Source: Acetobacteraceae bacterium (GTDB taxonomy: Bacteria; Pseudomonadota; Alphaproteobacteria; Acetobacterales; Acetobacteraceae). From it: a stretch of DNA of 62,829 nt. Shown here piece after piece: positions 1-62,829 of this stretch. A program made the position numbers and the translations under genes. The stretch is taken from the NCBI GenBank assembly GCA_025354865.1, contig JANXMB010000020.1, positions 1 through 62,829 of the forward strand, written 5' to 3'. Each line of letters begins with the position of its first letter. Position 1 is the first letter of the stretch. The notes under the pieces are model-generated. The model did no database searches, was not told where the DNA came from, and was given only the letters and a program-made list of their open reading frames with translations.

Positions 1-135
1 GCCGAGAACGTCCGTGAAACGCATCCGGCGTATCCCTTCGTGAATGCGTGCCCGGTCCATCGGAAACTCCTGCCAAGGAGGACGAGTGGACCGGACACTT
101 CACGAGCTACAAACACCGGACAGATCACGAGCTAG
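1..135 (+). CDS. Amidohydrolase family protein, C-terminal fragment (5' end outside window)
   Basis: Frame 1 is open from the first base to a TAG at 133-135; the other two plus frames stop within 45 bases. The peptide begins AENVRETHPAYPF, which resembles the C-terminal DNPRETYPRL of the complete amidohydrolase ending at 15956 (shared N-x-R-E-T-H/Y-P). That motif is typical of the last helix of amidohydrolase_2 (COG2159, metal-dependent TIM-barrel hydrolases and decarboxylases). About 30 residues follow the motif, longer than usual, so the real protein may have a variable tail or the end may be decayed. The sequence up to base 250 holds no other gene that I can support. The assignment rests on a short match and is moderately uncertain. 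Confidence 0.45.
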   Translation, partial: AENVRETHPAYPFVNACPVHRKLLPRRTSGPDTSRATNTGQITS

Positions 136-250
136 CCACACGGCGCATTGCGCGGGTTGACCGGCGGCAGGGTCTATCGTCTGCTGAACCCGGCGCGCGT
201 TCCTCGCTTTCGGCTACTCAGCCTGCGACCCGGCGCTTCGGGAGATATCC

Positions 251-919
251 ATGCTATCGGGCGAAGCCGTCATCGCGATCTGGAACGACATACCTGCGGA
301 TACCCGCGAACAATTCTACGACTGGCATCTGCACGAGCATATGCCGGAGCGCGTCGGCATCCCCGGATTTCGCAGGGGCCGACGCTATATCGCCATCGAC
401 GCCGACACGCGGCCGGAATTTTTTACGCTGTACGAATTGGACACCATGCAGGTCGCCCAGGGCATGGACTATGCCAATCGGCTGAACGATCCGACCCCGG
501 CGACGTCCCACGTGACATCCCGATTCCAAAATACGTTCCGAGCGCTGTCGCGAGTCCTCGTCAGCCACGGTCCGGGGAGCGGCGGCGTTCTATTGACGAT
601 CCGGTTCGGCTGCGACGCCCAACATATCCCCGGCCTCAAAGCCCTCGTTCGCGCCGCCGGTCAGGCTGCTCGGATAACCGGGGCGCATTTTTGCCAGGGC
701 GACGCAGCGGCATCCGCAAAACCGACCACGGAATACAATGATCGCACCGACATTCAGCCGCCGCCCGATTGCTTCATCCTGATCGAAGCAACCGATGCCG
801 AGGCGCTGTCGCAAATCATGCTCGACCGCGCAATGACCGGCGCCGGCGCAAGCGGCCCCTACGAGCGCGGCCGCTATCGGCTAGAATACACCCGCACCAA
901 AACCGCGTTCGCGCCCTGA
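251..919 (+). CDS. DUF4286-like dimeric alpha/beta-barrel protein
   Basis: 222-residue cytoplasmic protein without signal peptide. The N-terminal half (WNDIPADTREQFYDWHLHEH, then PERVGIPGFRRGRRY) has the pattern of small ferredoxin-like dimeric alpha/beta-barrel proteins of the DUF4286 / EthD type, in which a WH..HxPER segment lines a pocket for a small aromatic or polyketide-like ligand. The C-terminal half may be a second, degenerate copy of the fold; such two-repeat proteins often sit beside ring-degradation genes. The start is well placed: GGAG at 241-244, six bases before the ATG. The gene is convergent with doxX. The upstream amidohydrolase tail on the same strand suggests a shared catabolic unit. 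The exact reaction is unknown and it could be a non-enzymatic binding protein. Confidence 0.6.
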   Translation: MLSGEAVIAIWNDIPADTREQFYDWHLHEHMPERVGIPGFRRGRRYIAIDADTRPEFFTLYELDTMQVAQGMDYANRLNDPTPATSHVTSRFQNTFRALSRVLVSHGPGSGGVLLTIRFGCDAQHIPGLKALVRAAGQAARITGAHFCQGDAAASAKPTTEYNDRTDIQPPPDCFILIEATDAEALSQIMLDRAMTGAGASGPYERGRYRLEYTRTKTAFAP

Positions 920-950
920 TTGCGGGAACCGCAGGCGGTCGGATCGCGAT

Positions 951-1328
951 TTAGCGGCGATCCAAACTGAACCGACCGGCACCGGCCAGGAACAGTTGCA
1001 GAAAACCGCCGGCCATACACAGGTTTTTCATGAAGTGGATCATTTGGCCGCGATCGCCCGGGTTGTAATGCGCAACCATCGCCGTCGCGACACACCAGAA
1101 CGCCAACACCAGCGCTGCAGGCTTGGTCTTCCAACCCGCCAAAATCGCGAGACCGCCGATCAGCTCGACAGCGACAGTGACCGCGTAGGCCAAGGGCGGG
1201 TTAGGTAGCGTCAACTTCTCGAAATACGCAATCGTCGCGGTAGACGTCATGGCCTTGGCGAAACCCGACTGGAGGAAAATCGCGCTCATGAGAACGCGAC
1301 CTACCAAAGCGACGATGGCGGCGATCAT
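951..1328 (-). CDS. DoxX family membrane protein
   Basis: 125 residues, start chosen at MIAAIVALVGRVLMSAIF. A longer upstream reading is only the reverse frame of ndk. Four hydrophobic segments are visible (about residues 3-20, 45-65, 70-88 and 100-118) with the conserved AIFLQSGFAKA after the first helix, as in DoxX/YphA-type quinone-linked inner-membrane proteins. The family includes a thiosulfate:quinone oxidoreductase subunit, but most bacterial members have no defined substrate. The gene lies 4 bp downstream of ndk and is probably cotranscribed with it. The polar stretch AHYNPGDRGQMIHFMKN is the usual DoxX inter-helix loop. Confidence 0.8.
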   Translation of the reverse strand: MIAAIVALVGRVLMSAIFLQSGFAKAMTSTATIAYFEKLTLPNPPLAYAVTVAVELIGGLAILAGWKTKPAALVLAFWCVATAMVAHYNPGDRGQMIHFMKNLCMAGGFLQLFLAGAGRFSLDRR

Positions 1329-1332
1329 GCGA

Positions 1333-1755
1333 TCAACCGACGATTTCGGTGCCGGCAAAGAAGTAGGCGATTTCGATCGCCGCGTTCTCGACGCTGTCGG
1401 ACCCGTGGACCGAATTCGCTTCGATGCTCTCGGCGAATTTTTTGCGAATCGTGCCATCGGCCGCATTCGCCGGGTTGGTGGCGCCCATGATATCGCGGTT
1501 GGCAATCACGGCGTTCTCGCCTTCCAGCACCTGCACCACAACCGGGCCGGAGGTCATGAAGGTCACGAGATCGCGGAAGAACGGACGGGCTGCGTGCACG
1601 CCATAGAACGCCTCGGCCTGGGCAGTGGTCATGTGCATACGCTTCTGCGCGACGATCCGCAGGCCCGCAGCCTCCAGGCAGGCATTGACCTGACCGGTCA
1701 GGTTCCGGCGGGTCGCGTCGGGCTTGATAATGGAAAAGGTGCGTTCGGTCGCCAT
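1333..1755 (-). CDS. ndk: Nucleoside-diphosphate kinase
   Basis: 140 residues, the standard length for bacterial Ndk. It transfers the gamma phosphate of NTPs to NDPs through a phospho-histidine and balances nucleotide pools in the cytoplasm. Visible signatures are [13 protein letters not shown] at the N-terminus and the active-site [13 protein letters not shown] with catalytic His117. The start at 1755 is supported by an AGGAGG-type ribosome binding site a few bases upstream; the extended upstream frame lacks the family fold. It lies 40 bp after the acyl-CoA dehydrogenase gene and just before doxX on the same strand. Assignment is firm. Confidence 0.97.
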
Positions 1756-1795
1756 GGCGGCCTCCTGAAGGGTAGCGTTGAGATCGCGCGGGGCT

Positions 1796-2815
1796 TTAGA
1801 CGGAAGGGGCCGGGGCGGCAAGTAGCCGTGCCGCAAGCCGTGCCTGCCGCGCGTTACGCGGTCCCCGCGCTATGCCAAGAACTGCATCGATATCTGCGAG
1901 CATGCCAACCGTCGCCGCATCCGCCGTCAAGGCGAACTGCCGGATATGCGCCTTGATGCGCGCCACCAGATCGGCAGCCAGCACCCGCAGCCCGACCAAA
2001 GTCGCGTCGGTCGGGTTCGGTCGCCGCTCGTCCAACGCCGCAACAACCGCTCGGGATGCCTCCCGAAACACCGCCGCCAAGGCAACCAGGGCACCGAGCG
2101 ACAGGGCCGCATCCTCCCCCGCAGCGGGGCCGAGACGCGGCAACAGGAAACCGAAGGCGCCCAGTAGAGGCACGGTGCCAACGGCGTCCTCCACATCGCG
2201 GAACGGCAGCGCCATGCGTTCGTACGCCTCGTGTTCCGGGCCGATGCGGGCGGACTGCGGGACACGGACATCGCGCAGCACAACCCCGCAATGGCGGGAC
2301 GGGCGCAGGGCATGGAACGCGGTTCCGTCGTCCATCGTCAGGCCTTTGGCATCCCTGGGGACGGCAAAGGCCCCGTAGCGCTTGCGGCCTGCGATTTCGG
2401 CGGTCACGGCGAACACGATAATCGCGTCGGCCGTCGGGCCATTGCTGACCCATGCCTTCTCGCCCGAGATAACCACGCCGTCGCCATCGGCCACCGCCCG
2501 CGTCGTCAACAACTTCGGGTGCGCCCCCACCTTGGGTTCGGATATCGCGACGGCAAGCGCCTTGCTGCTGTATGCGGCTTTTTGCGCCTCGGTGCCGAAT
2601 CCCTGCACGAAAAACCGGTAGACAAGCTGGCGGCCACCCCAGGCGCCGGCGATGCCCAACAGGCCGGTACGCTCCACCAGTGCCGCCTTGGTGGCGGCGA
2701 TCGCGGCATAGGACGGTTCCGGCGCCAGCAGTCCGGCTTCCATCATGCCCGGAAACGGATCGGTCGCCGGGGAGGGGTTGCTGGCCAGCCAAGCGTCGAT
2801 GCGGGGATCGGCCAT
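1796..2815 (-). CDS. Acyl-CoA dehydrogenase family protein
   Basis: 339 residues from the ATG at 2815 ([14 protein letters not shown]). The flavin/substrate core is recognisable: [10 protein letters not shown], then [20 protein letters not shown], then [20 protein letters not shown], matching the FGTE-Q / SEP-G / GxKxWItNG pattern of FAD acyl-CoA dehydrogenases that form the alpha,beta double bond. The protein is about 40 residues shorter than typical family members, and the C-terminal four-helix part is degenerate without an obvious catalytic Glu, so substrate and even activity are open. It is the last gene of a tight minus-strand operon (11 bp after the LLM gene). The context suggests breakdown of an unusual acyl-CoA. 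Confidence 0.8.
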
Positions 2816-2826
2816 CCCGGCCTCGG

Positions 2827-3654
2827 TCAGATCAAACCCCGGATGGTTTCCAACTGCCCGGGATCGTCCGCCGGCACGACGCACAGCACGTCGTCCACAC
2901 CCATGCCTTCCAGCCGCTTGAGGCGTTCCTTTGCCTCGGCCGGGCTGCATTGCAGGGCGATTTTCGGCACGTGATGGGAAATGCCCAACGGCGCATCCGG
3001 GCGGAATTCGGTGAACACGTTCGCCAGGATCACTCGCTTTCCGCCCTGCGCGCGGTACATTTTAATGCCCAGTTCCAGGTCTTCGTACGACCCATGGATG
3101 CCGGACGCGATCCAGCCCTGGCAGCGATGCGCTGCGAGGTCGATCCAACGCTGGCTGCGCCACGCCCCCAACATGACCGGCGGGCCGCCTTCGGTGCCCG
3201 GCCAGACCGAGATCGCGGGGCCGTAAACCGGCTCCCCGTTCCAGACTTTCTGCATCACCGCCAGATAGGCCGGCAGGGTTTTGAACCGCGCTTCGTAATC
3301 GCCCTGGATGGCGTCGAAATCGTGTTTGGTCGATCCGCTGCCGATACCGAAGCGCAACCGACCGTTGGTGAGCAGGTTCAAGGTCTGCACCCGGTGGGCA
3401 TGTTCCACCGGATGGCGCAGCGGCAATTGCACGACGCAGGTGCCCAATTCGATCGTTTTGGTGCAGGCGGCCAGGGCGCCGAGCAGCACCAGCGGGTCCA
3501 TGGTGTGGAAGCCGCGGGCGAAGGCGTCGGTGACCCACAGCCCCTCGAACCCCAGTTTTTCGACGGTTTGGGCGATCGAGACGACTTGCTCGATCACCGG
3601 GGTGCCGCTGGTTTCCGCCATACGGCGGGGAATGGTGACGATGCCTAATTTCAC
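2827..3654 (-). CDS. LLM class flavin-dependent oxidoreductase
   Basis: 275 residues with a GTG start at 3654 (VKLGIVTIPRRM), chosen because it falls 13 bp after the stop of the upstream crotonase gene and begins directly with the first beta strand. The bacterial luciferase-like TIM barrel is shown by GFEGLWVTDAFARGFHTMDP, LGTCVVQLPLRHPVEHA, and LLTNGRLRFGIGSGST, a sequence order typical of the family (FMN or F420 dependent). These enzymes use reduced flavin to monooxygenate or reduce small substrates in the cytoplasm. It sits between the crotonase and acyl-CoA dehydrogenase genes of an acyl-CoA operon. The cofactor cannot be decided from sequence; FMNH2 is the usual one in alphaproteobacteria. 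Confidence 0.85.
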   Translation of the reverse strand: MKLGIVTIPRRMAETSGTPVIEQVVSIAQTVEKLGFEGLWVTDAFARGFHTMDPLVLLGALAACTKTIELGTCVVQLPLRHPVEHAHRVQTLNLLTNGRLRFGIGSGSTKHDFDAIQGDYEARFKTLPAYLAVMQKVWNGEPVYGPAISVWPGTEGGPPVMLGAWRSQRWIDLAAHRCQGWIASGIHGSYEDLELGIKMYRAQGGKRVILANVFTEFRPDAPLGISHHVPKIALQCSPAEAKERLKRLEGMGVDDVLCVVPADDPGQLETIRGLI

Positions 3655-3667
3655 GTTCGGACTCCGT

Positions 3668-4465
3668 TCAACGGCCTGAAAAAACAGCGTGGCGCTTCTC
3701 GCGGAAGGCGGCAACACCTTCGGTGTGGTCCGCTGTCATGCCGGCATGTTTTTGCAATTGCGCTTCGACCGCAAGCTGTTGGTCCATCGTATTATCCAGG
3801 CTCTGCCAGACCATCTGTCGGATCATGCCGAGCGAGCGTGGGCCGTTGGCCAGTCCTTGCGCCAGTTCCATGGTTTTCGGCATCAGCTCGGCGTCCTCCA
3901 CCAGCCGGTTGATCAACCCCCATTGCAGGGCGGTCTCGGCCGGCAGTCGTTCCGCCAGCAACGAAAGCTCCATGGCCCGGGCCATGCCGATCAAACGCGG
4001 CAGGATGTAGGAAGAGCCTGCGTCGGGCACGAGGCCGATGCGGGCGAAGGCTTGCAGAAAGGACGCCGATTTGGCGGCGATTTTGATATCGCCGCACAAG
4101 GCGAGGCTCATGCCCGCACCCGCTGCAATCCCGTTGATGGCGGTCACCACCGGGATATTCATATTCCGCAATCGCACCAAGGTCGGATTGTACCAGGCTT
4201 CGAGGTCGCTTTTGACCTCCCCGCGCAACTCGGCTTCCCGATCGCGCGGCGGGCGGTTCGGGTCGTTCAAATTGGCCCCGGAACAGAAGGCCCGGCCCGC
4301 CCCGGTAATGACCAAACAGCGGGCGGCGGACGCATCGACCGCATCCAACGCCTCGGTGAAATCCTGCTTCAGATAATATCCCAGCGCGTTCAGCACGCTG
4401 GGGTCGTTCAAGGTCAGGATCGCGATATTGTCGCGATGTTCGAGGCGGATGCGATCGTGTTTCAT
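3668..4465 (-). CDS. Enoyl-CoA hydratase/isomerase, PaaG-like
   Basis: 265 residues from ATG 4465. The crotonase fold is clear: VLNALGYYLKQDF, oxyanion hole segments FCSGANLND and NGIAAGAGMSLALCGD, and the active-site segment GLVPDAGSSYILPRLIG. An Asp in that last segment is the PaaG pattern (1,2-epoxyphenylacetyl-CoA isomerase and relatives) rather than the Glu of classical hydratases, so an isomerase role is at least as likely as hydration. It starts 2 bp after the stop of the CoA-transferase gene, so translational coupling is likely. It would act on the CoA thioester made by the two upstream transferases. Confidence 0.88.
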   Translation of the reverse strand: MKHDRIRLEHRDNIAILTLNDPSVLNALGYYLKQDFTEALDAVDASAARCLVITGAGRAFCSGANLNDPNRPPRDREAELRGEVKSDLEAWYNPTLVRLRNMNIPVVTAINGIAAGAGMSLALCGDIKIAAKSASFLQAFARIGLVPDAGSSYILPRLIGMARAMELSLLAERLPAETALQWGLINRLVEDAELMPKTMELAQGLANGPRSLGMIRQMVWQSLDNTMDQQLAVEAQLQKHAGMTADHTEGVAAFREKRHAVFSGR

Positions 4466-4467
4466 GG

Positions 4468-5667
4468 TCAAATAACTCCCTCGGCCTTCAAGCCGGCCAG
4501 ATCGGCGTCCGACATGCCCAGCCATTCGCCGTAAATTGCTCGGTTATGCTCCCCCACATGCGGGCTGAGCGTGGTGGGCACTTTATCCGTGCCATGAAAG
4601 CGTAAAGCGGAATTCTGCAGCACGATCGGATAGTCGTAATCGTAATGATCCACCCATTCCAACGTGCCGCGTCCGTGCATATGCGGATCGTTCATCGCTT
4701 CTTCGATATCGCGCACCGGGGCGCAGGGTACTTTCGCCGCACTGGTGGCCGCGAAAATATCCGCCCGCGTTGTGACGTTAGTCCAACCGTTTACGACCGC
4801 TTCGGTCGCGGCATAATTTTCGACCCGCGCGGTGTTGGAGATGAAGCGGGGATCATCGCTCAGGTCGGATCGGCCCATGGCGCGCAGCAGGTTCTGCCAT
4901 TGTGTTTCGGTGACCAGAATGATCGCCACGTAACCATCGGCGGCCTTGTAGACATTGTAGGGCGCGCGGTTGTGGTTGGCGAAAGCGTTGCCGGTGCGCG
5001 CGGGGATTTTCCGCCCGGCGCGGTGGTATTGATCCAGCACGGTGGCAAGGCAGGGATACACCGCCTCGATCATTGCCACTTCGACCAAGCGCCCGACCCC
5101 GGTTCGCGCCTGTTCCAAAAGGCCGGTCATCAACGCCGCGTAAAGATGCGCGCCGCCCAGAATATCGACGTAGGGTGCGCCCGTTCGCAGCGGCGGTCCG
5201 TCGGCGTAGCCGGTGGTGCTCATGACACCGGACGCCGCCTGCACGGTAAAATCCATCGCCAGATTGTTACGATCCGGGCCAGACAGGCCGAACCCGGTGG
5301 CCGAGGCATAGACCATACGCGGATTGATTTCATGCAACACCGAAAAACCGACTCCCAGCCGGTCCATCACACCGGGTGCGTAATTTTCCACCAACGCATC
5401 GGCTTTCTTCGCCATCCGCCGCAGGATGTCCTTACCCTTGTCGGATTTCAGATTGAGCGTGATGCCGCGCTTATTGGCATTCAACATCGCCACCGGCATC
5501 GAGGTTTCTTTACCTGGCGGTGCCATCAGGCGGAGACTTTCCCCGCCCGGTGGCTCGATCTTGACGACATCCGCACCGGCCTTGGCCAACATGAACGTCG
5601 CGTACGGGCCCTGATAGAACTGCGTCAAATCGAGGATGGTATACCCCGACAGCGGCGTATTGCTCAT
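4468..5667 (-). CDS. CoA transferase, family III (CaiB/BaiF), second of a tandem pair
   Basis: 399 residues, full family length. Family III transferases move CoA between acyl groups through an Asp-acyl anhydride and form interlocked dimers. N-terminal ILDLTQFYQGPYATFMLAKAGADVVKIEPPGG is the signature start, and MDFTVQAASGVMS holds the presumed catalytic Asp. The C-terminal domain (APVRDIEEAMNDPHMHGRG, then SPHVGEHNRAIYGEWLGM) is also intact. It follows a close paralogue (5671-6858) by 3 bp, so the pair may form a hetero-oligomer as in succinyl-CoA:benzylsuccinate or succinyl-CoA:malate CoA-transferases. It is followed by the crotonase gene 2 bp on. The substrate is not predictable from sequence. 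Confidence 0.92.
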   Translation of the reverse strand: MSNTPLSGYTILDLTQFYQGPYATFMLAKAGADVVKIEPPGGESLRLMAPPGKETSMPVAMLNANKRGITLNLKSDKGKDILRRMAKKADALVENYAPGVMDRLGVGFSVLHEINPRMVYASATGFGLSGPDRNNLAMDFTVQAASGVMSTTGYADGPPLRTGAPYVDILGGAHLYAALMTGLLEQARTGVGRLVEVAMIEAVYPCLATVLDQYHRAGRKIPARTGNAFANHNRAPYNVYKAADGYVAIILVTETQWQNLLRAMGRSDLSDDPRFISNTARVENYAATEAVVNGWTNVTTRADIFAATSAAKVPCAPVRDIEEAMNDPHMHGRGTLEWVDHYDYDYPIVLQNSALRFHGTDKVPTTLSPHVGEHNRAIYGEWLGMSDADLAGLKAEGVI

Positions 5668-5670
5668 GGA

Positions 5671-6858
5671 TCAGATCGTCCCATCGTTCCGTAGCGCTTC
5701 CAATTCGGCGGCCGACAGCCCCAGCCAACCGCCATAAATCTCCTCGTTATGCTGCCCGACCCTCGGGCTCGGCGCCATCGCCGCGACATCCAAACCGTGC
5801 AAACGCAGCGGGGTCGTTGGCATCACGACACGGCCGAGTTCGGGGTGATCGACCCATTCCAGCGCGCCGCGCCCATGCATATGTTCGTCCTGCATGACCT
5901 CGGTCACATCGCGGACCGGTGCCAATGGGATACGATATTTCTGCGCGGCCGCCACCGCCTCGTTTTTCGTCAAACCGCTGGTCCAATCGGCAACGATCGC
6001 GTTTACCTCGGCAGACCGAGCGGCGCGGTCGTGCATGGTGCGGAAGCGGGGTTCGTCTTTGAGTTCGGGGTGTCCGGCGGCGTCGAGAATATTGAGCCAA
6101 TGCCCTTCGGTACCGGTATGGATGGCAACGAACCCATCTTTAGCCGGATAGACGCCGTACGGAGAAATAGCGCCGTTGCCGCCGTTGCCGCTCCGTTTCG
6201 GGACCTTGCCGGTGCGGTTGTACTGCTCCAACGATCCGGCCAGGGTGTAGTAAACCGCTTCCTGCATCGCGATTTCGACCAACCGCCCGACACCGGAACG
6301 ATCGCGCTCGTAGAGGGCGGTCAGAATGCCGGCGTAAAGATGCGTGCCGCCCATGAAATCGGCGACCGTGACCCCGGCCCGCACCGGCGGTCCGTCCTCG
6401 AAGCCGGTCACACTCATGATGCCGCTCGCCGCCTGCACCGTCAGATCCATCGCCAGATTGTCGCGGCTGGGGCCGCTCAGCCCGTAGCCGGTCCCCGAGG
6501 CGTAGATCAGTCGGGGATTGAGCTTGCGCAAAACCTCCCACCCGACGCCCAAACGATCCATTGCACCGGGGCCGAAATTTTCCAGCACCACATCGGCGCG
6601 CCCGACCATTTCGAACAACAACTCCCGCCCGCGCGGCGATTTCAGATTCAGGGTGATGGCCCGCTTGTTGGCGTTCAGCATCGCGAACGACATCGTCGTT
6701 TTCGCACCCGGCGGGGTTCGTTTGCGCAACGGCTCCCCGCCCGGCGGTTCGATTTTAATAATATTGGCACCGCCCTTCGCCATCAGGACGGTGGCATAGG
6801 ACCCTTGGAATATTTGCCCGAAATCGAGAACGGTGACGTCGGAAAGGGGGAGTGTCAT
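5671..6858 (-). CDS. CoA transferase, family III (CaiB/BaiF), first of a tandem pair
   Basis: 395 residues from ATG 6858 (MTLPLSDVTVLDFGQIFQGS). The upstream extension of the frame is untypical and was left out. MDLTVQAASGIMS carries the presumed catalytic Asp, and the whole sequence parallels its neighbour at 4468-5667, including LNANKR, LGVGWEVL/LGVGFSVL and the EHMHGRGALEWVDH / PHMHGRGTLEWVDH block near the C-terminus. The two therefore arose by duplication but have diverged throughout, which argues for distinct roles. It heads the five-gene minus-strand operon that ends at 1796. The 106 bp upstream to the cupin gene presumably hold the operon promoter, but I see no convincing -35/-10 pair. 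Confidence 0.92.
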   Translation of the reverse strand: MTLPLSDVTVLDFGQIFQGSYATVLMAKGGANIIKIEPPGGEPLRKRTPPGAKTTMSFAMLNANKRAITLNLKSPRGRELLFEMVGRADVVLENFGPGAMDRLGVGWEVLRKLNPRLIYASGTGYGLSGPSRDNLAMDLTVQAASGIMSVTGFEDGPPVRAGVTVADFMGGTHLYAGILTALYERDRSGVGRLVEIAMQEAVYYTLAGSLEQYNRTGKVPKRSGNGGNGAISPYGVYPAKDGFVAIHTGTEGHWLNILDAAGHPELKDEPRFRTMHDRAARSAEVNAIVADWTSGLTKNEAVAAAQKYRIPLAPVRDVTEVMQDEHMHGRGALEWVDHPELGRVVMPTTPLRLHGLDVAAMAPSPRVGQHNEEIYGGWLGLSAAELEALRNDGTI

Positions 6859-6964
6859 TGTCGATCCATTCTTATCATCGATTGCGGCAGTTCCGCACGC
6901 ATGAACAAGCGTCCGCGAGACCGCAGCGTATCGGCATATCGCGTCGGAGGGCGACCGCCCCAGC

Positions 6965-7369
6965 CTATCCGTTCGGGTGCGCGGCGAAGTAGACGGCGTC
7001 TTCCGGCTTCGGTTTGAAATCCGCGTTCGTCGGCCAATCCTTCGATCGGGTGGACATATCCTCCCCATATCGGACACGGAACAACAACGACCGTTGCGGC
7101 CCATTGCTATATTCGTGCAGTTCCCCGCGCGGATGCACCACGAACGATCCGGGCACGATATCGACGGTCTGGGTCGGGGTGCGCATGACCCCGCCGCCTT
7201 CGAAGCAGAAATAGATCTCCGTCGCGTTGGGATGCGCGTGATTCGGGCTGCACTGCCCGGGCTCCCAGCAGGCGACGGTCACATCGCCCTCCCCGACTTT
7301 GCCGAGGATTTTTTCCACATGGCGTTGGGGGTTGAAAACCTTCTCGATGCCAAGATCGAAAACCAGCAT
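6965..7369 (-). CDS. Cupin domain protein
   Basis: 134 residues forming one small beta-barrel cupin. Motif 1 appears as PNHAHPNATEIYFCFEGGG (metal-binding His, His, Glu) and motif 2 as PGSFVVHPRGELHEYSNG (last His ligand), with the normal 15-20 residue spacer. Such single-domain cupins bind Fe, Mn or Zn and act as dioxygenases, isomerases or ligand sensors. A good AGGAG lies upstream of the ATG at 7369. It stands between xerC (downstream, 87 bp) and the CoA-transferase operon (upstream side of the strand), so it could be the first gene of the catabolic transcript. The substrate is unknown. Confidence 0.8.
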   Translation of the reverse strand: MLVFDLGIEKVFNPQRHVEKILGKVGEGDVTVACWEPGQCSPNHAHPNATEIYFCFEGGGVMRTPTQTVDIVPGSFVVHPRGELHEYSNGPQRSLLFRVRYGEDMSTRSKDWPTNADFKPKPEDAVYFAAHPNG

Positions 7370-7456
7370 CCGACATTCCTCCTGTTTCCAGGATGATGCG
7401 GACCCACGGCGGGGGCCGTCAACCCGGCCCGCCCCACCAGGAGTCCTGGCCGCTTT

Positions 7457-8368
7457 TCATGCGCGTGGATGCGCCTTGCGCCAAACGGCCATCAACTGAG
7501 CCTCGTCCACCGCCGTGTAGCGCTGCGTGGTCGACAGGCTGGCATGACCGAGCAAATCCTGGATCGAGCGCAAGTCCGCGCCGCCGGCCAGGAGATGCGT
7601 CGCGAAGGAATGCCGCAGCGCATGCGGCGTCGCGTGTTCGGGCAGCCCGCTCAGCCGCCGGTATTCCCGCATCGTCCGCTGGGCCACGGCGGCATCCAGC
7701 CGCTTGCCCCGCACCCCCAGGAACAGGGCGGCGTCGGGTTGCCGATCCGGATGTCGGGCAAGCCACCGGTCGATCGCCGCACGCACCACTGGCAGGACCG
7801 GGACAATGCGTTCCTTCGCCCCCTTGCCGATAACCCGCAACGGCGCATCGCCACCGGCGGTTGGCGCGTCTCGGACATTGAGCGACAGTGCCTCCGCAAT
7901 CCGCAGCCCGCATCCGTACAGCAGTGTAAATAGCGCGGTATCGCGGGCTTGCATTGCCGCCGTGTCCTGCATCTCGGCGATATCCGTGGTCACGGCGCGG
8001 GCGGCGGCCGGCGGCAGTGCTCGGGGCAACGGGCGGCGGCTGCGCGGGGTGGCCACCAGCTTGACCGATGGATTCTCGATCCCATGCCGCCGCGCCAGAT
8101 ACTTGAAGAAACTCCGCACCGCCGACAAATGCCGGGCGCGGGTTGCATTGACCGCATTGTCGTTCGCCATACTGGCCAGCCACGCCCGGAAATCCGCCGG
8201 GCGCAACCCAGCCAGCGCCGCCGTATCCGGTTCGGCACCGAGATGCCCGGTCAGAAACCCGAGGAACCCAGCGAGGTCGGTGCCATAAGCCTCAACCGTT
8301 AGGGGGGACGCGCGGCGTTCCTGTCCGAGCCATTGGAGGAAGGCCCGGCTGGCTTCGAAGCCTGTCAC
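7457..8368 (-). CDS. xerC: Tyrosine recombinase XerC
   Basis: 303 residues with a GTG start at 8368 that overlaps the DUF484 stop as GTGA; the longer frame upstream is a shadow of DUF484. XerC acts with XerD at dif to resolve chromosome dimers at division. All catalytic residues are visible: Arg in CGLRIAEALSL, Lys in GKGAKERIVPV, His-x-x-Arg in HALRHSFATHLL, His in LLGHASLSTTQRY and the nucleophile Tyr in the same segment. The N-terminal SAM-like core-binding domain occupies about residues 1-95. The DUF484-xerC order is conserved in many proteobacteria, which favours XerC over a phage integrase. Confidence 0.94.
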   Translation of the reverse strand: MTGFEASRAFLQWLGQERRASPLTVEAYGTDLAGFLGFLTGHLGAEPDTAALAGLRPADFRAWLASMANDNAVNATRARHLSAVRSFFKYLARRHGIENPSVKLVATPRSRRPLPRALPPAAARAVTTDIAEMQDTAAMQARDTALFTLLYGCGLRIAEALSLNVRDAPTAGGDAPLRVIGKGAKERIVPVLPVVRAAIDRWLARHPDRQPDAALFLGVRGKRLDAAVAQRTMREYRRLSGLPEHATPHALRHSFATHLLAGGADLRSIQDLLGHASLSTTQRYTAVDEAQLMAVWRKAHPRA

Positions 8369-8982
8369 CGGCCGAGCGCGGCGGCGACCGCTCGACCGAG
8401 AAACGCGAGCGCCCCGGCACCCCGCGCAGGGTCCAGAATTTGGCCGTCGCGGGCGAGGAGAGCGAGAAGGGCCGGCGGGCCGGCGCCGGGGACCAGCACC
8501 AGAGCGTCGTGCCCAGCGAGCCCGGCGGCTTCGGCATGCAAGCGACGGGCTTCGGTGACGGTATCGCGGAACAAGACCTGCCGGCCGGCCAGTAGGCGAT
8601 CGACCATGCCCTGGGGCAGCGGGCGGACGCCGGGATGCAGCGCCTCGATACAAAGATGCACGGCGTCGACGGCCAGGATTCCAGGCAATTCGCCGGTCAG
8701 GCAGTCCATTTTATCGGCGGCCCGCAGCAACGCGAGCACGGCTTCCTGCACGCGCACGGCCAATCCCGCCGCCGCCCGCCCCGCCGCCAGCACATCGTCC
8801 GCCCGTTCGGCCATCGCCGTCGCTCTGGCGCGCTCGATTTGCACCATCGCGGCCATATGATCGGCGAGGCGCTCGCCATGCACCCGATTGGGGGGCACCA
8901 ACACGCGGTAGATGTCTGGATTGTCCGCCAGCCAAGACGGATTGGCACGGAGGAAGGCTTCTACCGAACCAGCGTCGCCCAC
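8365..8982 (-). CDS. DUF484 family protein (GAF-like)
   Basis: 205 residues using the GTG at 8982, which follows a purine-rich AGGCAGGG and lies 14 bp after the fsa stop; the ATG further upstream would overlap fsa by 30 bp. FLRANPSWLADNPDIYRVLVPP is the diagnostic DUF484 start, followed by a coiled-coil-like helix (about residues 45-85) and a GAF-type domain. Members are almost always encoded directly before xerC. They have no established biochemical activity, but the linkage suggests a division or chromosome-segregation role. It couples translationally to xerC through a 4-bp overlap. Confidence 0.88.
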   Translation of the reverse strand: MGDAGSVEAFLRANPSWLADNPDIYRVLVPPNRVHGERLADHMAAMVQIERARATAMAERADDVLAAGRAAAGLAVRVQEAVLALLRAADKMDCLTGELPGILAVDAVHLCIEALHPGVRPLPQGMVDRLLAGRQVLFRDTVTEARRLHAEAAGLAGHDALVLVPGAGPPALLALLARDGQILDPARGAGALAFLGRAVAAALGR

Positions 8983-8996
8983 CCCCGCCCTGCCTT

Positions 8997-9650
8997 TCAG
9001 ACGATCTTCTGCCCCGTCGCGGCCCAATCCGCCATGAAGGCCGCGAGGCCTTTATCGGTCAGCGGGTGGGCGAACAGCGCGCGGAGCACATTCGGCGGCA
9101 GGGTGGCAACATGGGCGCCCAGTTTGGCGGCTTGCACGACATGCATCGTGTGGCGGACGGACGCGACCAGCACCTCGGTCTCGAAGGCATAGTTTTGATA
9201 AATTTCCATGATTTCGGCGATCAGGCCCATGCCGTCCTGGCCGATATCGTCCAGCCGCCCCACGAAGGGGCTGATATAAGCCGCACCGGCCTTGGCCGCG
9301 AGCAGCGCTTGCGCCGGGGAGAAGCAAAGCGTGACGTTGACCGCCGTTCCATCGTCGGACAATGCCTTGCAGGTGCGCAGACCGTCCGGCGTGAGCGGCA
9401 CCTTGATTGCAACATTCTTGGCGATGCGGCGCAGCACGCGCGCTTCCGCCATCATATCGTCGTAGGCCGTTGCTGCGACCTCGGCACTGACCGGACCGGA
9501 GACGATGTCGCAAATTTCGGCGATGACGTTAACGAATTTTTTACCGCTTTTGGCGATAAGGGATGGGTTGGTCGTAACCCCGTCAAGCAGGCCGCTGGAT
9601 GCGAGCGACTTAATCTCCGCCGTATCGGCAGTGTCGACGAAAAATTTCAT
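8997..9650 (-). CDS. fsa: Fructose-6-phosphate aldolase / transaldolase, short type
   Basis: 217 residues, the length of the small FSA/TalC (TIGR00875) class I aldolases. [29 protein letters not shown] and [14 protein letters not shown] are diagnostic; Lys83 in the last segment forms the Schiff base. The enzyme moves three-carbon units in the non-oxidative pentose phosphate pathway or condenses dihydroxyacetone with glyceraldehyde 3-phosphate; annotation alone cannot separate the two activities. It is transcribed away from priA with 91 bp between the starts and is followed closely by DUF484 and xerC, probably as one transcript. Confidence 0.93.
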
Positions 9651-9741
9651 GCCCAAGCTCCAATGCACCGCCGCCCGCTTGCCCGCCCCACGCATGAGGC
9701 CGATACCGGCGGTCAACACAGAATTCGTCGGAATCTATACC

Positions 9742-11934
9742 ATGTTGCCGGGCCGCGACCAATCCCCCAACCCGCCGCGCCGCGTGCCCGTTCTGCTGCC
9801 CTACCCATTCCCCGGCCCCTTCGATTACGCGGTACCCGACGGGATGGACCCGCAGCCCGGCGACGTCGTGTTGGTGCCGCTGAACCGGCGGGAGGAAGTC
9901 GGGGTGGTGTGGGACGGCACGCCCGACGGGACGGTGCCCGACCGCAAAATCAAACCGCTGATAAATTTGGTCGATACCCCGCCGATGGCGGAACCGCTGC
10001 GTCGTCTGATCGACTGGATGGCAGCGTACACATTGTCCCCTCCGGGGGAGGTCATGGCGATGGCGTTGCGGGTGGTGCGGCAATTGCCGGGCCCGACGTC
10101 CGGCTGGCGCCGCGCCGATCCGATGCCCCCGGCCCGCCCGACCGAGGCGCGGCGCAAGGTCCTGGCGGTGCTGGCCGAGCATGAACCTTTGGTGACGAGC
10201 GATCTGGCCCGTGCGGCCGGGGTTGGCACGGGTGCCGTCCGGGGCATGGCCGACGCCGGTTTGCTGGTTCCGGCCACCATGCCGACCATCGCCCCCTTCG
10301 GCCGCCCGCGCCTGTCGGACGCCGAGGTCCGCTTGTCCCCCGAACAAGACTTGGTCGCCGCCAGCTTGCGGGCAAAGGTGGACGCCAAGGCATTCTCGGT
10401 TACGTTGTTGGACGGTGTGACCGGGTCCGGCAAGACCGAGGTCTACCTGGAAGCGATCGCCGCATGCCTGCGCCAGAATCGACAAGCCCTGGTGCTACTG
10501 CCGGAAATCGCGCTGTCCTCGCAATGGCTGTCCCGCTTCCAGCGTCGCTTCGGGGTGGAGCCTGCCGTCTGGCACTCCGGCCTGAGCAGCCGTATCCGCC
10601 GGATCGCGTGGCGCGCGGTGGCCGAAGGACGCGCGCCCGTCGTCGTCGGCGCCCGATCCGCGCTGTTTCTGCCGTTCCCAGACCTCGGGCTGATCGTGGT
10701 GGACGAAGAGCACGAAACCTCGTTCAAACAGGAAGAAGGCGTGGTCTACAACGCCCGCGATATGGCCGTGGTCCGCGCCCGTTTCTGCGCCGCCCCGACC
10801 GTGCTGGTGTCGGCCACCCCCAGCCTTGAAACAGTCGCGAATGTGGAGGCCGGGCGCTACGGCAAGCTGCATTTGCCCAGTCGCCATGCCGGCGCCGCGC
10901 TGCCATTGATCGAAGCCATCGATCTCCGGGAGACCCCGCCGGAGCGGCACCGCTTCATCGCCCCCCCGTTGGTCGCGGCCGTGCGGGAAACGCTGGAGCG
11001 GGGGGAGCAGGCGATGCTGTTCCTGAACCGCCGAGGCTACGCGCCGTTGACCCTCTGCCGCGCCTGCGGTCACCGCATGCAGTGCCCCAATTGCACCGCC
11101 TGGCTGGTGGAACATCGCGCCAGACGGGAATTGCAGTGCCACCACTGCGGGCACGCCGTGCCGATTCCGGTGGAATGCCCGCAGTGCAAGGCGCAGCACA
11201 GCCTGACCCCGGTCGGTCCGGGTGTGGAACGCATTACCGAGGAAGCCACCGCCCAATTCCCCGATGCCCGCATTCTGGTCATGGCATCCGACACCATGCC
11301 TGGCCCCGACGCTGCCGCCGAGGCCGCACGCGCCATCGAAGCCCGCGAATTCGACCTGATCGTCGGCACCCAGATCGTCGCCAAAGGCTGGCATTTCCCG
11401 CATTTGACCCTGGTCGGCGTGGTCGATGCCGACCTCGGGCTGGCGGGCGGCGATTTGCGCGCGTCGGAACGGACCGTGCAGTTGTTGCATCAGGTCGCCG
11501 GTCGCGCCGGCCGAGCGGAGGCGCCGGGTCGGGTGCTGTTGCAGACATTCAGCCCGGAACATCCGGTGATGCAGGCGCTGCTGCGCGGCGATCTGGCCGC
11601 CTTCATGGAATCCGAGGCCGCCCAACGCCGCCCCGGCAACTGGCCCCCCTACGGACGGCTGGCGGCACTGATCGTCAGCGCCGGAACGGCAGCTTCGGCC
11701 GACGCGCTGGCCCGCGACCTCGGCGCCGCAGCCCCCTTCGGCGAGGGCATCCAGGTGCTCGGTCCCGCCCCCGCCCCGCTGGCAATCCTGCGCGGGCGGC
11801 ATCGCCGGCGGCTTCTGCTCAAGACCCGTCGCGACGTGGCGGTGCAGCCGTTGCTGACGGCTTGGCTGCAAAAGGTGAAGCTGCCGCGCGACGGGCGGGT
11901 CGATGTGGATGTGGATCCGGTTTCGTTTTTGTAG
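9742..11934 (+). CDS. priA: Primosomal protein N', replication restart helicase
   Basis: 730 residues from ATG 9742, the usual PriA length; the open frame further upstream is antisense to fsa. PriA recognises stalled forks and reloads DnaB. The 3'-DNA-binding domain begins [19 protein letters not shown], Walker A is [15 protein letters not shown], the DEAH-like box is [14 protein letters not shown], and two zinc-binding clusters follow ([13 protein letters not shown] and [17 protein letters not shown]), all eight Cys present. Helicase motif VI is seen in [20 protein letters not shown]. Only a weak GGAAT precedes the start, so the first codon is somewhat uncertain. A palindromic repeat lies downstream instead of another operon gene. 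Confidence 0.96.
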
Positions 11935-12045
11935 AGCGCGCCCGACCTCCGTCGCGGGTTGCCGGCGGCCACAATGCCAGACGGTCGAATGCTTGCACAA
12001 AAGTCAGAGGTTCGGGCAGTAGGTATCGTGTCGGCCCGGCGCTGC

Positions 12046-12266
12046 TAGAGCGCGATGACCGAAGGTGGAATCACCGGAGGTATGAATCGCGCGAACAAAC
12101 AACAGGTTGGATCGCGATACGTGAGCGAGAGCGAACGCATCGCGATCTAGACCATGATCGTTTGAGGTTGCCTTCAACCTCGGGCGTGAATCACCCTCTC
12201 AAACAAAGGCTTAGACCATGATCCAACGCCGAGATCGCGTGCAACCTCAAACGATCATGGTCTAGG
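12046..12266. repeat. Compound intergenic palindromic repeat, copy A (type 1 + type 2)
   Basis: Two joined elements in the 516-bp priA-modA gap. The type 1 part (12046-12150) contains a hairpin with arms 12111-12119 and 12140-12148 around a 20-base loop. The type 2 part (12148-12266) has perfect 25-base inverted arms at 12148-12172 and 12242-12266, enclosing nested smaller palindromes (GAGGTTG/CAACCTC). Type 1 recurs at 47985-48091 and type 2 at 62734 onward, so this is a dispersed family like the intergenic palindromic elements of other alphaproteobacteria. I see no coding capacity. The flanks 11935-12045 and 12267-12450 hold nothing recognisable apart from the modA ribosome binding site. 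Confidence 0.85.
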
Positions 12267-12450
12267 CCGCTGGATCGAGGTTCCGCCATCCGTCGCTCGG
12301 CGGCTCGGTTTGGCATGGCTGTAGGGCCGCGATCCCGCGAGTTTAGCAACGATTTTTAACGCAACGTTCTACGCCCGCACGGCGACCTCAACCAAGACCG
12401 CTGCGGTCCTGCCCAGTGTCGTTTCTGTGCATCCTTGAAAGGTTTCCGCG

Positions 12451-13200
12451 ATGCGATTTCTGCTCCTTGCCTGGGCACTGCTGCTGCCGTTCGCGGCCGG
12501 GGCAGAACCGCTGACGGTAATGGCCGCTGCCAGCCTCACCGATTCGATGAAGGATATGTCTATCTTTTGGGAGAAATCCGGGCATAAACCGTTGCAAATG
12601 TCGTTCGGCGCCAGTTCCACCCTGGCGCGCCAGATCGAGCAAGGGGCGCCGGCCAATCTGTTTGCCTCGGCGGACGAAAAATGGATGGACTACCTGGCAG
12701 ATCGTAAACTGATCGCGCCGGATACCCGCAAATCGCTCCTGGGCAACACGGTCGTTCTGGTGGTTCCTATCGGCAAACCCCGCACCGTCGCCATTGCGTC
12801 CGGCTTCGACCTTCTCTCCCTGCTCGGCGTCGATGGGCGACTGGCGGTGGGCGATCCCTCCCATGTGCCGGTGGGCATTTATGCCGAACAGGCGCTGAGG
12901 AAACTGGGGCTTTGGGACGGCATCGTACCGCGTTTGGCACGCACCGAAGACGTCCGAGCGGCGTTGCGTTTCGTGGAATTGGGGGAAGCGCCGGTCGGCA
13001 TCGTCTACGCGACGGATGCCGCGATTTCCAAAGGTGTCAGCATCGCCGGCGTGTTTCCGGAAGGCAGCCACGATCCGGTTACCTATCCATTTGCGGTAAC
13101 CAAGGCCGGCGACACAGCCGAAGCCCGCGCCTTCATGGCATTCCTGACGACCGCCCCGGCGCGGGAGGTATTCCAACGCCGGGGTTTCAAGGTCGAGTAA
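12451..13200 (+). CDS. modA: Molybdate ABC transporter substrate-binding protein (orphan)
   Basis: 249 residues with an N-terminal signal peptide (MRFLLLAWALLLPFAAGAEP, cleavage after AGA). The mature protein starts LTVMAAASLTDSMKDM and continues with FGASSTLARQIEQGAPANLFASAD and GDPSHVPVGIYAEQAL, the order of oxyanion-contacting segments in ModA (Ser and Tyr ligands). It should bind molybdate or tungstate in the periplasm for a ModBC transporter. No modB or modC is in the window; the next gene is convergent aroG, only 4 bp away. A GAAAGG precedes the ATG. It may serve a permease encoded elsewhere or bind a different oxyanion. Confidence 0.88.
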   Translation: MRFLLLAWALLLPFAAGAEPLTVMAAASLTDSMKDMSIFWEKSGHKPLQMSFGASSTLARQIEQGAPANLFASADEKWMDYLADRKLIAPDTRKSLLGNTVVLVVPIGKPRTVAIASGFDLLSLLGVDGRLAVGDPSHVPVGIYAEQALRKLGLWDGIVPRLARTEDVRAALRFVELGEAPVGIVYATDAAISKGVSIAGVFPEGSHDPVTYPFAVTKAGDTAEARAFMAFLTTAPAREVFQRRGFKVE

Positions 13201-13204
13201 CGGT

Positions 13205-14566
13205 TTACTCCGCCGCCAACGGCAGCGCCCCGGTCCGGCTCTGTCGCATGGCATCGGCTACGAGAAACGCCAGTTCCAACGCCTGCGATCCGTTCAACCG
13301 GGGATCGCAGAGCGTGTGATACCGCGCTTCGAGGCCCGCATCGTCCAGACCCTCGGCCCCGCCGGTGCATTCGGTCACGTCTTTGCCGGTCATTTCGACG
13401 TGGATGCCGCCGGGGTGGCTGCCCTCGGCCCGATGGATGGCGAAGAATGCCCGGATTTCCGCCAATATCCGCGCGAAAGGCCTGGTCTTACGCCCGCTCG
13501 GTGTCGAAATGGTATTGCCGTGCATGGGATCGGACACCCAGCCGACAACCCGTCCCTCCCGCTGCACGGCGCGGATCAAGGCTGGCAGATTGTCGCCCAA
13601 AGTCGCCTCCCCCATCCGGCAGATCAGGGTCATGCGCCCCGCCTCGTTCGTCGGGTTCAGAATGTCGAGCAACCGCAGCAAATCGTCCGGTTGCAGCGAC
13701 GGGCCGCACTTCATCCCGATCGGGTTCCGCACCCCGCGCAGATATTCGACATGCGCATGGTCGTGCTGCCGGGTGCGATCGCCGATCCACAGCAGATGCG
13801 CCGAGCAGCCGTACCAGTCGTCGGTAAGGCTGTCCTGACGGGTGAGGGCTTCCTCGTAGGGCAGCAGAAGCGCCTCATGGCTGGTGTAAAGATCCACGGT
13901 CCGCATGGACGGCGAGTCGATCCCGCATGCCGCCATGAACGCCATCGACTCGCCAATGCGGCGGGACAGCGCGGTGTAGCGTTCGCCCTGCGCCGATGCC
14001 GCGACGAATTCCTGGTTCCATTGCTGTACCAGCCGCAGATCGGCGAACCCGCCCTGGGCGAAGGCGCGCAGCAGATTCATCGTGATGGCCGACTGGCTGT
14101 AGGCGCGTGCCATGCGGCCGGGATCGGGAATGCGGGCTTCGGGCGTGAAGGCGTCGCCATTGACGATATCGCCACGGTAGGACGGTAGGCTGACATCGCC
14201 TTGTTTTTCGAAATCCGATGAGCGTGGCTTGGCGAATTGCCCGGCCATGCGGGCCAGTTTCACCACCGGCATGGCCCCTCCGTAGCTCAGCACCACAGCC
14301 ATTTGCAGCAGCACTTTGACCGAATCCCGCACGTTGTTGGCGTGGAACTCCCCGAAGGATTCGGCGCAGTCGCCGCCTTGTAGCAGGAATGCCTCCCCCA
14401 GTGCGACTTTCGCGAGCGCCGCTTTCAGCGCCCGTGCTTCGCCGGCGAAGATCAGAGGCGGCATGCCGCGCAAATTGTCCTCGGCCGCTGCGAGCGCCGC
14501 CTGGTCGGGGTACGCCGGCATCTGCTTGATCGGCAGATTGCGCCAGGTTTGGGGTGTCCAGGTCAT
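13205..14566 (-). CDS. aroG: 3-Deoxy-7-phosphoheptulonate synthase, class II
   Basis: 453 residues, first enzyme of the shikimate pathway, condensing phosphoenolpyruvate and erythrose 4-phosphate. Class II (plant/actinobacterial type) is clear from [68 protein letters not shown] and [18 protein letters not shown], which include the metal Cys, His, Glu and Asp ligands and PEP-binding Arg/Lys. The start at 14566 has AAGGAG upstream; an in-frame ATG 51 bp earlier lies between the terminator and this site and lacks one. The leader region upstream carries a transcription attenuator (see the 14635-14794 entries), so expression is probably tuned by charged aromatic tRNAs. The gene name follows common usage for this class. 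Confidence 0.96.
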
Positions 14567-14634
14567 CGTGGGCTCCTTGGGTAAAAGGGGAGCCGACCAA
14601 TCCGGGCGGAAATTCACATTTGCCGATAACGCTG

Positions 14635-14666
14635 AAAAAGCAAAAGCCGCCTGGGTTGGGCGGCTT
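14635..14666 (-). terminator. Intrinsic terminator acting as aroG attenuator (3:4 hairpin)
   Basis: Read on the minus strand, AAGCCGCC (14659-14666) pairs perfectly with GGCGGCTT (14644-14651) around a 7-base loop and runs into a T-rich tract (TTTTGCTTTTT, ending near 14635). This is a standard Rho-independent terminator, but it lies upstream of aroG, about 70 nt before its ATG and 28 nt after the stop of the aromatic leader peptide. The 5' arm can instead pair with GGCGGT at 14698-14703 (2:3 antiterminator), and that segment can pair with ACCGC at 14715-14719 (1:2). The three pairings exclude each other as in trp-type attenuators. Confidence 0.85.
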
Positions 14667-14693
14667 CGGAAGGTTGCTTATGCGCGCACTATC

Positions 14694-14759
14694 CTAGACC
14701 GCCGGGCTGTACCAGCGGTACCAAAATCGTGCGACGGGGATAAGCAGCGTGCGGTGCAT
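14694..14759 (-). CDS. Aromatic leader peptide of the aroG attenuator
   Basis: A 21-codon frame, ATG 14759 to TAG 14694, encoding a peptide whose residues 12-17 are FWYRWY. Four of six codons in that stretch are Trp or Tyr and one is Phe, so the ribosome would stall when Trp-, Tyr- or Phe-tRNA is scarce, which matches the end products controlled by aroG. The codons Tyr14-Arg15 overlap region 1 (14715-14719), and Ala20-Val21 overlap region 2, so a stalled ribosome frees region 2 for antitermination, while one reaching the stop masks it. No Shine-Dalgarno sequence is visible; a promoter-like sequence ends a few bases before the ATG, so the transcript may be leaderless. The peptide itself is likely without function. 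Confidence 0.82.
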   Translation of the reverse strand: MHRTLLIPVARFWYRWYSPAV

Positions 14760-14766
14760 GGCAGTA

Positions 14767-14794
14767 GTTAGACACGGGTCGCCGCCGCACGCAA
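14767..14794 (-). promoter_or_regulatory. Candidate promoter for the aroG leader
   Basis: On the minus strand TTGCGT (14789-14794) and TCTAAC (14767-14772) are 16 bases apart, weak-to-fair matches to -35 and -10 boxes. The predicted start point falls on or next to the A of the leader ATG at 14759, giving a leaderless mRNA. This agrees with the absence of a ribosome binding site and with the known leaderless start of trpL in Sinorhizobium meliloti. It is sequence inspection only, and other placements in 14770-14890 are possible. Confidence 0.35.
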
Positions 14795-14897
14795 GGGGCA
14801 AAGGTGGCGCAGATCGGCAGCCCATCGCGATCGCCCGCCTTATCGGTTTGACTCCCGTAATTCGCGCCACGTACAACACGGGGTAAGGGAGCCATCC

Positions 14898-15956
14898 ATG
14901 CGCGCTGCGATCGACTGCGATATCCATCCCGGCGTGCCCGATATTCGGGCGCTGCTGCCCTACATGTCGGAATTCTGGCAGGAATCGTTTGTCGCACGCG
15001 GGCTCGACGGTTTCGACCCCATGAGCTACCCGCTCAATGCCCCGCTAACCTGCCGCCCGGACTGGCGTATCCCTGGGGAGCGTCCCGGGGGCAACCTCGA
15101 CGCGATGCGCAGCCAGATACTGGATAAATTCGGCATCGGCCTCGCCATTTGCAACCCGCTGACCGGCGGCCAACTCGCCGTTTCCGAATCCATGGGCGCC
15201 GCCATCTGCTCGGCTGTCAACGACTGGATCGTCGAGCACTGGCTGAACAAGGAACCCCGGTTGCGCGCATCGATCGTCGTGCCGGCCCAGGCGCCGCTGC
15301 TGGCTGCCGAGGAAATCGAACGCTGCGCGCCCGATCGCCGCTTCGTTCAGGTGCTGCTGCCCGTCGCATGCGAAATGTTGCTGGGTCGCAGCTATTATCT
15401 GCCGATTTACGAGGCCGCTGCTCGCCATAACCTGCCGATCGGCATCCATGCCGGCAGCATGTTCCGCCACGCGCCGACTTCGACCGGTTGGCCGTCGCAC
15501 CATCTGCACGATTACGTCGCGCACAGCCAAAGTTTCGAAGATCAGCTTCTGAGCCTGACCACGAACGGCATTTTCAACCGTTTCCCCGATCTGAAATTCG
15601 TGTTCATCGAATCCGGGGTGACGTGGTTGCCGAGCTATATTTGGCGGGCGATCAAGACGTGGCGGGGGGTGCGGGCGGAGGTCCCTTGGATGAAGCGCTC
15701 CCCGGCCGAAATCGTGCGCGAGAATATCCGTGTCACCATGCAGCCATTCGATTGCGTCGACGACGCCGATACGGTGCAACGCCTGATGGAGCAGATCGAT
15801 TCCGATCGCATGCTGCTGTTCTCGTCGGATTATCCGCATTGGCAGTTCGAGGGCGATGCCATCCTGCCGCCTGGATTGTCCGCTGCGCAAATTCAACGAA
15901 TACAATGCGACAATCCTCGGGAAACCTACCCCCGCTTACAGGAGACCGCGCCATGA
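14898..15956 (+). CDS. Amidohydrolase (COG2159 family)
   Basis: 352 residues, cytoplasmic, with AAGGGAG upstream of the ATG. The TIM-barrel metal-dependent hydrolase/decarboxylase fold is shown by IDCDIHPGVPDIRALLPYM (D-x-H metal ligands), LPIGIHAGSMFR (His), RFPDLKFVFIESGVTWLPSY (Glu in the FxE.G.x.W motif) and LLFSSDYPHWQ (Asp-x-Pro-His). Members decarboxylate or hydrolyse aromatic or heterocyclic acids. Its stop overlaps the next amidohydrolase start as ATGA, so the two are translated together and may form a heteromer or act in sequence. It diverges from the aroG leader. Confidence 0.88.
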   Translation: MRAAIDCDIHPGVPDIRALLPYMSEFWQESFVARGLDGFDPMSYPLNAPLTCRPDWRIPGERPGGNLDAMRSQILDKFGIGLAICNPLTGGQLAVSESMGAAICSAVNDWIVEHWLNKEPRLRASIVVPAQAPLLAAEEIERCAPDRRFVQVLLPVACEMLLGRSYYLPIYEAAARHNLPIGIHAGSMFRHAPTSTGWPSHHLHDYVAHSQSFEDQLLSLTTNGIFNRFPDLKFVFIESGVTWLPSYIWRAIKTWRGVRAEVPWMKRSPAEIVRENIRVTMQPFDCVDDADTVQRLMEQIDSDRMLLFSSDYPHWQFEGDAILPPGLSAAQIQRIQCDNPRETYPRLQETAP

Positions 15957-17056
15957 ACGCCCCTGTCGATATCGGTTCGCCTCGAAATACCGTGCCCGGC
16001 AAACTCGGGATCGTGGATTGCGATATCCATCCCTATCCCAAAGCCGGCGCGCTAAACCCGTACCTCTCGGAGCGCTGGCGCAAGCACTTATTCGAGTACG
16101 GCAAATTCAATTGCGGTCCTTATGCCGATCGCGGCACCTATCCGCGATTTTCGCCCAATACCTGCCGGCGCGACGCATGGCCCGCAGCCGGTGGGCCGCC
16201 TGGGTCCGATGTCGGATTGATCCGCGAACAATTGCTCGACCGCTACGACATCGCCTATGGCGTGCTCGAACCGCTGCTCGGCGGCAACACATCCCGCAAC
16301 CTCGATGAGGCCGCCGCCTTGTGTTCGGCGATGAACGATTGGCAAGCGCACGATTTCGTCGATCTCGATCCCCGTTTGCGGGCCTCGATCCTGGTGCCGC
16401 AGGACGATGCGGATGCGTCGGTGCGGGAAATCCATAAACGGGCTTCGGACTGGCGGTTTGCGCAGATTCAGTTGGGATCGAAAACATCGGAACCTTTGGG
16501 GCGGCGGCGCTATTGGCCGATTTTTGCCGCCGCGCAGGAAACCGGCATGTCGATCGGCCTGCATATCGGTGGCACGCAGGCCAGCGCTCCGTCCGCAGGC
16601 GGTTGGCCGCAATTCTATATCGAAGACCATCAGATGCTGTCGCACTCCATGCAAAATCAGGCGGCAAGCTTGATTTTGGAAGGCGTGTTCGAGGAATTTC
16701 CGCGGCTGAAAGTGGTCATGATCGAGGGTGGTTTCGGTTGGGCACCGAGCTTCTTCTGGCGTCTGGACAACCATTGGGCGAAAATGCGCGACGAGGTGCC
16801 GCATCTGAAGCGCAAGCCGTCGGATTACATGCGCACCAATCTTTGGTTCGCCACCCAACCGATCGAAGAACCCGAACACCCCGACGATCTGCGGCAGATA
16901 TTCGACTGGATCGGCTGGGACCGCATGGTTTACTCCAGCGACTATCCCCATTGGGATTTCGACGATCCGCATCTGGCGTTTCGCTTCCAGATGACGGAAA
17001 CCGAAAAACGCCTGCTACTCAGGGACAATGCACTCGATGTCTATACGTTCCGTTAA
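15953..17056 (+). CDS. Amidohydrolase (COG2159 family), paralogue of the preceding gene
   Basis: 367 residues from ATG 15953, which overlaps the previous stop by 4 bp and has AGGAGA upstream. Ligand motifs parallel the neighbour: VDCDIHPYPKAGALNPYL, GMSIGLHIGGTQ, FPRLKVVMIEGGFGWAPSF and MVYSSDYPHWDFDDP. The two proteins align over their length but differ in the substrate-loop region (about residues 45-85), as expected for functional divergence after tandem duplication. The organisation resembles amidohydrolase pairs in gallate, salicylate-like or phthalate decarboxylation loci, but no ring-cleavage gene is adjacent, so the substrate is unknown. Confidence 0.88.
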   Translation: MNAPVDIGSPRNTVPGKLGIVDCDIHPYPKAGALNPYLSERWRKHLFEYGKFNCGPYADRGTYPRFSPNTCRRDAWPAAGGPPGSDVGLIREQLLDRYDIAYGVLEPLLGGNTSRNLDEAAALCSAMNDWQAHDFVDLDPRLRASILVPQDDADASVREIHKRASDWRFAQIQLGSKTSEPLGRRRYWPIFAAAQETGMSIGLHIGGTQASAPSAGGWPQFYIEDHQMLSHSMQNQAASLILEGVFEEFPRLKVVMIEGGFGWAPSFFWRLDNHWAKMRDEVPHLKRKPSDYMRTNLWFATQPIEEPEHPDDLRQIFDWIGWDRMVYSSDYPHWDFDDPHLAFRFQMTETEKRLLLRDNALDVYTFR

Positions 17057-17471
17057 CATACCGGTATTGGCGGCAGCGGTCGTGCTAGCGCCCTTGTTGC
17101 TAAACACGCTCGCATTGCCAGCATCGGCGCAGGTCAAGGACGACACGGTCACCTTTGCCGCGCCGGGATTACTGGAGAAAAAATCGGACAAGAAGATTCC
17201 GGACGTCAAAGCCGCACCGCAAGCGTGGCCGCGGCTCGACCCGGGTTCGGCGCTCTGCCGCACCGCCGAGGACTTGACCCGTCTGACCGCCAATCGCACG
17301 CACACCGCAGGCGGCGGACCGGCGGACTGCCAGATTGTGCATGTCGCAACCGCCGTCGATGTCGTGCAACGGCAAGGCGCCGGACGCACGCAAATACGCC
17401 TGACCGAGCGACCGGCAGTCCTGGGGTGGACCGATGTGTGGCTGCCGGAGAAGGCGCCGCTGAAGCGTTAG
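17037..17471 (+). CDS. Small secreted protein of unknown function
   Basis: 144 residues if started at the ATG 17037 (an in-frame ATG at 17028 gives three more). Both starts lie inside the end of the upstream amidohydrolase gene, in another frame. A clear signal peptide runs through NIPVLAAAVVLAPLLLNTLA with an ALPASA cleavage site. The mature part of about 110 residues is polar, with two cysteines (SALCRTA and PADCQIV) that could form one disulfide. No known domain is recognised. It ends on a 4-bp overlap with the convergent RgpF gene. It is real rather than a shadow, judged by the signal peptide and lack of a competing frame over 17057-17467. Confidence 0.6.
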   Translation: MSIRSVNIPVLAAAVVLAPLLLNTLALPASAQVKDDTVTFAAPGLLEKKSDKKIPDVKAAPQAWPRLDPGSALCRTAEDLTRLTANRTHTAGGGPADCQIVHVATAVDVVQRQGAGRTQIRLTERPAVLGWTDVWLPEKAPLKR

Positions 17472-18247
17472 GGCAGATCGGCGGATCGGCCGGATAAATC
17501 CGCGTCGATCTCGGCGACATAGGCCGGCGGCAGCAGCGTGCGCCAGGCGTCCAAGCCGACAACGCCGGTCGGATTGTCCCGCAGCAGCGCGCGCTTCACG
17601 AACGGAAACCCAGCGTCGTAGAGTGCGCGCCATCCACCCAAGGTGGGGTTGGCAATCGAACCATCCGGCACGATCGTTTCGTACGGAAACAATGCCTGGA
17701 TGCGAAAACCGGCACGGCGCATACGTGCGGACAATCCGATTTCGTATCGACCGACCATCCAACGCCGCGACGGCAGCGGCACAGTCCAATACCAGAACGA
17801 CTTCCACACCGCGCTGCGGATCGCCACCTCGTTCGCCAACAAAAAATATGATTGCAGATGCGACCCGCGCTCCCGACTATCCGTGAGGCCCCATAGCTCG
17901 GCTGCTCCCGGCGGCATCCGGGCCAGCAACGGGGCCAGCGGCTTCAACGGTCCGTAGACGCTATCGTTAACCAACAATATTCGTTTCGTTTCCCGGCGCG
18001 GCAGCGACAATGCCCGCATCGCCATGCGCCAGGCGCAGAAATCGATGCCGATATTCCGCCGGGTCAGAAACACCGAAACTTCGGTCAGGCGCGCCGCAAT
18101 GTCCGGTCGGATAGGCCGGCCGTTCGACACGACGACGACCGAAAATCCAGCCTGGGCCAGTTCGCGCACATAGCGGACGGTGTCGGGCCGAACCGCGCCG
18201 GTCGGGTCCCAATGGCAGAGGATGGCGACGTCGGGTGCCAACGTCAC
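17468..18247 (-). CDS. RgpF-like rhamnan/lipopolysaccharide synthesis protein
   Basis: 259 residues of the RgpF (rhamnan synthesis protein F, PF05045) type. Diagnostic segments are FSVVVVSNGRPIRPDIAARL, FLTRRNIGIDFCAWRMAM, ILLVNDSVYGPLKPLAPLL, LWGLTDSRERGSHLQSYFLL and LGGWRALYDAGFPFVKRALL. The family adds or modifies sugars in cell-wall rhamnans and O-antigens at the cytoplasmic face; its exact transferase activity is poorly defined. It is the last gene of a four-gene minus-strand polysaccharide operon, starting 9 bp after the methyltransferase-glycosyltransferase stop. Confidence 0.85.
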   Translation of the reverse strand: MTLAPDVAILCHWDPTGAVRPDTVRYVRELAQAGFSVVVVSNGRPIRPDIAARLTEVSVFLTRRNIGIDFCAWRMAMRALSLPRRETKRILLVNDSVYGPLKPLAPLLARMPPGAAELWGLTDSRERGSHLQSYFLLANEVAIRSAVWKSFWYWTVPLPSRRWMVGRYEIGLSARMRRAGFRIQALFPYETIVPDGSIANPTLGGWRALYDAGFPFVKRALLRDNPTGVVGLDAWRTLLPPAYVAEIDADLSGRSADLP

Positions 18248-18256
18248 CGAACCGCT

Positions 18257-19951
18257 CTACGCTGTCTCGGCCATGCGGGCATCGCGGGCCGCCGAAAGCG
18301 CATCCCGCCGTTCCCAGAGGGAGCGGTACCAGTCGAGCCGGGCAGCGACTTGGTAGGCGAGCATGCGTTCGCTGGCGACGTAGGCGCGGGCGCGATCGCC
18401 GATCCCGCGCGACAGTTCCGGCATGACCAGCAATCGCATCAGGCGCGTGCGCAACTCTTGCGGATCGCGAAACAGAAACCCGGTTTGCCCGTCCACGATA
18501 CTGTCGCTGTAAACCACGCTGCTGGCCAAGGGAACGACGCGATGGGACGCTGCCTCGATGAATTTCAGGTCGGATTTCGCCCGGTTGAAACCGTTATCGG
18601 CCAACGGCATGAACGAGATCTCGCAACGCCCGAGGATCTCGTTGTAGGTGGCATAATCGCAGATCGGGGTGAAGGTTTTGTGCGGCGAGGTCAGCGCGTG
18701 GAAGAAGGCATCGTCGTGCAGCACCTGGAATTTCAGCCGCTCGCCGGCGATGTCCGCGACATCGTTGAGGACTGGCAGATAGTCCCGCCAATCCTGCTCC
18801 CGGTTCAGGGCGCCAAAGAACAAGGTCGTGGCACGGGGATCGGCAAAATTCCGCACCTCGGGCAGCACATCGATGGCGTTCGGGAACACCGCGATTTCCG
18901 GATTGCGGGTGCGCAGGACCTCGGCCAGGGTAGGGGTGCTGGTCTGGATCGCGTGCACGCCACGGAACGTGAGCTGGGCTTCGTCCTGCATGCCGGAGAA
19001 GAAATCGGGATGGTCGTCGAACTCGGTCACCACCAGCCAACCGGCTTCGGTCAACATGCGCAATAAATCGCGGCCCTGCTGCCCGGCTAGGGAAGGTCGG
19101 TGCAACACAAAAATGTGCGGCGTTCCATCGTGCGGCTTGGATAGATCGACTTCGTTGCTCAGGTTGACGCTGACCATCGGGTCCGACGCCAGCGCCTGGA
19201 ACGGCTGCACCACGCGGACATGCGAAACTCCGCCCACCGGCGGCAGCATCGTCCCGGCCAGATGCACGCGCGGGCGCTCCCGCTTCCGGACCCGCCAGAT
19301 GAACTGCAACGCGGCAGCGCGGCGCGCATACCCGGCGGGGTCGATACCCAACGCCCCCAACGCCGGCCCGATCGCCGTCGCGAACTGCTGCGCCTGCTCG
19401 GCATCGAAAATACGCGGCGTGGCATCGCATAGGTAGAAGCCGGCCTCGACCAATCCCCGCCGCATGCTATCCAACCCGAACCACCGCAGATGGCCGCGAT
19501 CCAACAGGCCCGACGGCTCATAATCCCAGGTGCCGCGCAGCAGGCGTTCGGTGAAGGTCCAATGTTCGATGTTGGGCACGCAGAGCAACATCGTCCCATC
19601 CGGGTGCAGCAACGCCGCGTGGCGCCGCAGGGTGCCGAAGGGATCCTGCATATGGGCCAAAGATGCCGCGTAGACGATGCAATCGTACCCGCCCGGCACG
19701 CTCGGCGGCAACACCTCGGAATCGGGGTCCATGACCACGACCTCATCGAGTTGGGTGCGGGCGATCGCGGCGAGGGCCGGATCGGCTTCGACACCGACGA
19801 TGCGGCAGGCCGGGCTGAAACGTTTGAACGCCGCGCCCAACTCGCCCTGTCCGCAACCGACCTCCAGGATCGAGCGGCAGGAAAGCGGGATGCGTTGCAA
19901 CAGGTCGGCAGGCGGAAAATGCGGGGCGGGCGTGTGTGTGTCAGGCGGCAT
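18257..19951 (-). CDS. Fused SAM methyltransferase-glycosyltransferase
   Basis: 564 residues from ATG 19951. The N-terminal part (about 1-235) is a class I SAM-dependent methyltransferase: SILEVGCGQGELGAAFKRF is motif I, and YDCIVYAASLAHMQDPFGTL and LLHPDGTMLLCVPN follow in order. The C-terminal part (about 255-555) is a GT-B type glycosyltransferase with VHLAGTMLPPVGGVSHVRVV, FVLHRPSLAGQQ, EIAVFPNAIDVLP and KSDLKFIEAASHRVVPLASS, the last being the nucleotide-sugar Glu region. One polypeptide could therefore cap or methylate the sugar chain it extends. Its neighbours are a pyruvyl transferase (43 bp upstream) and RgpF (9 bp downstream). The substrate is unknown. Confidence 0.85.
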   Translation of the reverse strand: MPPDTHTPAPHFPPADLLQRIPLSCRSILEVGCGQGELGAAFKRFSPACRIVGVEADPALAAIARTQLDEVVVMDPDSEVLPPSVPGGYDCIVYAASLAHMQDPFGTLRRHAALLHPDGTMLLCVPNIEHWTFTERLLRGTWDYEPSGLLDRGHLRWFGLDSMRRGLVEAGFYLCDATPRIFDAEQAQQFATAIGPALGALGIDPAGYARRAAALQFIWRVRKRERPRVHLAGTMLPPVGGVSHVRVVQPFQALASDPMVSVNLSNEVDLSKPHDGTPHIFVLHRPSLAGQQGRDLLRMLTEAGWLVVTEFDDHPDFFSGMQDEAQLTFRGVHAIQTSTPTLAEVLRTRNPEIAVFPNAIDVLPEVRNFADPRATTLFFGALNREQDWRDYLPVLNDVADIAGERLKFQVLHDDAFFHALTSPHKTFTPICDYATYNEILGRCEISFMPLADNGFNRAKSDLKFIEAASHRVVPLASSVVYSDSIVDGQTGFLFRDPQELRTRLMRLLVMPELSRGIGDRARAYVASERMLAYQVAARLDWYRSLWERRDALSAARDARMAETA

Positions 19952-19994
19952 CGGGATCGTGCGCTCTCGCGGGCTGGTGACCGGGACGCCGCTG

Positions 19995-20921
19995 CTATTG
20001 CATGAGCGGCGAAGGTTGGTAGGCGCTTCCCCGGCCTGGGTGCAAGGGTGTCCGGCGCAACAAGTCCAGTTGCTCCAGCATTCGGGTCTGGCATCGGTCC
20101 AATGCGATGCGACACGACAGTTGTGGGGTGGCCAGGGCGGCCCGATGCAGCGATCGCGCGGCCCGATCGACAAACCAATCCGCCGCCACGCCGCGCAGAC
20201 GTTCGCCCTGCCGTTCCAACAACCCGCGCCCGGCATGAAACGTGGCGAGGCGAGACACCCGTGCCTTTTCCAGCAGCGACGATGCGGGCAGCCGCTGGAA
20301 GCGGAGCGTCAGGTCCAACGAGTCCGCCCAATCGAACCATTTCGGCCGATGGATCGGCGCCAACGGCTCGATCGCCACCCAGGGGATACCGAGCGCATCG
20401 GCGACGATGGCGCCGTGCAGGGCCTCGCTCAGCAGGACGTGGCAATCGGCGATGGCGGCCGCGATCGCCAGCGGATCACCGCGCGGGTCGATCAATGCGA
20501 TACCGTTGGCCGCCGCCGCTGCGTCCCAGGCCCCGCTGGCCACGCTCTCGAAATGCGGCATAAATCCGATACGGTGGGGTTTACGCCTTGGGATCAGGCC
20601 GAGGGCCGGCAACAGCGACGCCGGGTCGCCCAGGCCGAGGGCGGTCGGCAACCCCAGCTTTTGCGCCGTCCGGGGGCCACGCACCCAACGGATATCCCAG
20701 CCCCCGTCGAGCGTCGGCAGTTGCTGATAGCCCCCGTACCCCGACCCCGCCACAAGCTTCAGGCCACCGTCGGCATGCCGCCGATCCAGCACCGAGCCGA
20801 TGCCGATGAAACGCGCGGCGGGGTCGTCGTCGAAGAACCCCGGCAACAGGCGCGGCCACAGGATCGTGTTCAATTCGTCCCCGAAATTCCGCGCCCCGCC
20901 CTGCCAGCGATACAGGATCAT
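19995..20921 (-). CDS. Polysaccharide pyruvyl transferase family protein
   Basis: 308 residues, start at ATG 20921 overlapping the GT2 stop by ATGA. The PF04230 pattern is visible: YRWQGGARNFGDELNTILW at the N-terminus, then IGIGSVLD, WVRGPRTAQKLG, LGLGDPASLLP, PHRIGFMPHFES, and CHVLLSEALHGAIVADALGIP. Enzymes of this family attach pyruvate ketals to exopolysaccharide or cell-wall sugars (succinoglycan ExoV, Bacillus CsaB). In this operon it would decorate a surface glycan with acidic groups. The C-terminal 60 residues are Arg-rich and poorly conserved, perhaps a membrane- or partner-binding tail. Confidence 0.87.
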   Translation of the reverse strand: MILYRWQGGARNFGDELNTILWPRLLPGFFDDDPAARFIGIGSVLDRRHADGGLKLVAGSGYGGYQQLPTLDGGWDIRWVRGPRTAQKLGLPTALGLGDPASLLPALGLIPRRKPHRIGFMPHFESVASGAWDAAAAANGIALIDPRGDPLAIAAAIADCHVLLSEALHGAIVADALGIPWVAIEPLAPIHRPKWFDWADSLDLTLRFQRLPASSLLEKARVSRLATFHAGRGLLERQGERLRGVAADWFVDRAARSLHRAALATPQLSCRIALDRCQTRMLEQLDLLRRTPLHPGRGSAYQPSPLMQ

Positions 20922-21832
20922 GGCCCGAACGCCGCTTTGAGGAAGCCCGCCGCATAGGCAAGGCGCCACCGCACCGCGAGCAACCGGGTCGAGGATTGCG
21001 GCACCAACGCCGCCGGCGCGTACAACAACGCCACCGCCAACCGCCGTGGCAGTTCTTTCCAAACCTGTGCGCGGTAGCCCAGCATCCTGCGGGTCAGCAC
21101 GGTCGAAACCCCCTGCCAGTATAGCCGGGCGAGCAACCATTCCGGCCGGAACCGGGTCGCCTGGATCTGGTGGTGCACAACGATGCGCGAGTCGTACCGC
21201 ACGCTCAGACCGGCATCCTGCAAGCGCCAGGCGAGTTGCACCTCCTCATCGGAGCGCAAGCTCCCGCCATGCCGCCCGAGCCCGGTGCCGAAGCCGCCGA
21301 CTTTCAGCAAGGCTTGGACATCGACGGTCATGTTCGCTGCGTAGGGTTCCAACTTCTCGGGCAGGTCGGGCGTGCGATACTCGCCCCGGCCCTGGTGTTC
21401 GATAATAGACAGCACCCCGCGCAAGCTATGCGGCCACCAGACGGGCAGCGGTACCTCCCACTTCGGCAGGATGCGCCCGCCGAGGACCGCCGGCAGCGGG
21501 CCGGGTTCGCCCAGCGCCTGCAAAATGGCACCGACCCAGCCGGGATCGGGGATGGCGTCGTCGTCGATATAGGCGATGAAGCGGGTTCCGCAGGCCGCCG
21601 CACCGACATTGCGGGCGAGACTGACGCCAGGCTTCTCCAGCGCGATCAGATCGGTTCCGGGGTAACGCTCCACCAGCTGGCGCAGGTCCGTTCGGACCGC
21701 CGATGTCGAACCGCTATCGACTACCAGGGTTCGGAACCGGGCGCGCGGCGCGGTTTGTCCGGCGAGCCCGTCGAGGCAATCCCGGACATACCGAGGACGG
21801 TTATGGGTGCACAGGCAAACGGTCAGGTCCAT
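20918..21832 (-). CDS. Glycosyltransferase family 2
   Basis: 304 residues using ATG 21832 (MDLTVCLCTHNRPRYV); an in-frame ATG 18 bp upstream is possible. The GT-A fold is shown by VCLCTHNRPRYVRDCLDGLA, FIAYIDDDAIPDPGWV (DDD metal site), SDEEVQLAWRLQDAG (ED-x acceptor site) and VRYDSRIVVHH. It should add a sugar from a nucleotide donor to a membrane-bound glycan precursor. Two weakly hydrophobic stretches near the C-terminus (around 255-300) may associate with the membrane. It heads the polysaccharide operon; the 157 bp between it and the ugd stop probably contain the promoter. Confidence 0.9.
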   Translation of the reverse strand: MDLTVCLCTHNRPRYVRDCLDGLAGQTAPRARFRTLVVDSGSTSAVRTDLRQLVERYPGTDLIALEKPGVSLARNVGAAACGTRFIAYIDDDAIPDPGWVGAILQALGEPGPLPAVLGGRILPKWEVPLPVWWPHSLRGVLSIIEHQGRGEYRTPDLPEKLEPYAANMTVDVQALLKVGGFGTGLGRHGGSLRSDEEVQLAWRLQDAGLSVRYDSRIVVHHQIQATRFRPEWLLARLYWQGVSTVLTRRMLGYRAQVWKELPRRLAVALLYAPAALVPQSSTRLLAVRWRLAYAAGFLKAAFGP

Positions 21833-21989
21833 ACATCGGACGATACGCATGCAATCGTTGACAAAGTCTTAACGGCGGCAAGAATTTTTCGGGTATGCAG
21901 CGAAATTCCCATTTGCCGCAGCCATACGATACGCGTCGCGTTCGGAGGCGAACCCGACGCACGACATGGGCGCGGATCGGAGACCGATC

Positions 21990-23297
21990 CTACCCGCGCC
22001 CGACGCCGTAGTACACGAAACCGGCACCCCGCATCGCGGCGGGATCGTACACATTGCGCAGATCGACCATCACGTTGCCGTTCATCGCCTCTCGCAATTT
22101 GGTCGGCGACAGCGCGCGGAATTCGTTCCATTCCGTAATCAGCAGCAACGCGTCGGCACCGGTCACCGCCTCCATGGTATCGCGGCAATATTCGACCCCT
22201 GCCGGCAGCAAGGGCCGCGCCTGCTCCATCCCCTCCGGGTCGTAGGCGCGGACCGTCGCCCCGTCCCCGATCAGGCGAGACACGATCGACAGCGACGGCG
22301 CATCGCGCATGTCGTCGGTTTCCGGTTTGAAGGTCAGCCCGAGGACCGCAATCTTCTTGCCCCGCACCGATCCGCCGCACGCCGCAATGACGCGCATCGC
22401 CATGCTCGATTTACGGGCGTCGTTGACGGCGACCGTCGCCTCCACCAACCGGGACGGCGCACCGTAATCCTGTGCCGTTCGCACCAGCGCCAAAGTGTCC
22501 TTGGGAAAGCACGAACCGCCATAGCCCGGGCCGGGGTGCAGGAATTTGCGGCCGATGCGCCCATCCAGGCCGATGCCGCGCGCGACGTCGTGCACATCCG
22601 CCCCCACCTTCTCGCAGAGATCCGCCATCTCGTTGATGAAGGTGACTTTCATCGCCAGGAACGCGTTCGCCGCATATTTCGTCAACTCGGCCGTTTCGAT
22701 GCCGGTGAACACGATCGGCGCCTCGATCAGATAGAGCGGGCGATACAGACGTCGCAGCACCTCCCGCGCGCGTTCGGACTCGGCACCGATGACCACGCGG
22801 TCGGGGCGCATGAAGTCGCCGATGGCATTGCCTTCGCGCAGGAATTCCGGATTCGACGCAACATCGAATTCCAGATCGGGCCGAGCGGCGCGGACAATTT
22901 CGGCGATGCGGCGGCCGGTGCCGACCGGGACGGTGGATTTCGTCACGATCGTCGCATACCCCGTCAGCGCCTTCGCCACCTGCTCGGCAGCCGCAAAAAC
23001 ATAGGTCAGATCGGCATGCCCGTCGCCGCGCCGGGTCGGGGTGCCGACCGCGATGAACACCGCCTCGGTTCCTTCGAGCGCGGTTTTCAGGTCGCCGGTA
23101 AAGGTCAGGCGGCCAGCCCGCACGTTTTCCGCCACCAATTTTTCCAGCCCCGGCTCATAGATCGGCATGCGACCTTCGCGCAGAGCGGCCAATTTCGTCG
23201 CGTCGGTCTCCATGACCGTCACGTCGGTGCCAAACTCCGCAAAGCAGGCGCCAGAGACAAGGCCGACATAGCCCCCGCCGATCATCGTGATGCGCAC
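21990..23297 (-). CDS. ugd: UDP-glucose 6-dehydrogenase
   Basis: 435 residues with a GTG start at 23297 preceded by GAAGGA; this begins the protein with the Rossmann strand VRITMIGGGYVGLVSG. It oxidises UDP-glucose twice with NAD to UDP-glucuronate. Other signatures are VFIAVGTPTRRGDGHADL, ATIVTKSTVPVGTG, NPEFLREGNAIGDFM, Lys in AELTKYAANAFLAMKVTFINE and the catalytic Cys in PGYGGSCFPKDTLALV. It supplies a uronic-acid donor that fits the neighbouring surface-polysaccharide genes, although 157 bp separate them. Assignment is firm. Confidence 0.95.
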   Translation of the reverse strand: MRITMIGGGYVGLVSGACFAEFGTDVTVMETDATKLAALREGRMPIYEPGLEKLVAENVRAGRLTFTGDLKTALEGTEAVFIAVGTPTRRGDGHADLTYVFAAAEQVAKALTGYATIVTKSTVPVGTGRRIAEIVRAARPDLEFDVASNPEFLREGNAIGDFMRPDRVVIGAESERAREVLRRLYRPLYLIEAPIVFTGIETAELTKYAANAFLAMKVTFINEMADLCEKVGADVHDVARGIGLDGRIGRKFLHPGPGYGGSCFPKDTLALVRTAQDYGAPSRLVEATVAVNDARKSSMAMRVIAACGGSVRGKKIAVLGLTFKPETDDMRDAPSLSIVSRLIGDGATVRAYDPEGMEQARPLLPAGVEYCRDTMEAVTGADALLLITEWNEFRALSPTKLREAMNGNVMVDLRNVYDPAAMRGAGFVYYGVGRG

Positions 23298-23380
23298 CGC
23301 TTTGTGTCCTTCATGCCGAACCGCAGTGGATTCAGCACAACCCGGCGGCAGATTCCAGTGTGCGATGGACCCATCCACGA

Positions 23381-23809
23381 TCAGCCCCTCCCGTAAAGTG
23401 CGGCTTCGTCCAACACCGCTTGTTCGCGTCGATCGGCAGCAAGCCGGCGTTCGGTCGCGCGCCCGGCCAACAACTCATCCATCGCCCGGGCCGCCGAGCG
23501 GCCTGCGGCCAAAACGGCGCGCGCTTCGGCAGACTGGGTTTCGGCCGAGGCCAGCAGATTGGCGGCAGCGATGCGCTCGGCACCGATCCGGCGCAGCCAG
23601 CGGGACAAGCCCTCGACCGCATGATCGTCGCCGGATGGATCGCTGGCGGCGTCGGTCTCCGCCGCGATGCGCGCATCGATCGCCCGCAAGGCGGCGGCAG
23701 CGGCGGCTTCGGCGGTCAGGCAATCGGCCAAGGCACGCTTGGCTTCATCGACGGCGATTCGGCGCAGGCGGGCGACAATCGCCAAGGGAGAACGTTGCAA
23801 ATCAGCCAT
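23381..23809 (-). CDS. fliJ: Flagellar export protein FliJ-like
   Basis: 142 residues, start ATG 23809, overlapping the end of fliI by 8 bp. The sequence is almost entirely alpha-helical and Ala/Arg/Glu rich (SPLAIVARLRRIAVDEAKRA, then AAAALRAIDARIAAETDAAS, then ERRLAADRREQAVLDEAALY), the two-helix coiled coil expected of FliJ, the stalk-like chaperone that works with the FliI ATPase and FlhA in flagellar protein export. Primary sequence is weakly conserved in this family, so the call depends on length, composition and its position right after fliI. Confidence 0.75.
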   Translation of the reverse strand: MADLQRSPLAIVARLRRIAVDEAKRALADCLTAEAAAAAALRAIDARIAAETDAASDPSGDDHAVEGLSRWLRRIGAERIAAANLLASAETQSAEARAVLAAGRSAARAMDELLAGRATERRLAADRREQAVLDEAALYGRG

Positions 23810-25151
23810 TGCGTGGCTCCAAAGCGGCTCGTAGTTGGGCGAAAGCGTCGGCAAGCGGGGTCCATTGCGCACGATCCTGGCGCAACACCGCCTCGATCCC
23901 CGGCATGAGCGCCAGTGCCTCATCGGCGGCGGCATCGGTGCCCGGACGGTAGGCGCCCAACCGCACGAGGTCGGCGATATCGGCATGCACGGCGACGATG
24001 CCGCGGGCGCGTCGCACCAGCGCGGCTTCTTCCGGCGACAGGCAACCGGCGGCCGCGCGCGACAGCGACCGCAGCACATCGACCGGCGGATAGCGTCCGG
24101 CCTCGGCAATGCGACGGTCGAGGATGACGTGGCCGTCGAGAATGCCGCGAACGGCATCGGACACCGGTTCGTTGGTGTCGTCGCCCTCCACCAGGACGGT
24201 GAACAGCGCGGTAATGGTGCCGACGCCAATGCCCGGCCCCGCCCGTTCCAACAACCGAGGCAATGCGGCGAACACGCTGGGCGGGTAGCCGCGCGTGGCG
24301 GGGGGCTCGCCAGCCGCCAGCCCGATTTCCCGCAGCGCCAGGCAATAGCGGGTCAGGCTATCCATTAACAGCAACACACTTTTCCCCGCGTCGCGAAAGT
24401 GCTCGGCCACCGTCATCGCGGCTTCGGCCGCCTGACGGCGTAGCAGCGGCGAGGCGTCGGATGTAGCAACAACCACGACGGAGCGGGCCAGGCCTTCGGG
24501 TCCCAGATCGTCCTCCAGGAACTCCCGCACTTCCCGCCCGCGTTCGCCCACCAAAGCCAGCACGGCGACGTCGCAACCATCGCCCCGGGCCAGCATCGCC
24601 AGCAGGGTGGATTTGCCGATGCCGGAGCCGGCGAACAAACCGAGCCGCTGGCCCCGTCGGCAGGTCGCGAAGCAATCGAGGGCCCTGACACCCAGATCCA
24701 TCCGAGGACCCAGCCGCGCGCGGGATGTGGCCTCGGGCGGGCTGGCGCGGAGGGAGCGGGCGTATTTGCCGGGTGGCAGAATGCCTTTGCCGTCCACCGG
24801 CCGGCCCAAGGGGTCGATCACGCGCCCCAACCAGGCATCGGACACCGCGAGGACCCCGCCCTTTCCGTTCGCCATACGGGCGATGTGGCCCGGGCCGATG
24901 CCATCCAGGGCGGCGAACGGCATGGCGCGCGCCAACCCGCCGCCGAACCCAACGACCTCCGCCCCGATCGGCCGAGCGTCGCGTCCGATCAGGTCCAAAC
25001 GGTCGCCGACGGCCAGGAGTCCGGCGAAGCCGTCGACCTCCACGGTCATACCGGCCACGGCCGCGATTCGCCCTTCGACGCCGAATGCACCGACGGGCTG
25101 TAGCTCTCCACGGCAGGCTCGCGCTCTGGTTGAAATTGATGTACTCTTCAC
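23802..25151 (-). CDS. fliI: Flagellar protein export ATPase FliI
   Basis: 449 residues if the GTG at 25151 is used, the normal FliI length; upstream in-frame ATGs would run into the divergent ctrA regulatory region. Homologous to F1 beta subunits: Walker A FAGSGIGKSTLLAML, Walker B KSVLLLMDSLTRYCLALRE, and GEPPATRGYPPSVFAALPRL, RAGPGIGVGTITALFTVLVE and GDDTNEPVSDAVRGILDGH typical of type III export ATPases. The small N-terminal barrel begins at RIAAVAGMTVEVDG. It powers unfolding and entry of flagellar substrates. No other export-apparatus genes are in the window. Position next to ctrA suggests cell-cycle-linked flagellar control. Confidence 0.93.
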   Translation of the reverse strand: MKSTSISTRARACRGELQPVGAFGVEGRIAAVAGMTVEVDGFAGLLAVGDRLDLIGRDARPIGAEVVGFGGGLARAMPFAALDGIGPGHIARMANGKGGVLAVSDAWLGRVIDPLGRPVDGKGILPPGKYARSLRASPPEATSRARLGPRMDLGVRALDCFATCRRGQRLGLFAGSGIGKSTLLAMLARGDGCDVAVLALVGERGREVREFLEDDLGPEGLARSVVVVATSDASPLLRRQAAEAAMTVAEHFRDAGKSVLLLMDSLTRYCLALREIGLAAGEPPATRGYPPSVFAALPRLLERAGPGIGVGTITALFTVLVEGDDTNEPVSDAVRGILDGHVILDRRIAEAGRYPPVDVLRSLSRAAAGCLSPEEAALVRRARGIVAVHADIADLVRLGAYRPGTDAAADEALALMPGIEAVLRQDRAQWTPLADAFAQLRAALEPRNG

Positions 25152-25313
25152 GAGGCACTGTCCCTGAAATTGGGACGCATGTTCCTGTTTTATTCCAAAT
25201 ATATCAGGAATATGCATCGCATAAGGTGAGACTATACATCTTTTAGGTGAAAAATCTATGGTCAATTGCACGCTATGGTGGTATATCATCGACCAGAACC
25301 AATCGAGGGCCTC
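25152..25313. promoter_or_regulatory. Divergent fliI-ctrA control region
   Basis: This 162-bp gap is visibly AT-richer than its surroundings. It contains an inverted repeat TTCCTG (25182-25187) / CAGGAA (25205-25210) that could be an operator. No TTAA-N7-TTAA CtrA site and no good sigma-70 pair are seen, so how the divergent genes are controlled is not readable from sequence alone. The ctrA start codon at 25314 lacks a strong Shine-Dalgarno (GAGGG lies 5-10 bases upstream). Confidence 0.5.
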
Positions 25314-26096
25314 ATGCGCGTCCTGCTTGTTGAAGACGACCTCACCGCCGCCCGCACCATCGTGCTGATGCTACGCGCAGCCGGCGCCGTGGTGGATCAT
25401 TCGCCGCTTGGGGAAGAGGCGGTCGAACTGACCCGACACTATGAATACGACATCGTCCTGCTGGACCTGATGCTGCCCGATATCGAAGGGTTCGAGGTCG
25501 TGCGGCGCCTGCGCATCGCGCGCAACGACACGCCCATACTTGTCCTGTCGGGGCTGGTCCGCTCCCCCGCCAAGGTCAAGGCATTGGGCCTGGGCGCCGA
25601 CGACTTCATCACCAAACCCTTCGACAACGCCGAATTGCTCGCCCGCATGCAGGCCGTGGTTCGCCGCGCCAAAGGCTTTAGCCAGCCGGTGCTAAGGGTC
25701 GGGCCGATCGAACTGAACCTCGACAGTCGGGAGGTCTACGTCGATGGGCGGGAGGTGCATTTGACCGGCAAGGAGTATTCCATTTTGGAACTGCTGGTGC
25801 TGCGCAAGGGCATGGTGCTCACGAAGGAGGCGTTCCTGAACCACCTTTATGGCGGCATGGACGAACCGGAAATGAAGATCGTCGATGTCTTCGTCTGCAA
25901 GCTGCGCCGCAAAATGGCGAAGGCCGGGGCGGATGGGATGATCGGCACGATCTGGGGCCGTGGCTACATGATCCGCTCCCCGGATGGGGAGGAGGCCGAG
26001 TTGCCTCGCCTGGGGCCGTTCCGTCCGGACGAGTTTACCGAAGAGCTACCGGCCAGCCTGAACGGCATCCTGCCCCGCACCCTTACGGCCGCCTGA
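25314..26096 (+). CDS. ctrA: Cell-cycle response regulator CtrA
   Basis: 260 residues, OmpR/PhoB type. The receiver domain (1-120) has the acidic pair Glu7-Asp8, phospho-acceptor Asp51 in DIVLLDLMLPDIEGF and Lys in DDFITKPFDNAELLARM. The winged-helix domain (about 125-230) contains VGPIELNLDSREVYVDGREVH, LTGKEYSILELLVLRKGM and FLNHLYGGMDEPEMKIVDVF, a near-diagnostic CtrA block. CtrA governs flagellar, chemotaxis and division genes and, in Caulobacter, replication initiation. The C-terminus ends Thr-Ala-Ala, like the Caulobacter ClpXP degron, after a tail about 30 residues longer than the Caulobacter protein. An in-frame ATG at 25266 is less likely. The 3' end overlaps the convergent gene by 51 bp. 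Confidence 0.95.
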   Translation: MRVLLVEDDLTAARTIVLMLRAAGAVVDHSPLGEEAVELTRHYEYDIVLLDLMLPDIEGFEVVRRLRIARNDTPILVLSGLVRSPAKVKALGLGADDFITKPFDNAELLARMQAVVRRAKGFSQPVLRVGPIELNLDSREVYVDGREVHLTGKEYSILELLVLRKGMVLTKEAFLNHLYGGMDEPEMKIVDVFVCKLRRKMAKAGADGMIGTIWGRGYMIRSPDGEEAELPRLGPFRPDEFTEELPASLNGILPRTLTAA

Positions 26097-26657
26097 CGGC
26101 AGGTCTTGCGCTGTATCGACATCGCGGAGCGTCCGCAGCAGGGCGACCGAACGGCCGACGAAGTTGGCGCGGGTGTCGGCCAGCGCATGTTCGCTGGACC
26201 ACCGAGCGTTGGCGAAGGGCCGAGCCGGCCGGTTGGGACCCATGGCGACGAGCCAGTAGCCGCCGTCCTCGGCCGGTCCGAATACCGCATCGGCGGAACC
26301 GAGCGCCCGAAACGCCGCGCGGGCGTCGGAGGCGTTGGCGGCGGGGATGTCGCAGCCGATGATCGCGGTGTTGCCCCGCCGAAACCGACGGAACACGCGA
26401 TCCATCCGCTGGCCGATGTCACCGCCACCCTGAGGGATGACGCTTCCCTGGGGAATAACGCTGGGTCGTGCGGCGCTGTCCGGTGTTATCGCCAGAACCG
26501 TTCGAAAGGTGCGATCCCGGCGCAACGAGCGCAGCAGCGCCTCCAGAGTCGCGGTGTGGAACCGCAATGCTGCCCGATCCCCGATCCCCCGCGCCAGACG
26601 GCGCTTCACCGTCCCCAGCCTCGCCGCTCGGGCCATAACGACAATCGTATTCCTCAT
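26046..26657 (-). CDS. DUF2064 / TIGR04282 family glycosyltransferase-like protein
   Basis: 203 residues from ATG 26657. VMARAARLGTVKRRLARGIG, RTVLAITPD, GQRMDRVFRRF, TAIIGCDIPAANASDARAAF, and VFGPAEDGGYWLVAM are the characteristic order of TIGR04282 proteins (MobA-like nucleotidyltransferase fold), often encoded with TIGR04283 glycosyltransferases and linked to arsenosugar-type metabolism. It follows the TIGR04283 gene with an ATGA overlap. An imperfect in-frame duplication (SVIPQG twice, around residues 66-78) lengthens one loop. Its last 51 bp overlap the end of ctrA on the other strand. Confidence 0.85.
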   Translation of the reverse strand: MRNTIVVMARAARLGTVKRRLARGIGDRAALRFHTATLEALLRSLRRDRTFRTVLAITPDSAARPSVIPQGSVIPQGGGDIGQRMDRVFRRFRRGNTAIIGCDIPAANASDARAAFRALGSADAVFGPAEDGGYWLVAMGPNRPARPFANARWSSEHALADTRANFVGRSVALLRTLRDVDTAQDLPSGGRKGAGQDAVQAGR

Positions 26658-27355
26658 TTGTAGAGCCTGACGATCCAATGCGGGGGCACACCGGCGAACC
26701 ATAGCGCAAGGCAGCATAGATTGCGCGCCGACCGCAGGAACCAACCGTCGCGCTGCCATTTATCCGCGTCCGTCAGCGCGACGGCGTCCAGCGGCACCAG
26801 CCGCGCTCGCCCGAGGCGCCGGACCAGATCCACATCCTCCATCAACGGCAAGGGTCGCATCCCGCCGACTCGGTCCAACAAATCCCGATGAATGAGCAGT
26901 CCCTGATCGCCGTACGGTAAGCCAAGCACCCGGCAGCGCCATGCAACCATGCGTTCCAACCGGCGGGCCTGCAGTGCGGTGCTGTCGAGCGCGAAGCGAA
27001 AATATCCTGCGCGGTCGGGATCGCCAGCCATGTGACGCTCGGCTGCTTCCTGCCAGCCCGGCTGCAACCGCGTATCGGCATGGAGCAGCAACAGCCATGG
27101 CCGATCGCCGGCGGCGATGCCCGCTGCCAACTGGCTGCCCCGCCCCTTCGGCGCGCGCACCACCCGGGCACCCAGCGTTGCGGCGATCGCGCAGGTGTCG
27201 TCGGCACTGCCCCCATCTGCGACCACGACATCGGCCATCGAACCCAGCGCGGCGGTCGTCGCGGGGAGCGTGCGTGCGGCGTTCCAGGTGGGGACGATGG
27301 CGACCAGCGCGCGGTTATGCGTCCCGGCTTTTGGTTCGGCGACTTCCTGCTTCAT
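26654..27355 (-). CDS. TIGR04283 family glycosyltransferase (arsenosugar-type)
   Basis: 233 residues of the GT2 fold. VAIVPTWNAARTLPATTAAL, VVVADGGSADDTCAIA, RVVRAPKGRGSQLAAGIA, LLLLHADTRLQPGW and MRPLPLMEDVDLVRRLGR match the TIGR04283 pattern; HADT replaces the usual DDD. These enzymes are found with TIGR04282 partners and in some bacteria belong to arsenosugar or related small-glycoside pathways; the ligand is not proven by sequence. The pair is translationally coupled (4-bp overlap). The gene diverges from the radical SAM gene with 71 bp between starts. Confidence 0.87.
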   Translation of the reverse strand: MKQEVAEPKAGTHNRALVAIVPTWNAARTLPATTAALGSMADVVVADGGSADDTCAIAATLGARVVRAPKGRGSQLAAGIAAGDRPWLLLLHADTRLQPGWQEAAERHMAGDPDRAGYFRFALDSTALQARRLERMVAWRCRVLGLPYGDQGLLIHRDLLDRVGGMRPLPLMEDVDLVRRLGRARLVPLDAVALTDADKWQRDGWFLRSARNLCCLALWFAGVPPHWIVRLYK

Positions 27356-27426
27356 GTTCCCATTATGTTCTTGACCGTCGCGCCCAAGTCTGCGAGAAAA
27401 CGAGGCGAACGGACGGAGAACGCATC

Positions 27427-28623
27427 ATGCGCGCGCAGACCGAACAAGGCAATATCGAACAAGGCCGCATCGACAGGGACGCCATCGCCGCCATGGAATT
27501 GGCCGGGCTGCCCGATGCCGAACCGGCGATCCGAGCGCCCTCGCTTCAGCATCGCGGCAGGGGCGCCGTTACCAACCCGCCGGTCCGTTTCGAACAACGT
27601 GCCGCAAGCCCGTTCGACGACGGCTGGGAAACCTTGACCGCCGATTTCGGCGAACTGCCCAAGCTGGCGACCAGCCTGACCAAGGATACCACGAAGTCGG
27701 CGATCGCCTGGAACAACTCCCCCGACCTGGGGTTCGACCGATCGGTCAATCCGTATCGGGGCTGCGAGCACGGTTGCGTCTATTGCTTCGCTCGCCCGAC
27801 GCACGCCTATCTTGGCTACTCCCCCGGTCTCGATTTCGAAACGAAGCTGACCTATAAGCCGGACGTCGCGGAACTGCTGGACAAGGAACTCCGCAAGCCC
27901 GGCTATCGAGCGCGCACCCTCGCGCTCGGTTCCAACACCGACCCATACCAGCCCGTCGAGCGCACCCTGAAGCTCACCCGCTCGGTGCTGGAGACGATGG
28001 ACAAATTCAACCACCCCGTGGGCATCGTGACCAAATCGGCCGGCGTGCTGCGCGATCTCGATATTCTGTCGTCGATGGCAAAGCGCAATCTGGTGCGGGT
28101 CTACATCTCGCTGACCACGCTCGACCCGGCGTTGGCCCGTGCGATGGAACCTCGGGCCGCAACACCTGCGCGACGCTTGCACACGATCGCGGAACTGACC
28201 CGCGCCGGGGTGCCGGCTGGCGTGCTGACGGCGCCGATGATCCCCGGCCTGAACGATGTCGAGTTGGAAAAGCTGCTGGAAGCCGCCGCCCGCGCCGGGG
28301 CACGCCATGCCGGCTATGTTCTGCTGCGGTTGCCGCATGAAATTCGTGAGATGTTCGAAGCCTGGTTGCACACCCATTTCCCGGATCGAGCCAAACACGT
28401 GCTCAGTCTGGTGCGCGACACCCGTGGCGGGGCGTTGAACGATGCGCGCTTTCATCACCGGTTCTCCGGCCAGGGTGTCTATGCCGATCTACTGCTGCGA
28501 CGCTTTACCCGGGCGGCGCGCCAATGGGGCCTGGATGAAACGCGGGAAGGCTTGGATTGCAGCGCATTCGCCGTCCCCGGTGCGGTTGCGGCTAACGAGC
28601 AGGCCCAGTTGTCCCTGTTCTGA
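27427..28623 (+). CDS. PA0069 family radical SAM protein
   Basis: 398 residues from ATG 27427. The radical SAM cluster motif is RGCEHGCVYCFARPTH with Cys113, Cys117 and Cys120, preceded by SPDLGFDRSVNPY as in the Rv2578c/PA0069 group (spore photoproduct lyase-like). Further family blocks are LGSNTDPYQPVERTLKLTRS, IVTKSAGVLRDLDIL, RVYISLTTLDPALARAMEPR and PAGVLTAPMIPGLND. The physiological substrate is unknown; a DNA- or nucleotide-related repair role has been inferred for relatives. It diverges from the TIGR04283/TIGR04282 pair. No strong ribosome binding site is seen; the first 25 residues are weakly conserved, so a later start is possible. Confidence 0.88.
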   Translation: MRAQTEQGNIEQGRIDRDAIAAMELAGLPDAEPAIRAPSLQHRGRGAVTNPPVRFEQRAASPFDDGWETLTADFGELPKLATSLTKDTTKSAIAWNNSPDLGFDRSVNPYRGCEHGCVYCFARPTHAYLGYSPGLDFETKLTYKPDVAELLDKELRKPGYRARTLALGSNTDPYQPVERTLKLTRSVLETMDKFNHPVGIVTKSAGVLRDLDILSSMAKRNLVRVYISLTTLDPALARAMEPRAATPARRLHTIAELTRAGVPAGVLTAPMIPGLNDVELEKLLEAAARAGARHAGYVLLRLPHEIREMFEAWLHTHFPDRAKHVLSLVRDTRGGALNDARFHHRFSGQGVYADLLLRRFTRAARQWGLDETREGLDCSAFAVPGAVAANEQAQLSLF

Positions 28624-28694
28624 CGGCCGGTTGCGTCCGGTATCCGAACGTCGAATACTGGATGCTTGCGACCCTAACGAATGGAGGAAAACCG

Positions 28695-29453
28695 ATGTCG
28701 TTCTACCGTGGCATGACCTGCACGAACGTCACCCTCGCCGGTGCCGACGGTGCCCCGATCACCGCTTATGTTGCCAAGCCCGAAGGACCCGGCCCGTTCC
28801 CGGGCGTGGTGCTGATCCACCACCTGCCGGGTTGGTCGGAACTCTATATCGAAACCACGCGCCGCTTCGCCCATCATGGTTACATGGCGATCTGCGCCAA
28901 CCTGTATCAGCGCGAGGGCGGCGGATCCGATGGCAACCCCGACGACGTTGCCGCGAAGGTGCGCGCCGATGGCGGCGTTTCCGACGCACAGATGGTCGGC
29001 GACACGGCGGCAGCGGTGGCATGGATGCGGGCGCAGCCGAACCATAACGGCAAGGTCGGCCTGATCGGGTCGTGCTCCGGCGGGCGGCATGCGTTCATCT
29101 ACGGGTGCCAGCGCACCGACGTCGATGCGATCTGCGAGCAATGGGGCGGCGGCGTGGTGATGGCGCCAGCCGATCTGAACGACAAGAAACCGGTCGCGCC
29201 GATCGACATGACTGCGACCCTGTCCGCGCCGCTGCTGGGTCTGTTCGGCAACGACGACCGTGCGCCAAGCCCGGAACAGGTGGACCAACACGAAGCGGCG
29301 TTGAAGCAGCATGGCAAGAACTACGAATTCCACCGCTACGACGGCGCCGGGCATGGCTTCTTCTATTGGCACCGCCCGTTGTACCGGCCGGAGCAGGCGA
29401 TGGACGGTTGGAACAAGATCTGGGCGTTCTTCGGCAAACACCTGACGAAGTAA
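28695..29453 (+). CDS. Dienelactone hydrolase family protein
   Basis: 252 residues, ATG 28695 preceded by GGAGG. The alpha/beta hydrolase fold is of dienelactone hydrolase type: FPGVVLIHHLPGWSELYIET, IGSCSGGRHAFIYG with Cys127 as nucleophile, LLGLFGNDDRAPSPEQVDQH (Asp) and YDGAGHGFFYWHRPLYRP (His). Members open lactones such as carboxymethylenebutenolide in ring-degradation pathways or hydrolyse other small esters. It is followed 13 bp later by a DUF6295 gene, with which it likely forms a small operon. Confidence 0.88.
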   Translation: MSFYRGMTCTNVTLAGADGAPITAYVAKPEGPGPFPGVVLIHHLPGWSELYIETTRRFAHHGYMAICANLYQREGGGSDGNPDDVAAKVRADGGVSDAQMVGDTAAAVAWMRAQPNHNGKVGLIGSCSGGRHAFIYGCQRTDVDAICEQWGGGVVMAPADLNDKKPVAPIDMTATLSAPLLGLFGNDDRAPSPEQVDQHEAALKQHGKNYEFHRYDGAGHGFFYWHRPLYRPEQAMDGWNKIWAFFGKHLTK

Positions 29454-29466
29454 GGAGACCGGAACG

Positions 29467-29772
29467 ATGTGCACGTCGATCGTCGAGATCGTACGCGCCG
29501 AGGGCATGGCGAAGCGCGGGGACCAATGGTTCCCGCTGACGCAGTCGGTGGTCGCCTACGACCACGCCCGCCATGCGCCTTTGGGCGACGTCATCACCCT
29601 GGATTTCTTCAACACATCGCTGGACGCCGGTGCCAGGGCGGCGGTGGAACTGACGCTCGATTCCGCCAAGGAATTGCGCGCAGCCCTAGATCGGGCGATC
29701 GCCGCCGCCGACTTCGAAGAAGCGGAGGTGCGCGGCAAGCACACCGTACCGCGACTGGTGCGCGCGGCCTGA
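29467..29772 (+). CDS. DUF6295 family protein
   Basis: 101 residues, start well supported by AAGGAG. MCTSIVEIVRAEGMAKRGDQ, WFPLTQSVVAYDHARHAPLG, DVITLDFFNTSLDAGARAAV and ELTLDSAKELRAALDRAIAA follow the layout of the DUF6295 family, a single small domain of unknown function found in actinobacteria and alphaproteobacteria near alpha/beta hydrolases. No signal peptide or membrane segment. The pairing with the dienelactone hydrolase gene suggests a binding or accessory role for the same substrate, which is inference. Confidence 0.75.
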   Translation: MCTSIVEIVRAEGMAKRGDQWFPLTQSVVAYDHARHAPLGDVITLDFFNTSLDAGARAAVELTLDSAKELRAALDRAIAAADFEEAEVRGKHTVPRLVRAA

Positions 29773-29776
29773 CAGC

Positions 29777-29806
29777 AAGGGCGCTCGGAGCAATCGGGGC
29801 GCCCTT
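29777..29806 (+). terminator. Hairpin after DUF6295 gene
   Basis: AAGGGCGC (29777-29784) and GCGCCCTT (29799-29806) form a perfect 8-bp stem with a 14-base loop, 5 bp after the DUF6295 stop. No clear T tract follows, so it may be a weak terminator or an mRNA-stabilising stem before the next gene, which begins 128 bp further on. Confidence 0.45.
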
Positions 29807-29933
29807 CGACACCTTGTCCTCGGACCCTTGCCGACACCGCCGGTTACCGCCGCGCGTAGCGGTTCGGGAACGGCAGGGACGACCGACCCCTTTCAACCGC
29901 TTGTTCGAGCATTACCCAAGGCGAAACCGAACC

Positions 29934-30869
29934 ATGTGGGAACCGAGCACACGTTATCCCGATCCGGCCGTTCAGGTGCTGGATCCCAGCTTCAATGCGT
30001 ATCGCCTGCCGCTCGCGTCGGTGGAGCGGCTGTATACCGGCTGCCGCTGGTCGGAAGGCCCGGTGTATGTCGCCGACGGGCGCTATTTGCTGTGGAGCGA
30101 CATTCCTAACGATCGCATTCTGAAATGGGAGGAAGAGACGGGCGCCGTCTCGGTTTTCCGCAAAACCTCCTATAACGCCAACGGCAACACCCGCGACCGC
30201 CAGGGCCGTCTGGTCACCTGCGAGCATCGCGGCCGCCGCGTCAGCCGCACCGAATACGACGGATCGATCGTCACGCTCGCCGACAGTTTCGATGGCAAGC
30301 CCCTGAACTCCCCCAACGATGTCGTGGTGAAGTCGGACGGATCGATTTGGTTCACCGACCCGGCTTTTGGGATCAGCGGCTATTACGAAGGCGAGAAGGC
30401 GGACGCCGAACTGCCGATGGCGGTGTATCGCATCGATGGGACGACGGGGCGGGTGACCAAGATGACCGACACGGTCGAGGGTCCGAACGGTCTTGCTTTC
30501 TCCCCCGACGAGAAAATTCTTTACGTGGTGGCGTCGCGGGGCATGCCGACCCGCCGGATCGAGGCGTTCGACGTCACCGATGCCGGCTTGAAAAATCAGC
30601 GCGTGTTCATCGATGCCGGACCGGGTACCCCCGATGGGTTCCGGGTCGATATCGACGGCAATCTATGGTGCGGCTGGGGCATGGGCGATCCGGCCCTGGA
30701 CGGGGTGCGCATTTTCAACAGTGCGGGCGCGCCGATCGGTCATATCGCGTTGCCGGAAAGGGCGGCGAATCTGTGCTTCGGCGGGCGCTTCCGCAACCGC
30801 TTGTTCATGGCCGCCAGCCACGGGCTGTATGCGCTATATGTCAACACACAGGGGGCTATCGGGGGCTGA
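29934..30869 (+). CDS. SMP-30/gluconolactonase/LRE family protein
   Basis: 311 residues of a six-bladed beta-propeller lactonase. CRWSEGPVYVADGRYLLWSD (metal Glu), NANGNTRDRQGRLVTCEH, LNSPNDVVVKSDGSIWFTDP (Asn and Asp ligands) and GPNGLAFSPDEKILYVVAS are the standard SMP-30 signatures, followed by GFRVDIDGNLWCGWG. The enzyme hydrolyses aldonolactones or similar lactones with a divalent metal in the cytoplasm; no signal peptide is present. It ends 14 bp inside the convergent flavoprotein gene. Upstream genes on the strand (hydrolase, DUF6295) may belong to the same lactone-handling pathway. Confidence 0.92.
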   Translation: MWEPSTRYPDPAVQVLDPSFNAYRLPLASVERLYTGCRWSEGPVYVADGRYLLWSDIPNDRILKWEEETGAVSVFRKTSYNANGNTRDRQGRLVTCEHRGRRVSRTEYDGSIVTLADSFDGKPLNSPNDVVVKSDGSIWFTDPAFGISGYYEGEKADAELPMAVYRIDGTTGRVTKMTDTVEGPNGLAFSPDEKILYVVASRGMPTRRIEAFDVTDAGLKNQRVFIDAGPGTPDGFRVDIDGNLWCGWGMGDPALDGVRIFNSAGAPIGHIALPERAANLCFGGRFRNRLFMAASHGLYALYVNTQGAIGG

Positions 30870-31371
30870 ACGGCCGCACCGCGTCCAACAGGCGATCGGT
30901 CGGCGCCAGCCGTGGCCCCTGCCCGTCGTCGGTTGGCGGCACCACGATCACGCCCCAACTCGGCAATGTGCGCAACGAAGCCTGCGCGATCGGGTGATCG
31001 AACAATGGCTGATTGAGCGACGGGGCCACGATAACCGGCGTGCGGCGCCCGATCGCCTCGGCAGCCACGGACAGCGCCAGGGTGTCGGCAATCCCCGCCG
31101 CCAGCTTGTTCAGCGAGTTGAACCCGCACGGTGCGAACAGCACCGGACCGAACGGCGGCCGGGGGCGGATGGCGAGGTCGAAATACGACTCCACCACCTG
31201 CGCGCCCGGCACATCGGCCAGTTCCCGCAAGGCGATCGTGCGCGATGCATTCGGTGTCGGAATGGCGATGACGCGCGGGAAGCCCAGGCGGACCAATCCC
31301 GCCAGGATTTCCGGCCCGCGCGCGGCCGTCGTGGTGCCGCTGACGATCAGGTAGACGGTGTCGAAGATCAT
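30856..31371 (-). CDS. Flavoprotein (UbiX/DFP-like)
   Basis: 171 residues from ATG 31371, which has AAAGGAGAG upstream; an in-frame ATG 18 bp earlier is the alternative. VYLIVSGTTTAARGPEIL at the N-terminus, VLFAPCGFNSLNKLAAGIAD and PVIVAPSLNQPLFDHP resemble the FMN-binding flavoprotein fold of PPC decarboxylase, EpiD and flavin prenyltransferases, where a Ser/Thr loop and an Asn-rich PxMN-like segment hold FMN. Here the PxMN motif is replaced by APSLNQPLF. The precise reaction (decarboxylation, prenyl transfer or other) cannot be given. It is 45 bp downstream of the HpaI-type aldolase gene, probably in one transcript. Confidence 0.7.
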   Translation of the reverse strand: MIFDTVYLIVSGTTTAARGPEILAGLVRLGFPRVIAIPTPNASRTIALRELADVPGAQVVESYFDLAIRPRPPFGPVLFAPCGFNSLNKLAAGIADTLALSVAAEAIGRRTPVIVAPSLNQPLFDHPIAQASLRTLPSWGVIVVPPTDDGQGPRLAPTDRLLDAVRPFSPR

Positions 31372-31415
31372 TCGGCTCTCCTTTGCCATGCCCCAGACGG
31401 TTCGATCGTCGCGGT

Positions 31416-32357
31416 CTAGACTGGCATCGTCCGTTTCTGATGCGCCCGCCCGATACGCGCGGTTTCGGGATCGTGCCCGGCGATCACCCGCACGCCCTCG
31501 TCCAAACGGCCGGCGATGTTGCTGGGCGAGCAGCCCTCCAGAAACGCGATCCCGTTGCGCAGGCAGGCGTTCAGGACCTTATTCCGAGCGGCGGCCATGA
31601 TGGGGGGATAGGGATCGCGCATGATGGCGACGGAGCCAAGCGACAAGCTCAGATCGCCCGGCCCCATTTCGGCAAAACCCAGGCCGGGGACGGCGCAGAT
31701 GGCATCGGCGTTGGCGATCCCTTCCGGACTTTCCAATTTCACACCCAGCAGCAATTCCCCTGCGGGATTGAGCGGCCAGGGCTCGCACTTGTCCATATAA
31801 TCCGCCCCCGACAGGCCCCAGATCGGGGCGGCGGTGTTTTCCGAGCCCCGGCCACGCGTGCCGATGCCCAATAGGCCGGGGGCTGCCGTTGGGCGGATCG
31901 CCCCGTCCAAACGCGCCTCCGGCGAGGGCAGTGCGGGATCGACGCCATGCGGATGATGCGGATAGCGGCAGGCTTCGACGAAGGCCCGCACGGCATCCAC
32001 CGTCTCCGCCTGACAGAGCAGGATGCCATGCACCCCGCGCCCGAGGATTTGTCGGAACTGCCAGGCGTTAAAGCGGACGTTGGCCTCATCCGTTCCGTTG
32101 ACCGGCGCTTCGACGATGACGGTCGGTGTGCGGTGCCCGGATCGGGTGGGGCCGGCATCGACCATGCCGCGCAGGTATTCCGCGAGGCCGGCCATATCGA
32201 AGGAACCGTGTTCCATGCCGACATTCATATAATCGGCCCAGGTGCCGGCGTCGGTCTTGCCTTGCTCATAGGTCAGCACGTGGCCGCTATGCGGGCCGTC
32301 GTAGTAGATGGCCTGTCCGGCTTGCAGCAGTTCGATGGCGCGATTGACGCGGCGCAT
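31416..32357 (-). CDS. HpcH/HpaI aldolase/citrate lyase family protein
   Basis: 313 residues, some 50 longer than HpaI. The phosphoenolpyruvate-binding TIM barrel is recognisable: DYMNVGMEHGSFDMAGLAEY (WvxlDxEHg equivalent), GVHGILLCQAETVDAVRAFV, LLGVKLESPEGIANADAICA (KxES/QiEt equivalent with metal Glu), GFAEMGPGDLSLSLG (metal Asp) and NGIAFLEGC. Class II pyruvate aldolases of this type split 2-keto-4-hydroxy acids into pyruvate or oxaloacetate-type products. The extra length is an insertion around residues 135-190. It diverges from the TcuA-like gene (121 bp between starts). Confidence 0.85.
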   Translation of the reverse strand: MRRVNRAIELLQAGQAIYYDGPHSGHVLTYEQGKTDAGTWADYMNVGMEHGSFDMAGLAEYLRGMVDAGPTRSGHRTPTVIVEAPVNGTDEANVRFNAWQFRQILGRGVHGILLCQAETVDAVRAFVEACRYPHHPHGVDPALPSPEARLDGAIRPTAAPGLLGIGTRGRGSENTAAPIWGLSGADYMDKCEPWPLNPAGELLLGVKLESPEGIANADAICAVPGLGFAEMGPGDLSLSLGSVAIMRDPYPPIMAAARNKVLNACLRNGIAFLEGCSPSNIAGRLDEGVRVIAGHDPETARIGRAHQKRTMPV

Positions 32358-32478
32358 GGCATATCCTCCGATGGTCGCGGATAGTGTGCGTCAGCGGCGG
32401 ACGGATTGACAGCCAACCGCGCGGCTTACAGGGTCGCGTCGATATATGTGCCGCCGGAAACGCCAAGGAAATGACTGA

Positions 32479-33975
32479 ATGACCCCCGCGCAATACAAGC
32501 CCGTCGATGTCCTCGTGATCGGCGCGGGCAACGCCGCCGCAAACGCCGCCTTGTCGGCGCACGAACAAGGCGCCTCGGTCGCCATGCTGGAAACCGCGCC
32601 GGAAACCGCGCGCGGCGGCAACTCGGCGTTTACCGGCGGTGCGTTCCGCTTCGTTTACGACGGGCTCGACGACTTGCTGGCGTTGGCGCCGGATATCGCC
32701 GACCTCGACCTCGCGAATATCGACTTCGGCACCTACACCGAAGGCCAGTATTTCGACGACATGGGCCGCCTGACCGATTATCGCTGCGATCCCGAATTGA
32801 CCGAGGTGCTGATCGGCGGCTCCTACCAATCCGCGTTGTGGTTGAAGAAACACGGCGTCAAGTTCCAGCCGGCGTTGGGTCGGCAAGCCTTCAAGGTCGA
32901 TGGCAAGTTCAAATTCTGGGGCGGACTGGCCTGCCACCTCAACGGCGGCGGCGCACAACTCGTCAAGACCCTCCACGAGGCGCTCGGCAAAGCCGGCATC
33001 CCCGTCTACTACAACACCACCGGATTCCAATTGCTGCACGACGATGCGCGGGTGCAAGGGGTGCGGGTTCGCAACGGTGGGCGGGTGTACGACCTGCACG
33101 CGCGGTCCGTCGTCCTGGCCTGCGGCGGGTTCGAATCCAACCCCGAAATGCGGTCGCGCTACATCGGGCCGAACTGGGATTTGGCGAAAGTCCGCGGCAC
33201 CCGGTTCAATCAAGGCTACGGGCACAAAATGGCGATGGATATCGGCGCCGCCCCGTTCGGCCATTGGTCCGGCGCCCATGCCGTGCAATGGGACATGAAC
33301 GCGCCGCCCTACGGCGATCTGACCGTCGGCGACCAATTCCAGAAGCACAACTACCCCTTCGGCGTGCTGCTGAACGCCAAAGGCGAGCGCTTCCTGGATG
33401 AGGGCAAGGATTTCCACTCCTACACCTACGCCGCCTACGGGCACGAGGTGATGAAGCAGCCCGGGCTGTTCGCGTGGCAGGTCTTCGACTCCAAGATCAA
33501 CGACCTGTTGCGCAGCGAATACCGCATCCCGCGCATCACCAAGGAAGTGGCGAACACACTCGAAGAACTGGTCGGCAAATTGACCGGCGTCGATCCGGTG
33601 CAGGCGCTGGCGACGCTGAAAGCGTTCAACGAAGCACCGCGGCCGGATGTGAAATTCAACCCCAACGTCCACGATGGGCTGCGCACGATCGGAATTCCCT
33701 TTCCCAAGACCAATTGGGCGCAGAAACTGGATACACCGCCCTATCATGCCTACGGCGTGACGGCCGGCGTGACCTTCACCTTTGGAGGCTTGAAAGTGAC
33801 AACATCGGCAGAAGTCGAGGATACCAACGGCGTGAGAATCGACGGCCTGTTCGCGGCCGGCGAAATTGTCGGAGGGCTTTATTACCACAACTACGGCAGC
33901 GGCACCGGGCTGGTGGCCGGCGTCACCTTCGGCCGGATCGCAGGCAGCGGCGCCGCTGCCTGGGCGCAACGCTGA
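32479..33975 (+). CDS. FAD-dependent dehydrogenase, TcuA (tricarballylate dehydrogenase)-like
   Basis: 498 residues. The FAD Rossmann motif is VDVLVIGAGNAAANAALSA, followed by GGNSAFTGGAFRFVYDGLDD and the fumarate-reductase-type capping and substrate region (YGVTAGVTFTFGGLKVTTSA, then AAGEIVGGLYYHNYGSGTGL). This is the layout of TcuA and flavocytochrome-c-like succinate dehydrogenases, which oxidise a tri- or dicarboxylate to the unsaturated acid. No heme domain or Tat signal is present, so it is cytoplasmic. AAGGAA precedes the ATG. Its stop overlaps the first binding-protein gene start (TGATG), tying dehydrogenation to uptake or sensing of a carboxylate-like substrate. Confidence 0.88.
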   Translation: MTPAQYKPVDVLVIGAGNAAANAALSAHEQGASVAMLETAPETARGGNSAFTGGAFRFVYDGLDDLLALAPDIADLDLANIDFGTYTEGQYFDDMGRLTDYRCDPELTEVLIGGSYQSALWLKKHGVKFQPALGRQAFKVDGKFKFWGGLACHLNGGGAQLVKTLHEALGKAGIPVYYNTTGFQLLHDDARVQGVRVRNGGRVYDLHARSVVLACGGFESNPEMRSRYIGPNWDLAKVRGTRFNQGYGHKMAMDIGAAPFGHWSGAHAVQWDMNAPPYGDLTVGDQFQKHNYPFGVLLNAKGERFLDEGKDFHSYTYAAYGHEVMKQPGLFAWQVFDSKINDLLRSEYRIPRITKEVANTLEELVGKLTGVDPVQALATLKAFNEAPRPDVKFNPNVHDGLRTIGIPFPKTNWAQKLDTPPYHAYGVTAGVTFTFGGLKVTTSAEVEDTNGVRIDGLFAAGEIVGGLYYHNYGSGTGLVAGVTFGRIAGSGAAAWAQR

Positions 33976-35021
33976 TGCGCCGGGTTCTGTTTGGCCTCAC
34001 GGCCCTGGTGTGCGCGCACGCCGCCCAGGCCTGCGACAATCCCCGGCAAATGGACGGGTTCAAGACCTGCGCCGATGTCGCCAAGGCGGAAGCCGAGGGC
34101 ACGGTGCTGGTTTATTCGCCCGATCCGGAAACCAATCAGGCCGCGCTGATGGCATCCTTCACCGCAGCCTTCCCGAAGATCAAAACCAACTACCTGCGTC
34201 TGCAAACCGGCGCGCTCTATGCTCGCTTGATGGCCGAGCGGCAGGCCAAGACGCATATCGCCGATATCCTCGTGCTCACCGACATGACCTTCACGCTTGA
34301 CTTCCAGAAGCGGAAGGGCTGGATGCAATACGTGTCGCCGGAAAGCGGCGCTTACCTGACGAAATATAAAAGCACGCCCGAGGGGCTGTATGTCTGGGGC
34401 GCGGCGATCATCTCCGGCATTGCCTACAACCCGACGACCGTCAAAGCCGAGGACGCGCCGAAAAGCTGGGCCGATCTCGCCAATCCCCGGTGGAAGGACG
34501 CGATCAACGTCAAGGTCTCCACGGCGGGCACGCAGCATCAGGTCTGGTATTCGATCGGCCAGATCCTCGGGCCGAAATTCTGGCAGGATTTCGCCAAGCT
34601 GAATCCTCGGGCGTTCGACAGCTACATCCAGCAGTTCGATCGCACCATCAGTGGTCAGGATCAGATCATCGAGAACGGGCAATACTCCGGCGTGCTGCAA
34701 TTCAAGGCCAAAGGCGCCCCGATCGAATTCGTGTTCCCGACCGAGGGCGAAATCGCCACCCCGTCGGTCTATGGCGCGATCGCCGAGGCCCCGCATCCGG
34801 AAGCGGCGAAACTGTTCATGGATTGGCTCATGGGCGTGCCTGGGCAGACGGCGCTGGTGAAGGCGTCCTCGTTGCACTCGATCCGAGCGGATGTGGCCCC
34901 GCCGACGGGCGGCGCGCCGATTTCGGCGTTCAAGCTGCTGACCCCGGACGACTGGGATGCATTTCTGAAAACGCACACCCAATTCGTGAAGGAATGGGAC
35001 AAAATGGTGGGGATGCGGTGA
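33975..35021 (+). CDS. Extracellular solute-binding protein (Fe3+/putrescine-type), first tandem copy
   Basis: 348 residues. Signal peptide MRRVLFGLTALVCAHAAQA, cleaved by signal peptidase I just before Cys20; the residue at -3 is Ala, so it is not a typical lipoprotein. After a short CDNPRQMDGFKTC segment (Cys20 and Cys32, likely a disulfide) comes a periplasmic binding-protein fold: GTVLVYSPDPETNQAALMAS, FTAAFPKIKTNYLRLQTGAL, ISGIAYNPTTVKAEDAPKSW and PEAAKLFMDWLMG. This resembles iron/thiamine/2-aminoethylphosphonate-type group 1 binding proteins. Its stop overlaps the next gene by one base. No permease or ATPase gene is adjacent, so the partner transporter is unknown. Confidence 0.88.
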   Translation: MRRVLFGLTALVCAHAAQACDNPRQMDGFKTCADVAKAEAEGTVLVYSPDPETNQAALMASFTAAFPKIKTNYLRLQTGALYARLMAERQAKTHIADILVLTDMTFTLDFQKRKGWMQYVSPESGAYLTKYKSTPEGLYVWGAAIISGIAYNPTTVKAEDAPKSWADLANPRWKDAINVKVSTAGTQHQVWYSIGQILGPKFWQDFAKLNPRAFDSYIQQFDRTISGQDQIIENGQYSGVLQFKAKGAPIEFVFPTEGEIATPSVYGAIAEAPHPEAAKLFMDWLMGVPGQTALVKASSLHSIRADVAPPTGGAPISAFKLLTPDDWDAFLKTHTQFVKEWDKMVGMR

Positions 35022-36067
35022 TGATCAAAACTCTTCTGCTCGCGTGCGCCCTGCTGTTCGGTTCTCAGGCATGGGCTTGCGACAATCCGCGTCGGATGGA
35101 TGGATTCGTTACCTGTGCCGATGTGGAAAAAGCCTTCAAGGAAGGCAACATCGTGCACTACGCGCCCGATCCGGAAGCCGAAATGGCCAACTACATGGCC
35201 GCCTTCCACAAGGCCTTCCCGCAGATCCAAACCAATTTCATGCGGCTGCAAACGGGAGCGCTGTATGCGCGTCTGTCGGCCGAGCGGCAGGGCAAGGTTT
35301 ATACCCCGGATACGCTGATGCTGACGGAAATCGGTTTCGCGATCGATTTCCAGAAGCGCGGCGGCTACCAGCATTATATCTCCCCCGAGGCGGCGGCTTA
35401 TAAGGCGAACGAACAGAGTTCGCCGCCGGGGTTCTACACTTGGTACAGCGTCATCGTTGCCGGCATCGCCTACAACCCCACGCTGGTGACGGCCGCTCAA
35501 GCCCCGAAAAGCTACAAGGACCTGATCGACCCACTCTGGGCGGACGGCGTGAACACCAAACTATCGACCTCGGGGCTGCAACATCTGGTTTGGTACGCGC
35601 TGCGCCAACGCTACGGCACCGATTTCTGGCAAAAATTCGGGGCGCTGAAGCCGCGCGGCTTCGACTCTTACGTGCAACAATACGATCGCACCGTCAGCGG
35701 CCAGGACAAGGTCGTGGCGACGGCGCAATATTCTGGATACTTGATCGCCAAGGCCAAAGGCGCGCCGATCCAGTTCGTCATCCCGGAGGAGGGCATGATG
35801 GCGATCCCTGGCGTGCTGGGCGTTGTCGATCGCGCGCCGCACCCCGAAGCAGCGCGCCTGTTCGTGGACTGGTACCTCGGCCAAACCGGGCAGACCATCA
35901 TGTCCAGCACCATGAAAAACTATTCCGCCCGCACCGACGTGCCGCCCCCGCCGGGCGGGGTGCCGCTTACCGCGTTCAAACTGATCGTGCCGGAGAACTG
36001 GGACGATTTCCTCAAGACCCATACCCAGTTCGTCAAGGAATGGGACAGGATGCTCGGTATGCGATAA
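35021..36067 (+). CDS. Extracellular solute-binding protein, second tandem copy
   Basis: 348 residues, the same length as its upstream paralogue. Signal peptide MIKTLLLACALLFGSQAWA, mature protein starting with Cys20 and keeping Cys32 (CDNPRRMDGFVTC). Blocks align along the whole length: QTGALYARLSAERQGKVYT, FQKRGGYQHYISPEAAAYKA, IVAGIAYNPTLVTAAQAPKS, FDSYVQQYDRTVSGQDKVVA and LKTHTQFVKEWDRMLGMR (the last nearly identical in both). The ligand-contact central region differs more, suggesting different ligands. A one-base TGATG overlap couples it to the first copy. It ends 8 bp before the convergent msrQ. Confidence 0.88.
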   Translation: MIKTLLLACALLFGSQAWACDNPRRMDGFVTCADVEKAFKEGNIVHYAPDPEAEMANYMAAFHKAFPQIQTNFMRLQTGALYARLSAERQGKVYTPDTLMLTEIGFAIDFQKRGGYQHYISPEAAAYKANEQSSPPGFYTWYSVIVAGIAYNPTLVTAAQAPKSYKDLIDPLWADGVNTKLSTSGLQHLVWYALRQRYGTDFWQKFGALKPRGFDSYVQQYDRTVSGQDKVVATAQYSGYLIAKAKGAPIQFVIPEEGMMAIPGVLGVVDRAPHPEAARLFVDWYLGQTGQTIMSSTMKNYSARTDVPPPPGGVPLTAFKLIVPENWDDFLKTHTQFVKEWDRMLGMR

Positions 36068-36074
36068 CGCGCTA

Positions 36075-36929
36075 TCACACGGAGCGCACGGCCATCGATC
36101 GGGCCGTGCGCCCGCTGCGACCGAGCCATCGCCGAACGACGACGGACAGCGCCGCGACCGCCCCCGCCATCAGCACGAAATGGGTGGGGCGCAGGCCGAA
36201 ATCCAAACTGAGATTGGTCGCGAAGACCCGCCAAGGGTCGATCCGGGTCGCCAAGCCGTACCACGCGAACTCGATTCCTGCCGTGGCTGCGGCTGCGGCG
36301 GGCACCAACACCGGATAGGCCGCGACGCCGCGCTGCCACGCCCCCGGCATCCCGCGCCACAGCATCATCCATGCGTAAAGCCCGGCGACGAACACCGGTT
36401 CGGACACATTGGCCTTCGACTGGATGAAGTAGTGCAGCAGGCCCAGCGCGATCAGGGGATACGTCGCGTAGTGCAAGCGCTTCCACCAACGACCCATGCG
36501 GGCGATCGCAGCGTTGGTCGATGTTGCACCCAGGACGGCAAATCCCAGCAAAGCGACGAACCCGACGGTGAGGTAGAACCGCAGCCATATCTCGCTGAGC
36601 ACAGTAGTCAGAACGAATTTCTGGTCCAGCGTGTAAAGGGATAAGTGCGCCACCCCGTAGGCAAGCCCGGCCAGTCCGACCATGCGCCGCACCAGCAGCA
36701 ACCCCGGCCATTGCAGCATTCGCGATACCGGCGTCACCGCCAGCGAAATCAGCAGGAACCGAATGGTCCATAGGCCGGTGCCATGGATGGCCTCGGTCAC
36801 CGGGCGGCCGCCGGCCTCCCCGGCGATCCACCACGCGGCGTACCAGATGGCCGGGACGAACGCCGACGCGAACACGGCGGCTTTCAGCGGCAGGAATTTG
36901 CCACGGCGGTCTCTCCAGGGAAGGATCAT
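36075..36929 (-). CDS. msrQ: MsrQ/YedZ heme-binding membrane subunit
   Basis: 284 residues with about seven hydrophobic segments. VTPVSRMLQWPGLLLVRRMV, GLAGLAYGVAHLSLYTLDQK (heme His), RWWKRLHYATYPLIALGLLH (His ligands) and YFIQSKANVSEPVFVAGLY are the ferric-reductase-like signatures of MsrQ, which passes quinol electrons to the periplasmic methionine sulfoxide reductase MsrP. A C-terminal extension (about residues 205-284) with a further membrane segment exceeds the enteric length. No msrP gene is next to it, which is unusual; aat is upstream on the same strand (48 bp). It could serve an MsrP encoded elsewhere or another reductase. Confidence 0.87.
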   Translation of the reverse strand: MILPWRDRRGKFLPLKAAVFASAFVPAIWYAAWWIAGEAGGRPVTEAIHGTGLWTIRFLLISLAVTPVSRMLQWPGLLLVRRMVGLAGLAYGVAHLSLYTLDQKFVLTTVLSEIWLRFYLTVGFVALLGFAVLGATSTNAAIARMGRWWKRLHYATYPLIALGLLHYFIQSKANVSEPVFVAGLYAWMMLWRGMPGAWQRGVAAYPVLVPAAAAATAGIEFAWYGLATRIDPWRVFATNLSLDFGLRPTHFVLMAGAVAALSVVVRRWLGRSGRTARSMAVRSV

Positions 36930-36977
36930 CGGCTGGTCTCCTCGATACGCCTGTCCGACCCGGCCGGCGGCGGAACG

Positions 36978-37646
36978 TTACAACAGTTGCTTGCCGGCAA
37001 TCGCCAGGAATTCCGCAACCAGGGCAGCCGGATCGGGGTCCGCCAGCCAGACAGCGGGCCGTTCGATGGCGTCGGCCAACCGGGCCTTGTAGGTGTCGCG
37101 GGGAATCTCCCGCGCCCCGAACCGAGCGAGGTGGCCGGTAATGAACTGGGTGTCGAGCAGGGTGTAGCCACCCAACCGCAGACGCGCGACCAGATGCACC
37201 AGCGCAACCTTGGACGCATCGGTGGCGAAGCTGAACATGCTTTCGCCGAAAAATGCGCCTCCGAGCGAAACGCCGTAGAGCCCGCCGACCAATTGCCCGT
37301 CGAGGCGGCATTCGACGGTATGCACGCGGCCGATCGCGAATAATGCGCCGAACAGTCGAACGATTTCGGCATTGATCCAGGTATCGGTGCGATCGGGGGT
37401 CGGCGTTGCGCACCCGGCGATGACGCCGAGGAAATCGGTATCGCATGCGACCTGGAAGGCGCCGGACCGCACGGTGCGCAGCAAACGGCGCGGCAGATGG
37501 AAGCCGTCGAGCGGCAGGATGCCCCGTTGTTTGGGATTGAGCCAGATCAGGCGGGGGTCGTCGCGCGATCGTGCCATCGGGAACATACCGATGGCATAAG
37601 CCTGAAGCAGCATGGTCGCGGTGATTTCGGTCGGGCGTGCCGGCAT
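36978..37646 (-). CDS. aat: Leucyl/phenylalanyl-tRNA-protein transferase
   Basis: 222 residues. [95 protein letters not shown] and [20 protein letters not shown] are the conserved Aat blocks. It adds Leu or Phe to N-terminal Arg/Lys of proteins, making N-degrons for ClpS/ClpAP. It is transcribed toward msrQ and away from the VOC gene (68 bp between starts). Firm assignment. Confidence 0.95.
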
Positions 37647-37714
37647 GCCCTATTGTGCCGGCAAGCGACCGATGGGCAAATACCCCATAACCGATCCACC
37701 CGAGGAAACACGCC

Positions 37715-38098
37715 ATGGTCGCCTTCACCTGGGAACACATCCATCTGCGCACGCAGGACCCCGAAGCCACGGCACAGTGGTACCAGGACAAATTGGGGGC
37801 CGAGATCGTGCGCACGAAAATGGCGGACGGGTCGAACCGCATCGACCTCAATCTCGCGGGACAGAAGGTGTTCATCGCCGCGACCGAACCCGGCAAAGCG
37901 GGGGAGGCGCCGCGTTCCCCCTATTTGGGCTTGGACCATTTCGGCATGACGGTCGCCAACATGGCCGAAGCGGTCGCCGAACTGAAAGCCAAGGGCGTGA
38001 CGTTCTCGATGGAGCCGAAGCAGATCCGGCCCGGCACGACGATCGCCTTCCTCAACGCGCCGGAGAATGTTTCGATCGAGCTGATCCAGCGGGGGTAG
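37715..38098 (+). CDS. VOC (glyoxalase/bleomycin-resistance) family protein
   Basis: 127 residues, one complete VOC unit of two beta-alpha-beta-beta-beta repeats. FTWEHIHLRTQDPEATAQWY carries the first His ligand, GLDHFGMTVANMAEAVAELK the second, and IAFLNAPENVSIELIQRG the C-terminal Glu, so the metal site looks intact. Glyoxalase I-like, dioxygenase or isomerase activities all occur in this fold; the sequence does not choose between them. It ends 1 bp before a short minus-strand relic. Confidence 0.85.
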   Translation: MVAFTWEHIHLRTQDPEATAQWYQDKLGAEIVRTKMADGSNRIDLNLAGQKVFIAATEPGKAGEAPRSPYLGLDHFGMTVANMAEAVAELKAKGVTFSMEPKQIRPGTTIAFLNAPENVSIELIQRG

Positions 38099-38099
38099 A

Positions 38100-38219
38100 T
38101 CAGCCGCCGTCCGGCTCCTTCAGGAACGCAGCGACCGCCAGCCCAGCCAACACCAAGGCTCGGGTTGCCGCACGCCACCCGGTCCAATCGGTCTCATCGA
38201 CAAGGGCAATCCGACGCAT
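38100..38219 (-). pseudogene. Short relic resembling the N-terminus of a UdgX-associated (TIGR03915/DUF4130-like) protein
   Basis: A 39-residue minus-strand frame (MRRIALVDETDWTGWRAATR, then ALVLAGLAVAAF) ends at a TGA abutting the VOC gene. The D-W-x-G-W-R-x-A-x-R-A-L-x-x-A pattern is how TIGR03915-type proteins linked to the UdgX uracil-DNA-binding family begin, after which about 200 more residues would be expected. Here the following sequence is VOC coding sequence on the other strand, so the rest is missing. Alternatives are a genuine micro-protein or a coincidence. The 204-bp gap between the VOC and GGT genes otherwise holds only the GGT ribosome binding region. Confidence 0.3.
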
Positions 38220-38302
38220 ACCGATAGGAGACGCCTTTCCCGGCCACTTTCCAAGCCCGAAGGGCGGCGTATGGTGTGCGTCGATCATCGAACGAGGCCG
38301 CC

Positions 38303-39916
38303 ATGTACCTTCCGACCCGCACCTACCGCACGCCGATCATGGGCCGCAAAGGCGCCGTGGCGACCAACCATCCGCTGGCCACGCAAGCCGGGCTGGATGT
38401 GCTGCGGGAGGGCGGCAACGCGGTCGATGCAACCGTCGCGGTTGCCCTGACCTTGAGCGTGGTGGAACCCATGATGTCCGGCCTGGGCGGCGACGGGTTT
38501 TACCAGGTGCACCACCAGGGCGCGACGAAATGCTGGAACGCCACGGGATCGGCACCTCGCGCGGCAACACCGGAACGCTTCCGATCCAGCGGCATCGCGG
38601 TGCGCGGCCCCCTGAGCGTCTCGACCCCCGGCTTCCTCGGCGGTCTCGGCGCATTGCATGCGGCGCATGGCACTTTGGCCTGGGCACGCCTCTGCGCGCC
38701 CGCCATCGCCCACGCCCGCGACGGCTTCCCAGCCACCCATCATTACCGCCATTTCGTGGAAGATGTCCGCGCCATCGTCGCCGCCGACCGCCGCAGCCAT
38801 GCGGTGTTCCTAAGCGGTCTGGCCACCGGGGAGCCACCGTTCGCCTCCACGATCGTGCAAGCCGACCTCGCCCGCACGTTGGAAGAAATCGCCGCCGACG
38901 GTGCCGAAACCTTCTATCGCGGCCCGTTGGCCCGACGCCTCGCCGCCGGCATGCGAGAGGCCGGGGTACTGGTGGACGAGCACGATCTCGCCGCCTGCCA
39001 GCACGAGGTGCAGGACCCCATCGCGATTTCCTATCGCGGCTTTCAGGTCAGCCAGACCCCGCCGAACTCCACCGGCTTCACCCACCTGCAAATGTTGAAA
39101 ATCGTCGAGCGCTTCGACCTCGCCGCGATGGACCCGGTGCAGCGCATCCATGTGCTGGTGGAGGCAAAGAAGCGGGCCTTCCAGGATCGGGAGCGTTTCG
39201 GCACCGATCCTCGGCATGGCACGGTGCCGCTCGACCGGCTGCTGTCCGACGCCAACGCCGACGCCATCGCCGCCTCGATCGACATGGGTCGCGCGGCGGA
39301 GATCGAGTTGGCCGAACCGGAACAGCCGGACGGCAATACCACCTATTTCTGCGTCGTCGATGGGTCGGGGAATGCGGTGTCGGGCATTCAAAGCATCAAC
39401 TCCGGCTTCGGTTCGGGCGTCACTGCCGGGGATACCGGGGTGCTGCTGAACAACCGCATGGCCTATTGGCATCTGGCACCCGGCCATGCCAACCGACTGG
39501 TCCCCGGCAAGCGCGTCCGCCACACCATGAACGCACCGATGGTGTTCAAGGACGGACGGTTGTGGGCGGTGGAGGGCACCCCCGGCGCCGATAATCAGGT
39601 GCAGGTCAACTTGCAGGTTCTGACCGCGATGATGGACCTCGGCGCCGATCCGCAAGCCGCGCTGGAGGCCCCGCGCTGGACCTCGGTCCAGCGGGGCCAG
39701 GGTGCCAACTGGCCGCACGACGGCGACGGCCGCCTGACGATCGAACCGGGTTTCGGCGCCGATGTGCTGGCCGGGCTGGAGGGCCTCGGCCATCGCCTGA
39801 ACCGCGTCGGACCGTTGGAAGGACCGTGCAGCGTCGAGGCGATCCGTGTCATGGACAACGGCGTTCTGGTCGCCGGATCCGATCCGCGGCGGGATGGCTG
39901 GGCGGGGGCATTCTAG
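38303..39916 (+). CDS. Gamma-glutamyltransferase family protein, intracellular type
   Basis: 537 residues starting at MYLPTRTYRTPIMGRKGAV with no signal peptide, unlike secreted GGTs. Ntn-hydrolase features are clear: GLDVLREGGNAVDATVAVAL, EPMMSGLGGDGFYQVHHQG, and the autoprocessing region PDGNTTYFCVVDGSGNAVSG where the first Thr of TT would become the N-terminal nucleophile, then SINSGFGSGV and MAPM-like MNAPMVFKDGRL. Such enzymes hydrolyse or transfer gamma-glutamyl or acyl-amide groups, and some are cephalosporin acylases. It is convergent with the nucleoside transporter gene, 7 bp away. The substrate is unknown. Confidence 0.9.
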   Translation: MYLPTRTYRTPIMGRKGAVATNHPLATQAGLDVLREGGNAVDATVAVALTLSVVEPMMSGLGGDGFYQVHHQGATKCWNATGSAPRAATPERFRSSGIAVRGPLSVSTPGFLGGLGALHAAHGTLAWARLCAPAIAHARDGFPATHHYRHFVEDVRAIVAADRRSHAVFLSGLATGEPPFASTIVQADLARTLEEIAADGAETFYRGPLARRLAAGMREAGVLVDEHDLAACQHEVQDPIAISYRGFQVSQTPPNSTGFTHLQMLKIVERFDLAAMDPVQRIHVLVEAKKRAFQDRERFGTDPRHGTVPLDRLLSDANADAIAASIDMGRAAEIELAEPEQPDGNTTYFCVVDGSGNAVSGIQSINSGFGSGVTAGDTGVLLNNRMAYWHLAPGHANRLVPGKRVRHTMNAPMVFKDGRLWAVEGTPGADNQVQVNLQVLTAMMDLGADPQAALEAPRWTSVQRGQGANWPHDGDGRLTIEPGFGADVLAGLEGLGHRLNRVGPLEGPCSVEAIRVMDNGVLVAGSDPRRDGWAGAF

Positions 39917-39923
39917 ATTGCAC

Positions 39924-41171
39924 TCAGGACGGCATCAGCGCGCCGGCCACCGCTCCGCTCATGCATGTCGCCAGCGTGCCGGCCAGGATGGACCGCAGGC
40001 CCAACGCCACAATCTCCGGCCGGCGGGCCGGCACCATTGCGCCCAGACCGCCGATCACGATCCCCAGGCTGCCGAAATTGGCAAAGCCGCACAGCGCATA
40101 GGTTAGCACGATCCGGGTGCGCGGCGTCATCGCGTCCGGCGGCAAGCGGGAGAAATTCAGGTAGGCGACGAATTCGTTCAAGACCGTCTTCGTCGCCATC
40201 AGGGACGATGCGACCTCGATATCCTGCCACGGCACACCGATCAGCCACATCACCGGCCGAAACGGCAACGCAAACAGCCGCTGCAACGTCACCGGCACGC
40301 CGTCCCACATCGGCAATTGGCCCAACCCCATATCGATCAACGCCACCATCGCCACCGTGACCAACAGGGTGGCGACGATCGCGGCCAGGATCGGCACGCC
40401 GTCCATCGTACCCTTGACCAGAGCATCGATCGCACCGACCGGTGGGTCGTGCAGGATCAGCTTGCCGTCCTCCACCTCCGGTGGGCCGAACGGCACCATC
40501 AGTGCGGCAATCGCCAGCCCGGCCGGCGTGCTGATAACCGAGGCGATCAGGATATTGCCAAGCGCGTTCGGCACGACCGGGGCCAGGAAGGACCCGTAAA
40601 CGATCATCACCGTGCCCGCGACGCCAGCCATGCCGCAGGTCATCAGGGCGAATAGCTCCCCGCGTTGCATGCGCATCAGATAGGGCCGCACCAGCAGCGG
40701 GGCCTCCACCATGCCCACGAAAATATGCACCGCCGCGCCCAGGGCCAGCGGCCCGCCGATCCCCATCGACCGGCGCAAGAGCCACGCGAAAGCCCCGACC
40801 ACCCGTTGCAGGATGCCCCAATGGAACATCAGCGACGCCAGTGCGCTGACCGTCAGAACCAACGGCAGCGCCTGGAAAGCGAGGATAAAACTTGCGCCGG
40901 GATGGGTTTCCGCGAAGGGCAGCGCCAATCCCGCAAGGTAGCCGAAAACGAACGCGGTGCCGATCTCGGTCGCCTTGTGCACCGCCTCCGCCGCATCGCT
41001 CGCCACGAACAGGGCTCGGTTTGCTGCGGGAATGCCGATCAACACCGCCGCGAGCACCGATTGCAGCACCATCCCGACCACGACGGTGCGCCATTGGATG
41101 CGGCGTCGATCCTCGCTGAGTGCCCAGGCCAGGGCCAGCAACACGAGCACACCGAACGCCGCATGGGCCAT
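39924..41171 (-). CDS. CNT (NupC) family nucleoside transporter
   Basis: 415 residues, polytopic inner-membrane protein with about ten hydrophobic stretches. TEIGTAFVFGYLAGLAL, ASLMFHWGILQRVVGAFAWL, GAAVHIFVGMVEAPLLVRPY, FALMTCGMAGVAGTVMIVYG, SSLMATKTVLNEFVAYLNF and LTYALCGFANFGSLGIVIGG are the concentrative nucleoside transporter signatures (EAPLL and NEF motifs contact sodium and nucleoside). It imports nucleosides with sodium or protons. It starts 3 bp after the TPP-enzyme stop, so it probably belongs to the same transcript, hinting that the transported ligand feeds that enzyme; that link is inference. Confidence 0.92.
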   Translation of the reverse strand: MAHAAFGVLVLLALAWALSEDRRRIQWRTVVVGMVLQSVLAAVLIGIPAANRALFVASDAAEAVHKATEIGTAFVFGYLAGLALPFAETHPGASFILAFQALPLVLTVSALASLMFHWGILQRVVGAFAWLLRRSMGIGGPLALGAAVHIFVGMVEAPLLVRPYLMRMQRGELFALMTCGMAGVAGTVMIVYGSFLAPVVPNALGNILIASVISTPAGLAIAALMVPFGPPEVEDGKLILHDPPVGAIDALVKGTMDGVPILAAIVATLLVTVAMVALIDMGLGQLPMWDGVPVTLQRLFALPFRPVMWLIGVPWQDIEVASSLMATKTVLNEFVAYLNFSRLPPDAMTPRTRIVLTYALCGFANFGSLGIVIGGLGAMVPARRPEIVALGLRSILAGTLATCMSGAVAGALMPS

Positions 41172-41174
41172 GGA

Positions 41175-42839
41175 TCAGCCGCCGGGGCGGATGTTGAACG
41201 GGTAGTACGGCGGGAATTCGCCGACCGCCGTCATATCGACCTCGACCATGGTCAGGCCCTTGATCGCTATCGCTTTGGCCATGGTTTCGCCGAACGCCTC
41301 GGCCCGCTCGACCTTGAAGAAGGGGATGTCGGACAGGGCTGCGAGCTTCTCCAACGCCGGTCCTTGCAGATCGGCATAGTACCGACGGCCCTGCGCGGTA
41401 TGATCCTGGATGCGCTTGATCACCCCGTAGCCGTTGTCGTTCATCACCACCACGACCATATCGAGGTCTTCCTGCACAGCGGTCCAGAGTTCGCCCATGT
41501 TCAGGTAGAACCCGCCATCCCCGCTCATGACCACGGTCTTCTGGTTGTTCTGCATTGCGGCGGCGGCGGCACCGATGCCCAGGCACAGCCCCTGCCCGAT
41601 GCCCGCACCCGTCGGGTAAACATTCAGGTTCGGTGCTGCCAGCGGGAACACTCGATTACCCCAGGTGGTGTTGTTCTGGGTGATGTCGCGCGCCCACACC
41701 GCATCGCGCGGCATGACCGCCCGCAATTGACCGGAGAATGTGCCGTAGACGCCGAGCGTCGTCATGAAGTCCTTTTGCGCGGCGACTTTGAGGGCGGCGA
41801 ACGCGTCGGTGTAGCCGGGTTGCACGGCCATCTTGCCCTCGATCCGGGACAGCAGGCCCTTCAACGTCTCCCGCGAGTCGCCGCAGACGAAGAACTTGTT
41901 GCCGTAGGTGCGCCCGTTCGCCATTGGGTCGGTATCGATCTGGATCAGATTTTCCGGCAGCGGAATGCCGAAATCCCCCGTCTCGTGCCCGCGCAACCGG
42001 CTGCCGACGACAAGGCACAGGTCCACGGTCTTATAAAAATCGGCGACGACCGGCAGACCGTTCCCCGTCAGCCCCCCGAGATTAAGCGGATGCTCCTCCG
42101 ATACCGTTGCTCGACCGTTCCAACTGGTCACCATCCCGAAGCCGAGATCGAGCAGTTTCGTCGCCTCCACCCCCGCGTTGGTGGCGCCATGCCCGAGCCA
42201 CAGCATCGGCCGTTTGGCAGCCAGAACGCGGACGGCGAGTTCGTCGAGTTCGGTGGCCGAGGGCATGCGCGGCGGCGGCAGCGGCAGCACGAAGCTGTCC
42301 AGCTCGCCCGGCCGAGCGATTTTGGCGCGTTGCAGGTCGATCGGGATTTCGATGCTCACCGGGCCCATCGGCGCGGTCAGCGCATCCACGGCAGCGCGTG
42401 TCAGCACGCCCATCGCCTGTTGGGCGGACCGGATGCGATAGGCCGACTTGCCCACGGACCGCATCATGCCGAGCTGATCGTAGGGGTCGTGGACGGTGCC
42501 AAGCTCCCGATCGGCGAATTTCGTCGCGGTGTGACCGGTGATGTGCAGCACGGGGGAATGGGCGAAATGCGCCTCGATCAAACCGCCCACGGTGTTCGCC
42601 GCACCCGGCCCGGTCGAGGAGAAGAACACCCCCAGCCCACCGTTTACGCGGGCATACCCATCGGCCATGTGCAAACCGCCCAATTCGCCGCGCGCCATCA
42701 TGAAGCGGATGGTGTTGCGCCGACCGATCGCATCGAGCATCGGAATGTTGTGGATCGACGCGATGCCGAACGCGGTGGTGACGCCGCAGGCGGACAGGAA
42801 TTCGGCGACGAGATCGCCGACGGTATAATCGCTGGACAT
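41175..42839 (-). CDS. Thiamine pyrophosphate enzyme, acetolactate synthase-like
   Basis: 554 residues from ATG 42839, with a GGGGGAAAG upstream. The three TPP-enzyme domains are present: the PYR domain (TVGDLVAEFLSACGVTTAFG, ARGELGGLHMADGYARVNGG with catalytic Glu, STGPGAANTVGGL), the central domain (HPLNLGGLTGNGLPVVADFY) and the PP domain with the GDGGFYLNMGELWTAVQEDL / NDNGYG motif binding Mg-TPP. It could be acetolactate synthase-like, a sulfoacetaldehyde acetyltransferase or a 2-ketoacid decarboxylase; no small ALS subunit is nearby, which argues against anabolic ALS. It sits between a methyltransferase gene and the nucleoside transporter gene. Confidence 0.9.
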   Translation of the reverse strand: MSSDYTVGDLVAEFLSACGVTTAFGIASIHNIPMLDAIGRRNTIRFMMARGELGGLHMADGYARVNGGLGVFFSSTGPGAANTVGGLIEAHFAHSPVLHITGHTATKFADRELGTVHDPYDQLGMMRSVGKSAYRIRSAQQAMGVLTRAAVDALTAPMGPVSIEIPIDLQRAKIARPGELDSFVLPLPPPRMPSATELDELAVRVLAAKRPMLWLGHGATNAGVEATKLLDLGFGMVTSWNGRATVSEEHPLNLGGLTGNGLPVVADFYKTVDLCLVVGSRLRGHETGDFGIPLPENLIQIDTDPMANGRTYGNKFFVCGDSRETLKGLLSRIEGKMAVQPGYTDAFAALKVAAQKDFMTTLGVYGTFSGQLRAVMPRDAVWARDITQNNTTWGNRVFPLAAPNLNVYPTGAGIGQGLCLGIGAAAAAMQNNQKTVVMSGDGGFYLNMGELWTAVQEDLDMVVVVMNDNGYGVIKRIQDHTAQGRRYYADLQGPALEKLAALSDIPFFKVERAEAFGETMAKAIAIKGLTMVEVDMTAVGEFPPYYPFNIRPGG

Positions 42840-42893
42840 GGTTTCGGTCTTTCCCCCTTTTGGTCGGGTCAACCAGAAACACGGCCGAGAAGA

Positions 42894-43835
42894 TCAGGCA
42901 AGCCCGCCGCCGATGGCGTGCCACCGCACCAGGCGCAGCCGCCCCTCCCGGAACAAGCGCAGTTTGATGAGCCAGATCTCGGCCTCGTGCACCACAAGCC
43001 GGGCTTTTTGCCGATCCGGTTTGTCGTCCTGCAAGGCCCGCACCATGCGGCGCCACCCCATGATGCCTTGGTGCATGAAGCGTTGCGACACGTCCTCCAC
43101 GATGCGGACGTCGTAGCCCTGGCGGCCAAGCACGCGGGTGATGGCGATTTCGGTGGGCAGGGCTTTGGGATCGCGGCCTTCCAGACGCGCCCATTGGGCG
43201 ACCAGGGCGTCGGTGGGGCTCAAGGGCGCATCGGCGACCAACTCGGTCATCATCAATTGCCCGCCCGGTTTCAGCGCCTCCGAAATCGACGCCATGACGC
43301 CCTCGGGCGGATGGCCGAGCAGCGGCTCCAACACCAGAGCGTGGTGATAATAGTGGCGGGCGAAGCTCGGCTGCGCCGGATCCCACCGATCAATCCGCGC
43401 CCGCTTGGTCATATTCGCTCGGGCCACGTGCTCGGTTGACGCATCGACCAGATCGGCATCGGCTTCGAACCCGTTGACCCAAACACCCAACGCGGTCACG
43501 AGGCTGCACGCCGCCCCGCCGCTGCCAGCCCCCAGCAGCAACAGGCTCGCGGCCGCCGAGAGGCCCAACGGTTTGGCCAAGCGCAGGAGTTCGATCTCCC
43601 CGCCGGGGATCAGGTAGCCATCGCCCCACAGCGCATCCGTGATTTTCAGCCGTCCCGAGGACCATCTTTGTTGCTGGATCGGTTCGGCCCCCGGCACTGG
43701 CCCGGATCCGAACGTCGGCGGGATCCTCGCCGTCGGCCCCGCTTCTGTCGGTATCGACAAAGCCGGCTCCAACAGCATCTGGACGGTCGATTTCGACGAT
43801 CGACCGAACCAGTTACGCATCGACGGGGTGAGCAT
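42894..43835 (-). CDS. SAM-dependent methyltransferase-like protein
   Basis: 313 residues from ATG 43835 (an in-frame ATG at 43865 is possible; the chosen one has AGGAG about nine bases upstream). A class I fold is suggested by ASLLLLGAGSGGAACSLVTA (motif I variant), LGVWVNGFEADADLVDASTE (acidic end of strand 2), HHALVLEPLLGHPPEGVMAS and LKPGGQLMMTELVAD (motif III region). The first 75 residues have no recognisable domain. The C-terminal 80 residues (GYDVRIVEDVSQRFMHQGIM, WRRMVRALQDD) resemble methyltransferases acting on small molecules. A full CtrA-type TTAA-N7-TTAA site lies 38-52 bp upstream. Confidence 0.72.
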   Translation of the reverse strand: MLTPSMRNWFGRSSKSTVQMLLEPALSIPTEAGPTARIPPTFGSGPVPGAEPIQQQRWSSGRLKITDALWGDGYLIPGGEIELLRLAKPLGLSAAASLLLLGAGSGGAACSLVTALGVWVNGFEADADLVDASTEHVARANMTKRARIDRWDPAQPSFARHYYHHALVLEPLLGHPPEGVMASISEALKPGGQLMMTELVADAPLSPTDALVAQWARLEGRDPKALPTEIAITRVLGRQGYDVRIVEDVSQRFMHQGIMGWRRMVRALQDDKPDRQKARLVVHEAEIWLIKLRLFREGRLRLVRWHAIGGGLA

Positions 43836-43872
43836 GGCGGGTATCTCCTGCCGCCATGCTGCCACAAGAACG

Positions 43873-43887
43873 TTAAAAAACCGTTAA
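43873..43887. promoter_or_regulatory. CtrA-type binding site TTAA-N7-TTAA
   Basis: TTAA at 43873-43876 and TTAA at 43884-43887 are separated by exactly 7 bases and followed by C, the full CtrA consensus TTAA-N7-TTAAC. It is in the 66-bp gap before the methyltransferase gene, which heads a minus-strand run with the TPP enzyme and nucleoside transporter. A CtrA gene is in this window. Functionality is unproven. Confidence 0.5.
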
Positions 43888-43901
43888 CAGCGGCGATTTT
43901 T

Positions 43902-44234
43902 CTACCCGAATTCGGTCAGCACGTAGCGCACGGTCTCGGCGCCGAGGACGCTGGGCTTGTGCCGATGCGCCGGCCCGGCGGGAATATGCAGCATGTCGCC
44001 AGGGCCGGCTTCGACCGTACCATCGTCGAAGCGATATTGGATGCGACCGGCCAGAATGAAGATGGAATGGCCAGTTTCGCACCAGTTGCCTTCCGGCGCA
44101 TCGGGGTCCGGCGCACGTTCCTGGTAGCGCAGTGCGATCCCGAAGCCGGAGTGAGCTTCCCGGACTTTCAGACGTTCGTTGATTTGTGCCAACGGATGGT
44201 CGGCGGCGCGAAAGAGGTAGGGGCTATCGGTCAT
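43902..44234 (-). CDS. Cupin domain protein
   Basis: 110 residues from ATG 44234, single-domain cupin. FGIALRYQERAPDPDAPEGN, WCETGHSIFILAGRIQYRFD and DGTVEAGPGDMLHIPAGPAH match the two cupin motifs, but motif 1 is reduced (one His in ETGH, then the strand), while motif 2 keeps PAGPAHRH. The metal site may therefore be atypical or absent, which would favour a ligand-binding role. It lies between the crotonase gene (65 bp upstream on the strand) and the methyltransferase gene. Confidence 0.75.
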   Translation of the reverse strand: MTDSPYLFRAADHPLAQINERLKVREAHSGFGIALRYQERAPDPDAPEGNWCETGHSIFILAGRIQYRFDDGTVEAGPGDMLHIPAGPAHRHKPSVLGAETVRYVLTEFG

Positions 44235-44299
44235 GTCTGAACCTCGAACGATGCAGGGCGTGGTGCGCCTGGAACTTTGGATTTCGCAAAAGACGGCAC

Positions 44300-45073
44300 T
44301 TACCGCCCCGTCCATTTCGGCGCCCGCTTCTCGATGAACGCCGCACGGCCCTCGGCTGCGTCTTCCGTCATGGCCAGGGTTCCGATCTGCGCCTCCATGA
44401 ACACGCCGGCCTGATCGAAATTCAGTTGTTCGGTTGTGCGCATGGCATATTTGCCCCGACGGATTGCGGTCGGCGATTTGTCCAGCAAGCGGGACAGCAA
44501 CCAATCCACCTTGGCATCCAACTCCGCCGCCGGCACGACGTAATTCAGCAGGCCGATTTCCAGGGCCTCGGCAGCGCTAATGGGTTCGCCGGTCAGTGCC
44601 ATTTCGTAAAGCTTCCGCGACGGAATCAGCCGTTGCAACACCGCCATGATTTGCATCGGGAAAATGCCGACTTTCACCTCCGGCATGCCAAAGCGCGCGG
44701 TGTCGGTGGCAATCGCCATGTCGCACATACCCAACATCCCCAGGCCGCCGGCCATCGCATGGCCGTTGACCCGAGCAATCAGGGGCAGGGTCAAATCGCG
44801 GGCTTGTTTCATGAGTTGCACGAAATTCAAACCGACCTTGGAATGGTCGTATTTGAACGATCCCGAACCCGCCGACAGGTCGGCCCCGGCGCAAAACGCT
44901 TTATCCCCAACCCCGGTCAGCACCACCGCTCGGATGTCCGGGTCGTTCGTTGCCGCAGCGAAGCCGGCCGAGATACCGGCGATGACCGCGTCGTTCATTG
45001 CGTTGCGGCGTTCTTCCCGGTTAATGGCGATCCATTGCACATGGCCACGCTTTTCGACGACGACCTCGTTCAT
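44300..45073 (-). CDS. Enoyl-CoA hydratase/isomerase family protein
   Basis: 257 residues. Crotonase segments are NREERRNAMNDAVIAGISAG, VGDKAFCAGADLSAGSG and NGHAMAGGLGMLGMCDMAIA (oxyanion hole), and FGMPEVKVGIFPMQIMAVLQ with a Glu of the hydratase pair. Its start overlaps the stop of the HMG-CoA lyase-like gene by 4 bp. A crotonase plus HMG-CoA lyase pair is the end of leucine catabolism (methylglutaconyl-CoA to acetoacetate and acetyl-CoA), but the carboxylase and isovaleryl-CoA dehydrogenase are not here, so another branched hydroxyacyl-CoA is equally possible. Confidence 0.9.
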   Translation of the reverse strand: MNEVVVEKRGHVQWIAINREERRNAMNDAVIAGISAGFAAATNDPDIRAVVLTGVGDKAFCAGADLSAGSGSFKYDHSKVGLNFVQLMKQARDLTLPLIARVNGHAMAGGLGMLGMCDMAIATDTARFGMPEVKVGIFPMQIMAVLQRLIPSRKLYEMALTGEPISAAEALEIGLLNYVVPAAELDAKVDWLLSRLLDKSPTAIRRGKYAMRTTEQLNFDQAGVFMEAQIGTLAMTEDAAEGRAAFIEKRAPKWTGR

Positions 45074-46026
45074 GCCGCTGCTCCCTGGCGGTATTTGGAC
45101 AGACTGCCGCCATGCATGATTTTACCCGGCAATTTGTGGCCGACGATCGTTTCGGCCATGCGAGCGCACTCGATCAGCGCGTCGAGGTCGATGCCGGTTT
45201 CGATGCCCATTTCCTGTGCCATGAACACAAGGTCCTCGGTGCAGATATTCCCGGCCGCACCCGCATGCCCGGCAAACGGGCAACCGCCGAGGCCGGCGCA
45301 GGAACTGTCGAAATCGTCGATACCCATCTGCAACGCGATCAGCGCATTCGCCAGACCGGTGCCGCGGGTGTCGTGCAGATGCAGGGACAAATGCAGGTCG
45401 GGCCATTTTTCGCGCACGGCGCCGACCACGCGTTGCACCTGCAACGGGGACGCCCAACCGACGGTATCCGCCAGCCGCACGCGTTCCAAAGAAACCCCGA
45501 ATTCATCCGCAATGGCCAGCAAAGACCCAACGCACGCCTGCACCGTGGCCGGTTCGATGGCACCTTCGAAATTGCAGCCGAACGCGGTCATGACGATGGC
45601 GGAGTCCACCGAGATCTTGTTCTCCCGGAAAAAAGCCATCTGTCGGCGTTGTTCGTGCAGCGTCTGTTCGTTGTTTTTGTTGGTATTGTGCATGGAAAAC
45701 GTGTTGGACGCGCTCATTTGCAGCCCGCCCCGGATATGCAGCGGGCTTTCAACCGCCCGTTCGTAGCCACGCAGATTCAGCGCGATGCCGGTATAGTGGA
45801 CATCGGACCGCTGGCGGATTGTCCGCGCGACCTCCATCGCATCGGCCATGCCCGGCACACGGCGCGCATCGACGAAGGAAACGCACTGCACCTCATGCAG
45901 GCCGGTATCGGCCAGCGCCTCGCAGAATGCGACCTTATCGGCGGTAGCGATGGGGCCGGCCTCGATTTGGAAGCCCTCGCGCGGGCCTTCTTCGTGGATG
46001 GCGATGCGTTTGGGGAGATCGGTCAT
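45070..46026 (-). CDS. Hydroxymethylglutaryl-CoA lyase family protein
   Basis: 318 residues of the HMGL/DRE-TIM barrel type. HEEGPREGFQIEAGPIATAD (substrate and metal Arg/Glu region), GCNFEGAIEPATVQACVGSL, LADTVGWASPLQVQRVV, LSLHLHDTRGTGLANALIAL (HxH metal ligands) and GLGGCPFAGHAGAAGNICTE with the active-site Cys are all present. It splits HMG-CoA or a related 3-hydroxyacyl-CoA into acetyl-CoA and a keto acid. The first gene of a minus-strand run, it diverges from a CoA-transferase gene with only 58 bp between starts. Confidence 0.92.
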   Translation of the reverse strand: MTDLPKRIAIHEEGPREGFQIEAGPIATADKVAFCEALADTGLHEVQCVSFVDARRVPGMADAMEVARTIRQRSDVHYTGIALNLRGYERAVESPLHIRGGLQMSASNTFSMHNTNKNNEQTLHEQRRQMAFFRENKISVDSAIVMTAFGCNFEGAIEPATVQACVGSLLAIADEFGVSLERVRLADTVGWASPLQVQRVVGAVREKWPDLHLSLHLHDTRGTGLANALIALQMGIDDFDSSCAGLGGCPFAGHAGAAGNICTEDLVFMAQEMGIETGIDLDALIECARMAETIVGHKLPGKIMHGGSLSKYRQGAAA

Positions 46027-46027
46027 G

Positions 46028-46082
46028 GTTTCCTCCTACGGACGTGGCGGGCATGATGCCCCGGACCGCGACAGGAGGAAAC
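46028..46082. promoter_or_regulatory. Divergent ribosome-binding inverted repeat
   Basis: GTTTCCTCCT (46028-46037) and AGGAGGAAAC (46073-46082) are perfect 10-base inverted copies. Each is the Shine-Dalgarno sequence of one of the divergent genes (HMG-CoA lyase at 46026, CoA-transferase at 46085). Only 35 bp lie between them, so the divergent promoters must be extremely compact or overlap the genes. Confidence 0.6.
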
Positions 46083-46084
46083 AG

Positions 46085-47200
46085 ATGCTGCAAGGGATAC
46101 GGGTGCTGGAACTGGGGCAGGTGCTGTCGGCGCCCTTCGCCGGGGCCATCCTGGGCGATCTGGGGGCGGAGGTGCTGAAGATCGAGCGGGCCGGCGGCGG
46201 CGACGATGCCCGCCGCATGGGGCCGGATTTCCGCCACGGCGACGCCCTGACATTCCACATGGTCAATCGCAACAAGCAATCGGTCGCGCTCGATTTGAAA
46301 ACCGAGGCCGGTAAAGCCGAGCTGGAGCGGTTGGCCGCAACCGCCGATATCCTGATTCACAATCTGCGCCCCGGCGCCCCCGAGGCCCTGGGCATCGACG
46401 GCCCCGCCATGACCGCTCGGCATCCGCACCTGATCTACTGCGCCATTTCCGCTTTCGGGCACAAAGGCCCGCTTGCCATGAAGCCGGGGTACGAACCTCT
46501 CATCCAAGCCTATAGCGGGCTATCGAGCTGCAATGGCGGCCCCGACGACCCGCCGATGCGCATGGGCGTCGCGGTGTGCGACCAGGGCACCGGGATGTGG
46601 GTCGTCATCGGCGCCCTGGCCGCACTGCAACGGCGCGCCACCACCGGCAAAGGCTGCATCGTCACGGCCTCCCTGCTCGAAACCGCGCTGGTCTGGGCGG
46701 CACAGCGGGGGGACATGTGGATCAACGAAGGGACTATGCCGGACAAGCACCGATCCGGTCATCCGGCCCTGGTCCCCTACGAGGCCTTCGACGGTTCCGA
46801 CGGGCCATTCATTATCTGCTGCGGCAACGATCGCTTGTTCGCCAAGCTGGCCGGCGCCCTGGGCAAGCCGGAATGGGCCGAGGACCCTCGCTTCGCCACC
46901 AATCGGGCACGACTGGCCAATAAAAACGTTCTGGTGGTGCTGATGGGGGAACTTCTGCGACTGGCGCCTCGGGCCGCTTGGATCGACAGGCTGGAGGCCG
47001 TGGGCGTGCCCGCCTCGCCAATCAATTCGCTGCCGGAAGCCCTGGCCGAGGCACAATCGCAAGCCCTCGGCATTTTACAGGATGTCCCGGGGGAGGATTA
47101 CCGCCTGACCGGGTCCCCGCTGTCGTTCGACGGCATGCGTCCGGCGATCCGCACCGCCGCGCCCCGGCTGGGCAATTGGGCCGGCGCGCGATCCGCTTAG
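46085..47200 (+). CDS. CoA transferase, family III (Glu at the usual catalytic Asp position)
   Basis: 371 residues, ATG 46085 with AGGAGGAAAC upstream. IRVLELGQVLSAPFAGAILG, DLGAEVLKIERAGGGDDARR, LDLKTEAGKAELERLA and ILIHNLRPGAPEALGIDG are family III signatures. At the position of the catalytic Asp it reads KPGYEPLIQAYSGLSS, with Glu instead of Asp; the neighbour at 51640 has FDPLLQ. The C-terminal domain (ALAEAQSQALGILQDVPGED, LSFDGMRPAIRTAAPRLG) is intact. Activity with Glu is uncertain. It is convergent with the RraA-like gene, separated by a hairpin. Confidence 0.9.
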   Translation: MLQGIRVLELGQVLSAPFAGAILGDLGAEVLKIERAGGGDDARRMGPDFRHGDALTFHMVNRNKQSVALDLKTEAGKAELERLAATADILIHNLRPGAPEALGIDGPAMTARHPHLIYCAISAFGHKGPLAMKPGYEPLIQAYSGLSSCNGGPDDPPMRMGVAVCDQGTGMWVVIGALAALQRRATTGKGCIVTASLLETALVWAAQRGDMWINEGTMPDKHRSGHPALVPYEAFDGSDGPFIICCGNDRLFAKLAGALGKPEWAEDPRFATNRARLANKNVLVVLMGELLRLAPRAAWIDRLEAVGVPASPINSLPEALAEAQSQALGILQDVPGEDYRLTGSPLSFDGMRPAIRTAAPRLGNWAGARSA

Positions 47201-47218
47201 AATGGTGCCTGTCGAGCA

Positions 47219-47246
47219 GCCCGCCCCGCTTGCGTGCAGGGCGGGC
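47219..47246. terminator. Bidirectional hairpin between convergent genes
   Basis: GCCCGCCC (47219-47226) and GGGCGGGC (47239-47246) form a perfect 8-bp GC stem with a 12-base loop in the 55-bp gap between the CoA-transferase and RraA-like stops. There is no T tract in either direction, so termination would need Rho or the strong stem alone. Confidence 0.45.
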
Positions 47247-47255
47247 GCCGGGAGA

Positions 47256-47960
47256 TTACCGCGCGGCTTTCCAGGCGTCGTAGCGGGCCTTGTTTTCGGC
47301 ATTCGGGGGATAGAGGCCGGGTAGCGCGGCGCCGGCCGTGACCTCCCCCATGATCCATTCTTCCAAAGCCTCCTGGTCGGCGGCGACCGCACAGACTTCC
47401 TCGATCATCGCTTTCGGGATCACCACCGCGCCGTCGTCGTCCACCACGATCAGATCGTCGGGAAACACCGCAACGCCGCCGCAACCGATCGGTTCCTGCC
47501 AATTCACGAAGGTCAGCGCCGCGACCGAGGCCGGGGCGGCCGTGCCTTGGCACCACACCGGCAAACCGGTGCCGATCACCCCGGCCAGGTCGCGCATAAC
47601 CCCGTCGGTCACCAACCCGGCCACGCCCTTCTTCGCCATGCGCGCGCACAGGATGTCGCCGAAAATGCCGGCATCGGTCACACCCATGGCATCGGCGACC
47701 GCGATACAGCCGTCCGGCATTGCTTCGATCGCGGTGCGGGTGGAAATCGGCGACGACCAGGACGCCGGGGTCGCCAAATCCTCCCGCGCGGGCACGAACC
47801 GGAGGGTGAAGGCATGGCCCAGCAGGCGGGGCTGGCCGGCGCGCACCGGGCGGGTGCCGCGCATCCAAACATTCCGCAGCCCTTTCTTGAGCAGCACGGT
47901 CGTGATGGTGCCGGTGGAAACGCCCTTCAGGGCGGCGGCGATCTTGGGGTCCACGGTCAT
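47256..47960 (-). CDS. RraA-like protein (HMG/CHA aldolase fold)
   Basis: 234 residues. VSTGTITTVLLKKGLRNVWM, RLLGHAFTLRFVPARED, IAVADAMGVTDAGIFGDILC, GVAGLVTDGVMRDLAGVIGT and VVDDDGAVVIPKAMIEEV are the RraA/aldolase fold signatures, with the GxxxD loop and the R-D pair (TDGVMRD) that bind a divalent metal and pyruvate-like ligands in 4-hydroxy-4-methyl-2-oxoglutarate aldolases. It may be a catabolic aldolase rather than an RNase E regulator; proteins of this length near CoA-transferases are usually of the first kind. A palindromic repeat lies directly upstream. Confidence 0.85.
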   Translation of the reverse strand: MTVDPKIAAALKGVSTGTITTVLLKKGLRNVWMRGTRPVRAGQPRLLGHAFTLRFVPAREDLATPASWSSPISTRTAIEAMPDGCIAVADAMGVTDAGIFGDILCARMAKKGVAGLVTDGVMRDLAGVIGTGLPVWCQGTAAPASVAALTFVNWQEPIGCGGVAVFPDDLIVVDDDGAVVIPKAMIEEVCAVAADQEALEEWIMGEVTAGAALPGLYPPNAENKARYDAWKAAR

Positions 47961-47984
47961 GATTGGGTCCTGCCTGCGCTTCGG

Positions 47985-48091
47985 TAGAGCGCGATGACCG
48001 GAGGTGGAATCACCGGAGGTCTAAATCGCGCGATCAAACAATACCTTAGATTGCGATACGTGAGCGAGCGCGAACGCATCGCAATCTAAGG
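47985..48091. repeat. Intergenic palindromic repeat, copy B (type 1)
   Basis: Resembles 12046-12150. Hairpin arms CCTTAGATTGCGAT (48044-48057) and ATCGCAATCTAAGG (48078-48091) are perfect 14-base complements around a 20-base loop that matches copy A at 19 of 20 positions, while a stem pair changes from C:G to T:A. The 5' part (GCGCGATGACCGGAGGTGGA) also recurs. The 257-bp RraA-pfkB gap contains otherwise only the pfkB upstream region, in which no convincing promoter is seen. Confidence 0.85.
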
Positions 48092-48217
48092 CACCGATCA
48101 TGCCTCGCCCGTCAGCCGAGCGCCAGCGCCCTGGCGGCACCGTTCCGGGTCCGCCGATTGCGGTGTGCGGCTTCGATCCCGTAGCGCCCGACGGTCTTTC
48201 GCGGCACAGTGACGGCC

Positions 48218-49156
48218 ATGTCCAACCGCATCGCAACCCTGACCCTGAACCCCGCCGTAGATCTCGCATCGAGCGCGGATGGCGTGATCCCGACACATAA
48301 AATCCGCACCTCGGGCGAACATGTTGATGCCGGCGGCGGCGGCATCAACGTCTCCCGCGTGATCCATGCGTTGGGCGGCGATACGCTGGCCTTGGTGTTG
48401 GCGGGTGGGCCGACCGGGGGGTGGATCGCCGACATCCTGACCGAGGCCGAAGTCCCCGCCCGCATCATGGCGATCGCCGAACGCACCCGCGTCAGTCTGA
48501 CCGTCTACGACCGCACGGCGAAGCAGGAATATCGCTTCGTTGCCGAAGGCCCGACGATTTCGCCTGACGAACTGGCCTCCGCGCTGGACGCCATCGGCGG
48601 CACGCAGGCCGCTTGGCTCATTGCCAGCGGCAGCCTGCCGCTTGGCGTGCCCGCCGACACCTATGCCGAGGTCGCCCGTATCGCCGCCCGGCACGGCATG
48701 CGTTTCGGCCTCGATACATCCGGCAGCGCGCTGGACGGGGCGCTGCATAGCGGTCTGGATTTGATCAAGCCGAGCCTGCGGGAGTTGGAACATCTTGTTG
48801 GGCGGGCATTGCCCGATGCGGCGGAGCAGGAGGCCGAGGCCCTCCGCCTCGTGCATGCCGGCGCCGCCCGGGCGATCGCCGTGACGCTCGGCGCCGACGG
48901 GGCCTTGTTGGCCACGCCGGACGGTGTCGTGCGCATGGCCGCGCTACCGGGGGACGTGCGCAGCGCGGTCGGAGCGGGCGATGCGTTCCTGGCGTCGATG
49001 GTGCTGGCTTTGTCGCGCGGTGCATCGCCGACGGACGCCTTGCGCTGGGGCATCGCGGCGGGGTCGGCCGCGACCCAAAGCGTGGGCACCGCCCGCCTGA
49101 CCCGCCCAGCGGTCGAGGCGTGTTACGCGCGGTTGTGCGAACGCGCGCCCGCTTGA
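48218..49156 (+). CDS. PfkB family hexose kinase (1-phosphofructokinase-like)
   Basis: 312 residues from ATG 48218; an in-frame GTG nine bases upstream is the alternative. IATLTLNPAVDLASSADGVI, HVDAGGGGINVSRVIHALGG, ALVLAGGPTGGWIADILTEA, LIKPSLRELEHLVGRALPD, VTLGADGALLATPDGVVRMA, and VGAGDAFLASMVLALSRGA (catalytic Asp and anion hole) define the family. Closest by pattern are 1-phosphofructokinases, 6-phosphofructokinase 2 and tagatose kinases. It phosphorylates a sugar phosphate in the cytoplasm. No PTS genes are adjacent. It is convergent with the septation protein gene, 2 bp away. Confidence 0.9.
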   Translation: MSNRIATLTLNPAVDLASSADGVIPTHKIRTSGEHVDAGGGGINVSRVIHALGGDTLALVLAGGPTGGWIADILTEAEVPARIMAIAERTRVSLTVYDRTAKQEYRFVAEGPTISPDELASALDAIGGTQAAWLIASGSLPLGVPADTYAEVARIAARHGMRFGLDTSGSALDGALHSGLDLIKPSLRELEHLVGRALPDAAEQEAEALRLVHAGAARAIAVTLGADGALLATPDGVVRMAALPGDVRSAVGAGDAFLASMVLALSRGASPTDALRWGIAAGSAATQSVGTARLTRPAVEACYARLCERAPA

Positions 49157-49158
49157 AC

Positions 49159-49755
49159 TCAGGAGGCGTCGGGCACCTTCGGCAACAGCCCGATTTTCAC
49201 GCCGAAATCGAACAGAATTTGCGCTTTCCAACTCGCCAGCATCATCCCCCCCAGGCTGACCATGCCGACGATCGGCCGGACGGTCAGTGCCTCCTCGATT
49301 GGGAGGATGGCGCCCAGCCAGAGGTAAACCAGCGCCTTGAGCGCGAAGTAGGCGGCCCAGAGCAGGGTGAAGAACTTGAAGAACAACCGGATGTCCGGAC
49401 CGTCCCGGAGGACGTCGCCGTGCTGCTGTTCGACCAGCCCTTGGATCATGGATTTTTCGCCGCGCGCGCCCCAGCCCAGCACTGCCGCGATGACAAGGCT
49501 GGTGACCACGTCTTCGTATTTCAGCATGAACGGGGTTTGCGCCCACAGGTCGATCGCGCCGAAGAACACAGTCAGCCCGCCGGATAGCAAGTATAGTTTG
49601 GTAATCGGCATCCCGCGCCAATAGCGAAATCCGGCATCCACCAGCAGCAGCGCCACGCCGACGCCGATGGCGATCTTCAGGTCCACCGTCCACAGCAGAA
49701 TCCAGAAAATCGCCAGCGGCCCCAGTTCCAGCAGGGCCGGGAGGAAGCGTTTCAA
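49159..49755 (-). CDS. yciB: Inner membrane-spanning protein YciB / septation protein A
   Basis: 198 residues if the TTG at 49755 is the start; it overlaps the upstream TGA (ATTGA) and gives the expected KRFLPALLELGPLAIFWILL beginning. A GTG at 49782 would add nine residues. Five to six hydrophobic helices and the conserved GVALLLVDAGFRYWRGMPIT, AQTPFMLKYEDVV, LFFKFFTLLWAAYFALKALV, and WKAQILFDFGVKIG identify IspZ/YciB, a small inner-membrane protein affecting septation and envelope integrity. Being coupled to an LLM oxidoreductase gene is unusual and probably not functional. Confidence 0.88.
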   Translation of the reverse strand: MKRFLPALLELGPLAIFWILLWTVDLKIAIGVGVALLLVDAGFRYWRGMPITKLYLLSGGLTVFFGAIDLWAQTPFMLKYEDVVTSLVIAAVLGWGARGEKSMIQGLVEQQHGDVLRDGPDIRLFFKFFTLLWAAYFALKALVYLWLGAILPIEEALTVRPIVGMVSLGGMMLASWKAQILFDFGVKIGLLPKVPDAS

Positions 49756-50795
49756 TGCCCGGCAAACCCCTGGAATGCGCACGGAATTTTTTGTATCGCC
49801 TCGATCGTGCGACGCCGGGTTGCCGTTTCGGTGCCGGGAGCGAAATCGATCGAGACAGTATCCACAAGGCCGCCGTACCGTTTCGCGATCACTTCGGGCA
49901 AACCCTCGTATGTCGCGCGGGCAACGAACAGATCCAACACGTCGTCGGAGATCTCCGCCGCCATGCGGTCCCAGGCCCCCTGCTTGGACATTTCGGTCAA
50001 TTTGATGCCGAGGTCGCTCAAGCCATGCATATCGAACACCGGGCGGTAGGCCGGGGTGGAACCGTAGAATGCCACGCGATAGCGCACCTTCTCGGCCGCC
50101 GCCGCGACGGTCGCCGCATCGGGGCCGGTAGCGATGAAGCCGCCGCCGGTAATTTCGCACTGCGCGAAGGATTTTCCTGCCGCTGCCAGTTCCTGTGCCA
50201 ACAGCGGGCGGACCACGTCTTCCAAATATTGGCGGGTCGCGAAACTATGCAGGCGCACGCTATCGGACACGCGGGCGGCGGTTTTCAGCATCAACGGCCC
50301 GACAGCGGCCATCGCCACCGGCGGCAGGGGCAATCCTTGGGCGGGCGGCGAGAATTCGGGGGTCATCAGCGAGAAATTGTAGTATTTTCCTTTGTAAGAC
50401 AGTTTCTCCCCATATTCCCAGCAACGGAAAATGGCGCGCAGCGACTCCACGTATTCGCCAAGCCGCGCGGCGGGGGCGATCCAGGGCGTGCTGAAACGGC
50501 GTTCGTTATGGGCCTTCACCTGGCTGCCCAAGCCGAGCACGAAACGCCCTTTGGTGTGTTTGTGCAGGTCCCAGGTCTGATTCGCCACGATCATCGGGCT
50601 GCGCGGAAAGGCGATCGCCACGGATGTAACCAATTGCACCCGTTCGGTCGCCAAGGCAGCGAAGGCCAGCGGGGCAAACGGGTCGTATTTCAATTCGTTG
50701 CTTTGCACGGAGTCGAAACCGTCGTCCTCGGCCTGGCGGGCGGCGGGACCGCACAACGACCAGTCGTGACTGGGTAGGCTCATGGATACGCGCAT
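49752..50795 (-). CDS. LLM class flavin-dependent oxidoreductase (TIGR03617-like)
   Basis: 347 residues from ATG 50795 with GGGGAG upstream. MRVSMSLPSHDWSLCGPAAR, DDGFDSVQSNELKYDPFAP, VQLVTSVAIAFPRSPMIVAN, GRFVLGLGSQVKAHNERRF and AIFRCWEYGEKLSYKGKYYN are the F420/FMN luciferase-like pattern of TIGR03617. Likely a monooxygenase or dehydrogenase on a small molecule. It diverges from the SDR gene (83 bp between starts) and overlaps the yciB start by 4 bp. Together with the SDR, CoA-transferase and M20 genes across the divergent promoter it may form one catabolic locus. Confidence 0.88.
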   Translation of the reverse strand: MRVSMSLPSHDWSLCGPAARQAEDDGFDSVQSNELKYDPFAPLAFAALATERVQLVTSVAIAFPRSPMIVANQTWDLHKHTKGRFVLGLGSQVKAHNERRFSTPWIAPAARLGEYVESLRAIFRCWEYGEKLSYKGKYYNFSLMTPEFSPPAQGLPLPPVAMAAVGPLMLKTAARVSDSVRLHSFATRQYLEDVVRPLLAQELAAAGKSFAQCEITGGGFIATGPDAATVAAAAEKVRYRVAFYGSTPAYRPVFDMHGLSDLGIKLTEMSKQGAWDRMAAEISDDVLDLFVARATYEGLPEVIAKRYGGLVDTVSIDFAPGTETATRRRTIEAIQKIPCAFQGFAGH

Positions 50796-50878
50796 CGTTC
50801 TGTCTCCCCTGCGATGTCGGCTTGTTTGCCCCGGACGCCACCGTCCCGTAAAGCTGTGGACAAACAGGAGCATGGGCG

Positions 50879-51640
50879 ATGGGCAGTCTCGCAGGTAAGG
50901 TCGTTATCGTCACGGGCGCCAGCCGAGGCATCGGCGCGGCCGCAGCCCTTGCCTTGGCAAAAGAAGGTGCAACCGTCGTGTGCGCCGCGCGCGATGGAAA
51001 GCTGGCCGGCGAGGTCGCCCAGTCCATCGTCGCGGCCGGCGGCACCGCCACCGCTCGGGCCTGCGACGTATCCGATTACAACGCCTGCACCGCGCTGGTC
51101 GGCGAAACCGTCGGGCGGTACGGGCGGCTCGATATTCTGGTGAACAATGCCGGGGTCATCGAGCCCATCGCCAGCATCGCCGACAGCGATCCAGCCGCAT
51201 GGGCGCGGAATATCCAAATCAACCTGACCGGCGCTTATTACGGCATTCGCGCGGTGCTGCCGCACATGATCGCCAACGGCGGCGGCACGATCGTCAACCT
51301 GTCATCGGGCGCAGCAATCCGGCCGTTGGAGGGCTGGAGCGCCTATTGCTCCGGCAAGGCCGGCGTGCACATGCTGACCCGCGCGGTCGCGCTGGAAAAT
51401 GCGGATAAAGGCATTCGCATTTTCGGTTTCCAACCGGGAACGACGGACACCGATATGCAGGTCGCCATTCGCGCGTCGGGCGTCAATCAGGTCAGCCAGA
51501 TCCCGCGCGAGAATTTATATCCGGTTTCGCAGCCAGCGACCGCTATCGTCTATCTGTGCACGCCAGCCGCCGACGATCTTGCCGGCGGCGAGGTCAACCT
51601 GCGCGACGACGCGTTCCGCGCCCGCATCGGGCTCGCGTGA
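50879..51640 (+). CDS. Short-chain dehydrogenase/reductase
   Basis: 253 residues, classical SDR. VVIVTGASRGIGAAAALALA (TGxxxGIG, NAD(P) binding), ILVNNAGVIEPIASI, IVNLSSGAAIRPLEG (catalytic Ser) and WSAYCSGKAGVHMLTRA (YxxxK) are all intact. Coenzyme choice is not obvious: Arg38 after the second strand (CAARDGKL) favours NADP. AGGAG lies eight bases before the ATG. The stop overlaps the CoA-transferase start by one base, so the pair is coupled. It probably oxidises a hydroxyl group in the pathway that also uses the adjacent CoA-transferase. Confidence 0.92.
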   Translation: MGSLAGKVVIVTGASRGIGAAAALALAKEGATVVCAARDGKLAGEVAQSIVAAGGTATARACDVSDYNACTALVGETVGRYGRLDILVNNAGVIEPIASIADSDPAAWARNIQINLTGAYYGIRAVLPHMIANGGGTIVNLSSGAAIRPLEGWSAYCSGKAGVHMLTRAVALENADKGIRIFGFQPGTTDTDMQVAIRASGVNQVSQIPRENLYPVSQPATAIVYLCTPAADDLAGGEVNLRDDAFRARIGLA

Positions 51641-52767
51641 TGGCCGGGCCGCTCGACGGGGTCCGGGTCGTAGAAATCGGACAAGCGCTGGCGGGACCTT
51701 TGGCCGGGGTGATCCTGGCCGACATGGGCGCCGACGTGATCAAGGTGGAAAAGCCCGACGGCGGGGACGACGCGCGCATGTGGGGTCCCCCCTTCGTCGA
51801 TGGGGATTCCGTCAGCTTTCACACCAACAATCGCGGCAAGCGGTCGGTTGCGCTGGACATCAAAAACCCGGCGGATATCGAGAAACTGAAGGCGTTGGCC
51901 GCGCACGCCGATATCCTGATCCAGAATTTACGCCCAGGTATCGTGGACGATTTCGGCATCGGGCCGGATATCATAACGGCGCTGAACCCTCGGCTGATCT
52001 ATTGCTCGATTTGGGCATTCGGGTTTGCCGGGCCGTTGAAGATGGCGCCGGGTTTCGATCCGCTGCTGCAATGCTACGGCGCGGTCGTGTCGCTGACCGG
52101 CCGGCCGGACGATCCGCCGACCTTCTGCGCTCCGGCGATCAACGATACCGCCACCGGCATGTGGTGCGTCATCGGCGCGCTGGCCGCATTGAAACAACGG
52201 GAGACGACCGGTCGCGGCTGCGTCGTCGATGCGTCGTTGTTCGAAACCGCGGTGGCCTGGGTGCAAGGCCCGTTGAACGCCTACAACCACACCGGCACCC
52301 TGCCCAAGCGGCACGGCGCGGCGAGTGCCACTCTGGCGCCGTACCAGATCTTCGAAACCGCCGATCGCCCGCTTTGCATCGCTGCCGGCAATGATCGCCT
52401 GTTCGCAAAGCTGGCCCGAGCGATGGGGCATCCGGAATGGGCGGCCGATCCGCTGTTCGCGCGCGGGCCGACCCGTGCGGGCAATCGGGAGGCGCTGGTG
52501 GCGCTGATGCAGCCCGTGCTGGCAACCAAAACGCGCGTGGCGTGGTTGGGGATTATCGGCGAAGCTGGCGTGCCGGTCGCGCCCGTCAACAATATCGCGG
52601 AGCTGGCGGAAACCGAGCAACTGCAGGCGATGGATATGATGCGGGTTCTGCCGGGCAGCGGCTTGAAAATCGTCGGGTTACCGATCACCTTCGACCGGAA
52701 GCGGCCGCATCCCGACGGGGACTCGCCGAAGCTCGGCCAGCACAACGCCGAAATTTTTGGGGAATAA
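51640..52767 (+). CDS. CoA transferase, family III (CaiB/BaiF)
   Basis: 375 residues from ATG 51640. VRVVEIGQALAGPLAGVILA, DMGADVIKVEKPDGGDDARM, ILIQNLRPGIVDDFGI and MAPGFDPLLQCYGAVVSLTG with Asp at the active-site position are present, as is the C-terminal PKLGQHNAEIFGE. It is the most similar to the protein at 46085 (both have short ARMWGP/ARRMGP insertions and PDDPP loops), yet only this one keeps the Asp. Coupled to the SDR gene upstream and followed 5 bp later by an M20 amidohydrolase gene. Confidence 0.93.
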   Translation: MAGPLDGVRVVEIGQALAGPLAGVILADMGADVIKVEKPDGGDDARMWGPPFVDGDSVSFHTNNRGKRSVALDIKNPADIEKLKALAAHADILIQNLRPGIVDDFGIGPDIITALNPRLIYCSIWAFGFAGPLKMAPGFDPLLQCYGAVVSLTGRPDDPPTFCAPAINDTATGMWCVIGALAALKQRETTGRGCVVDASLFETAVAWVQGPLNAYNHTGTLPKRHGAASATLAPYQIFETADRPLCIAAGNDRLFAKLARAMGHPEWAADPLFARGPTRAGNREALVALMQPVLATKTRVAWLGIIGEAGVPVAPVNNIAELAETEQLQAMDMMRVLPGSGLKIVGLPITFDRKRPHPDGDSPKLGQHNAEIFGE

Positions 52768-52771
52768 GGGC

Positions 52772-53941
52772 ATGACAACAATCGACGCCATTCGCCGCGA
52801 TCAGGCGGAACTCGCTGCCATCCGGCAAGATATCCACGCCCACCCCGAACTCGGCCTGGAAGAGGTTCGCACGGCCGAGATCGTGGCCCGCAAACTGGAA
52901 GAATGGGGGATCGAGGTGCATCGCGGCGTCGGGGTGACCGGCGTCGTCGGCGTATTGCGCAACGGCAACGGCGACGCCTCGATCGGATTGCGCGCCGATA
53001 TGGACGCGCTGCCGGTGCTGGAACAAACCGGCGTGGAATATGCCAGCCAAAATCCCGGCCGTATGCACGCCTGCGGGCACGACGGACATACCACCATGCT
53101 GCTGGGCGCGGCCAAATATCTGGCCGAAACCCGCAACTTCAACGGCACCGTGAATTTCATTTTCCAACCGGCCGAGGAAGGCACGGGCGGCGCTCTGGCC
53201 ATGTTGAAGGACGGCTTGTTCCAGCGTTTTCCCTGCAACGCCGTCTACGGGATGCATAACCGGCCGGGCATGCCGATCGGCCAATTCGCGTTGGGCAGCG
53301 GCACCCGCTCTGCCGGCGGGGCTTTCTTCGACATCGAAATATCCGGCAAAGGCGCCCATGGTGCCAGGCCGGAACAAAGCATCGATCCCGTGCTGGTCGC
53401 CTGCCATATCGGCACGGCGCTGCAATCGATCGTGTCGCGCAATATCTCGCCCAACGATACCGGCGTGCTCAGCGTCACACGCATTGCCAGCGGCGACGCC
53501 TACAACGTGATCCCGCAATCGGCGACGATGGCCGGCACGGTCCGCACCATGAAGCGCGACACCATGACGCAGATCGAAACCAACATGCGACGGATGGTGG
53601 AGGCCGTCGCAGCGGGCTTCGGCGCGACCGCCACGCTGGATTTCCGCGTCATCTTCGCGCCCATGGTCGCAGCCGACGACGAGGCTCGGCTCATGGGCGA
53701 CGTGGCCGCCGAACTTGTTGGCGAAGACAAGGTCCGCCGCGACGCCCCGGCCGGCATGGGATCGGAAGATTTCAGCTTCATGATGGAGCAGGTGCCCGGC
53801 GCCCATATCGGTATCGGCAACGGGCCGAGCGCGGCGTTGCACAATCATCTGTATAATTTCAACGATGAGGCGATCCCGTTCGGCGTCGCGCTTTGGGCGA
53901 AAATCGCCGAGCGCAAACTGCCGAAGGGCACGGCTGACTGA
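52772..53941 (+). CDS. M20 family metallopeptidase / amidohydrolase
   Basis: 389 residues from ATG 52772 (AAGGG upstream). Of the M20D group (hippurate hydrolase, IAA-amino acid and N-acyl amino acid hydrolases): LAAIRQDIHAHPELGLEEVR, IGLRADMDALPVLEQTGVEY, RMHACGHDGHTTMLLGAAKY (Cys and His metal ligands), FIFQPAEEGTGGALAML (Glu-Glu), YGMHNRPGMPIGQFAL and GMGSEDFSFMMEQVPGAH. It cleaves an N-acyl amide in the cytoplasm. Following the SDR and CoA-transferase genes, it may release the acyl group or amino acid for that pathway. A strong hairpin follows it. Confidence 0.92.
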   Translation: MTTIDAIRRDQAELAAIRQDIHAHPELGLEEVRTAEIVARKLEEWGIEVHRGVGVTGVVGVLRNGNGDASIGLRADMDALPVLEQTGVEYASQNPGRMHACGHDGHTTMLLGAAKYLAETRNFNGTVNFIFQPAEEGTGGALAMLKDGLFQRFPCNAVYGMHNRPGMPIGQFALGSGTRSAGGAFFDIEISGKGAHGARPEQSIDPVLVACHIGTALQSIVSRNISPNDTGVLSVTRIASGDAYNVIPQSATMAGTVRTMKRDTMTQIETNMRRMVEAVAAGFGATATLDFRVIFAPMVAADDEARLMGDVAAELVGEDKVRRDAPAGMGSEDFSFMMEQVPGAHIGIGNGPSAALHNHLYNFNDEAIPFGVALWAKIAERKLPKGTAD

Positions 53942-53954
53942 TCCGAGACCGGAA

Positions 53955-53976
53955 CGGGGGGCTGGCATGCCCCCCG
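53955..53976. terminator. Bidirectional hairpin between convergent M20 and GMC genes
   Basis: CGGGGGGC (53955-53962) and GCCCCCCG (53969-53976) make a perfect 8-bp GC stem with a 6-base loop in the 48-bp gap between the two stops. No T tract on either strand. It can act on both transcripts, or simply protect 3' ends. Confidence 0.5.
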
Positions 53977-53989
53977 CAATGATCGTGCG

Positions 53990-55699
53990 TCAGGCTCCGG
54001 CGAGGATCGCGTCGGCCGTCTTCTCCGCCGTCATCAACACCGGGAAATTGGTGTTGGCACAGGGCACGACAGGAAAAATCGAGGCATCGACCACCCGTAG
54101 CCCGTCCACCCCGCGCACGCGGCCGGCATTGTTGGTGACCGCCATCGGATCGTCGTCGGCGCCCATGCGGCAGGTACAGGATGCGTGCCAAACCCCGACC
54201 GACGCCTTGCGCACGAACTGCTCCAACGCATCGTCGTCGGTCAGCATGTCCTGCAAGGTCACACCTTCCATCACCAGCGTTTCGATCAGGTATTTGCGCA
54301 AGACCGCTGGGCCGTCGAGCAACCGCCCCAGCACATCGGTGATGAATTTGTTCTTCTTGCTGTGCAGGCCGACCTGCCGGACCTTGTCGCTGTAACTGGC
54401 TGGGAAAGGGTTGTCGGTCACCGTTTGCATGATCGGGGTCAGATGCATCGCGCCGAAGCGGCGGATGCCGTCCATCATCCGTTCCAGATCGCGTCGATCC
54501 GAGAGCAAATTGAAATCGACCGACGGCTCGTCGTCGGCACTGGCCGAACGCAGCTTCACCTCTCCGTTTTCGGAGTAGGTCTTGTAGACCGTGACGATGA
54601 ACGATCCGATCTGCTCGCCGACCCGATGCCAGGAGGTTTTATTGGTAACGACGGTCATCATGTCACCCATCGGGATGCCCGGCAGGTTCGAGGAATACCG
54701 CAACGCGGCGTAGATATGGCGCCGCGAATAATCGTGAATAATGCGCGCGTGCGGCTTCAGAAACGCCGCCACGGCCGCCGCCGGATGATCCTGCAACCGC
54801 TGGCCCACGCCCGGCAGCGCAACCCGCACATCGATGCCGAGGTCGCGCAAATGCCCGGCCGGACCGATGCCCGCACGCATGAGATGCGCCGGCGAATGGA
54901 TCGCACCCGACGACAATATTATTTCGTTCGCGCGGAATTCTTGCGCCCGTCCGCCGACATTGGCTTTGACACCGACGCAGACCTGGCCGTCGAAAATCAA
55001 ACCGGTGACGACGGTGTCGGTCGATATCGTCAGGTTTTCCCGGAGCCGCGTTCCCGGATCCAGATAGCCGATCGCGGCGGACACGCGGCGTTCGTAAGCG
55101 TTCGAAATCGTGATCGGAAAATAACCGTCTTTCCACTCGGCATTCTGATCCCGAATGTAATCCCAACCCGCCGCTTCGAAGGCTTTCGCAACGGCTTTGG
55201 CATGTTCGGGCCACAGATCGGGGAAGATGCGGCGCACCGGAATGCGGCCCTCGCGCCCGTGGTACGGACCCTCGAAGTCCATGTCGCGCTCGACCTTTTT
55301 GAAATACGGTAGCACCGCATCCCAATTCCACCCCTGCGCGCCCCGCGCCTCCCACTCGTCGTAATCGCTCGGCGCCCCCCGATTGGCGAGCTGGCCGTTG
55401 ATCGACGAACCGCCGCCCAGAATGCGCGCCTGTTCGTAGGTGCGCAGCGGCGGGGGTTTTTCGGTCGGATTGTTGTGGGAAATAACCTCGGTCGTGACCT
55501 TCAGCTTGTTCCACGTATAGGCCGGATTGAGATACGCGGTGCCGGGATAGGAATCGAGCACGGCGGCCGGGATTTTGCCATGCGGCGTATCCTGTCCCGC
55601 TTCCAACAGCAGGACCTTGTTGGCACTGCGCGCGGACAGCCGATTGGCAAGAACCGACCCCGCCGACCCGCCACCGACGACGATATAATCGTAGATCAT
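53990..55699 (-). CDS. GMC family oxidoreductase (choline dehydrogenase-like)
   Basis: 569 residues from ATG 55699. YDYIVVGGGSAGSVLANRLS binds the FAD ADP moiety; EQARILGGGSSINGQLANRG, ANEIILSSGAIHSPAHLMRA, GVWHASCTCRMGADDDPMAV (catalytic His) and ASIFPVVPCANTNFPVLMTA (the second active-site His/Asn position is Asn) follow in GMC order. The enzyme oxidises a primary or secondary alcohol; the electron acceptor (oxygen or quinone) is not predictable. Its start overlaps the NTF2-like gene stop by ATGA, so the two are coupled. Reads convergently to the M20 gene. Confidence 0.92.
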   Translation of the reverse strand: MIYDYIVVGGGSAGSVLANRLSARSANKVLLLEAGQDTPHGKIPAAVLDSYPGTAYLNPAYTWNKLKVTTEVISHNNPTEKPPPLRTYEQARILGGGSSINGQLANRGAPSDYDEWEARGAQGWNWDAVLPYFKKVERDMDFEGPYHGREGRIPVRRIFPDLWPEHAKAVAKAFEAAGWDYIRDQNAEWKDGYFPITISNAYERRVSAAIGYLDPGTRLRENLTISTDTVVTGLIFDGQVCVGVKANVGGRAQEFRANEIILSSGAIHSPAHLMRAGIGPAGHLRDLGIDVRVALPGVGQRLQDHPAAAVAAFLKPHARIIHDYSRRHIYAALRYSSNLPGIPMGDMMTVVTNKTSWHRVGEQIGSFIVTVYKTYSENGEVKLRSASADDEPSVDFNLLSDRRDLERMMDGIRRFGAMHLTPIMQTVTDNPFPASYSDKVRQVGLHSKKNKFITDVLGRLLDGPAVLRKYLIETLVMEGVTLQDMLTDDDALEQFVRKASVGVWHASCTCRMGADDDPMAVTNNAGRVRGVDGLRVVDASIFPVVPCANTNFPVLMTAEKTADAILAGA

Positions 55700-56067
55700 T
55701 CGTGCACATCCGCATGGAATGTTTTCGATACGATCTTCCATCCGTCCGCGAGTTTTACGAAGGTCAGATAGTCGGTGAAATACCGGGGCGGAATTTGGCA
55801 ATTCACCTTCACGAACGCAGTTGTGGGGCTGGAACGATCGATATGCACCACCCAATCCTTGCGCGGCAGGCTGCGACTGGCGGCAGATTGGCGGTTGCGC
55901 ACCATCTCGAACCACTGGGTCCGTGGCAGGTCTTCCAGCTTGCCGTCGGCCACGCTGAACAGATGCGAGACATCGTGAAAGACCGTGCCCAGCTTCGCAG
56001 TATCGCCCTCGTACAGACCGTCGAAATAGGTCTGAACGGCGGTTTCCAGGTCGTGCAGATCGCTCAT
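55696..56067 (-). CDS. NTF2-like / lumazine-binding-like small protein
   Basis: 123 residues from ATG 56067 (GGGAG upstream). LETAVQTYFDGLYEGDTAKL, GTVFHDVSHLFSVADGKLED, RKDWVVHIDRSSPTTAFVKV, RYFTDYLTFVKLADGWKIVS and KTFHADVH are the curved-sheet cone fold of the SnoaL/NTF2 group (Lumazine_bd_2). These are small isomerases, dehydratases or ligand-binding accessory proteins. Coupled by a 4-bp overlap with the GMC oxidoreductase gene, it likely handles the same substrate. Confidence 0.85.
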   Translation of the reverse strand: MSDLHDLETAVQTYFDGLYEGDTAKLGTVFHDVSHLFSVADGKLEDLPRTQWFEMVRNRQSAASRSLPRKDWVVHIDRSSPTTAFVKVNCQIPPRYFTDYLTFVKLADGWKIVSKTFHADVHE

Positions 56068-56251
56068 GTCGTTTCTCCCTCTCAATCGATTTTGCCGAAG
56101 GCGCCGGGGTACCGTCCACCCTATCGACCAGCGCCAGTCGATCGGTGGCATCGACCTTTAGGTCCAACGCAGTGCGACCGGCCGCATGAGTATTTCCCCC
56201 GACACGTCCGGTCCACGATGCGCGCTCCGTTCGGAACCGTCCAGATCGCCC

Positions 56252-56280
56252 TTGACCGCGCCGCACCGCACAACGGATAG
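56252..56280 (+). promoter_or_regulatory. Candidate ileS promoter
   Basis: TTGACC (56252-56257) and GGATAG (56275-56280) have a 17-base spacer; the -35 is good and the -10 poor. It points toward ileS about 110 bp downstream in the 321-bp gap 56068-56388. The rest of the gap holds no gene that I can support. Confidence 0.3.
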
Positions 56281-56323
56281 TCGGACCCATGGCAACCGTG
56301 TACAACCCGGCGCGAATTAGCGG

Positions 56324-56347
56324 CCCGGCGGCTTTTTAAGCCCCGGG
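56324..56347 (+). other. Hairpin in the ileS 5' leader
   Basis: CCCGG-c-GGCTT and AAGCCCCGGG (56338-56347) form a 10-bp stem with one bulged C and a 3-base T loop. No T tract follows, so it is not a standard terminator. It lies between the putative promoter and ileS and may be an mRNA leader structure. No aminoacyl leader peptide was seen near it. Confidence 0.45.
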
Positions 56348-56388
56348 ACCACCCTTACGCCCTGACCTCCCCGATGCCTGGAATTGCC

Positions 56389-59172
56389 ATGAACGATGCC
56401 CCTGCGGACGCGAAACGCGACTATCGCGATACCGTCTTCCTCCCTCAGACCCCGTTCCCGATGCGCGGCGACCTGCCGAAAAAGGAACCGGCGATTCTTG
56501 CGCGGTGGGACGCCATGGATCTTTGGGGCAAATTGCGCGCCGCCGCTGCGGGCAAGCCGCAATTCATCCTCCACGATGGCCCGCCCTATGCGAACGGCAG
56601 CCTGCATATCGGGCACGCGCTGAACAAGATCCTGAAGGACGTCATCAACCGCACGCGGCAGATGGCGGGCTACGACGCCAACTACATCCCCGGCTGGGAC
56701 TGCCACGGCCTGCCGATCGAGTGGAAAATCGAGGAAGAATACCGAGCGAAAAAGAAGGACAAAGACGCGGTTCCGGTGCTGGATTTCCGGGCGGAGTGCA
56801 GGGCTTATGCGCAGCACTGGATGGATGTGCAGGCGAAGGAGTTCCGGCGCCTTGGGATCGAAGGGGATTTCAAGCAGCGCTACGCGACCATGGACCTGCC
56901 GTCGGAAGGTGCCATCGTCCACGAGATCTGCAAATTCCTGCTGAACGGCGCTTTGAACCGAGGCTTGCGGCCGATCATGTGGTCGCCGGTCGAAAAGACC
57001 GCCCTGGCCGAGGCCGAGATCGAGTACCTCGACCACACCTCCACCACGATCTGGGTGCGGTTTCCGATCGTGCACGCGACCGATCGCCGGATCGAAAACG
57101 CGGCCGTGGTCATCTGGACGACGACGCCGTGGACGATGCCCGGCAACCGAGCGGTCGCGGCCGGGCCGGAGTTCGATTACGCCCTAATCCACGTCGATGC
57201 GGCGAACGAAGGATCGCTGGCGAAAGCGGGGGAAAAGCTGCTGGTCGCGCTGGCGCTGTTGCCGCAGTTCCTGACCGACACCGGCATCGCCGGCCATCAT
57301 ATCGTGCATGTGTTCAAGGGCGCAGAACTCGAAGGCACGATCTGCGCCCATCCGCTACGCGGCCATGGTTACGAGCAGGATACCCCGCTGCTGCTGGCCG
57401 ATTTCGTCACCACCGAGGCCGGCACCGGCTTCGTCCATATCGCCCCGGGGCATGGCGAGGACGACTTCCACCTCGGCCGCGCACACAAGCTGGACATCCC
57501 CGAAACCGTTGCCGACGACGGCACTTTCAACGCCTGGGTGCCGCTGTTCGCCGGGGAGCATGTCTACAAGGTCGCCGACCACGTTTGCGCGGAACTCACG
57601 AACGCCGGGTCCTTGGTGGCACGCAGCAAGATCGTGCATTCCTACCCGCATTCCTGGCGATCCCGCGCCCCGCTGATCTTCCGCGCAACGCCGCAATGGT
57701 TCATCCGGATGGACGGTCCGGAGCAGATCCGAACCAAGGCGCTGGCCGCGATCGACGCCACGCAGTTCGTCCCGGATGCCGGGCGCAACCGCATCGGGTC
57801 CATGGTCGCTGCTCGCCCGGATTGGTGCATCAGTCGCCAGCGCGCCTGGGGGGTGCCGATCGCCGTGTTCGTCGATAAGGTCTCCGGCCAACCATTGCGC
57901 GACCCCGACGTCGTCGCCCGTATCGTCGATGCCTTCACGCGGGAGGGCGCTGATAGCTGGTATGCCTCGCCGCCGAGCCGCTTTTTGGGCAACGATCGGA
58001 ATCCGGACGATTACGAGCAGGTGATGGATATCGTCGATGTGTGGTTCGAATCCGGATCGACCCACGCCTTCGTGCTGGAAGCTCGCGGCCTGCCCTGGCC
58101 GGCCGATCTCTATCTGGAAGGCTCCGACCAGCATCGCGGCTGGTTCCATTCGTCGCTGCTGGAAGCGGTCGGCACGCGCGGCGTGGCGCCGTTCAAAGCA
58201 GTGCTGACGCATGGCTTCGTGAACGACGAACAGGGCCGCAAAATGTCCAAGTCCGTGGGCAATGTCACCGCCCCGGACGAGGTCGCGAACAAGTTCGGCG
58301 CCGACATCCTGCGCCTTTGGGTCATGTCGTCCGACACCAGCGACGATCTGCGCATCGGGCCGGAAATCCTGAAACAGCAATCCGAACTCTACCGCCGCCT
58401 GCGCAACACGCTGCGTTGGATCCTCGGCAGTCTGGACGGTTTTACCGCAGCCGAAGCGGTGCCCTTGTCGGACATGCCGGAACTGGAACGCTGGGTGTTG
58501 CATCGGCTAACCGAGCTGGATGGGCGGATTAGGGCGGCGACCGACAGCTACGACTGGACCGGCGTTTATCCGGTGCTGCACAGTTTCTGCAATTCCGATC
58601 TGTCAGCGTTCTATTTCGATGTCCGCAAAGACGCGATCTATTGCGACGCTGCCTCCAGCCTGCGCCGCCGCGCAGCCAGGACGGTGTTGGACCATCTGCA
58701 TCGCTGCCTGACCATCTGGTTGGCCCCGGTGCTGTGTTTCACCGCCGAAGAAGCCTGGACTGCGCGCTTCGGGGACGACGATAGCGTGCATCTGCAACTG
58801 TTCCCCGATCTGCCGCAGGCATGGCGGGACGACGCGTTGGCGGCGAAATGGGACACCATCCGCGCCGTCCGCCGCCGCATCACCGTGCCCATCGAAGCCG
58901 CCCGCGCCGGCAAGACCATCGGGGCGTCGCTGCAAGCAGCCGTCACGCTGAAACTCGCGCCGGACGAGGCCCTGCTGCTCGGCGAAGCAGACTGGGCGGA
59001 GGTCGCCATCGTCTCCAGCGTGCATGCGGTGGCCGGCACCGGGGACGAAAACGCCGATGTCGCGGCGGCCCCTGGCGAGAAATGCGCCCGCTGCTGGAAA
59101 GTCCTGCCCGAGGTCGGCACCCACGCCGCCCATCCCGGCCTCTGCCTGCGGTGTGTCGAGGTCGTGGGGTGA
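56389..59172 (+). CDS. ileS: Isoleucyl-tRNA synthetase
   Basis: 927 residues from ATG 56389 (GGAA ten bases upstream); an in-frame ATG at 56374 is possible. Class I synthetase: HIGH is at about residues 73-76 in ANGSLHIGHALNK, KMSKS in GRKMSKSVGN. The editing CP1 domain (WTTTPWTMPGNRAVAAGPEF, TGFVHIAPGHGEDDFHLG) and the C-terminal zinc-binding CARCWK/CLRC are intact. WFESGSTHAFVL and DLYLEGSDQHRGWFHSSLLE are also diagnostic of IleRS. It charges tRNA-Ile with isoleucine and edits Val. lspA follows 25 bp on, the standard ileS-lspA order. Confidence 0.97.
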   Translation: MNDAPADAKRDYRDTVFLPQTPFPMRGDLPKKEPAILARWDAMDLWGKLRAAAAGKPQFILHDGPPYANGSLHIGHALNKILKDVINRTRQMAGYDANYIPGWDCHGLPIEWKIEEEYRAKKKDKDAVPVLDFRAECRAYAQHWMDVQAKEFRRLGIEGDFKQRYATMDLPSEGAIVHEICKFLLNGALNRGLRPIMWSPVEKTALAEAEIEYLDHTSTTIWVRFPIVHATDRRIENAAVVIWTTTPWTMPGNRAVAAGPEFDYALIHVDAANEGSLAKAGEKLLVALALLPQFLTDTGIAGHHIVHVFKGAELEGTICAHPLRGHGYEQDTPLLLADFVTTEAGTGFVHIAPGHGEDDFHLGRAHKLDIPETVADDGTFNAWVPLFAGEHVYKVADHVCAELTNAGSLVARSKIVHSYPHSWRSRAPLIFRATPQWFIRMDGPEQIRTKALAAIDATQFVPDAGRNRIGSMVAARPDWCISRQRAWGVPIAVFVDKVSGQPLRDPDVVARIVDAFTREGADSWYASPPSRFLGNDRNPDDYEQVMDIVDVWFESGSTHAFVLEARGLPWPADLYLEGSDQHRGWFHSSLLEAVGTRGVAPFKAVLTHGFVNDEQGRKMSKSVGNVTAPDEVANKFGADILRLWVMSSDTSDDLRIGPEILKQQSELYRRLRNTLRWILGSLDGFTAAEAVPLSDMPELERWVLHRLTELDGRIRAATDSYDWTGVYPVLHSFCNSDLSAFYFDVRKDAIYCDAASSLRRRAARTVLDHLHRCLTIWLAPVLCFTAEEAWTARFGDDDSVHLQLFPDLPQAWRDDALAAKWDTIRAVRRRITVPIEAARAGKTIGASLQAAVTLKLAPDEALLLGEADWAEVAIVSSVHAVAGTGDENADVAAAPGEKCARCWKVLPEVGTHAAHPGLCLRCVEVVG

Positions 59173-59197
59173 CCAGCCCCGCCATCCCGGCCCGCGC

Positions 59198-59695
59198 ATG
59201 AACCGCCGCTTCGTACTGGCCGGATTGCTGGCCGCGCCGATCGTGGCGGTTGCCGATCAGGCGTCCAAATGGTGGGTGCTGGAGGTGCTCGACCTGCCCG
59301 GCGTCCGGCAGATCGCGGTGCTGCCGATGCTGAACTTCACCATGGTGTGGAACCGGGGCGTCACCTTCGGGTTGTTCAACAGCTTCGGCGACTGGGGGCA
59401 CATCCTCCTCGCCGGGGTGTCCCTCGCCGTCGTCCTCGCGCTTGGTATCTGGCTATGGCGCGCGCAGAACAGGCTGGTGGCGATCGCTTTGGGCAGCATC
59501 GCGGGGGGCGCCATCGGCAACGTGATCGATCGGTTGCGGTTCGGAGCGGTCGTCGATTTCATCCATGCGCATGTGGATACACCCTGGGGCGACATATCCT
59601 GGTATGTGTTCAACGTCGGCGATGCGGCAATCGTCTGCGGTGTGGTCGCGCTGCTGTACGATAGCCAATGGCCGGGTAAATCGGCGGAGTCGTAA
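59198..59695 (+). CDS. lspA: Lipoprotein signal peptidase II
   Basis: 165 residues, four membrane segments (about 3-22, 66-85, 92-110 and 130-150). VADQASKWWVLEVL, FTMVWNRGVTFGLFN, GNVIDRLRFGAVVDFI (first catalytic Asp) and YVFNVGDAAIVCG (second Asp) are intact. Cleaves signal peptides before the lipid-modified Cys of prolipoproteins in the inner membrane. No clear ribosome binding site; translation may be coupled with ileS. The hisB gene follows after 45 bp. Confidence 0.96.
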   Translation: MNRRFVLAGLLAAPIVAVADQASKWWVLEVLDLPGVRQIAVLPMLNFTMVWNRGVTFGLFNSFGDWGHILLAGVSLAVVLALGIWLWRAQNRLVAIALGSIAGGAIGNVIDRLRFGAVVDFIHAHVDTPWGDISWYVFNVGDAAIVCGVVALLYDSQWPGKSAES

Positions 59696-59740
59696 CCTTC
59701 GCTGGACCGAAATCGTCGCCCGCTGTAGGGAAGCGCCATC

Positions 59741-60331
59741 ATGGCCCGCATCGTTTCCCTCACCCGCAAGACCTCCGAAACCGATATCGCGCTGACGCTC
59801 GACCTGGACGGGTCGGGCAAGGCGAACATCGCAACCGGGATCGGGTTCCTCGACCATATGCTCACGGCGTTGGCACGCCATGGGTTGTTCGATCTGTCGG
59901 TGCAGGCGGTGGGCGATCTGCACATCGACTACCACCACACCACCGAAGATGTGGGCATCGTGCTGGGGCAGGCCTTCCGCCAAGCCATCGGCGACAAGCG
60001 CGGCATCCGCCGCTTCGGTCAGGCGACGATCCCGATGGACGAAACGCTGGCGGAAGCCGCAGTGGATTTCTCCGGCCGCCCCTTCCTGGCCTGGAGCGTG
60101 ACGTTCGATCGCAACAAAATCGGCGAGATGGACACCGAATTGTTCGAGGAATTCTTCCGGGCCTTCGCGTTCAACGCACTGATCAACCTGCATGTGATCC
60201 AGCGAGCCGGGGTCAACAACCACCACATCGCCGAAGCCTGCTTCAAAGCCACCGCCCGCGCCTTGCGCATGGCGACCGAGTTCGACCCCAGGCTTGGCGA
60301 CGCCGTGCCATCCACCAAGGGCGTACTGTGA
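59741..60331 (+). CDS. hisB: Imidazoleglycerol-phosphate dehydratase
   Basis: 196 residues, the monofunctional bacterial form. TGIGFLDHMLTALARHGLFD, DLHIDYHHTTEDVGIVLGQA, MDETLAEAAVDFSGRPFLAW and RAGVNNHHIAEACFKATARA hold the His/Glu ligands of the two Mn sites. It dehydrates imidazole glycerol phosphate in histidine biosynthesis. GGGAAG precedes the ATG. It opens a tight run: hisB, DUF2628, hisH, GNAT, hisA, with three 4-bp overlaps. No His-rich leader peptide is seen upstream. Confidence 0.97.
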   Translation: MARIVSLTRKTSETDIALTLDLDGSGKANIATGIGFLDHMLTALARHGLFDLSVQAVGDLHIDYHHTTEDVGIVLGQAFRQAIGDKRGIRRFGQATIPMDETLAEAAVDFSGRPFLAWSVTFDRNKIGEMDTELFEEFFRAFAFNALINLHVIQRAGVNNHHIAEACFKATARALRMATEFDPRLGDAVPSTKGVL

Positions 60332-60693
60332 CCTTCTGGACCGCGCATCTCGCCCGCAATCGGGAGCCGGTCCTGCTGCGGGATGGGTTCGCCTGGGGCG
60401 CCTTCCTGTTCGGACCGCTATGGCTGCTGCTGCACCGCGCCTGGATTCCAGCCCTGCTCAGCCTGATCACAATCGGTGTTGTCGTCCTCCGCCTGCCGCC
60501 CGGTATCGCCGCGATCGTCGTCCCTGCCCTCCTGCTGCTGCACGGGTTTTCCGGCAACGATATGCGCGGTTGGGCGCTAGAACGGCGCGGCTACCTTCTA
60601 ACCCATGTGCTTTCCGCCCGGACCGAAGCCGATGCCATCGCTCGGCTGTTGCGCAACCGCCCGGATCTGGTCCAGCAGATGGCAGAAGCATGA
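60328..60693 (+). CDS. DUF2628 family membrane protein
   Basis: 121 residues from a GTG at 60328 that overlaps the hisB stop (GTGA). FAWGAFLFGPLWLLLHRAWI is the diagnostic DUF2628 segment, followed by two more hydrophobic stretches (about 40-55 and 58-72) and a soluble tail (WALERRGYLLTHVLSARTEA, ending RNRPDLVQQMAEA). Inner-membrane protein of unknown function; found inside the his cluster of many alphaproteobacteria. Its stop overlaps the hisH start by ATGA. It may have no role in histidine synthesis. Confidence 0.85.
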   Translation: MTFWTAHLARNREPVLLRDGFAWGAFLFGPLWLLLHRAWIPALLSLITIGVVVLRLPPGIAAIVVPALLLLHGFSGNDMRGWALERRGYLLTHVLSARTEADAIARLLRNRPDLVQQMAEA

Positions 60694-61325
60694 AAGTCGC
60701 GGTCGTCGATTACGGGAGCGGCAATCTAGCCTCGGCCTCCCGCGCTTTGGCCCTGGCGGCGGAGCGGCTGGAATTGAACGCGGACGTGTTCATCACCGCC
60801 GACCCCGATGCGGTGGCACGCGCGGATCGGGTGGTGCTGCCCGGTCAGGGCGCCTTTGCCGATTGCGCCGCTGGATTGGCCGCCGTGTCGGGTATGCGCG
60901 ACGCGATCGAGGCTTCGGTCGCGCGCGGCAATCCGTTTCTGGGTATTTGCGTCGGCATGCAGTTGATGGCGGAACGCGGGTTGGAACACGCGATTACCCC
61001 GGGATTCGGCTGGATTGCGGGCGAAATCGCGGAACTGCCGGCCCCAGGGCTGCGCCTGCCGCAGATGGGATGGAACGGGCTGGATTTCGAACCCGGCATG
61101 CATCCTCTGCTGGGGGGTTTAATCCCGGGCGATCATGCCTATTTTGTCCATAGCTTCGCGCTGGTGCACGGTGCGCCGGCAGAAACGATCGCGACCACCG
61201 AATACGGCGGACCGGTCGTCGCATTTGTCGCATCCGGCAACCGAGCCGGCACGCAATTCCACGTGGAAAAGAGCCAAGAGGTCGGCATCCGCATCCTCAT
61301 GAACTTCTTGCAGTGGGCACCATGA
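60690..61325 (+). CDS. hisH: Imidazole glycerol phosphate synthase, glutaminase subunit
   Basis: 211 residues. KVAVVDYGSGNLASASRALA, RVVLPGQGAFADC, FLGICVGMQLMAERG with catalytic Cys87, PQMGWNGLDFEPGMHPLL and GTQFHVEKSQEVGIRILMNF with the His-x-Glu of the glutaminase triad. It releases ammonia from glutamine for HisF. hisF is not in the window. Starts in the overlap with DUF2628 and ends in a 4-bp overlap with the GNAT gene. Confidence 0.97.
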   Translation: MKVAVVDYGSGNLASASRALALAAERLELNADVFITADPDAVARADRVVLPGQGAFADCAAGLAAVSGMRDAIEASVARGNPFLGICVGMQLMAERGLEHAITPGFGWIAGEIAELPAPGLRLPQMGWNGLDFEPGMHPLLGGLIPGDHAYFVHSFALVHGAPAETIATTEYGGPVVAFVASGNRAGTQFHVEKSQEVGIRILMNFLQWAP

Positions 61326-61903
61326 TCACCGACGCACCCCCCAAGCCGATCCAGCCGGCCGCGGACGTTCTGCTGGTCGAGCGCATCGCGCGCTTCACCG
61401 AAGACGATCTGAACGCCCTGTGCGAAGCAACCGACGCCGCAATCCTGGACGGCGGCGGCTTCGGTTGGATCGTCTCCCCCGGCCGACGCGCGCTGGAGGC
61501 CTATTACAAAGGCGTCGTGCTGGTCCCCGAGCGGGTGCTGTTCGTGGCGCGTCTGAATGGCGACGTGGTGGGATCGGCGCACCTCGTGCGGCCACCGCGC
61601 AACAACGAAGCGCAGGCATTCGCGGCCCATTTGATGCACGCCTTCATCGCGCCCTATGCACGCGGCCATCGCCTCGCGTCGGCATTGACCCTGAAGGTCG
61701 AGGAATTCGCCCGCGAATCCGGCTATCAGGTGCTGAACCTCGACGTGCGGGAAACGCAGACGGCCGCCATCCATATGTACGAAGCGCTGGGCTACGAACG
61801 CTGGGGCGAACATCCGGAGTATGCGTTGGTGCGCGGTCAGACCATCAAAGGATACTTCTATTCCAAGCGCCTGCGCCCCCGGCGTGGGCAGGCGCAAGAC
61901 TGA
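61322..61903 (+). CDS. GNAT family N-acetyltransferase
   Basis: 193 residues from ATG 61322 (ATGA overlap with hisH). [40 protein letters not shown] (acetyl-CoA pyrophosphate loop, Q/RxxGxG/A equivalent degenerate as ARGHRLAS), [20 protein letters not shown] and [11 protein letters not shown] are GNAT motifs C, A and B. It should acetylate an amino group; the substrate is unknown. Its place between hisH and hisA, 7 bp before hisA, indicates cotranscription. A role in the histidine pathway or in protein modification is open. Confidence 0.88.
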
Positions 61904-61910
61904 GTTTTTC

Positions 61911-62651
61911 ATGTCCCTGACACTTTACCCCGCCATCGATCTGAAAGACGGGCAATGCGTGCGCCTCAAACGCGGCGAAATGGACCAAGCCACGGTTTAT
62001 TCCGCCGATCCCGGCGGGCAGGCGCGGGCTTGGCAGGATGCGGGCTTCCCCTGGTTGCATGTGGTCGATCTGAATGGCGCCTTCGCCGGTAAGCCGGTCA
62101 ACGCCGACGCAGTCCGCGCCATCCTGGCCAGCACGCAATGCCCGGTACAGTTGGGTGGCGGCATCCGCGATATTCCGGGGATTGCCGCCTGGCTCGACGC
62201 GGGGGTCGCGCGGGTGATCCTGGGCAGTGCCGCCGCAAAGAACCCGCCGCTGGCGATCGAGGCTTGCAAGACCTTCCCCGGCCGCATCGTCATCGGCATC
62301 GACGCCAATAACGGTTTCGTCGCGACCGAAGGCTGGGCCGAGGTTTCCACCATGCCCGCCACCGATCTCGCCTTGCGGTTCGAGGATGTGGGCGTGTCTG
62401 CCATCGTCTATACCGATATCGGTCGCGACGGGATGCTGACCGGCCTAAACCTCGAACAGACGGTGGCATTGGCCAATCGGCTGACCACGCCGGTCATCGC
62501 GTCCGGCGGCGTCGGCAGCCTGGACGATCTGATCGCCCTGAAAGTCGCGGCCGCCGGAACCCGCATCGAAGGCGCCATCGTCGGGCGCGCGCTCTACGAC
62601 GGGCGGATCGATCCGGCGGCGGCTTTGGCGCTGTTTGCGGACGCTGCATAG
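61911..62651 (+). CDS. hisA: Phosphoribosylformimino-5-aminoimidazole carboxamide ribotide isomerase
   Basis: 246 residues. [20 protein letters not shown] with the N-terminal catalytic Asp, [79 protein letters not shown] (second Asp) and [20 protein letters not shown]. It opens the aminoaldose ring of ProFAR, fourth step of histidine synthesis. The next gene is normally hisF; here a palindromic repeat begins 82 bp downstream and the window ends inside it. Confidence 0.97.
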
Positions 62652-62733
62652 CGCGCGACGACCGGATCGGGCCGATCCGCATCCCCCGCGTCCCCGTTCA
62701 TAGTCTTGTCGCCGGCCGGCGCGATCCGCTACC

Positions 62734-62829
62734 CTAGAGCGTGATCGCTTGAGGTTGACTTCAACCTCGGGCGTGAATCACCCTCTCAAACAAAGGCTTA
62801 GACCATGATCCAACGCCGAGATCGCGTGC
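62734..62829. repeat. Intergenic palindromic repeat, copy C (type 2), cut by window end
   Basis: By eye 91 of 95 bases match 12149-12243; the four differences all lie in the first 24 bases, three of them in the left arm (TAGAGCGTGATCGCTTGAGG against TAGACCATGATCGTTTGAGG). An inner palindrome GAGGTTGA/TCAACCTC is perfect. The right arm would start at the last bases of the window and continue beyond it. The 82 bp before it (62652-62733) hold no gene that I can see. Confidence 0.85.

Follow-up and report, generated by a model that had tools for sequence, protein, structure and literature searches.

A predicted transcription attenuator with a mixed Phe-Trp-Tyr leader peptide in front of class II DAHP synthase, or of a small open reading frame, in Acetobacteraceae and other Alphaproteobacteria

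INTRODUCTION

Ahead of a gene for class II DAHP synthase, the first enzyme of aromatic amino acid synthesis, in an Acetobacteraceae bacterium lies a frame of 21 codons in which five aromatic residues fall within six codons. Is this frame the leader peptide of a transcription attenuator, which amino acids would such a leader read, and which gene does it serve? The locus lies in a stretch of 62,829 nucleotides (contig JANXMB010000020.1 of assembly GCA_025354865.1), called the window here, and a preliminary description of it had proposed an attenuator of the trp type. Transcription attenuation itself is textbook knowledge. The leaders trpL and pheL of Escherichia coli follow a four-region logic, with control codons over region 1 and a terminator with a U tract, and the same layout is found here.

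We consider it very probable that the locus is a ribosome-mediated transcription attenuator responding to uncharged Phe, Trp or Tyr tRNA. The sequence shows the leader, its conservation, pairings able to form and to exclude one another, promoter-like signals and the target gene; from these we infer where transcription starts, that the ribosome stalls, that the RNA switches in vivo and how the device responds to each of the amino acids.

RESULTS

The elements named in the preliminary description all lie where it had placed them, on the minus strand, and the gene downstream is indeed a class II DAHP synthase. The features of the locus are as follows.

14789-14794, minus strand: -35-like hexamer TTGCGT, from the sequence
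14765-14770, minus strand: -10-like hexamer TAACTA, after an 18-nt spacer and 5 nt 5' of the leader ATG
14694-14759, minus strand: leader ORF of 21 codons, MHRTLLIPVARFWYRWYSPAV and a stop codon; ATG at 14759-14757, TAG at 14696-14694
14709-14726, minus strand: control codons TTT TGG TAC CGC TGG TAC, Phe-Trp-Tyr-Arg-Trp-Tyr
14712-14727, minus strand: region 1, ATTTTGG.ACCGCTGG, from the fold; conserved in leader alignment A2
14691-14705, minus strand: region 2, CCGGCGGTCTAGGAT; partner of region 1, or of region 3 through GGCGGT
14659-14667, minus strand: region 3, GAAGCCGCC, containing AAGCCGCC at 14666-14659
14643-14651, minus strand: region 4, GGCGGCTTT, containing GGCGGCTT at 14651-14644
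14635-14645, minus strand: T-rich tract of the intrinsic terminator, with TTGCTTTTT at 14643-14635
14643-14667, minus strand: terminator hairpin with T-rich tail
14573-14578, minus strand: Shine-Dalgarno sequence AAGGAG of aroG
13205-14566, minus strand: aroG, class II DAHP synthase, 453 amino acids (PF01474, 679.8 bits, E 1.7e-204)

The core elements ACCGC (14719-14715) and GGCGGT (14703-14698) had been given as regions 1 and 2; their positions are correct, but both regions are longer in the fold, where 14727-14712 pairs with 14705-14691. The stop codon had been said to abut region 2 and lies in that area, but in the fold it falls within the region 2 arm. AAGCCGCC, a loop, GGCGGCTT and TTGCTTTTT make up an intrinsic terminator, which is followed by a gene of the same pathway, that for the class II DAHP synthase. 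Between regions 2 and 3, AAGCAA at 14679-14674 (minus strand) lies outside the main pairings, and its GCA is kept in most rows of alignment A1.

Read as an attenuator, the locus would work in the following way. RNA polymerase would begin at or beside the leader AUG. Under poor charging of Phe, Trp or Tyr tRNA, the leading ribosome would stall at codons 12 to 14, over region 1; region 2 could then pair with region 3, the terminator formed by regions 3 and 4 would be blocked, and aroG would be transcribed. With all three tRNAs charged, the ribosome would reach the stop codon within region 2, regions 3 and 4 would pair, and transcription would stop before aroG. Were the leader left untranslated, the 1:2 and 3:4 pairings would form together and transcription would again stop.

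Folding bears this out in part. The whole leader folds at -53.9 kcal/mol, compared to -37.8 ± 3.5 kcal/mol in 200 shuffles (z -4.7), and the terminator folded alone also exceeds its shuffles (z -3.4), but two fragments do not exceed theirs, one holding regions 1 and 2 (z -0.3) and one running from region 2 through the terminator (z -0.8). In seven leaders, including that of the window, folds that omit region 1 or region 2 give the antiterminator and the terminator: when the folded stretch begins at the last Tyr codon and ends with region 3, region 2 GGCGGT pairs with region 3 GCCGCC, and when it begins after region 2, the terminator forms. Mean energies are -15.6 kcal/mol for 1:2 and -16.2 kcal/mol for 3:4 (89 rows), and -16.1 kcal/mol for 2:3, compared to -9.4 kcal/mol with a shuffled region 3 (84 rows with a recognized region 2). 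The alternative 1:2, 2:3 and 3:4 pairings of the trp type, as proposed for the window, are kept in the predicted folds wherever genomes of the genus have the leader. Of 95 rows, 89 have a terminator with a T-rich tail. Among the other six, L167, L168, L179 and L206 are real misses; the remaining two are L165, a false row, and L205, whose sequence is too short.

Compensatory changes, which had been suggested as a check, did not appear. No double change that keeps a pair was seen at any of 19 pairs (RNAalifold, A1, 17 rows), and exchanging region 3 between leaders left the energy nearly flat (-15.9 compared to -16.1 kcal/mol), with no signal of co-evolution; because of these two results we do not claim covariation. 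By eye, and uncounted, arms in other families have changed and still pair.

The leader was sought in relatives with a covariance model, R1, built from 17 leaders. It matches in 28 of 33 genomes of the genus, the window's own among them, with best E values from 8.6e-29 to 8.2e-21, and 14 of these 28 had given a sequence to the model; G002, G016, G022, G023 and G025 have no R1 match. The expected conservation is thus seen in most of the genus but not in all of it. Among 385 genomes of the class, 75 matched at E ≤ 0.01 and 11 at E < 1e-6. The 11 strong genomes fall in six families by handle (f1, f37, f51, f56, f122 and f145), and seven of them were new to the model. A second model, R2, trained on all 11, returns the same 11 from the class at E ≤ 1.6e-14. 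Applied to 398 genomes of the phylum, R2 gave 36 matches at E ≤ 1e-4, and the only strong ones, G000 and G071, are both in the model. Spread outside the Alphaproteobacteria was considered and rejected: seven of the other matches, L243, L244, L245, L246, L249, L250 and L258, were inspected and resemble plain terminators. L244, a weak R2 match, has a weak aromatic frame.

Named genomes were also scanned with the pattern CGN TTY TGG TAY CGN TGG TAY, which fixes the peptide and leaves the codons free, and at least 119 stretches were found. At least 78 loci among the 119 matches listed are leader-like, and all 78 use CGA, TTT and CGC despite the synonyms that the pattern allowed; the remaining 41 matches listed mix their codons and appear to be fortuitous. 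Four long ORFs of the window seldom use CGA or TTT (9 CGA compared to 106 CGC, and 11 TTT compared to 69 TTC). The bearers among the matches listed include Azospirillum, Roseomonas, Neoroseomonas, Belnapia, Paracraurococcus, Caldovatus, Dongia mobilis and two Sphingomonas. Since R1 finds the leader in 28 of 33 genomes of the genus and the scan codons are uniform, the run is not due to chance. From these sources 94 distinct leaders were collected, most of them among the pattern-scan matches listed; L165, a long frame with no terminator, and repeats were dropped, and L074 and L231 lie outside the set, as the search expression covered only some variants.

These observations bear on the plainest alternative, in which the hairpin acts simply as a terminator, or else controls translation, and the small ORF with its aromatic run arose by chance. 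Terminators of the form GCCGCC...GGCGGC are common, and both R1 and R2 match such ordinary terminators elsewhere from E 1.2e-7 on; the poor folding of the two leader fragments also fits this reading. We give it hardly any weight, however. The long ORF that is the upstream neighbor of the leader is divergent (14898-15956, plus strand), so that none of its transcript has to end on the minus strand. The aroG Shine-Dalgarno sequence begins 57 nt after the end of the T tract, and conservation covers the aromatic frame, the codons used in it and its spacing from region 2.

If the locus is an attenuator, the next matter is what it senses. The core of the 94 leaders reads RFWYRWY in 84, a count biased upward because most leaders came from the scan that requested that peptide; the others are RFWYRRY (3), RYFTRWY (3), RFWYCWY (2), RFYDRWY (1) and RYFGRWF (1), and L074 has RFYGRWF. 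The geometry is retained in other families with the altered aromatic runs RYFTRWY, RFYDRWY, RYFGRWF and RFYGRWF. Counted from the first aromatic codon, region 2 GGCGG lies 23 nt away in 87 of the 94 leaders and 26 nt away, an extra codon, in the other 7. In the window F12, W13 and Y14 start 23, 20 and 17 nt before region 2 GGCGG, and W16 and Y17 just 11 and 8 nt before it. In the E. coli trp leader, a ribosome stalled about 17 to 20 nt before region 2 frees it, and a nearer one would cover it. Given this spacing and the E. coli leader, codons 12 to 14 are expected to do the sensing, and a ribosome stalled at W16 or Y17 would be expected to cover region 2 itself.

It is plausible that one leader integrates Phe, Trp and Tyr through the triplet of codons 12 to 14. 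A narrower form of the attenuator reading is that fewer than three amino acids are sensed, either because only stalls at codons 12 to 14 free region 2 or because one residue dominates, with W16 and Y17 serving the pairing of region 1. We hold this reading at somewhat short of an even chance. The short distances of W16 and Y17 favor it, as does the variation at these positions (of 94 leaders, 3 have Arg at codon 16 and 2 have Cys at codon 15); four other families lack Trp in the first triplet (YFT, FYD, YFG or FYG), and Tyr is stated to be without effect in the Corynebacterium glutamicum aroR leader, in the part of that account available (PMC11802643). It sits badly with the retention of FWY in 27 of the 28 genus genomes with the leader, which were found by the model and not by a peptide pattern; such retention would be odd if only one of the three residues mattered. 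The exception, G012, carries a natural variant (L231) with a stop codon directly after RFW, and its downstream FDFDV ORF is retained.

Upstream of the leader, boxes resembling a promoter recur among the 90 leaders with enough sequence there. TTG[CA] is found at -35 in 67 of the 90 (2.5 in shuffles), TAnnnT at -10 in 46 (2.6 in shuffles) and both in 36 (0.08 in shuffles), and in 35 of these 36 the gap from the -10 box to the ATG is 6 or 7 nt. The -10 box of the window is poor, matching two of the three fixed positions with a gap of 5 nt. Only 2 of the 90 leaders have a word resembling a Shine-Dalgarno sequence ahead of the ATG. Because the boxes lie close to the ATG and such words are almost absent, these data suggest that the leader mRNA is leaderless, as in Sinorhizobium meliloti, where the partial account available has the trpL transcript beginning at its ATG (PMC7298713).

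A leader mRNA that is probably leaderless and a core whose nucleotides are conserved would also be consistent with a different role, in which the chief product would be the terminated short RNA or the peptide of the leader, working in trans, and read-through would be secondary. The part of the S. meliloti account available offers a precedent in rnTrpL and peTrpL (PMC7298713). We regard this as improbable. The next gene is the small ORF (82) or aroG (9) in all 91 leaders with enough sequence, the small ORF lies at 106 to 152 nt from the leader stop (72 counted) with a word resembling a Shine-Dalgarno sequence in 79 of 79, and the leader codons upstream of the core look unconserved by eye. An attenuator acting in cis on the gene behind it remains the reading that we prefer.

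That gene is most often not aroG. Class II DAHP synthase had been taken as the target, and it is in the window, but it is a minority target, and most of the relatives found have a small ORF next. The ORF has the pattern M..[FY]DFDV[IV]xGP with a Pro-rich tail and is the next gene in 82 of 91 distinct leaders, most of them among the scan matches listed; 3 of the 94 are too short downstream. DFDV lies within the first 22 residues in 79 of 91, and three more are variants: L154 has DFDV after a longer start, L189 has FDWDV and L129 has DYDV. The length is 17 to 71 codons, plus three of 255 to 266.

Among 37 close pairs, which are not independent, the codons with a single change comprise 189 synonymous and 102 non-synonymous cases, and changes fall at the third codon position in 304, the first in 174 and the second in 135. 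Such a prevalence of synonymous and third-position changes is what a translated protein under selection would show. The invariance of DFDV is not evidence by itself because these columns served to find the ORF; the GP that follows was not used in the search, and its G is kept in 58 of 72 and its P in 61 of 72. Six examples gave no Pfam or NCBIfam family at E ≤ 10, one example matched no plasmid record, and no paper in the literature searched contains the motifs of the ORF. From its sequence, the ORF looks like an undescribed protein family.

The three longer proteins, of 255 to 266 amino acids, carry the FDFDV motif at the N terminus and lie behind the same attenuator (L135:860-1639, L164:6445-7242 and L207). 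Two of the three were scanned, L135 and L164, and both match SBP_bac_11 (PF13531), with no signal peptide evident by eye. The window also has a ModA-like ORF (12451-13200, plus strand; PF13531), convergent with aroG and with an apparent signal peptide at its start; among 21 loci compared it is present only in L001 (the window), L003, L004, L005 and L008. A link between it and the L164 fusion was considered on the basis of the shared PF13531 and rejected, as the two have no BLASTP similarity.

Nine leaders have no intact small ORF, namely L001 (the window), L003, L004, L029, L106, L047, L051, L069 and L073, and aroG follows in all nine. With the strict pattern DFDV.[ILV].GP, which does not detect variants, nine genomes of the leader-then-aroG kind, one of them 64% complete, gave no copy, and four other genomes gave one each. 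Among the matches listed, aroG lies within 700 nt in 15 of the 78 leader-like loci and not in 50; the other 13 are too short. In the genus, the element adjoins class II aroG in 16 of 28 genomes, and 11 of these have the small ORF in between; G000, G015 and G028 lack it, and in G013 and G031 it has decayed. The other 12 have the element elsewhere, always before a small ORF (in G012 read by eye).

Seen from the side of aroG, a leader and terminator lie within 420 nt upstream in 15 of 58 class II loci (L002 to L059; L004 by its terminator and core) and not in 43, so that class II aroG genes of the class usually do without the device, which is no general feature of them. A further class II aroG in the genome of the window (G000:C94), 66% identical, has no such leader. 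We mapped the attenuator on a tree of 69 class II DAHP synthase proteins, with 26 rows bearing it and 42 lacking it (L012 was omitted since its upstream part is cut off). Presence and absence require four changes, gains or losses, all forced by well-supported branches, one of the four depending on the long-branched L044. The attenuated groups are the window's clade with L103, L113-L160, a group of f56 and f122, and two within the other aroG lineage of the genus.

Within the window's clade the small ORF differs in length, with 48 codons in L010, 21 in L009 and 17 to 20 in L005-L008; L001, L003 and L004 lack it and have aroG directly behind the leader. An AAGGAG matching the aroG Shine-Dalgarno sequence sits 5' of the small ORF in relatives such as L005. 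In this clade the small ORF thus appears to have gone missing, with aroG in its place and using its ribosome-binding site. From these sequences, aroG may have been recruited by an older device and the small ORF then lost; for both steps, the direction of change is what we infer.

DISCUSSION

The preliminary description had set this leader apart on the premise that trp attenuators sense one amino acid. That premise is incomplete, as leaders mixing several amino acids are already known (ilvGMEDA and the C. glutamicum aroR). The E. coli trpL and pheL leaders do differ from the present one in sensing one amino acid each. The window has no Rfam match at the gathering threshold, and in a lax search the best scores were 23.6 of 55 bits for rnk_pseudo, 20 of 43 for P9 and 16.6 of 55 for Phe_leader (RF01859).

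The aroR leader of C. glutamicum was reportedly described by Neshat et al. in 2014. According to the portion of a later source available, aroR, with a Phe-Tyr-Phe leader, precedes the operon of the DAHP synthase gene aroF, and availability of Tyr is without effect (PMC11802643). Both are ribosome-mediated attenuators of a DAHP synthase with more than one aromatic amino acid in the leader; aroR differs in belonging to the Actinobacteria, in having no Trp, in its lack of response to Tyr and, as far as that portion goes, in the absence of any mention of a small ORF. DAHP synthase under a mixed aromatic leader is thus already known, as are multi-amino-acid leaders. The E. coli ilvGMEDA leader, whose peptide of 32 amino acids has 15 branched-chain residues in the section of the source available (PMC6123439), is alike in being rich in several end products of linked pathways and differs in that these are branched-chain. 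The S. meliloti trpL-trpE(G) system shares the class Alphaproteobacteria, the start at the leader ATG and, in the same partial account, two exclusive RNA structures (PMC7298713); it differs in sensing Trp and in its target, trpE(G).

No paper in the literature searched contains FWYRWY, and none of the papers listed describes such a device in Alphaproteobacteria in its title or the start of its abstract, although the 2004 survey of Proteobacteria by Vitreschak et al. may list it. The passages available held nothing on DAHP synthase or aroG in PMC2965389 and nothing on DAHP synthase in PMC1262725.

Other aromatic leaders were seen along the way. A leader MNLTGHQNRFWYVFYPTPLAPVGTRSA, ending in a stop codon, and a terminator precede a class I DAHP synthase (G372, L077; PF00793, E 1.4e-85), as an independent mixed leader. 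Leaders ending in NAWYFTPLT and a stop, with a terminator, precede a GNAT protein in L277 (G314) and L275 (G392), with PF00583 found for the G314 copy, and one ending in PWYFTLHT and a stop, with a terminator, precedes a small ORF with a sub-threshold S4 match (L271, G407). The leaders of G372, G314, G392 and G407 suggest that mixed aromatic leaders arose more than once.

The older job of the attenuator may have been to make the small protein, with its Pro-rich and probably disordered tail, under aromatic shortage, the protein being a regulator of aromatic supply that possibly acts on class II DAHP synthase. We offer this tentatively, as a possibility to which we do not incline. If the small protein does regulate aromatic supply, that would account for lineages with the ORF and aroG in tandem, and for others in which the ORF has decayed or gone and aroG itself follows the attenuator.

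With at least four changes of the attenuator on the aroG tree, the device appears to have been re-used or shed. The small ORF comes with a predicted inducing condition, which would make its function directly approachable. If the leader reads all three amino acids, its Phe, Trp and Tyr in three consecutive codons would offer a compact natural test of signal integration.
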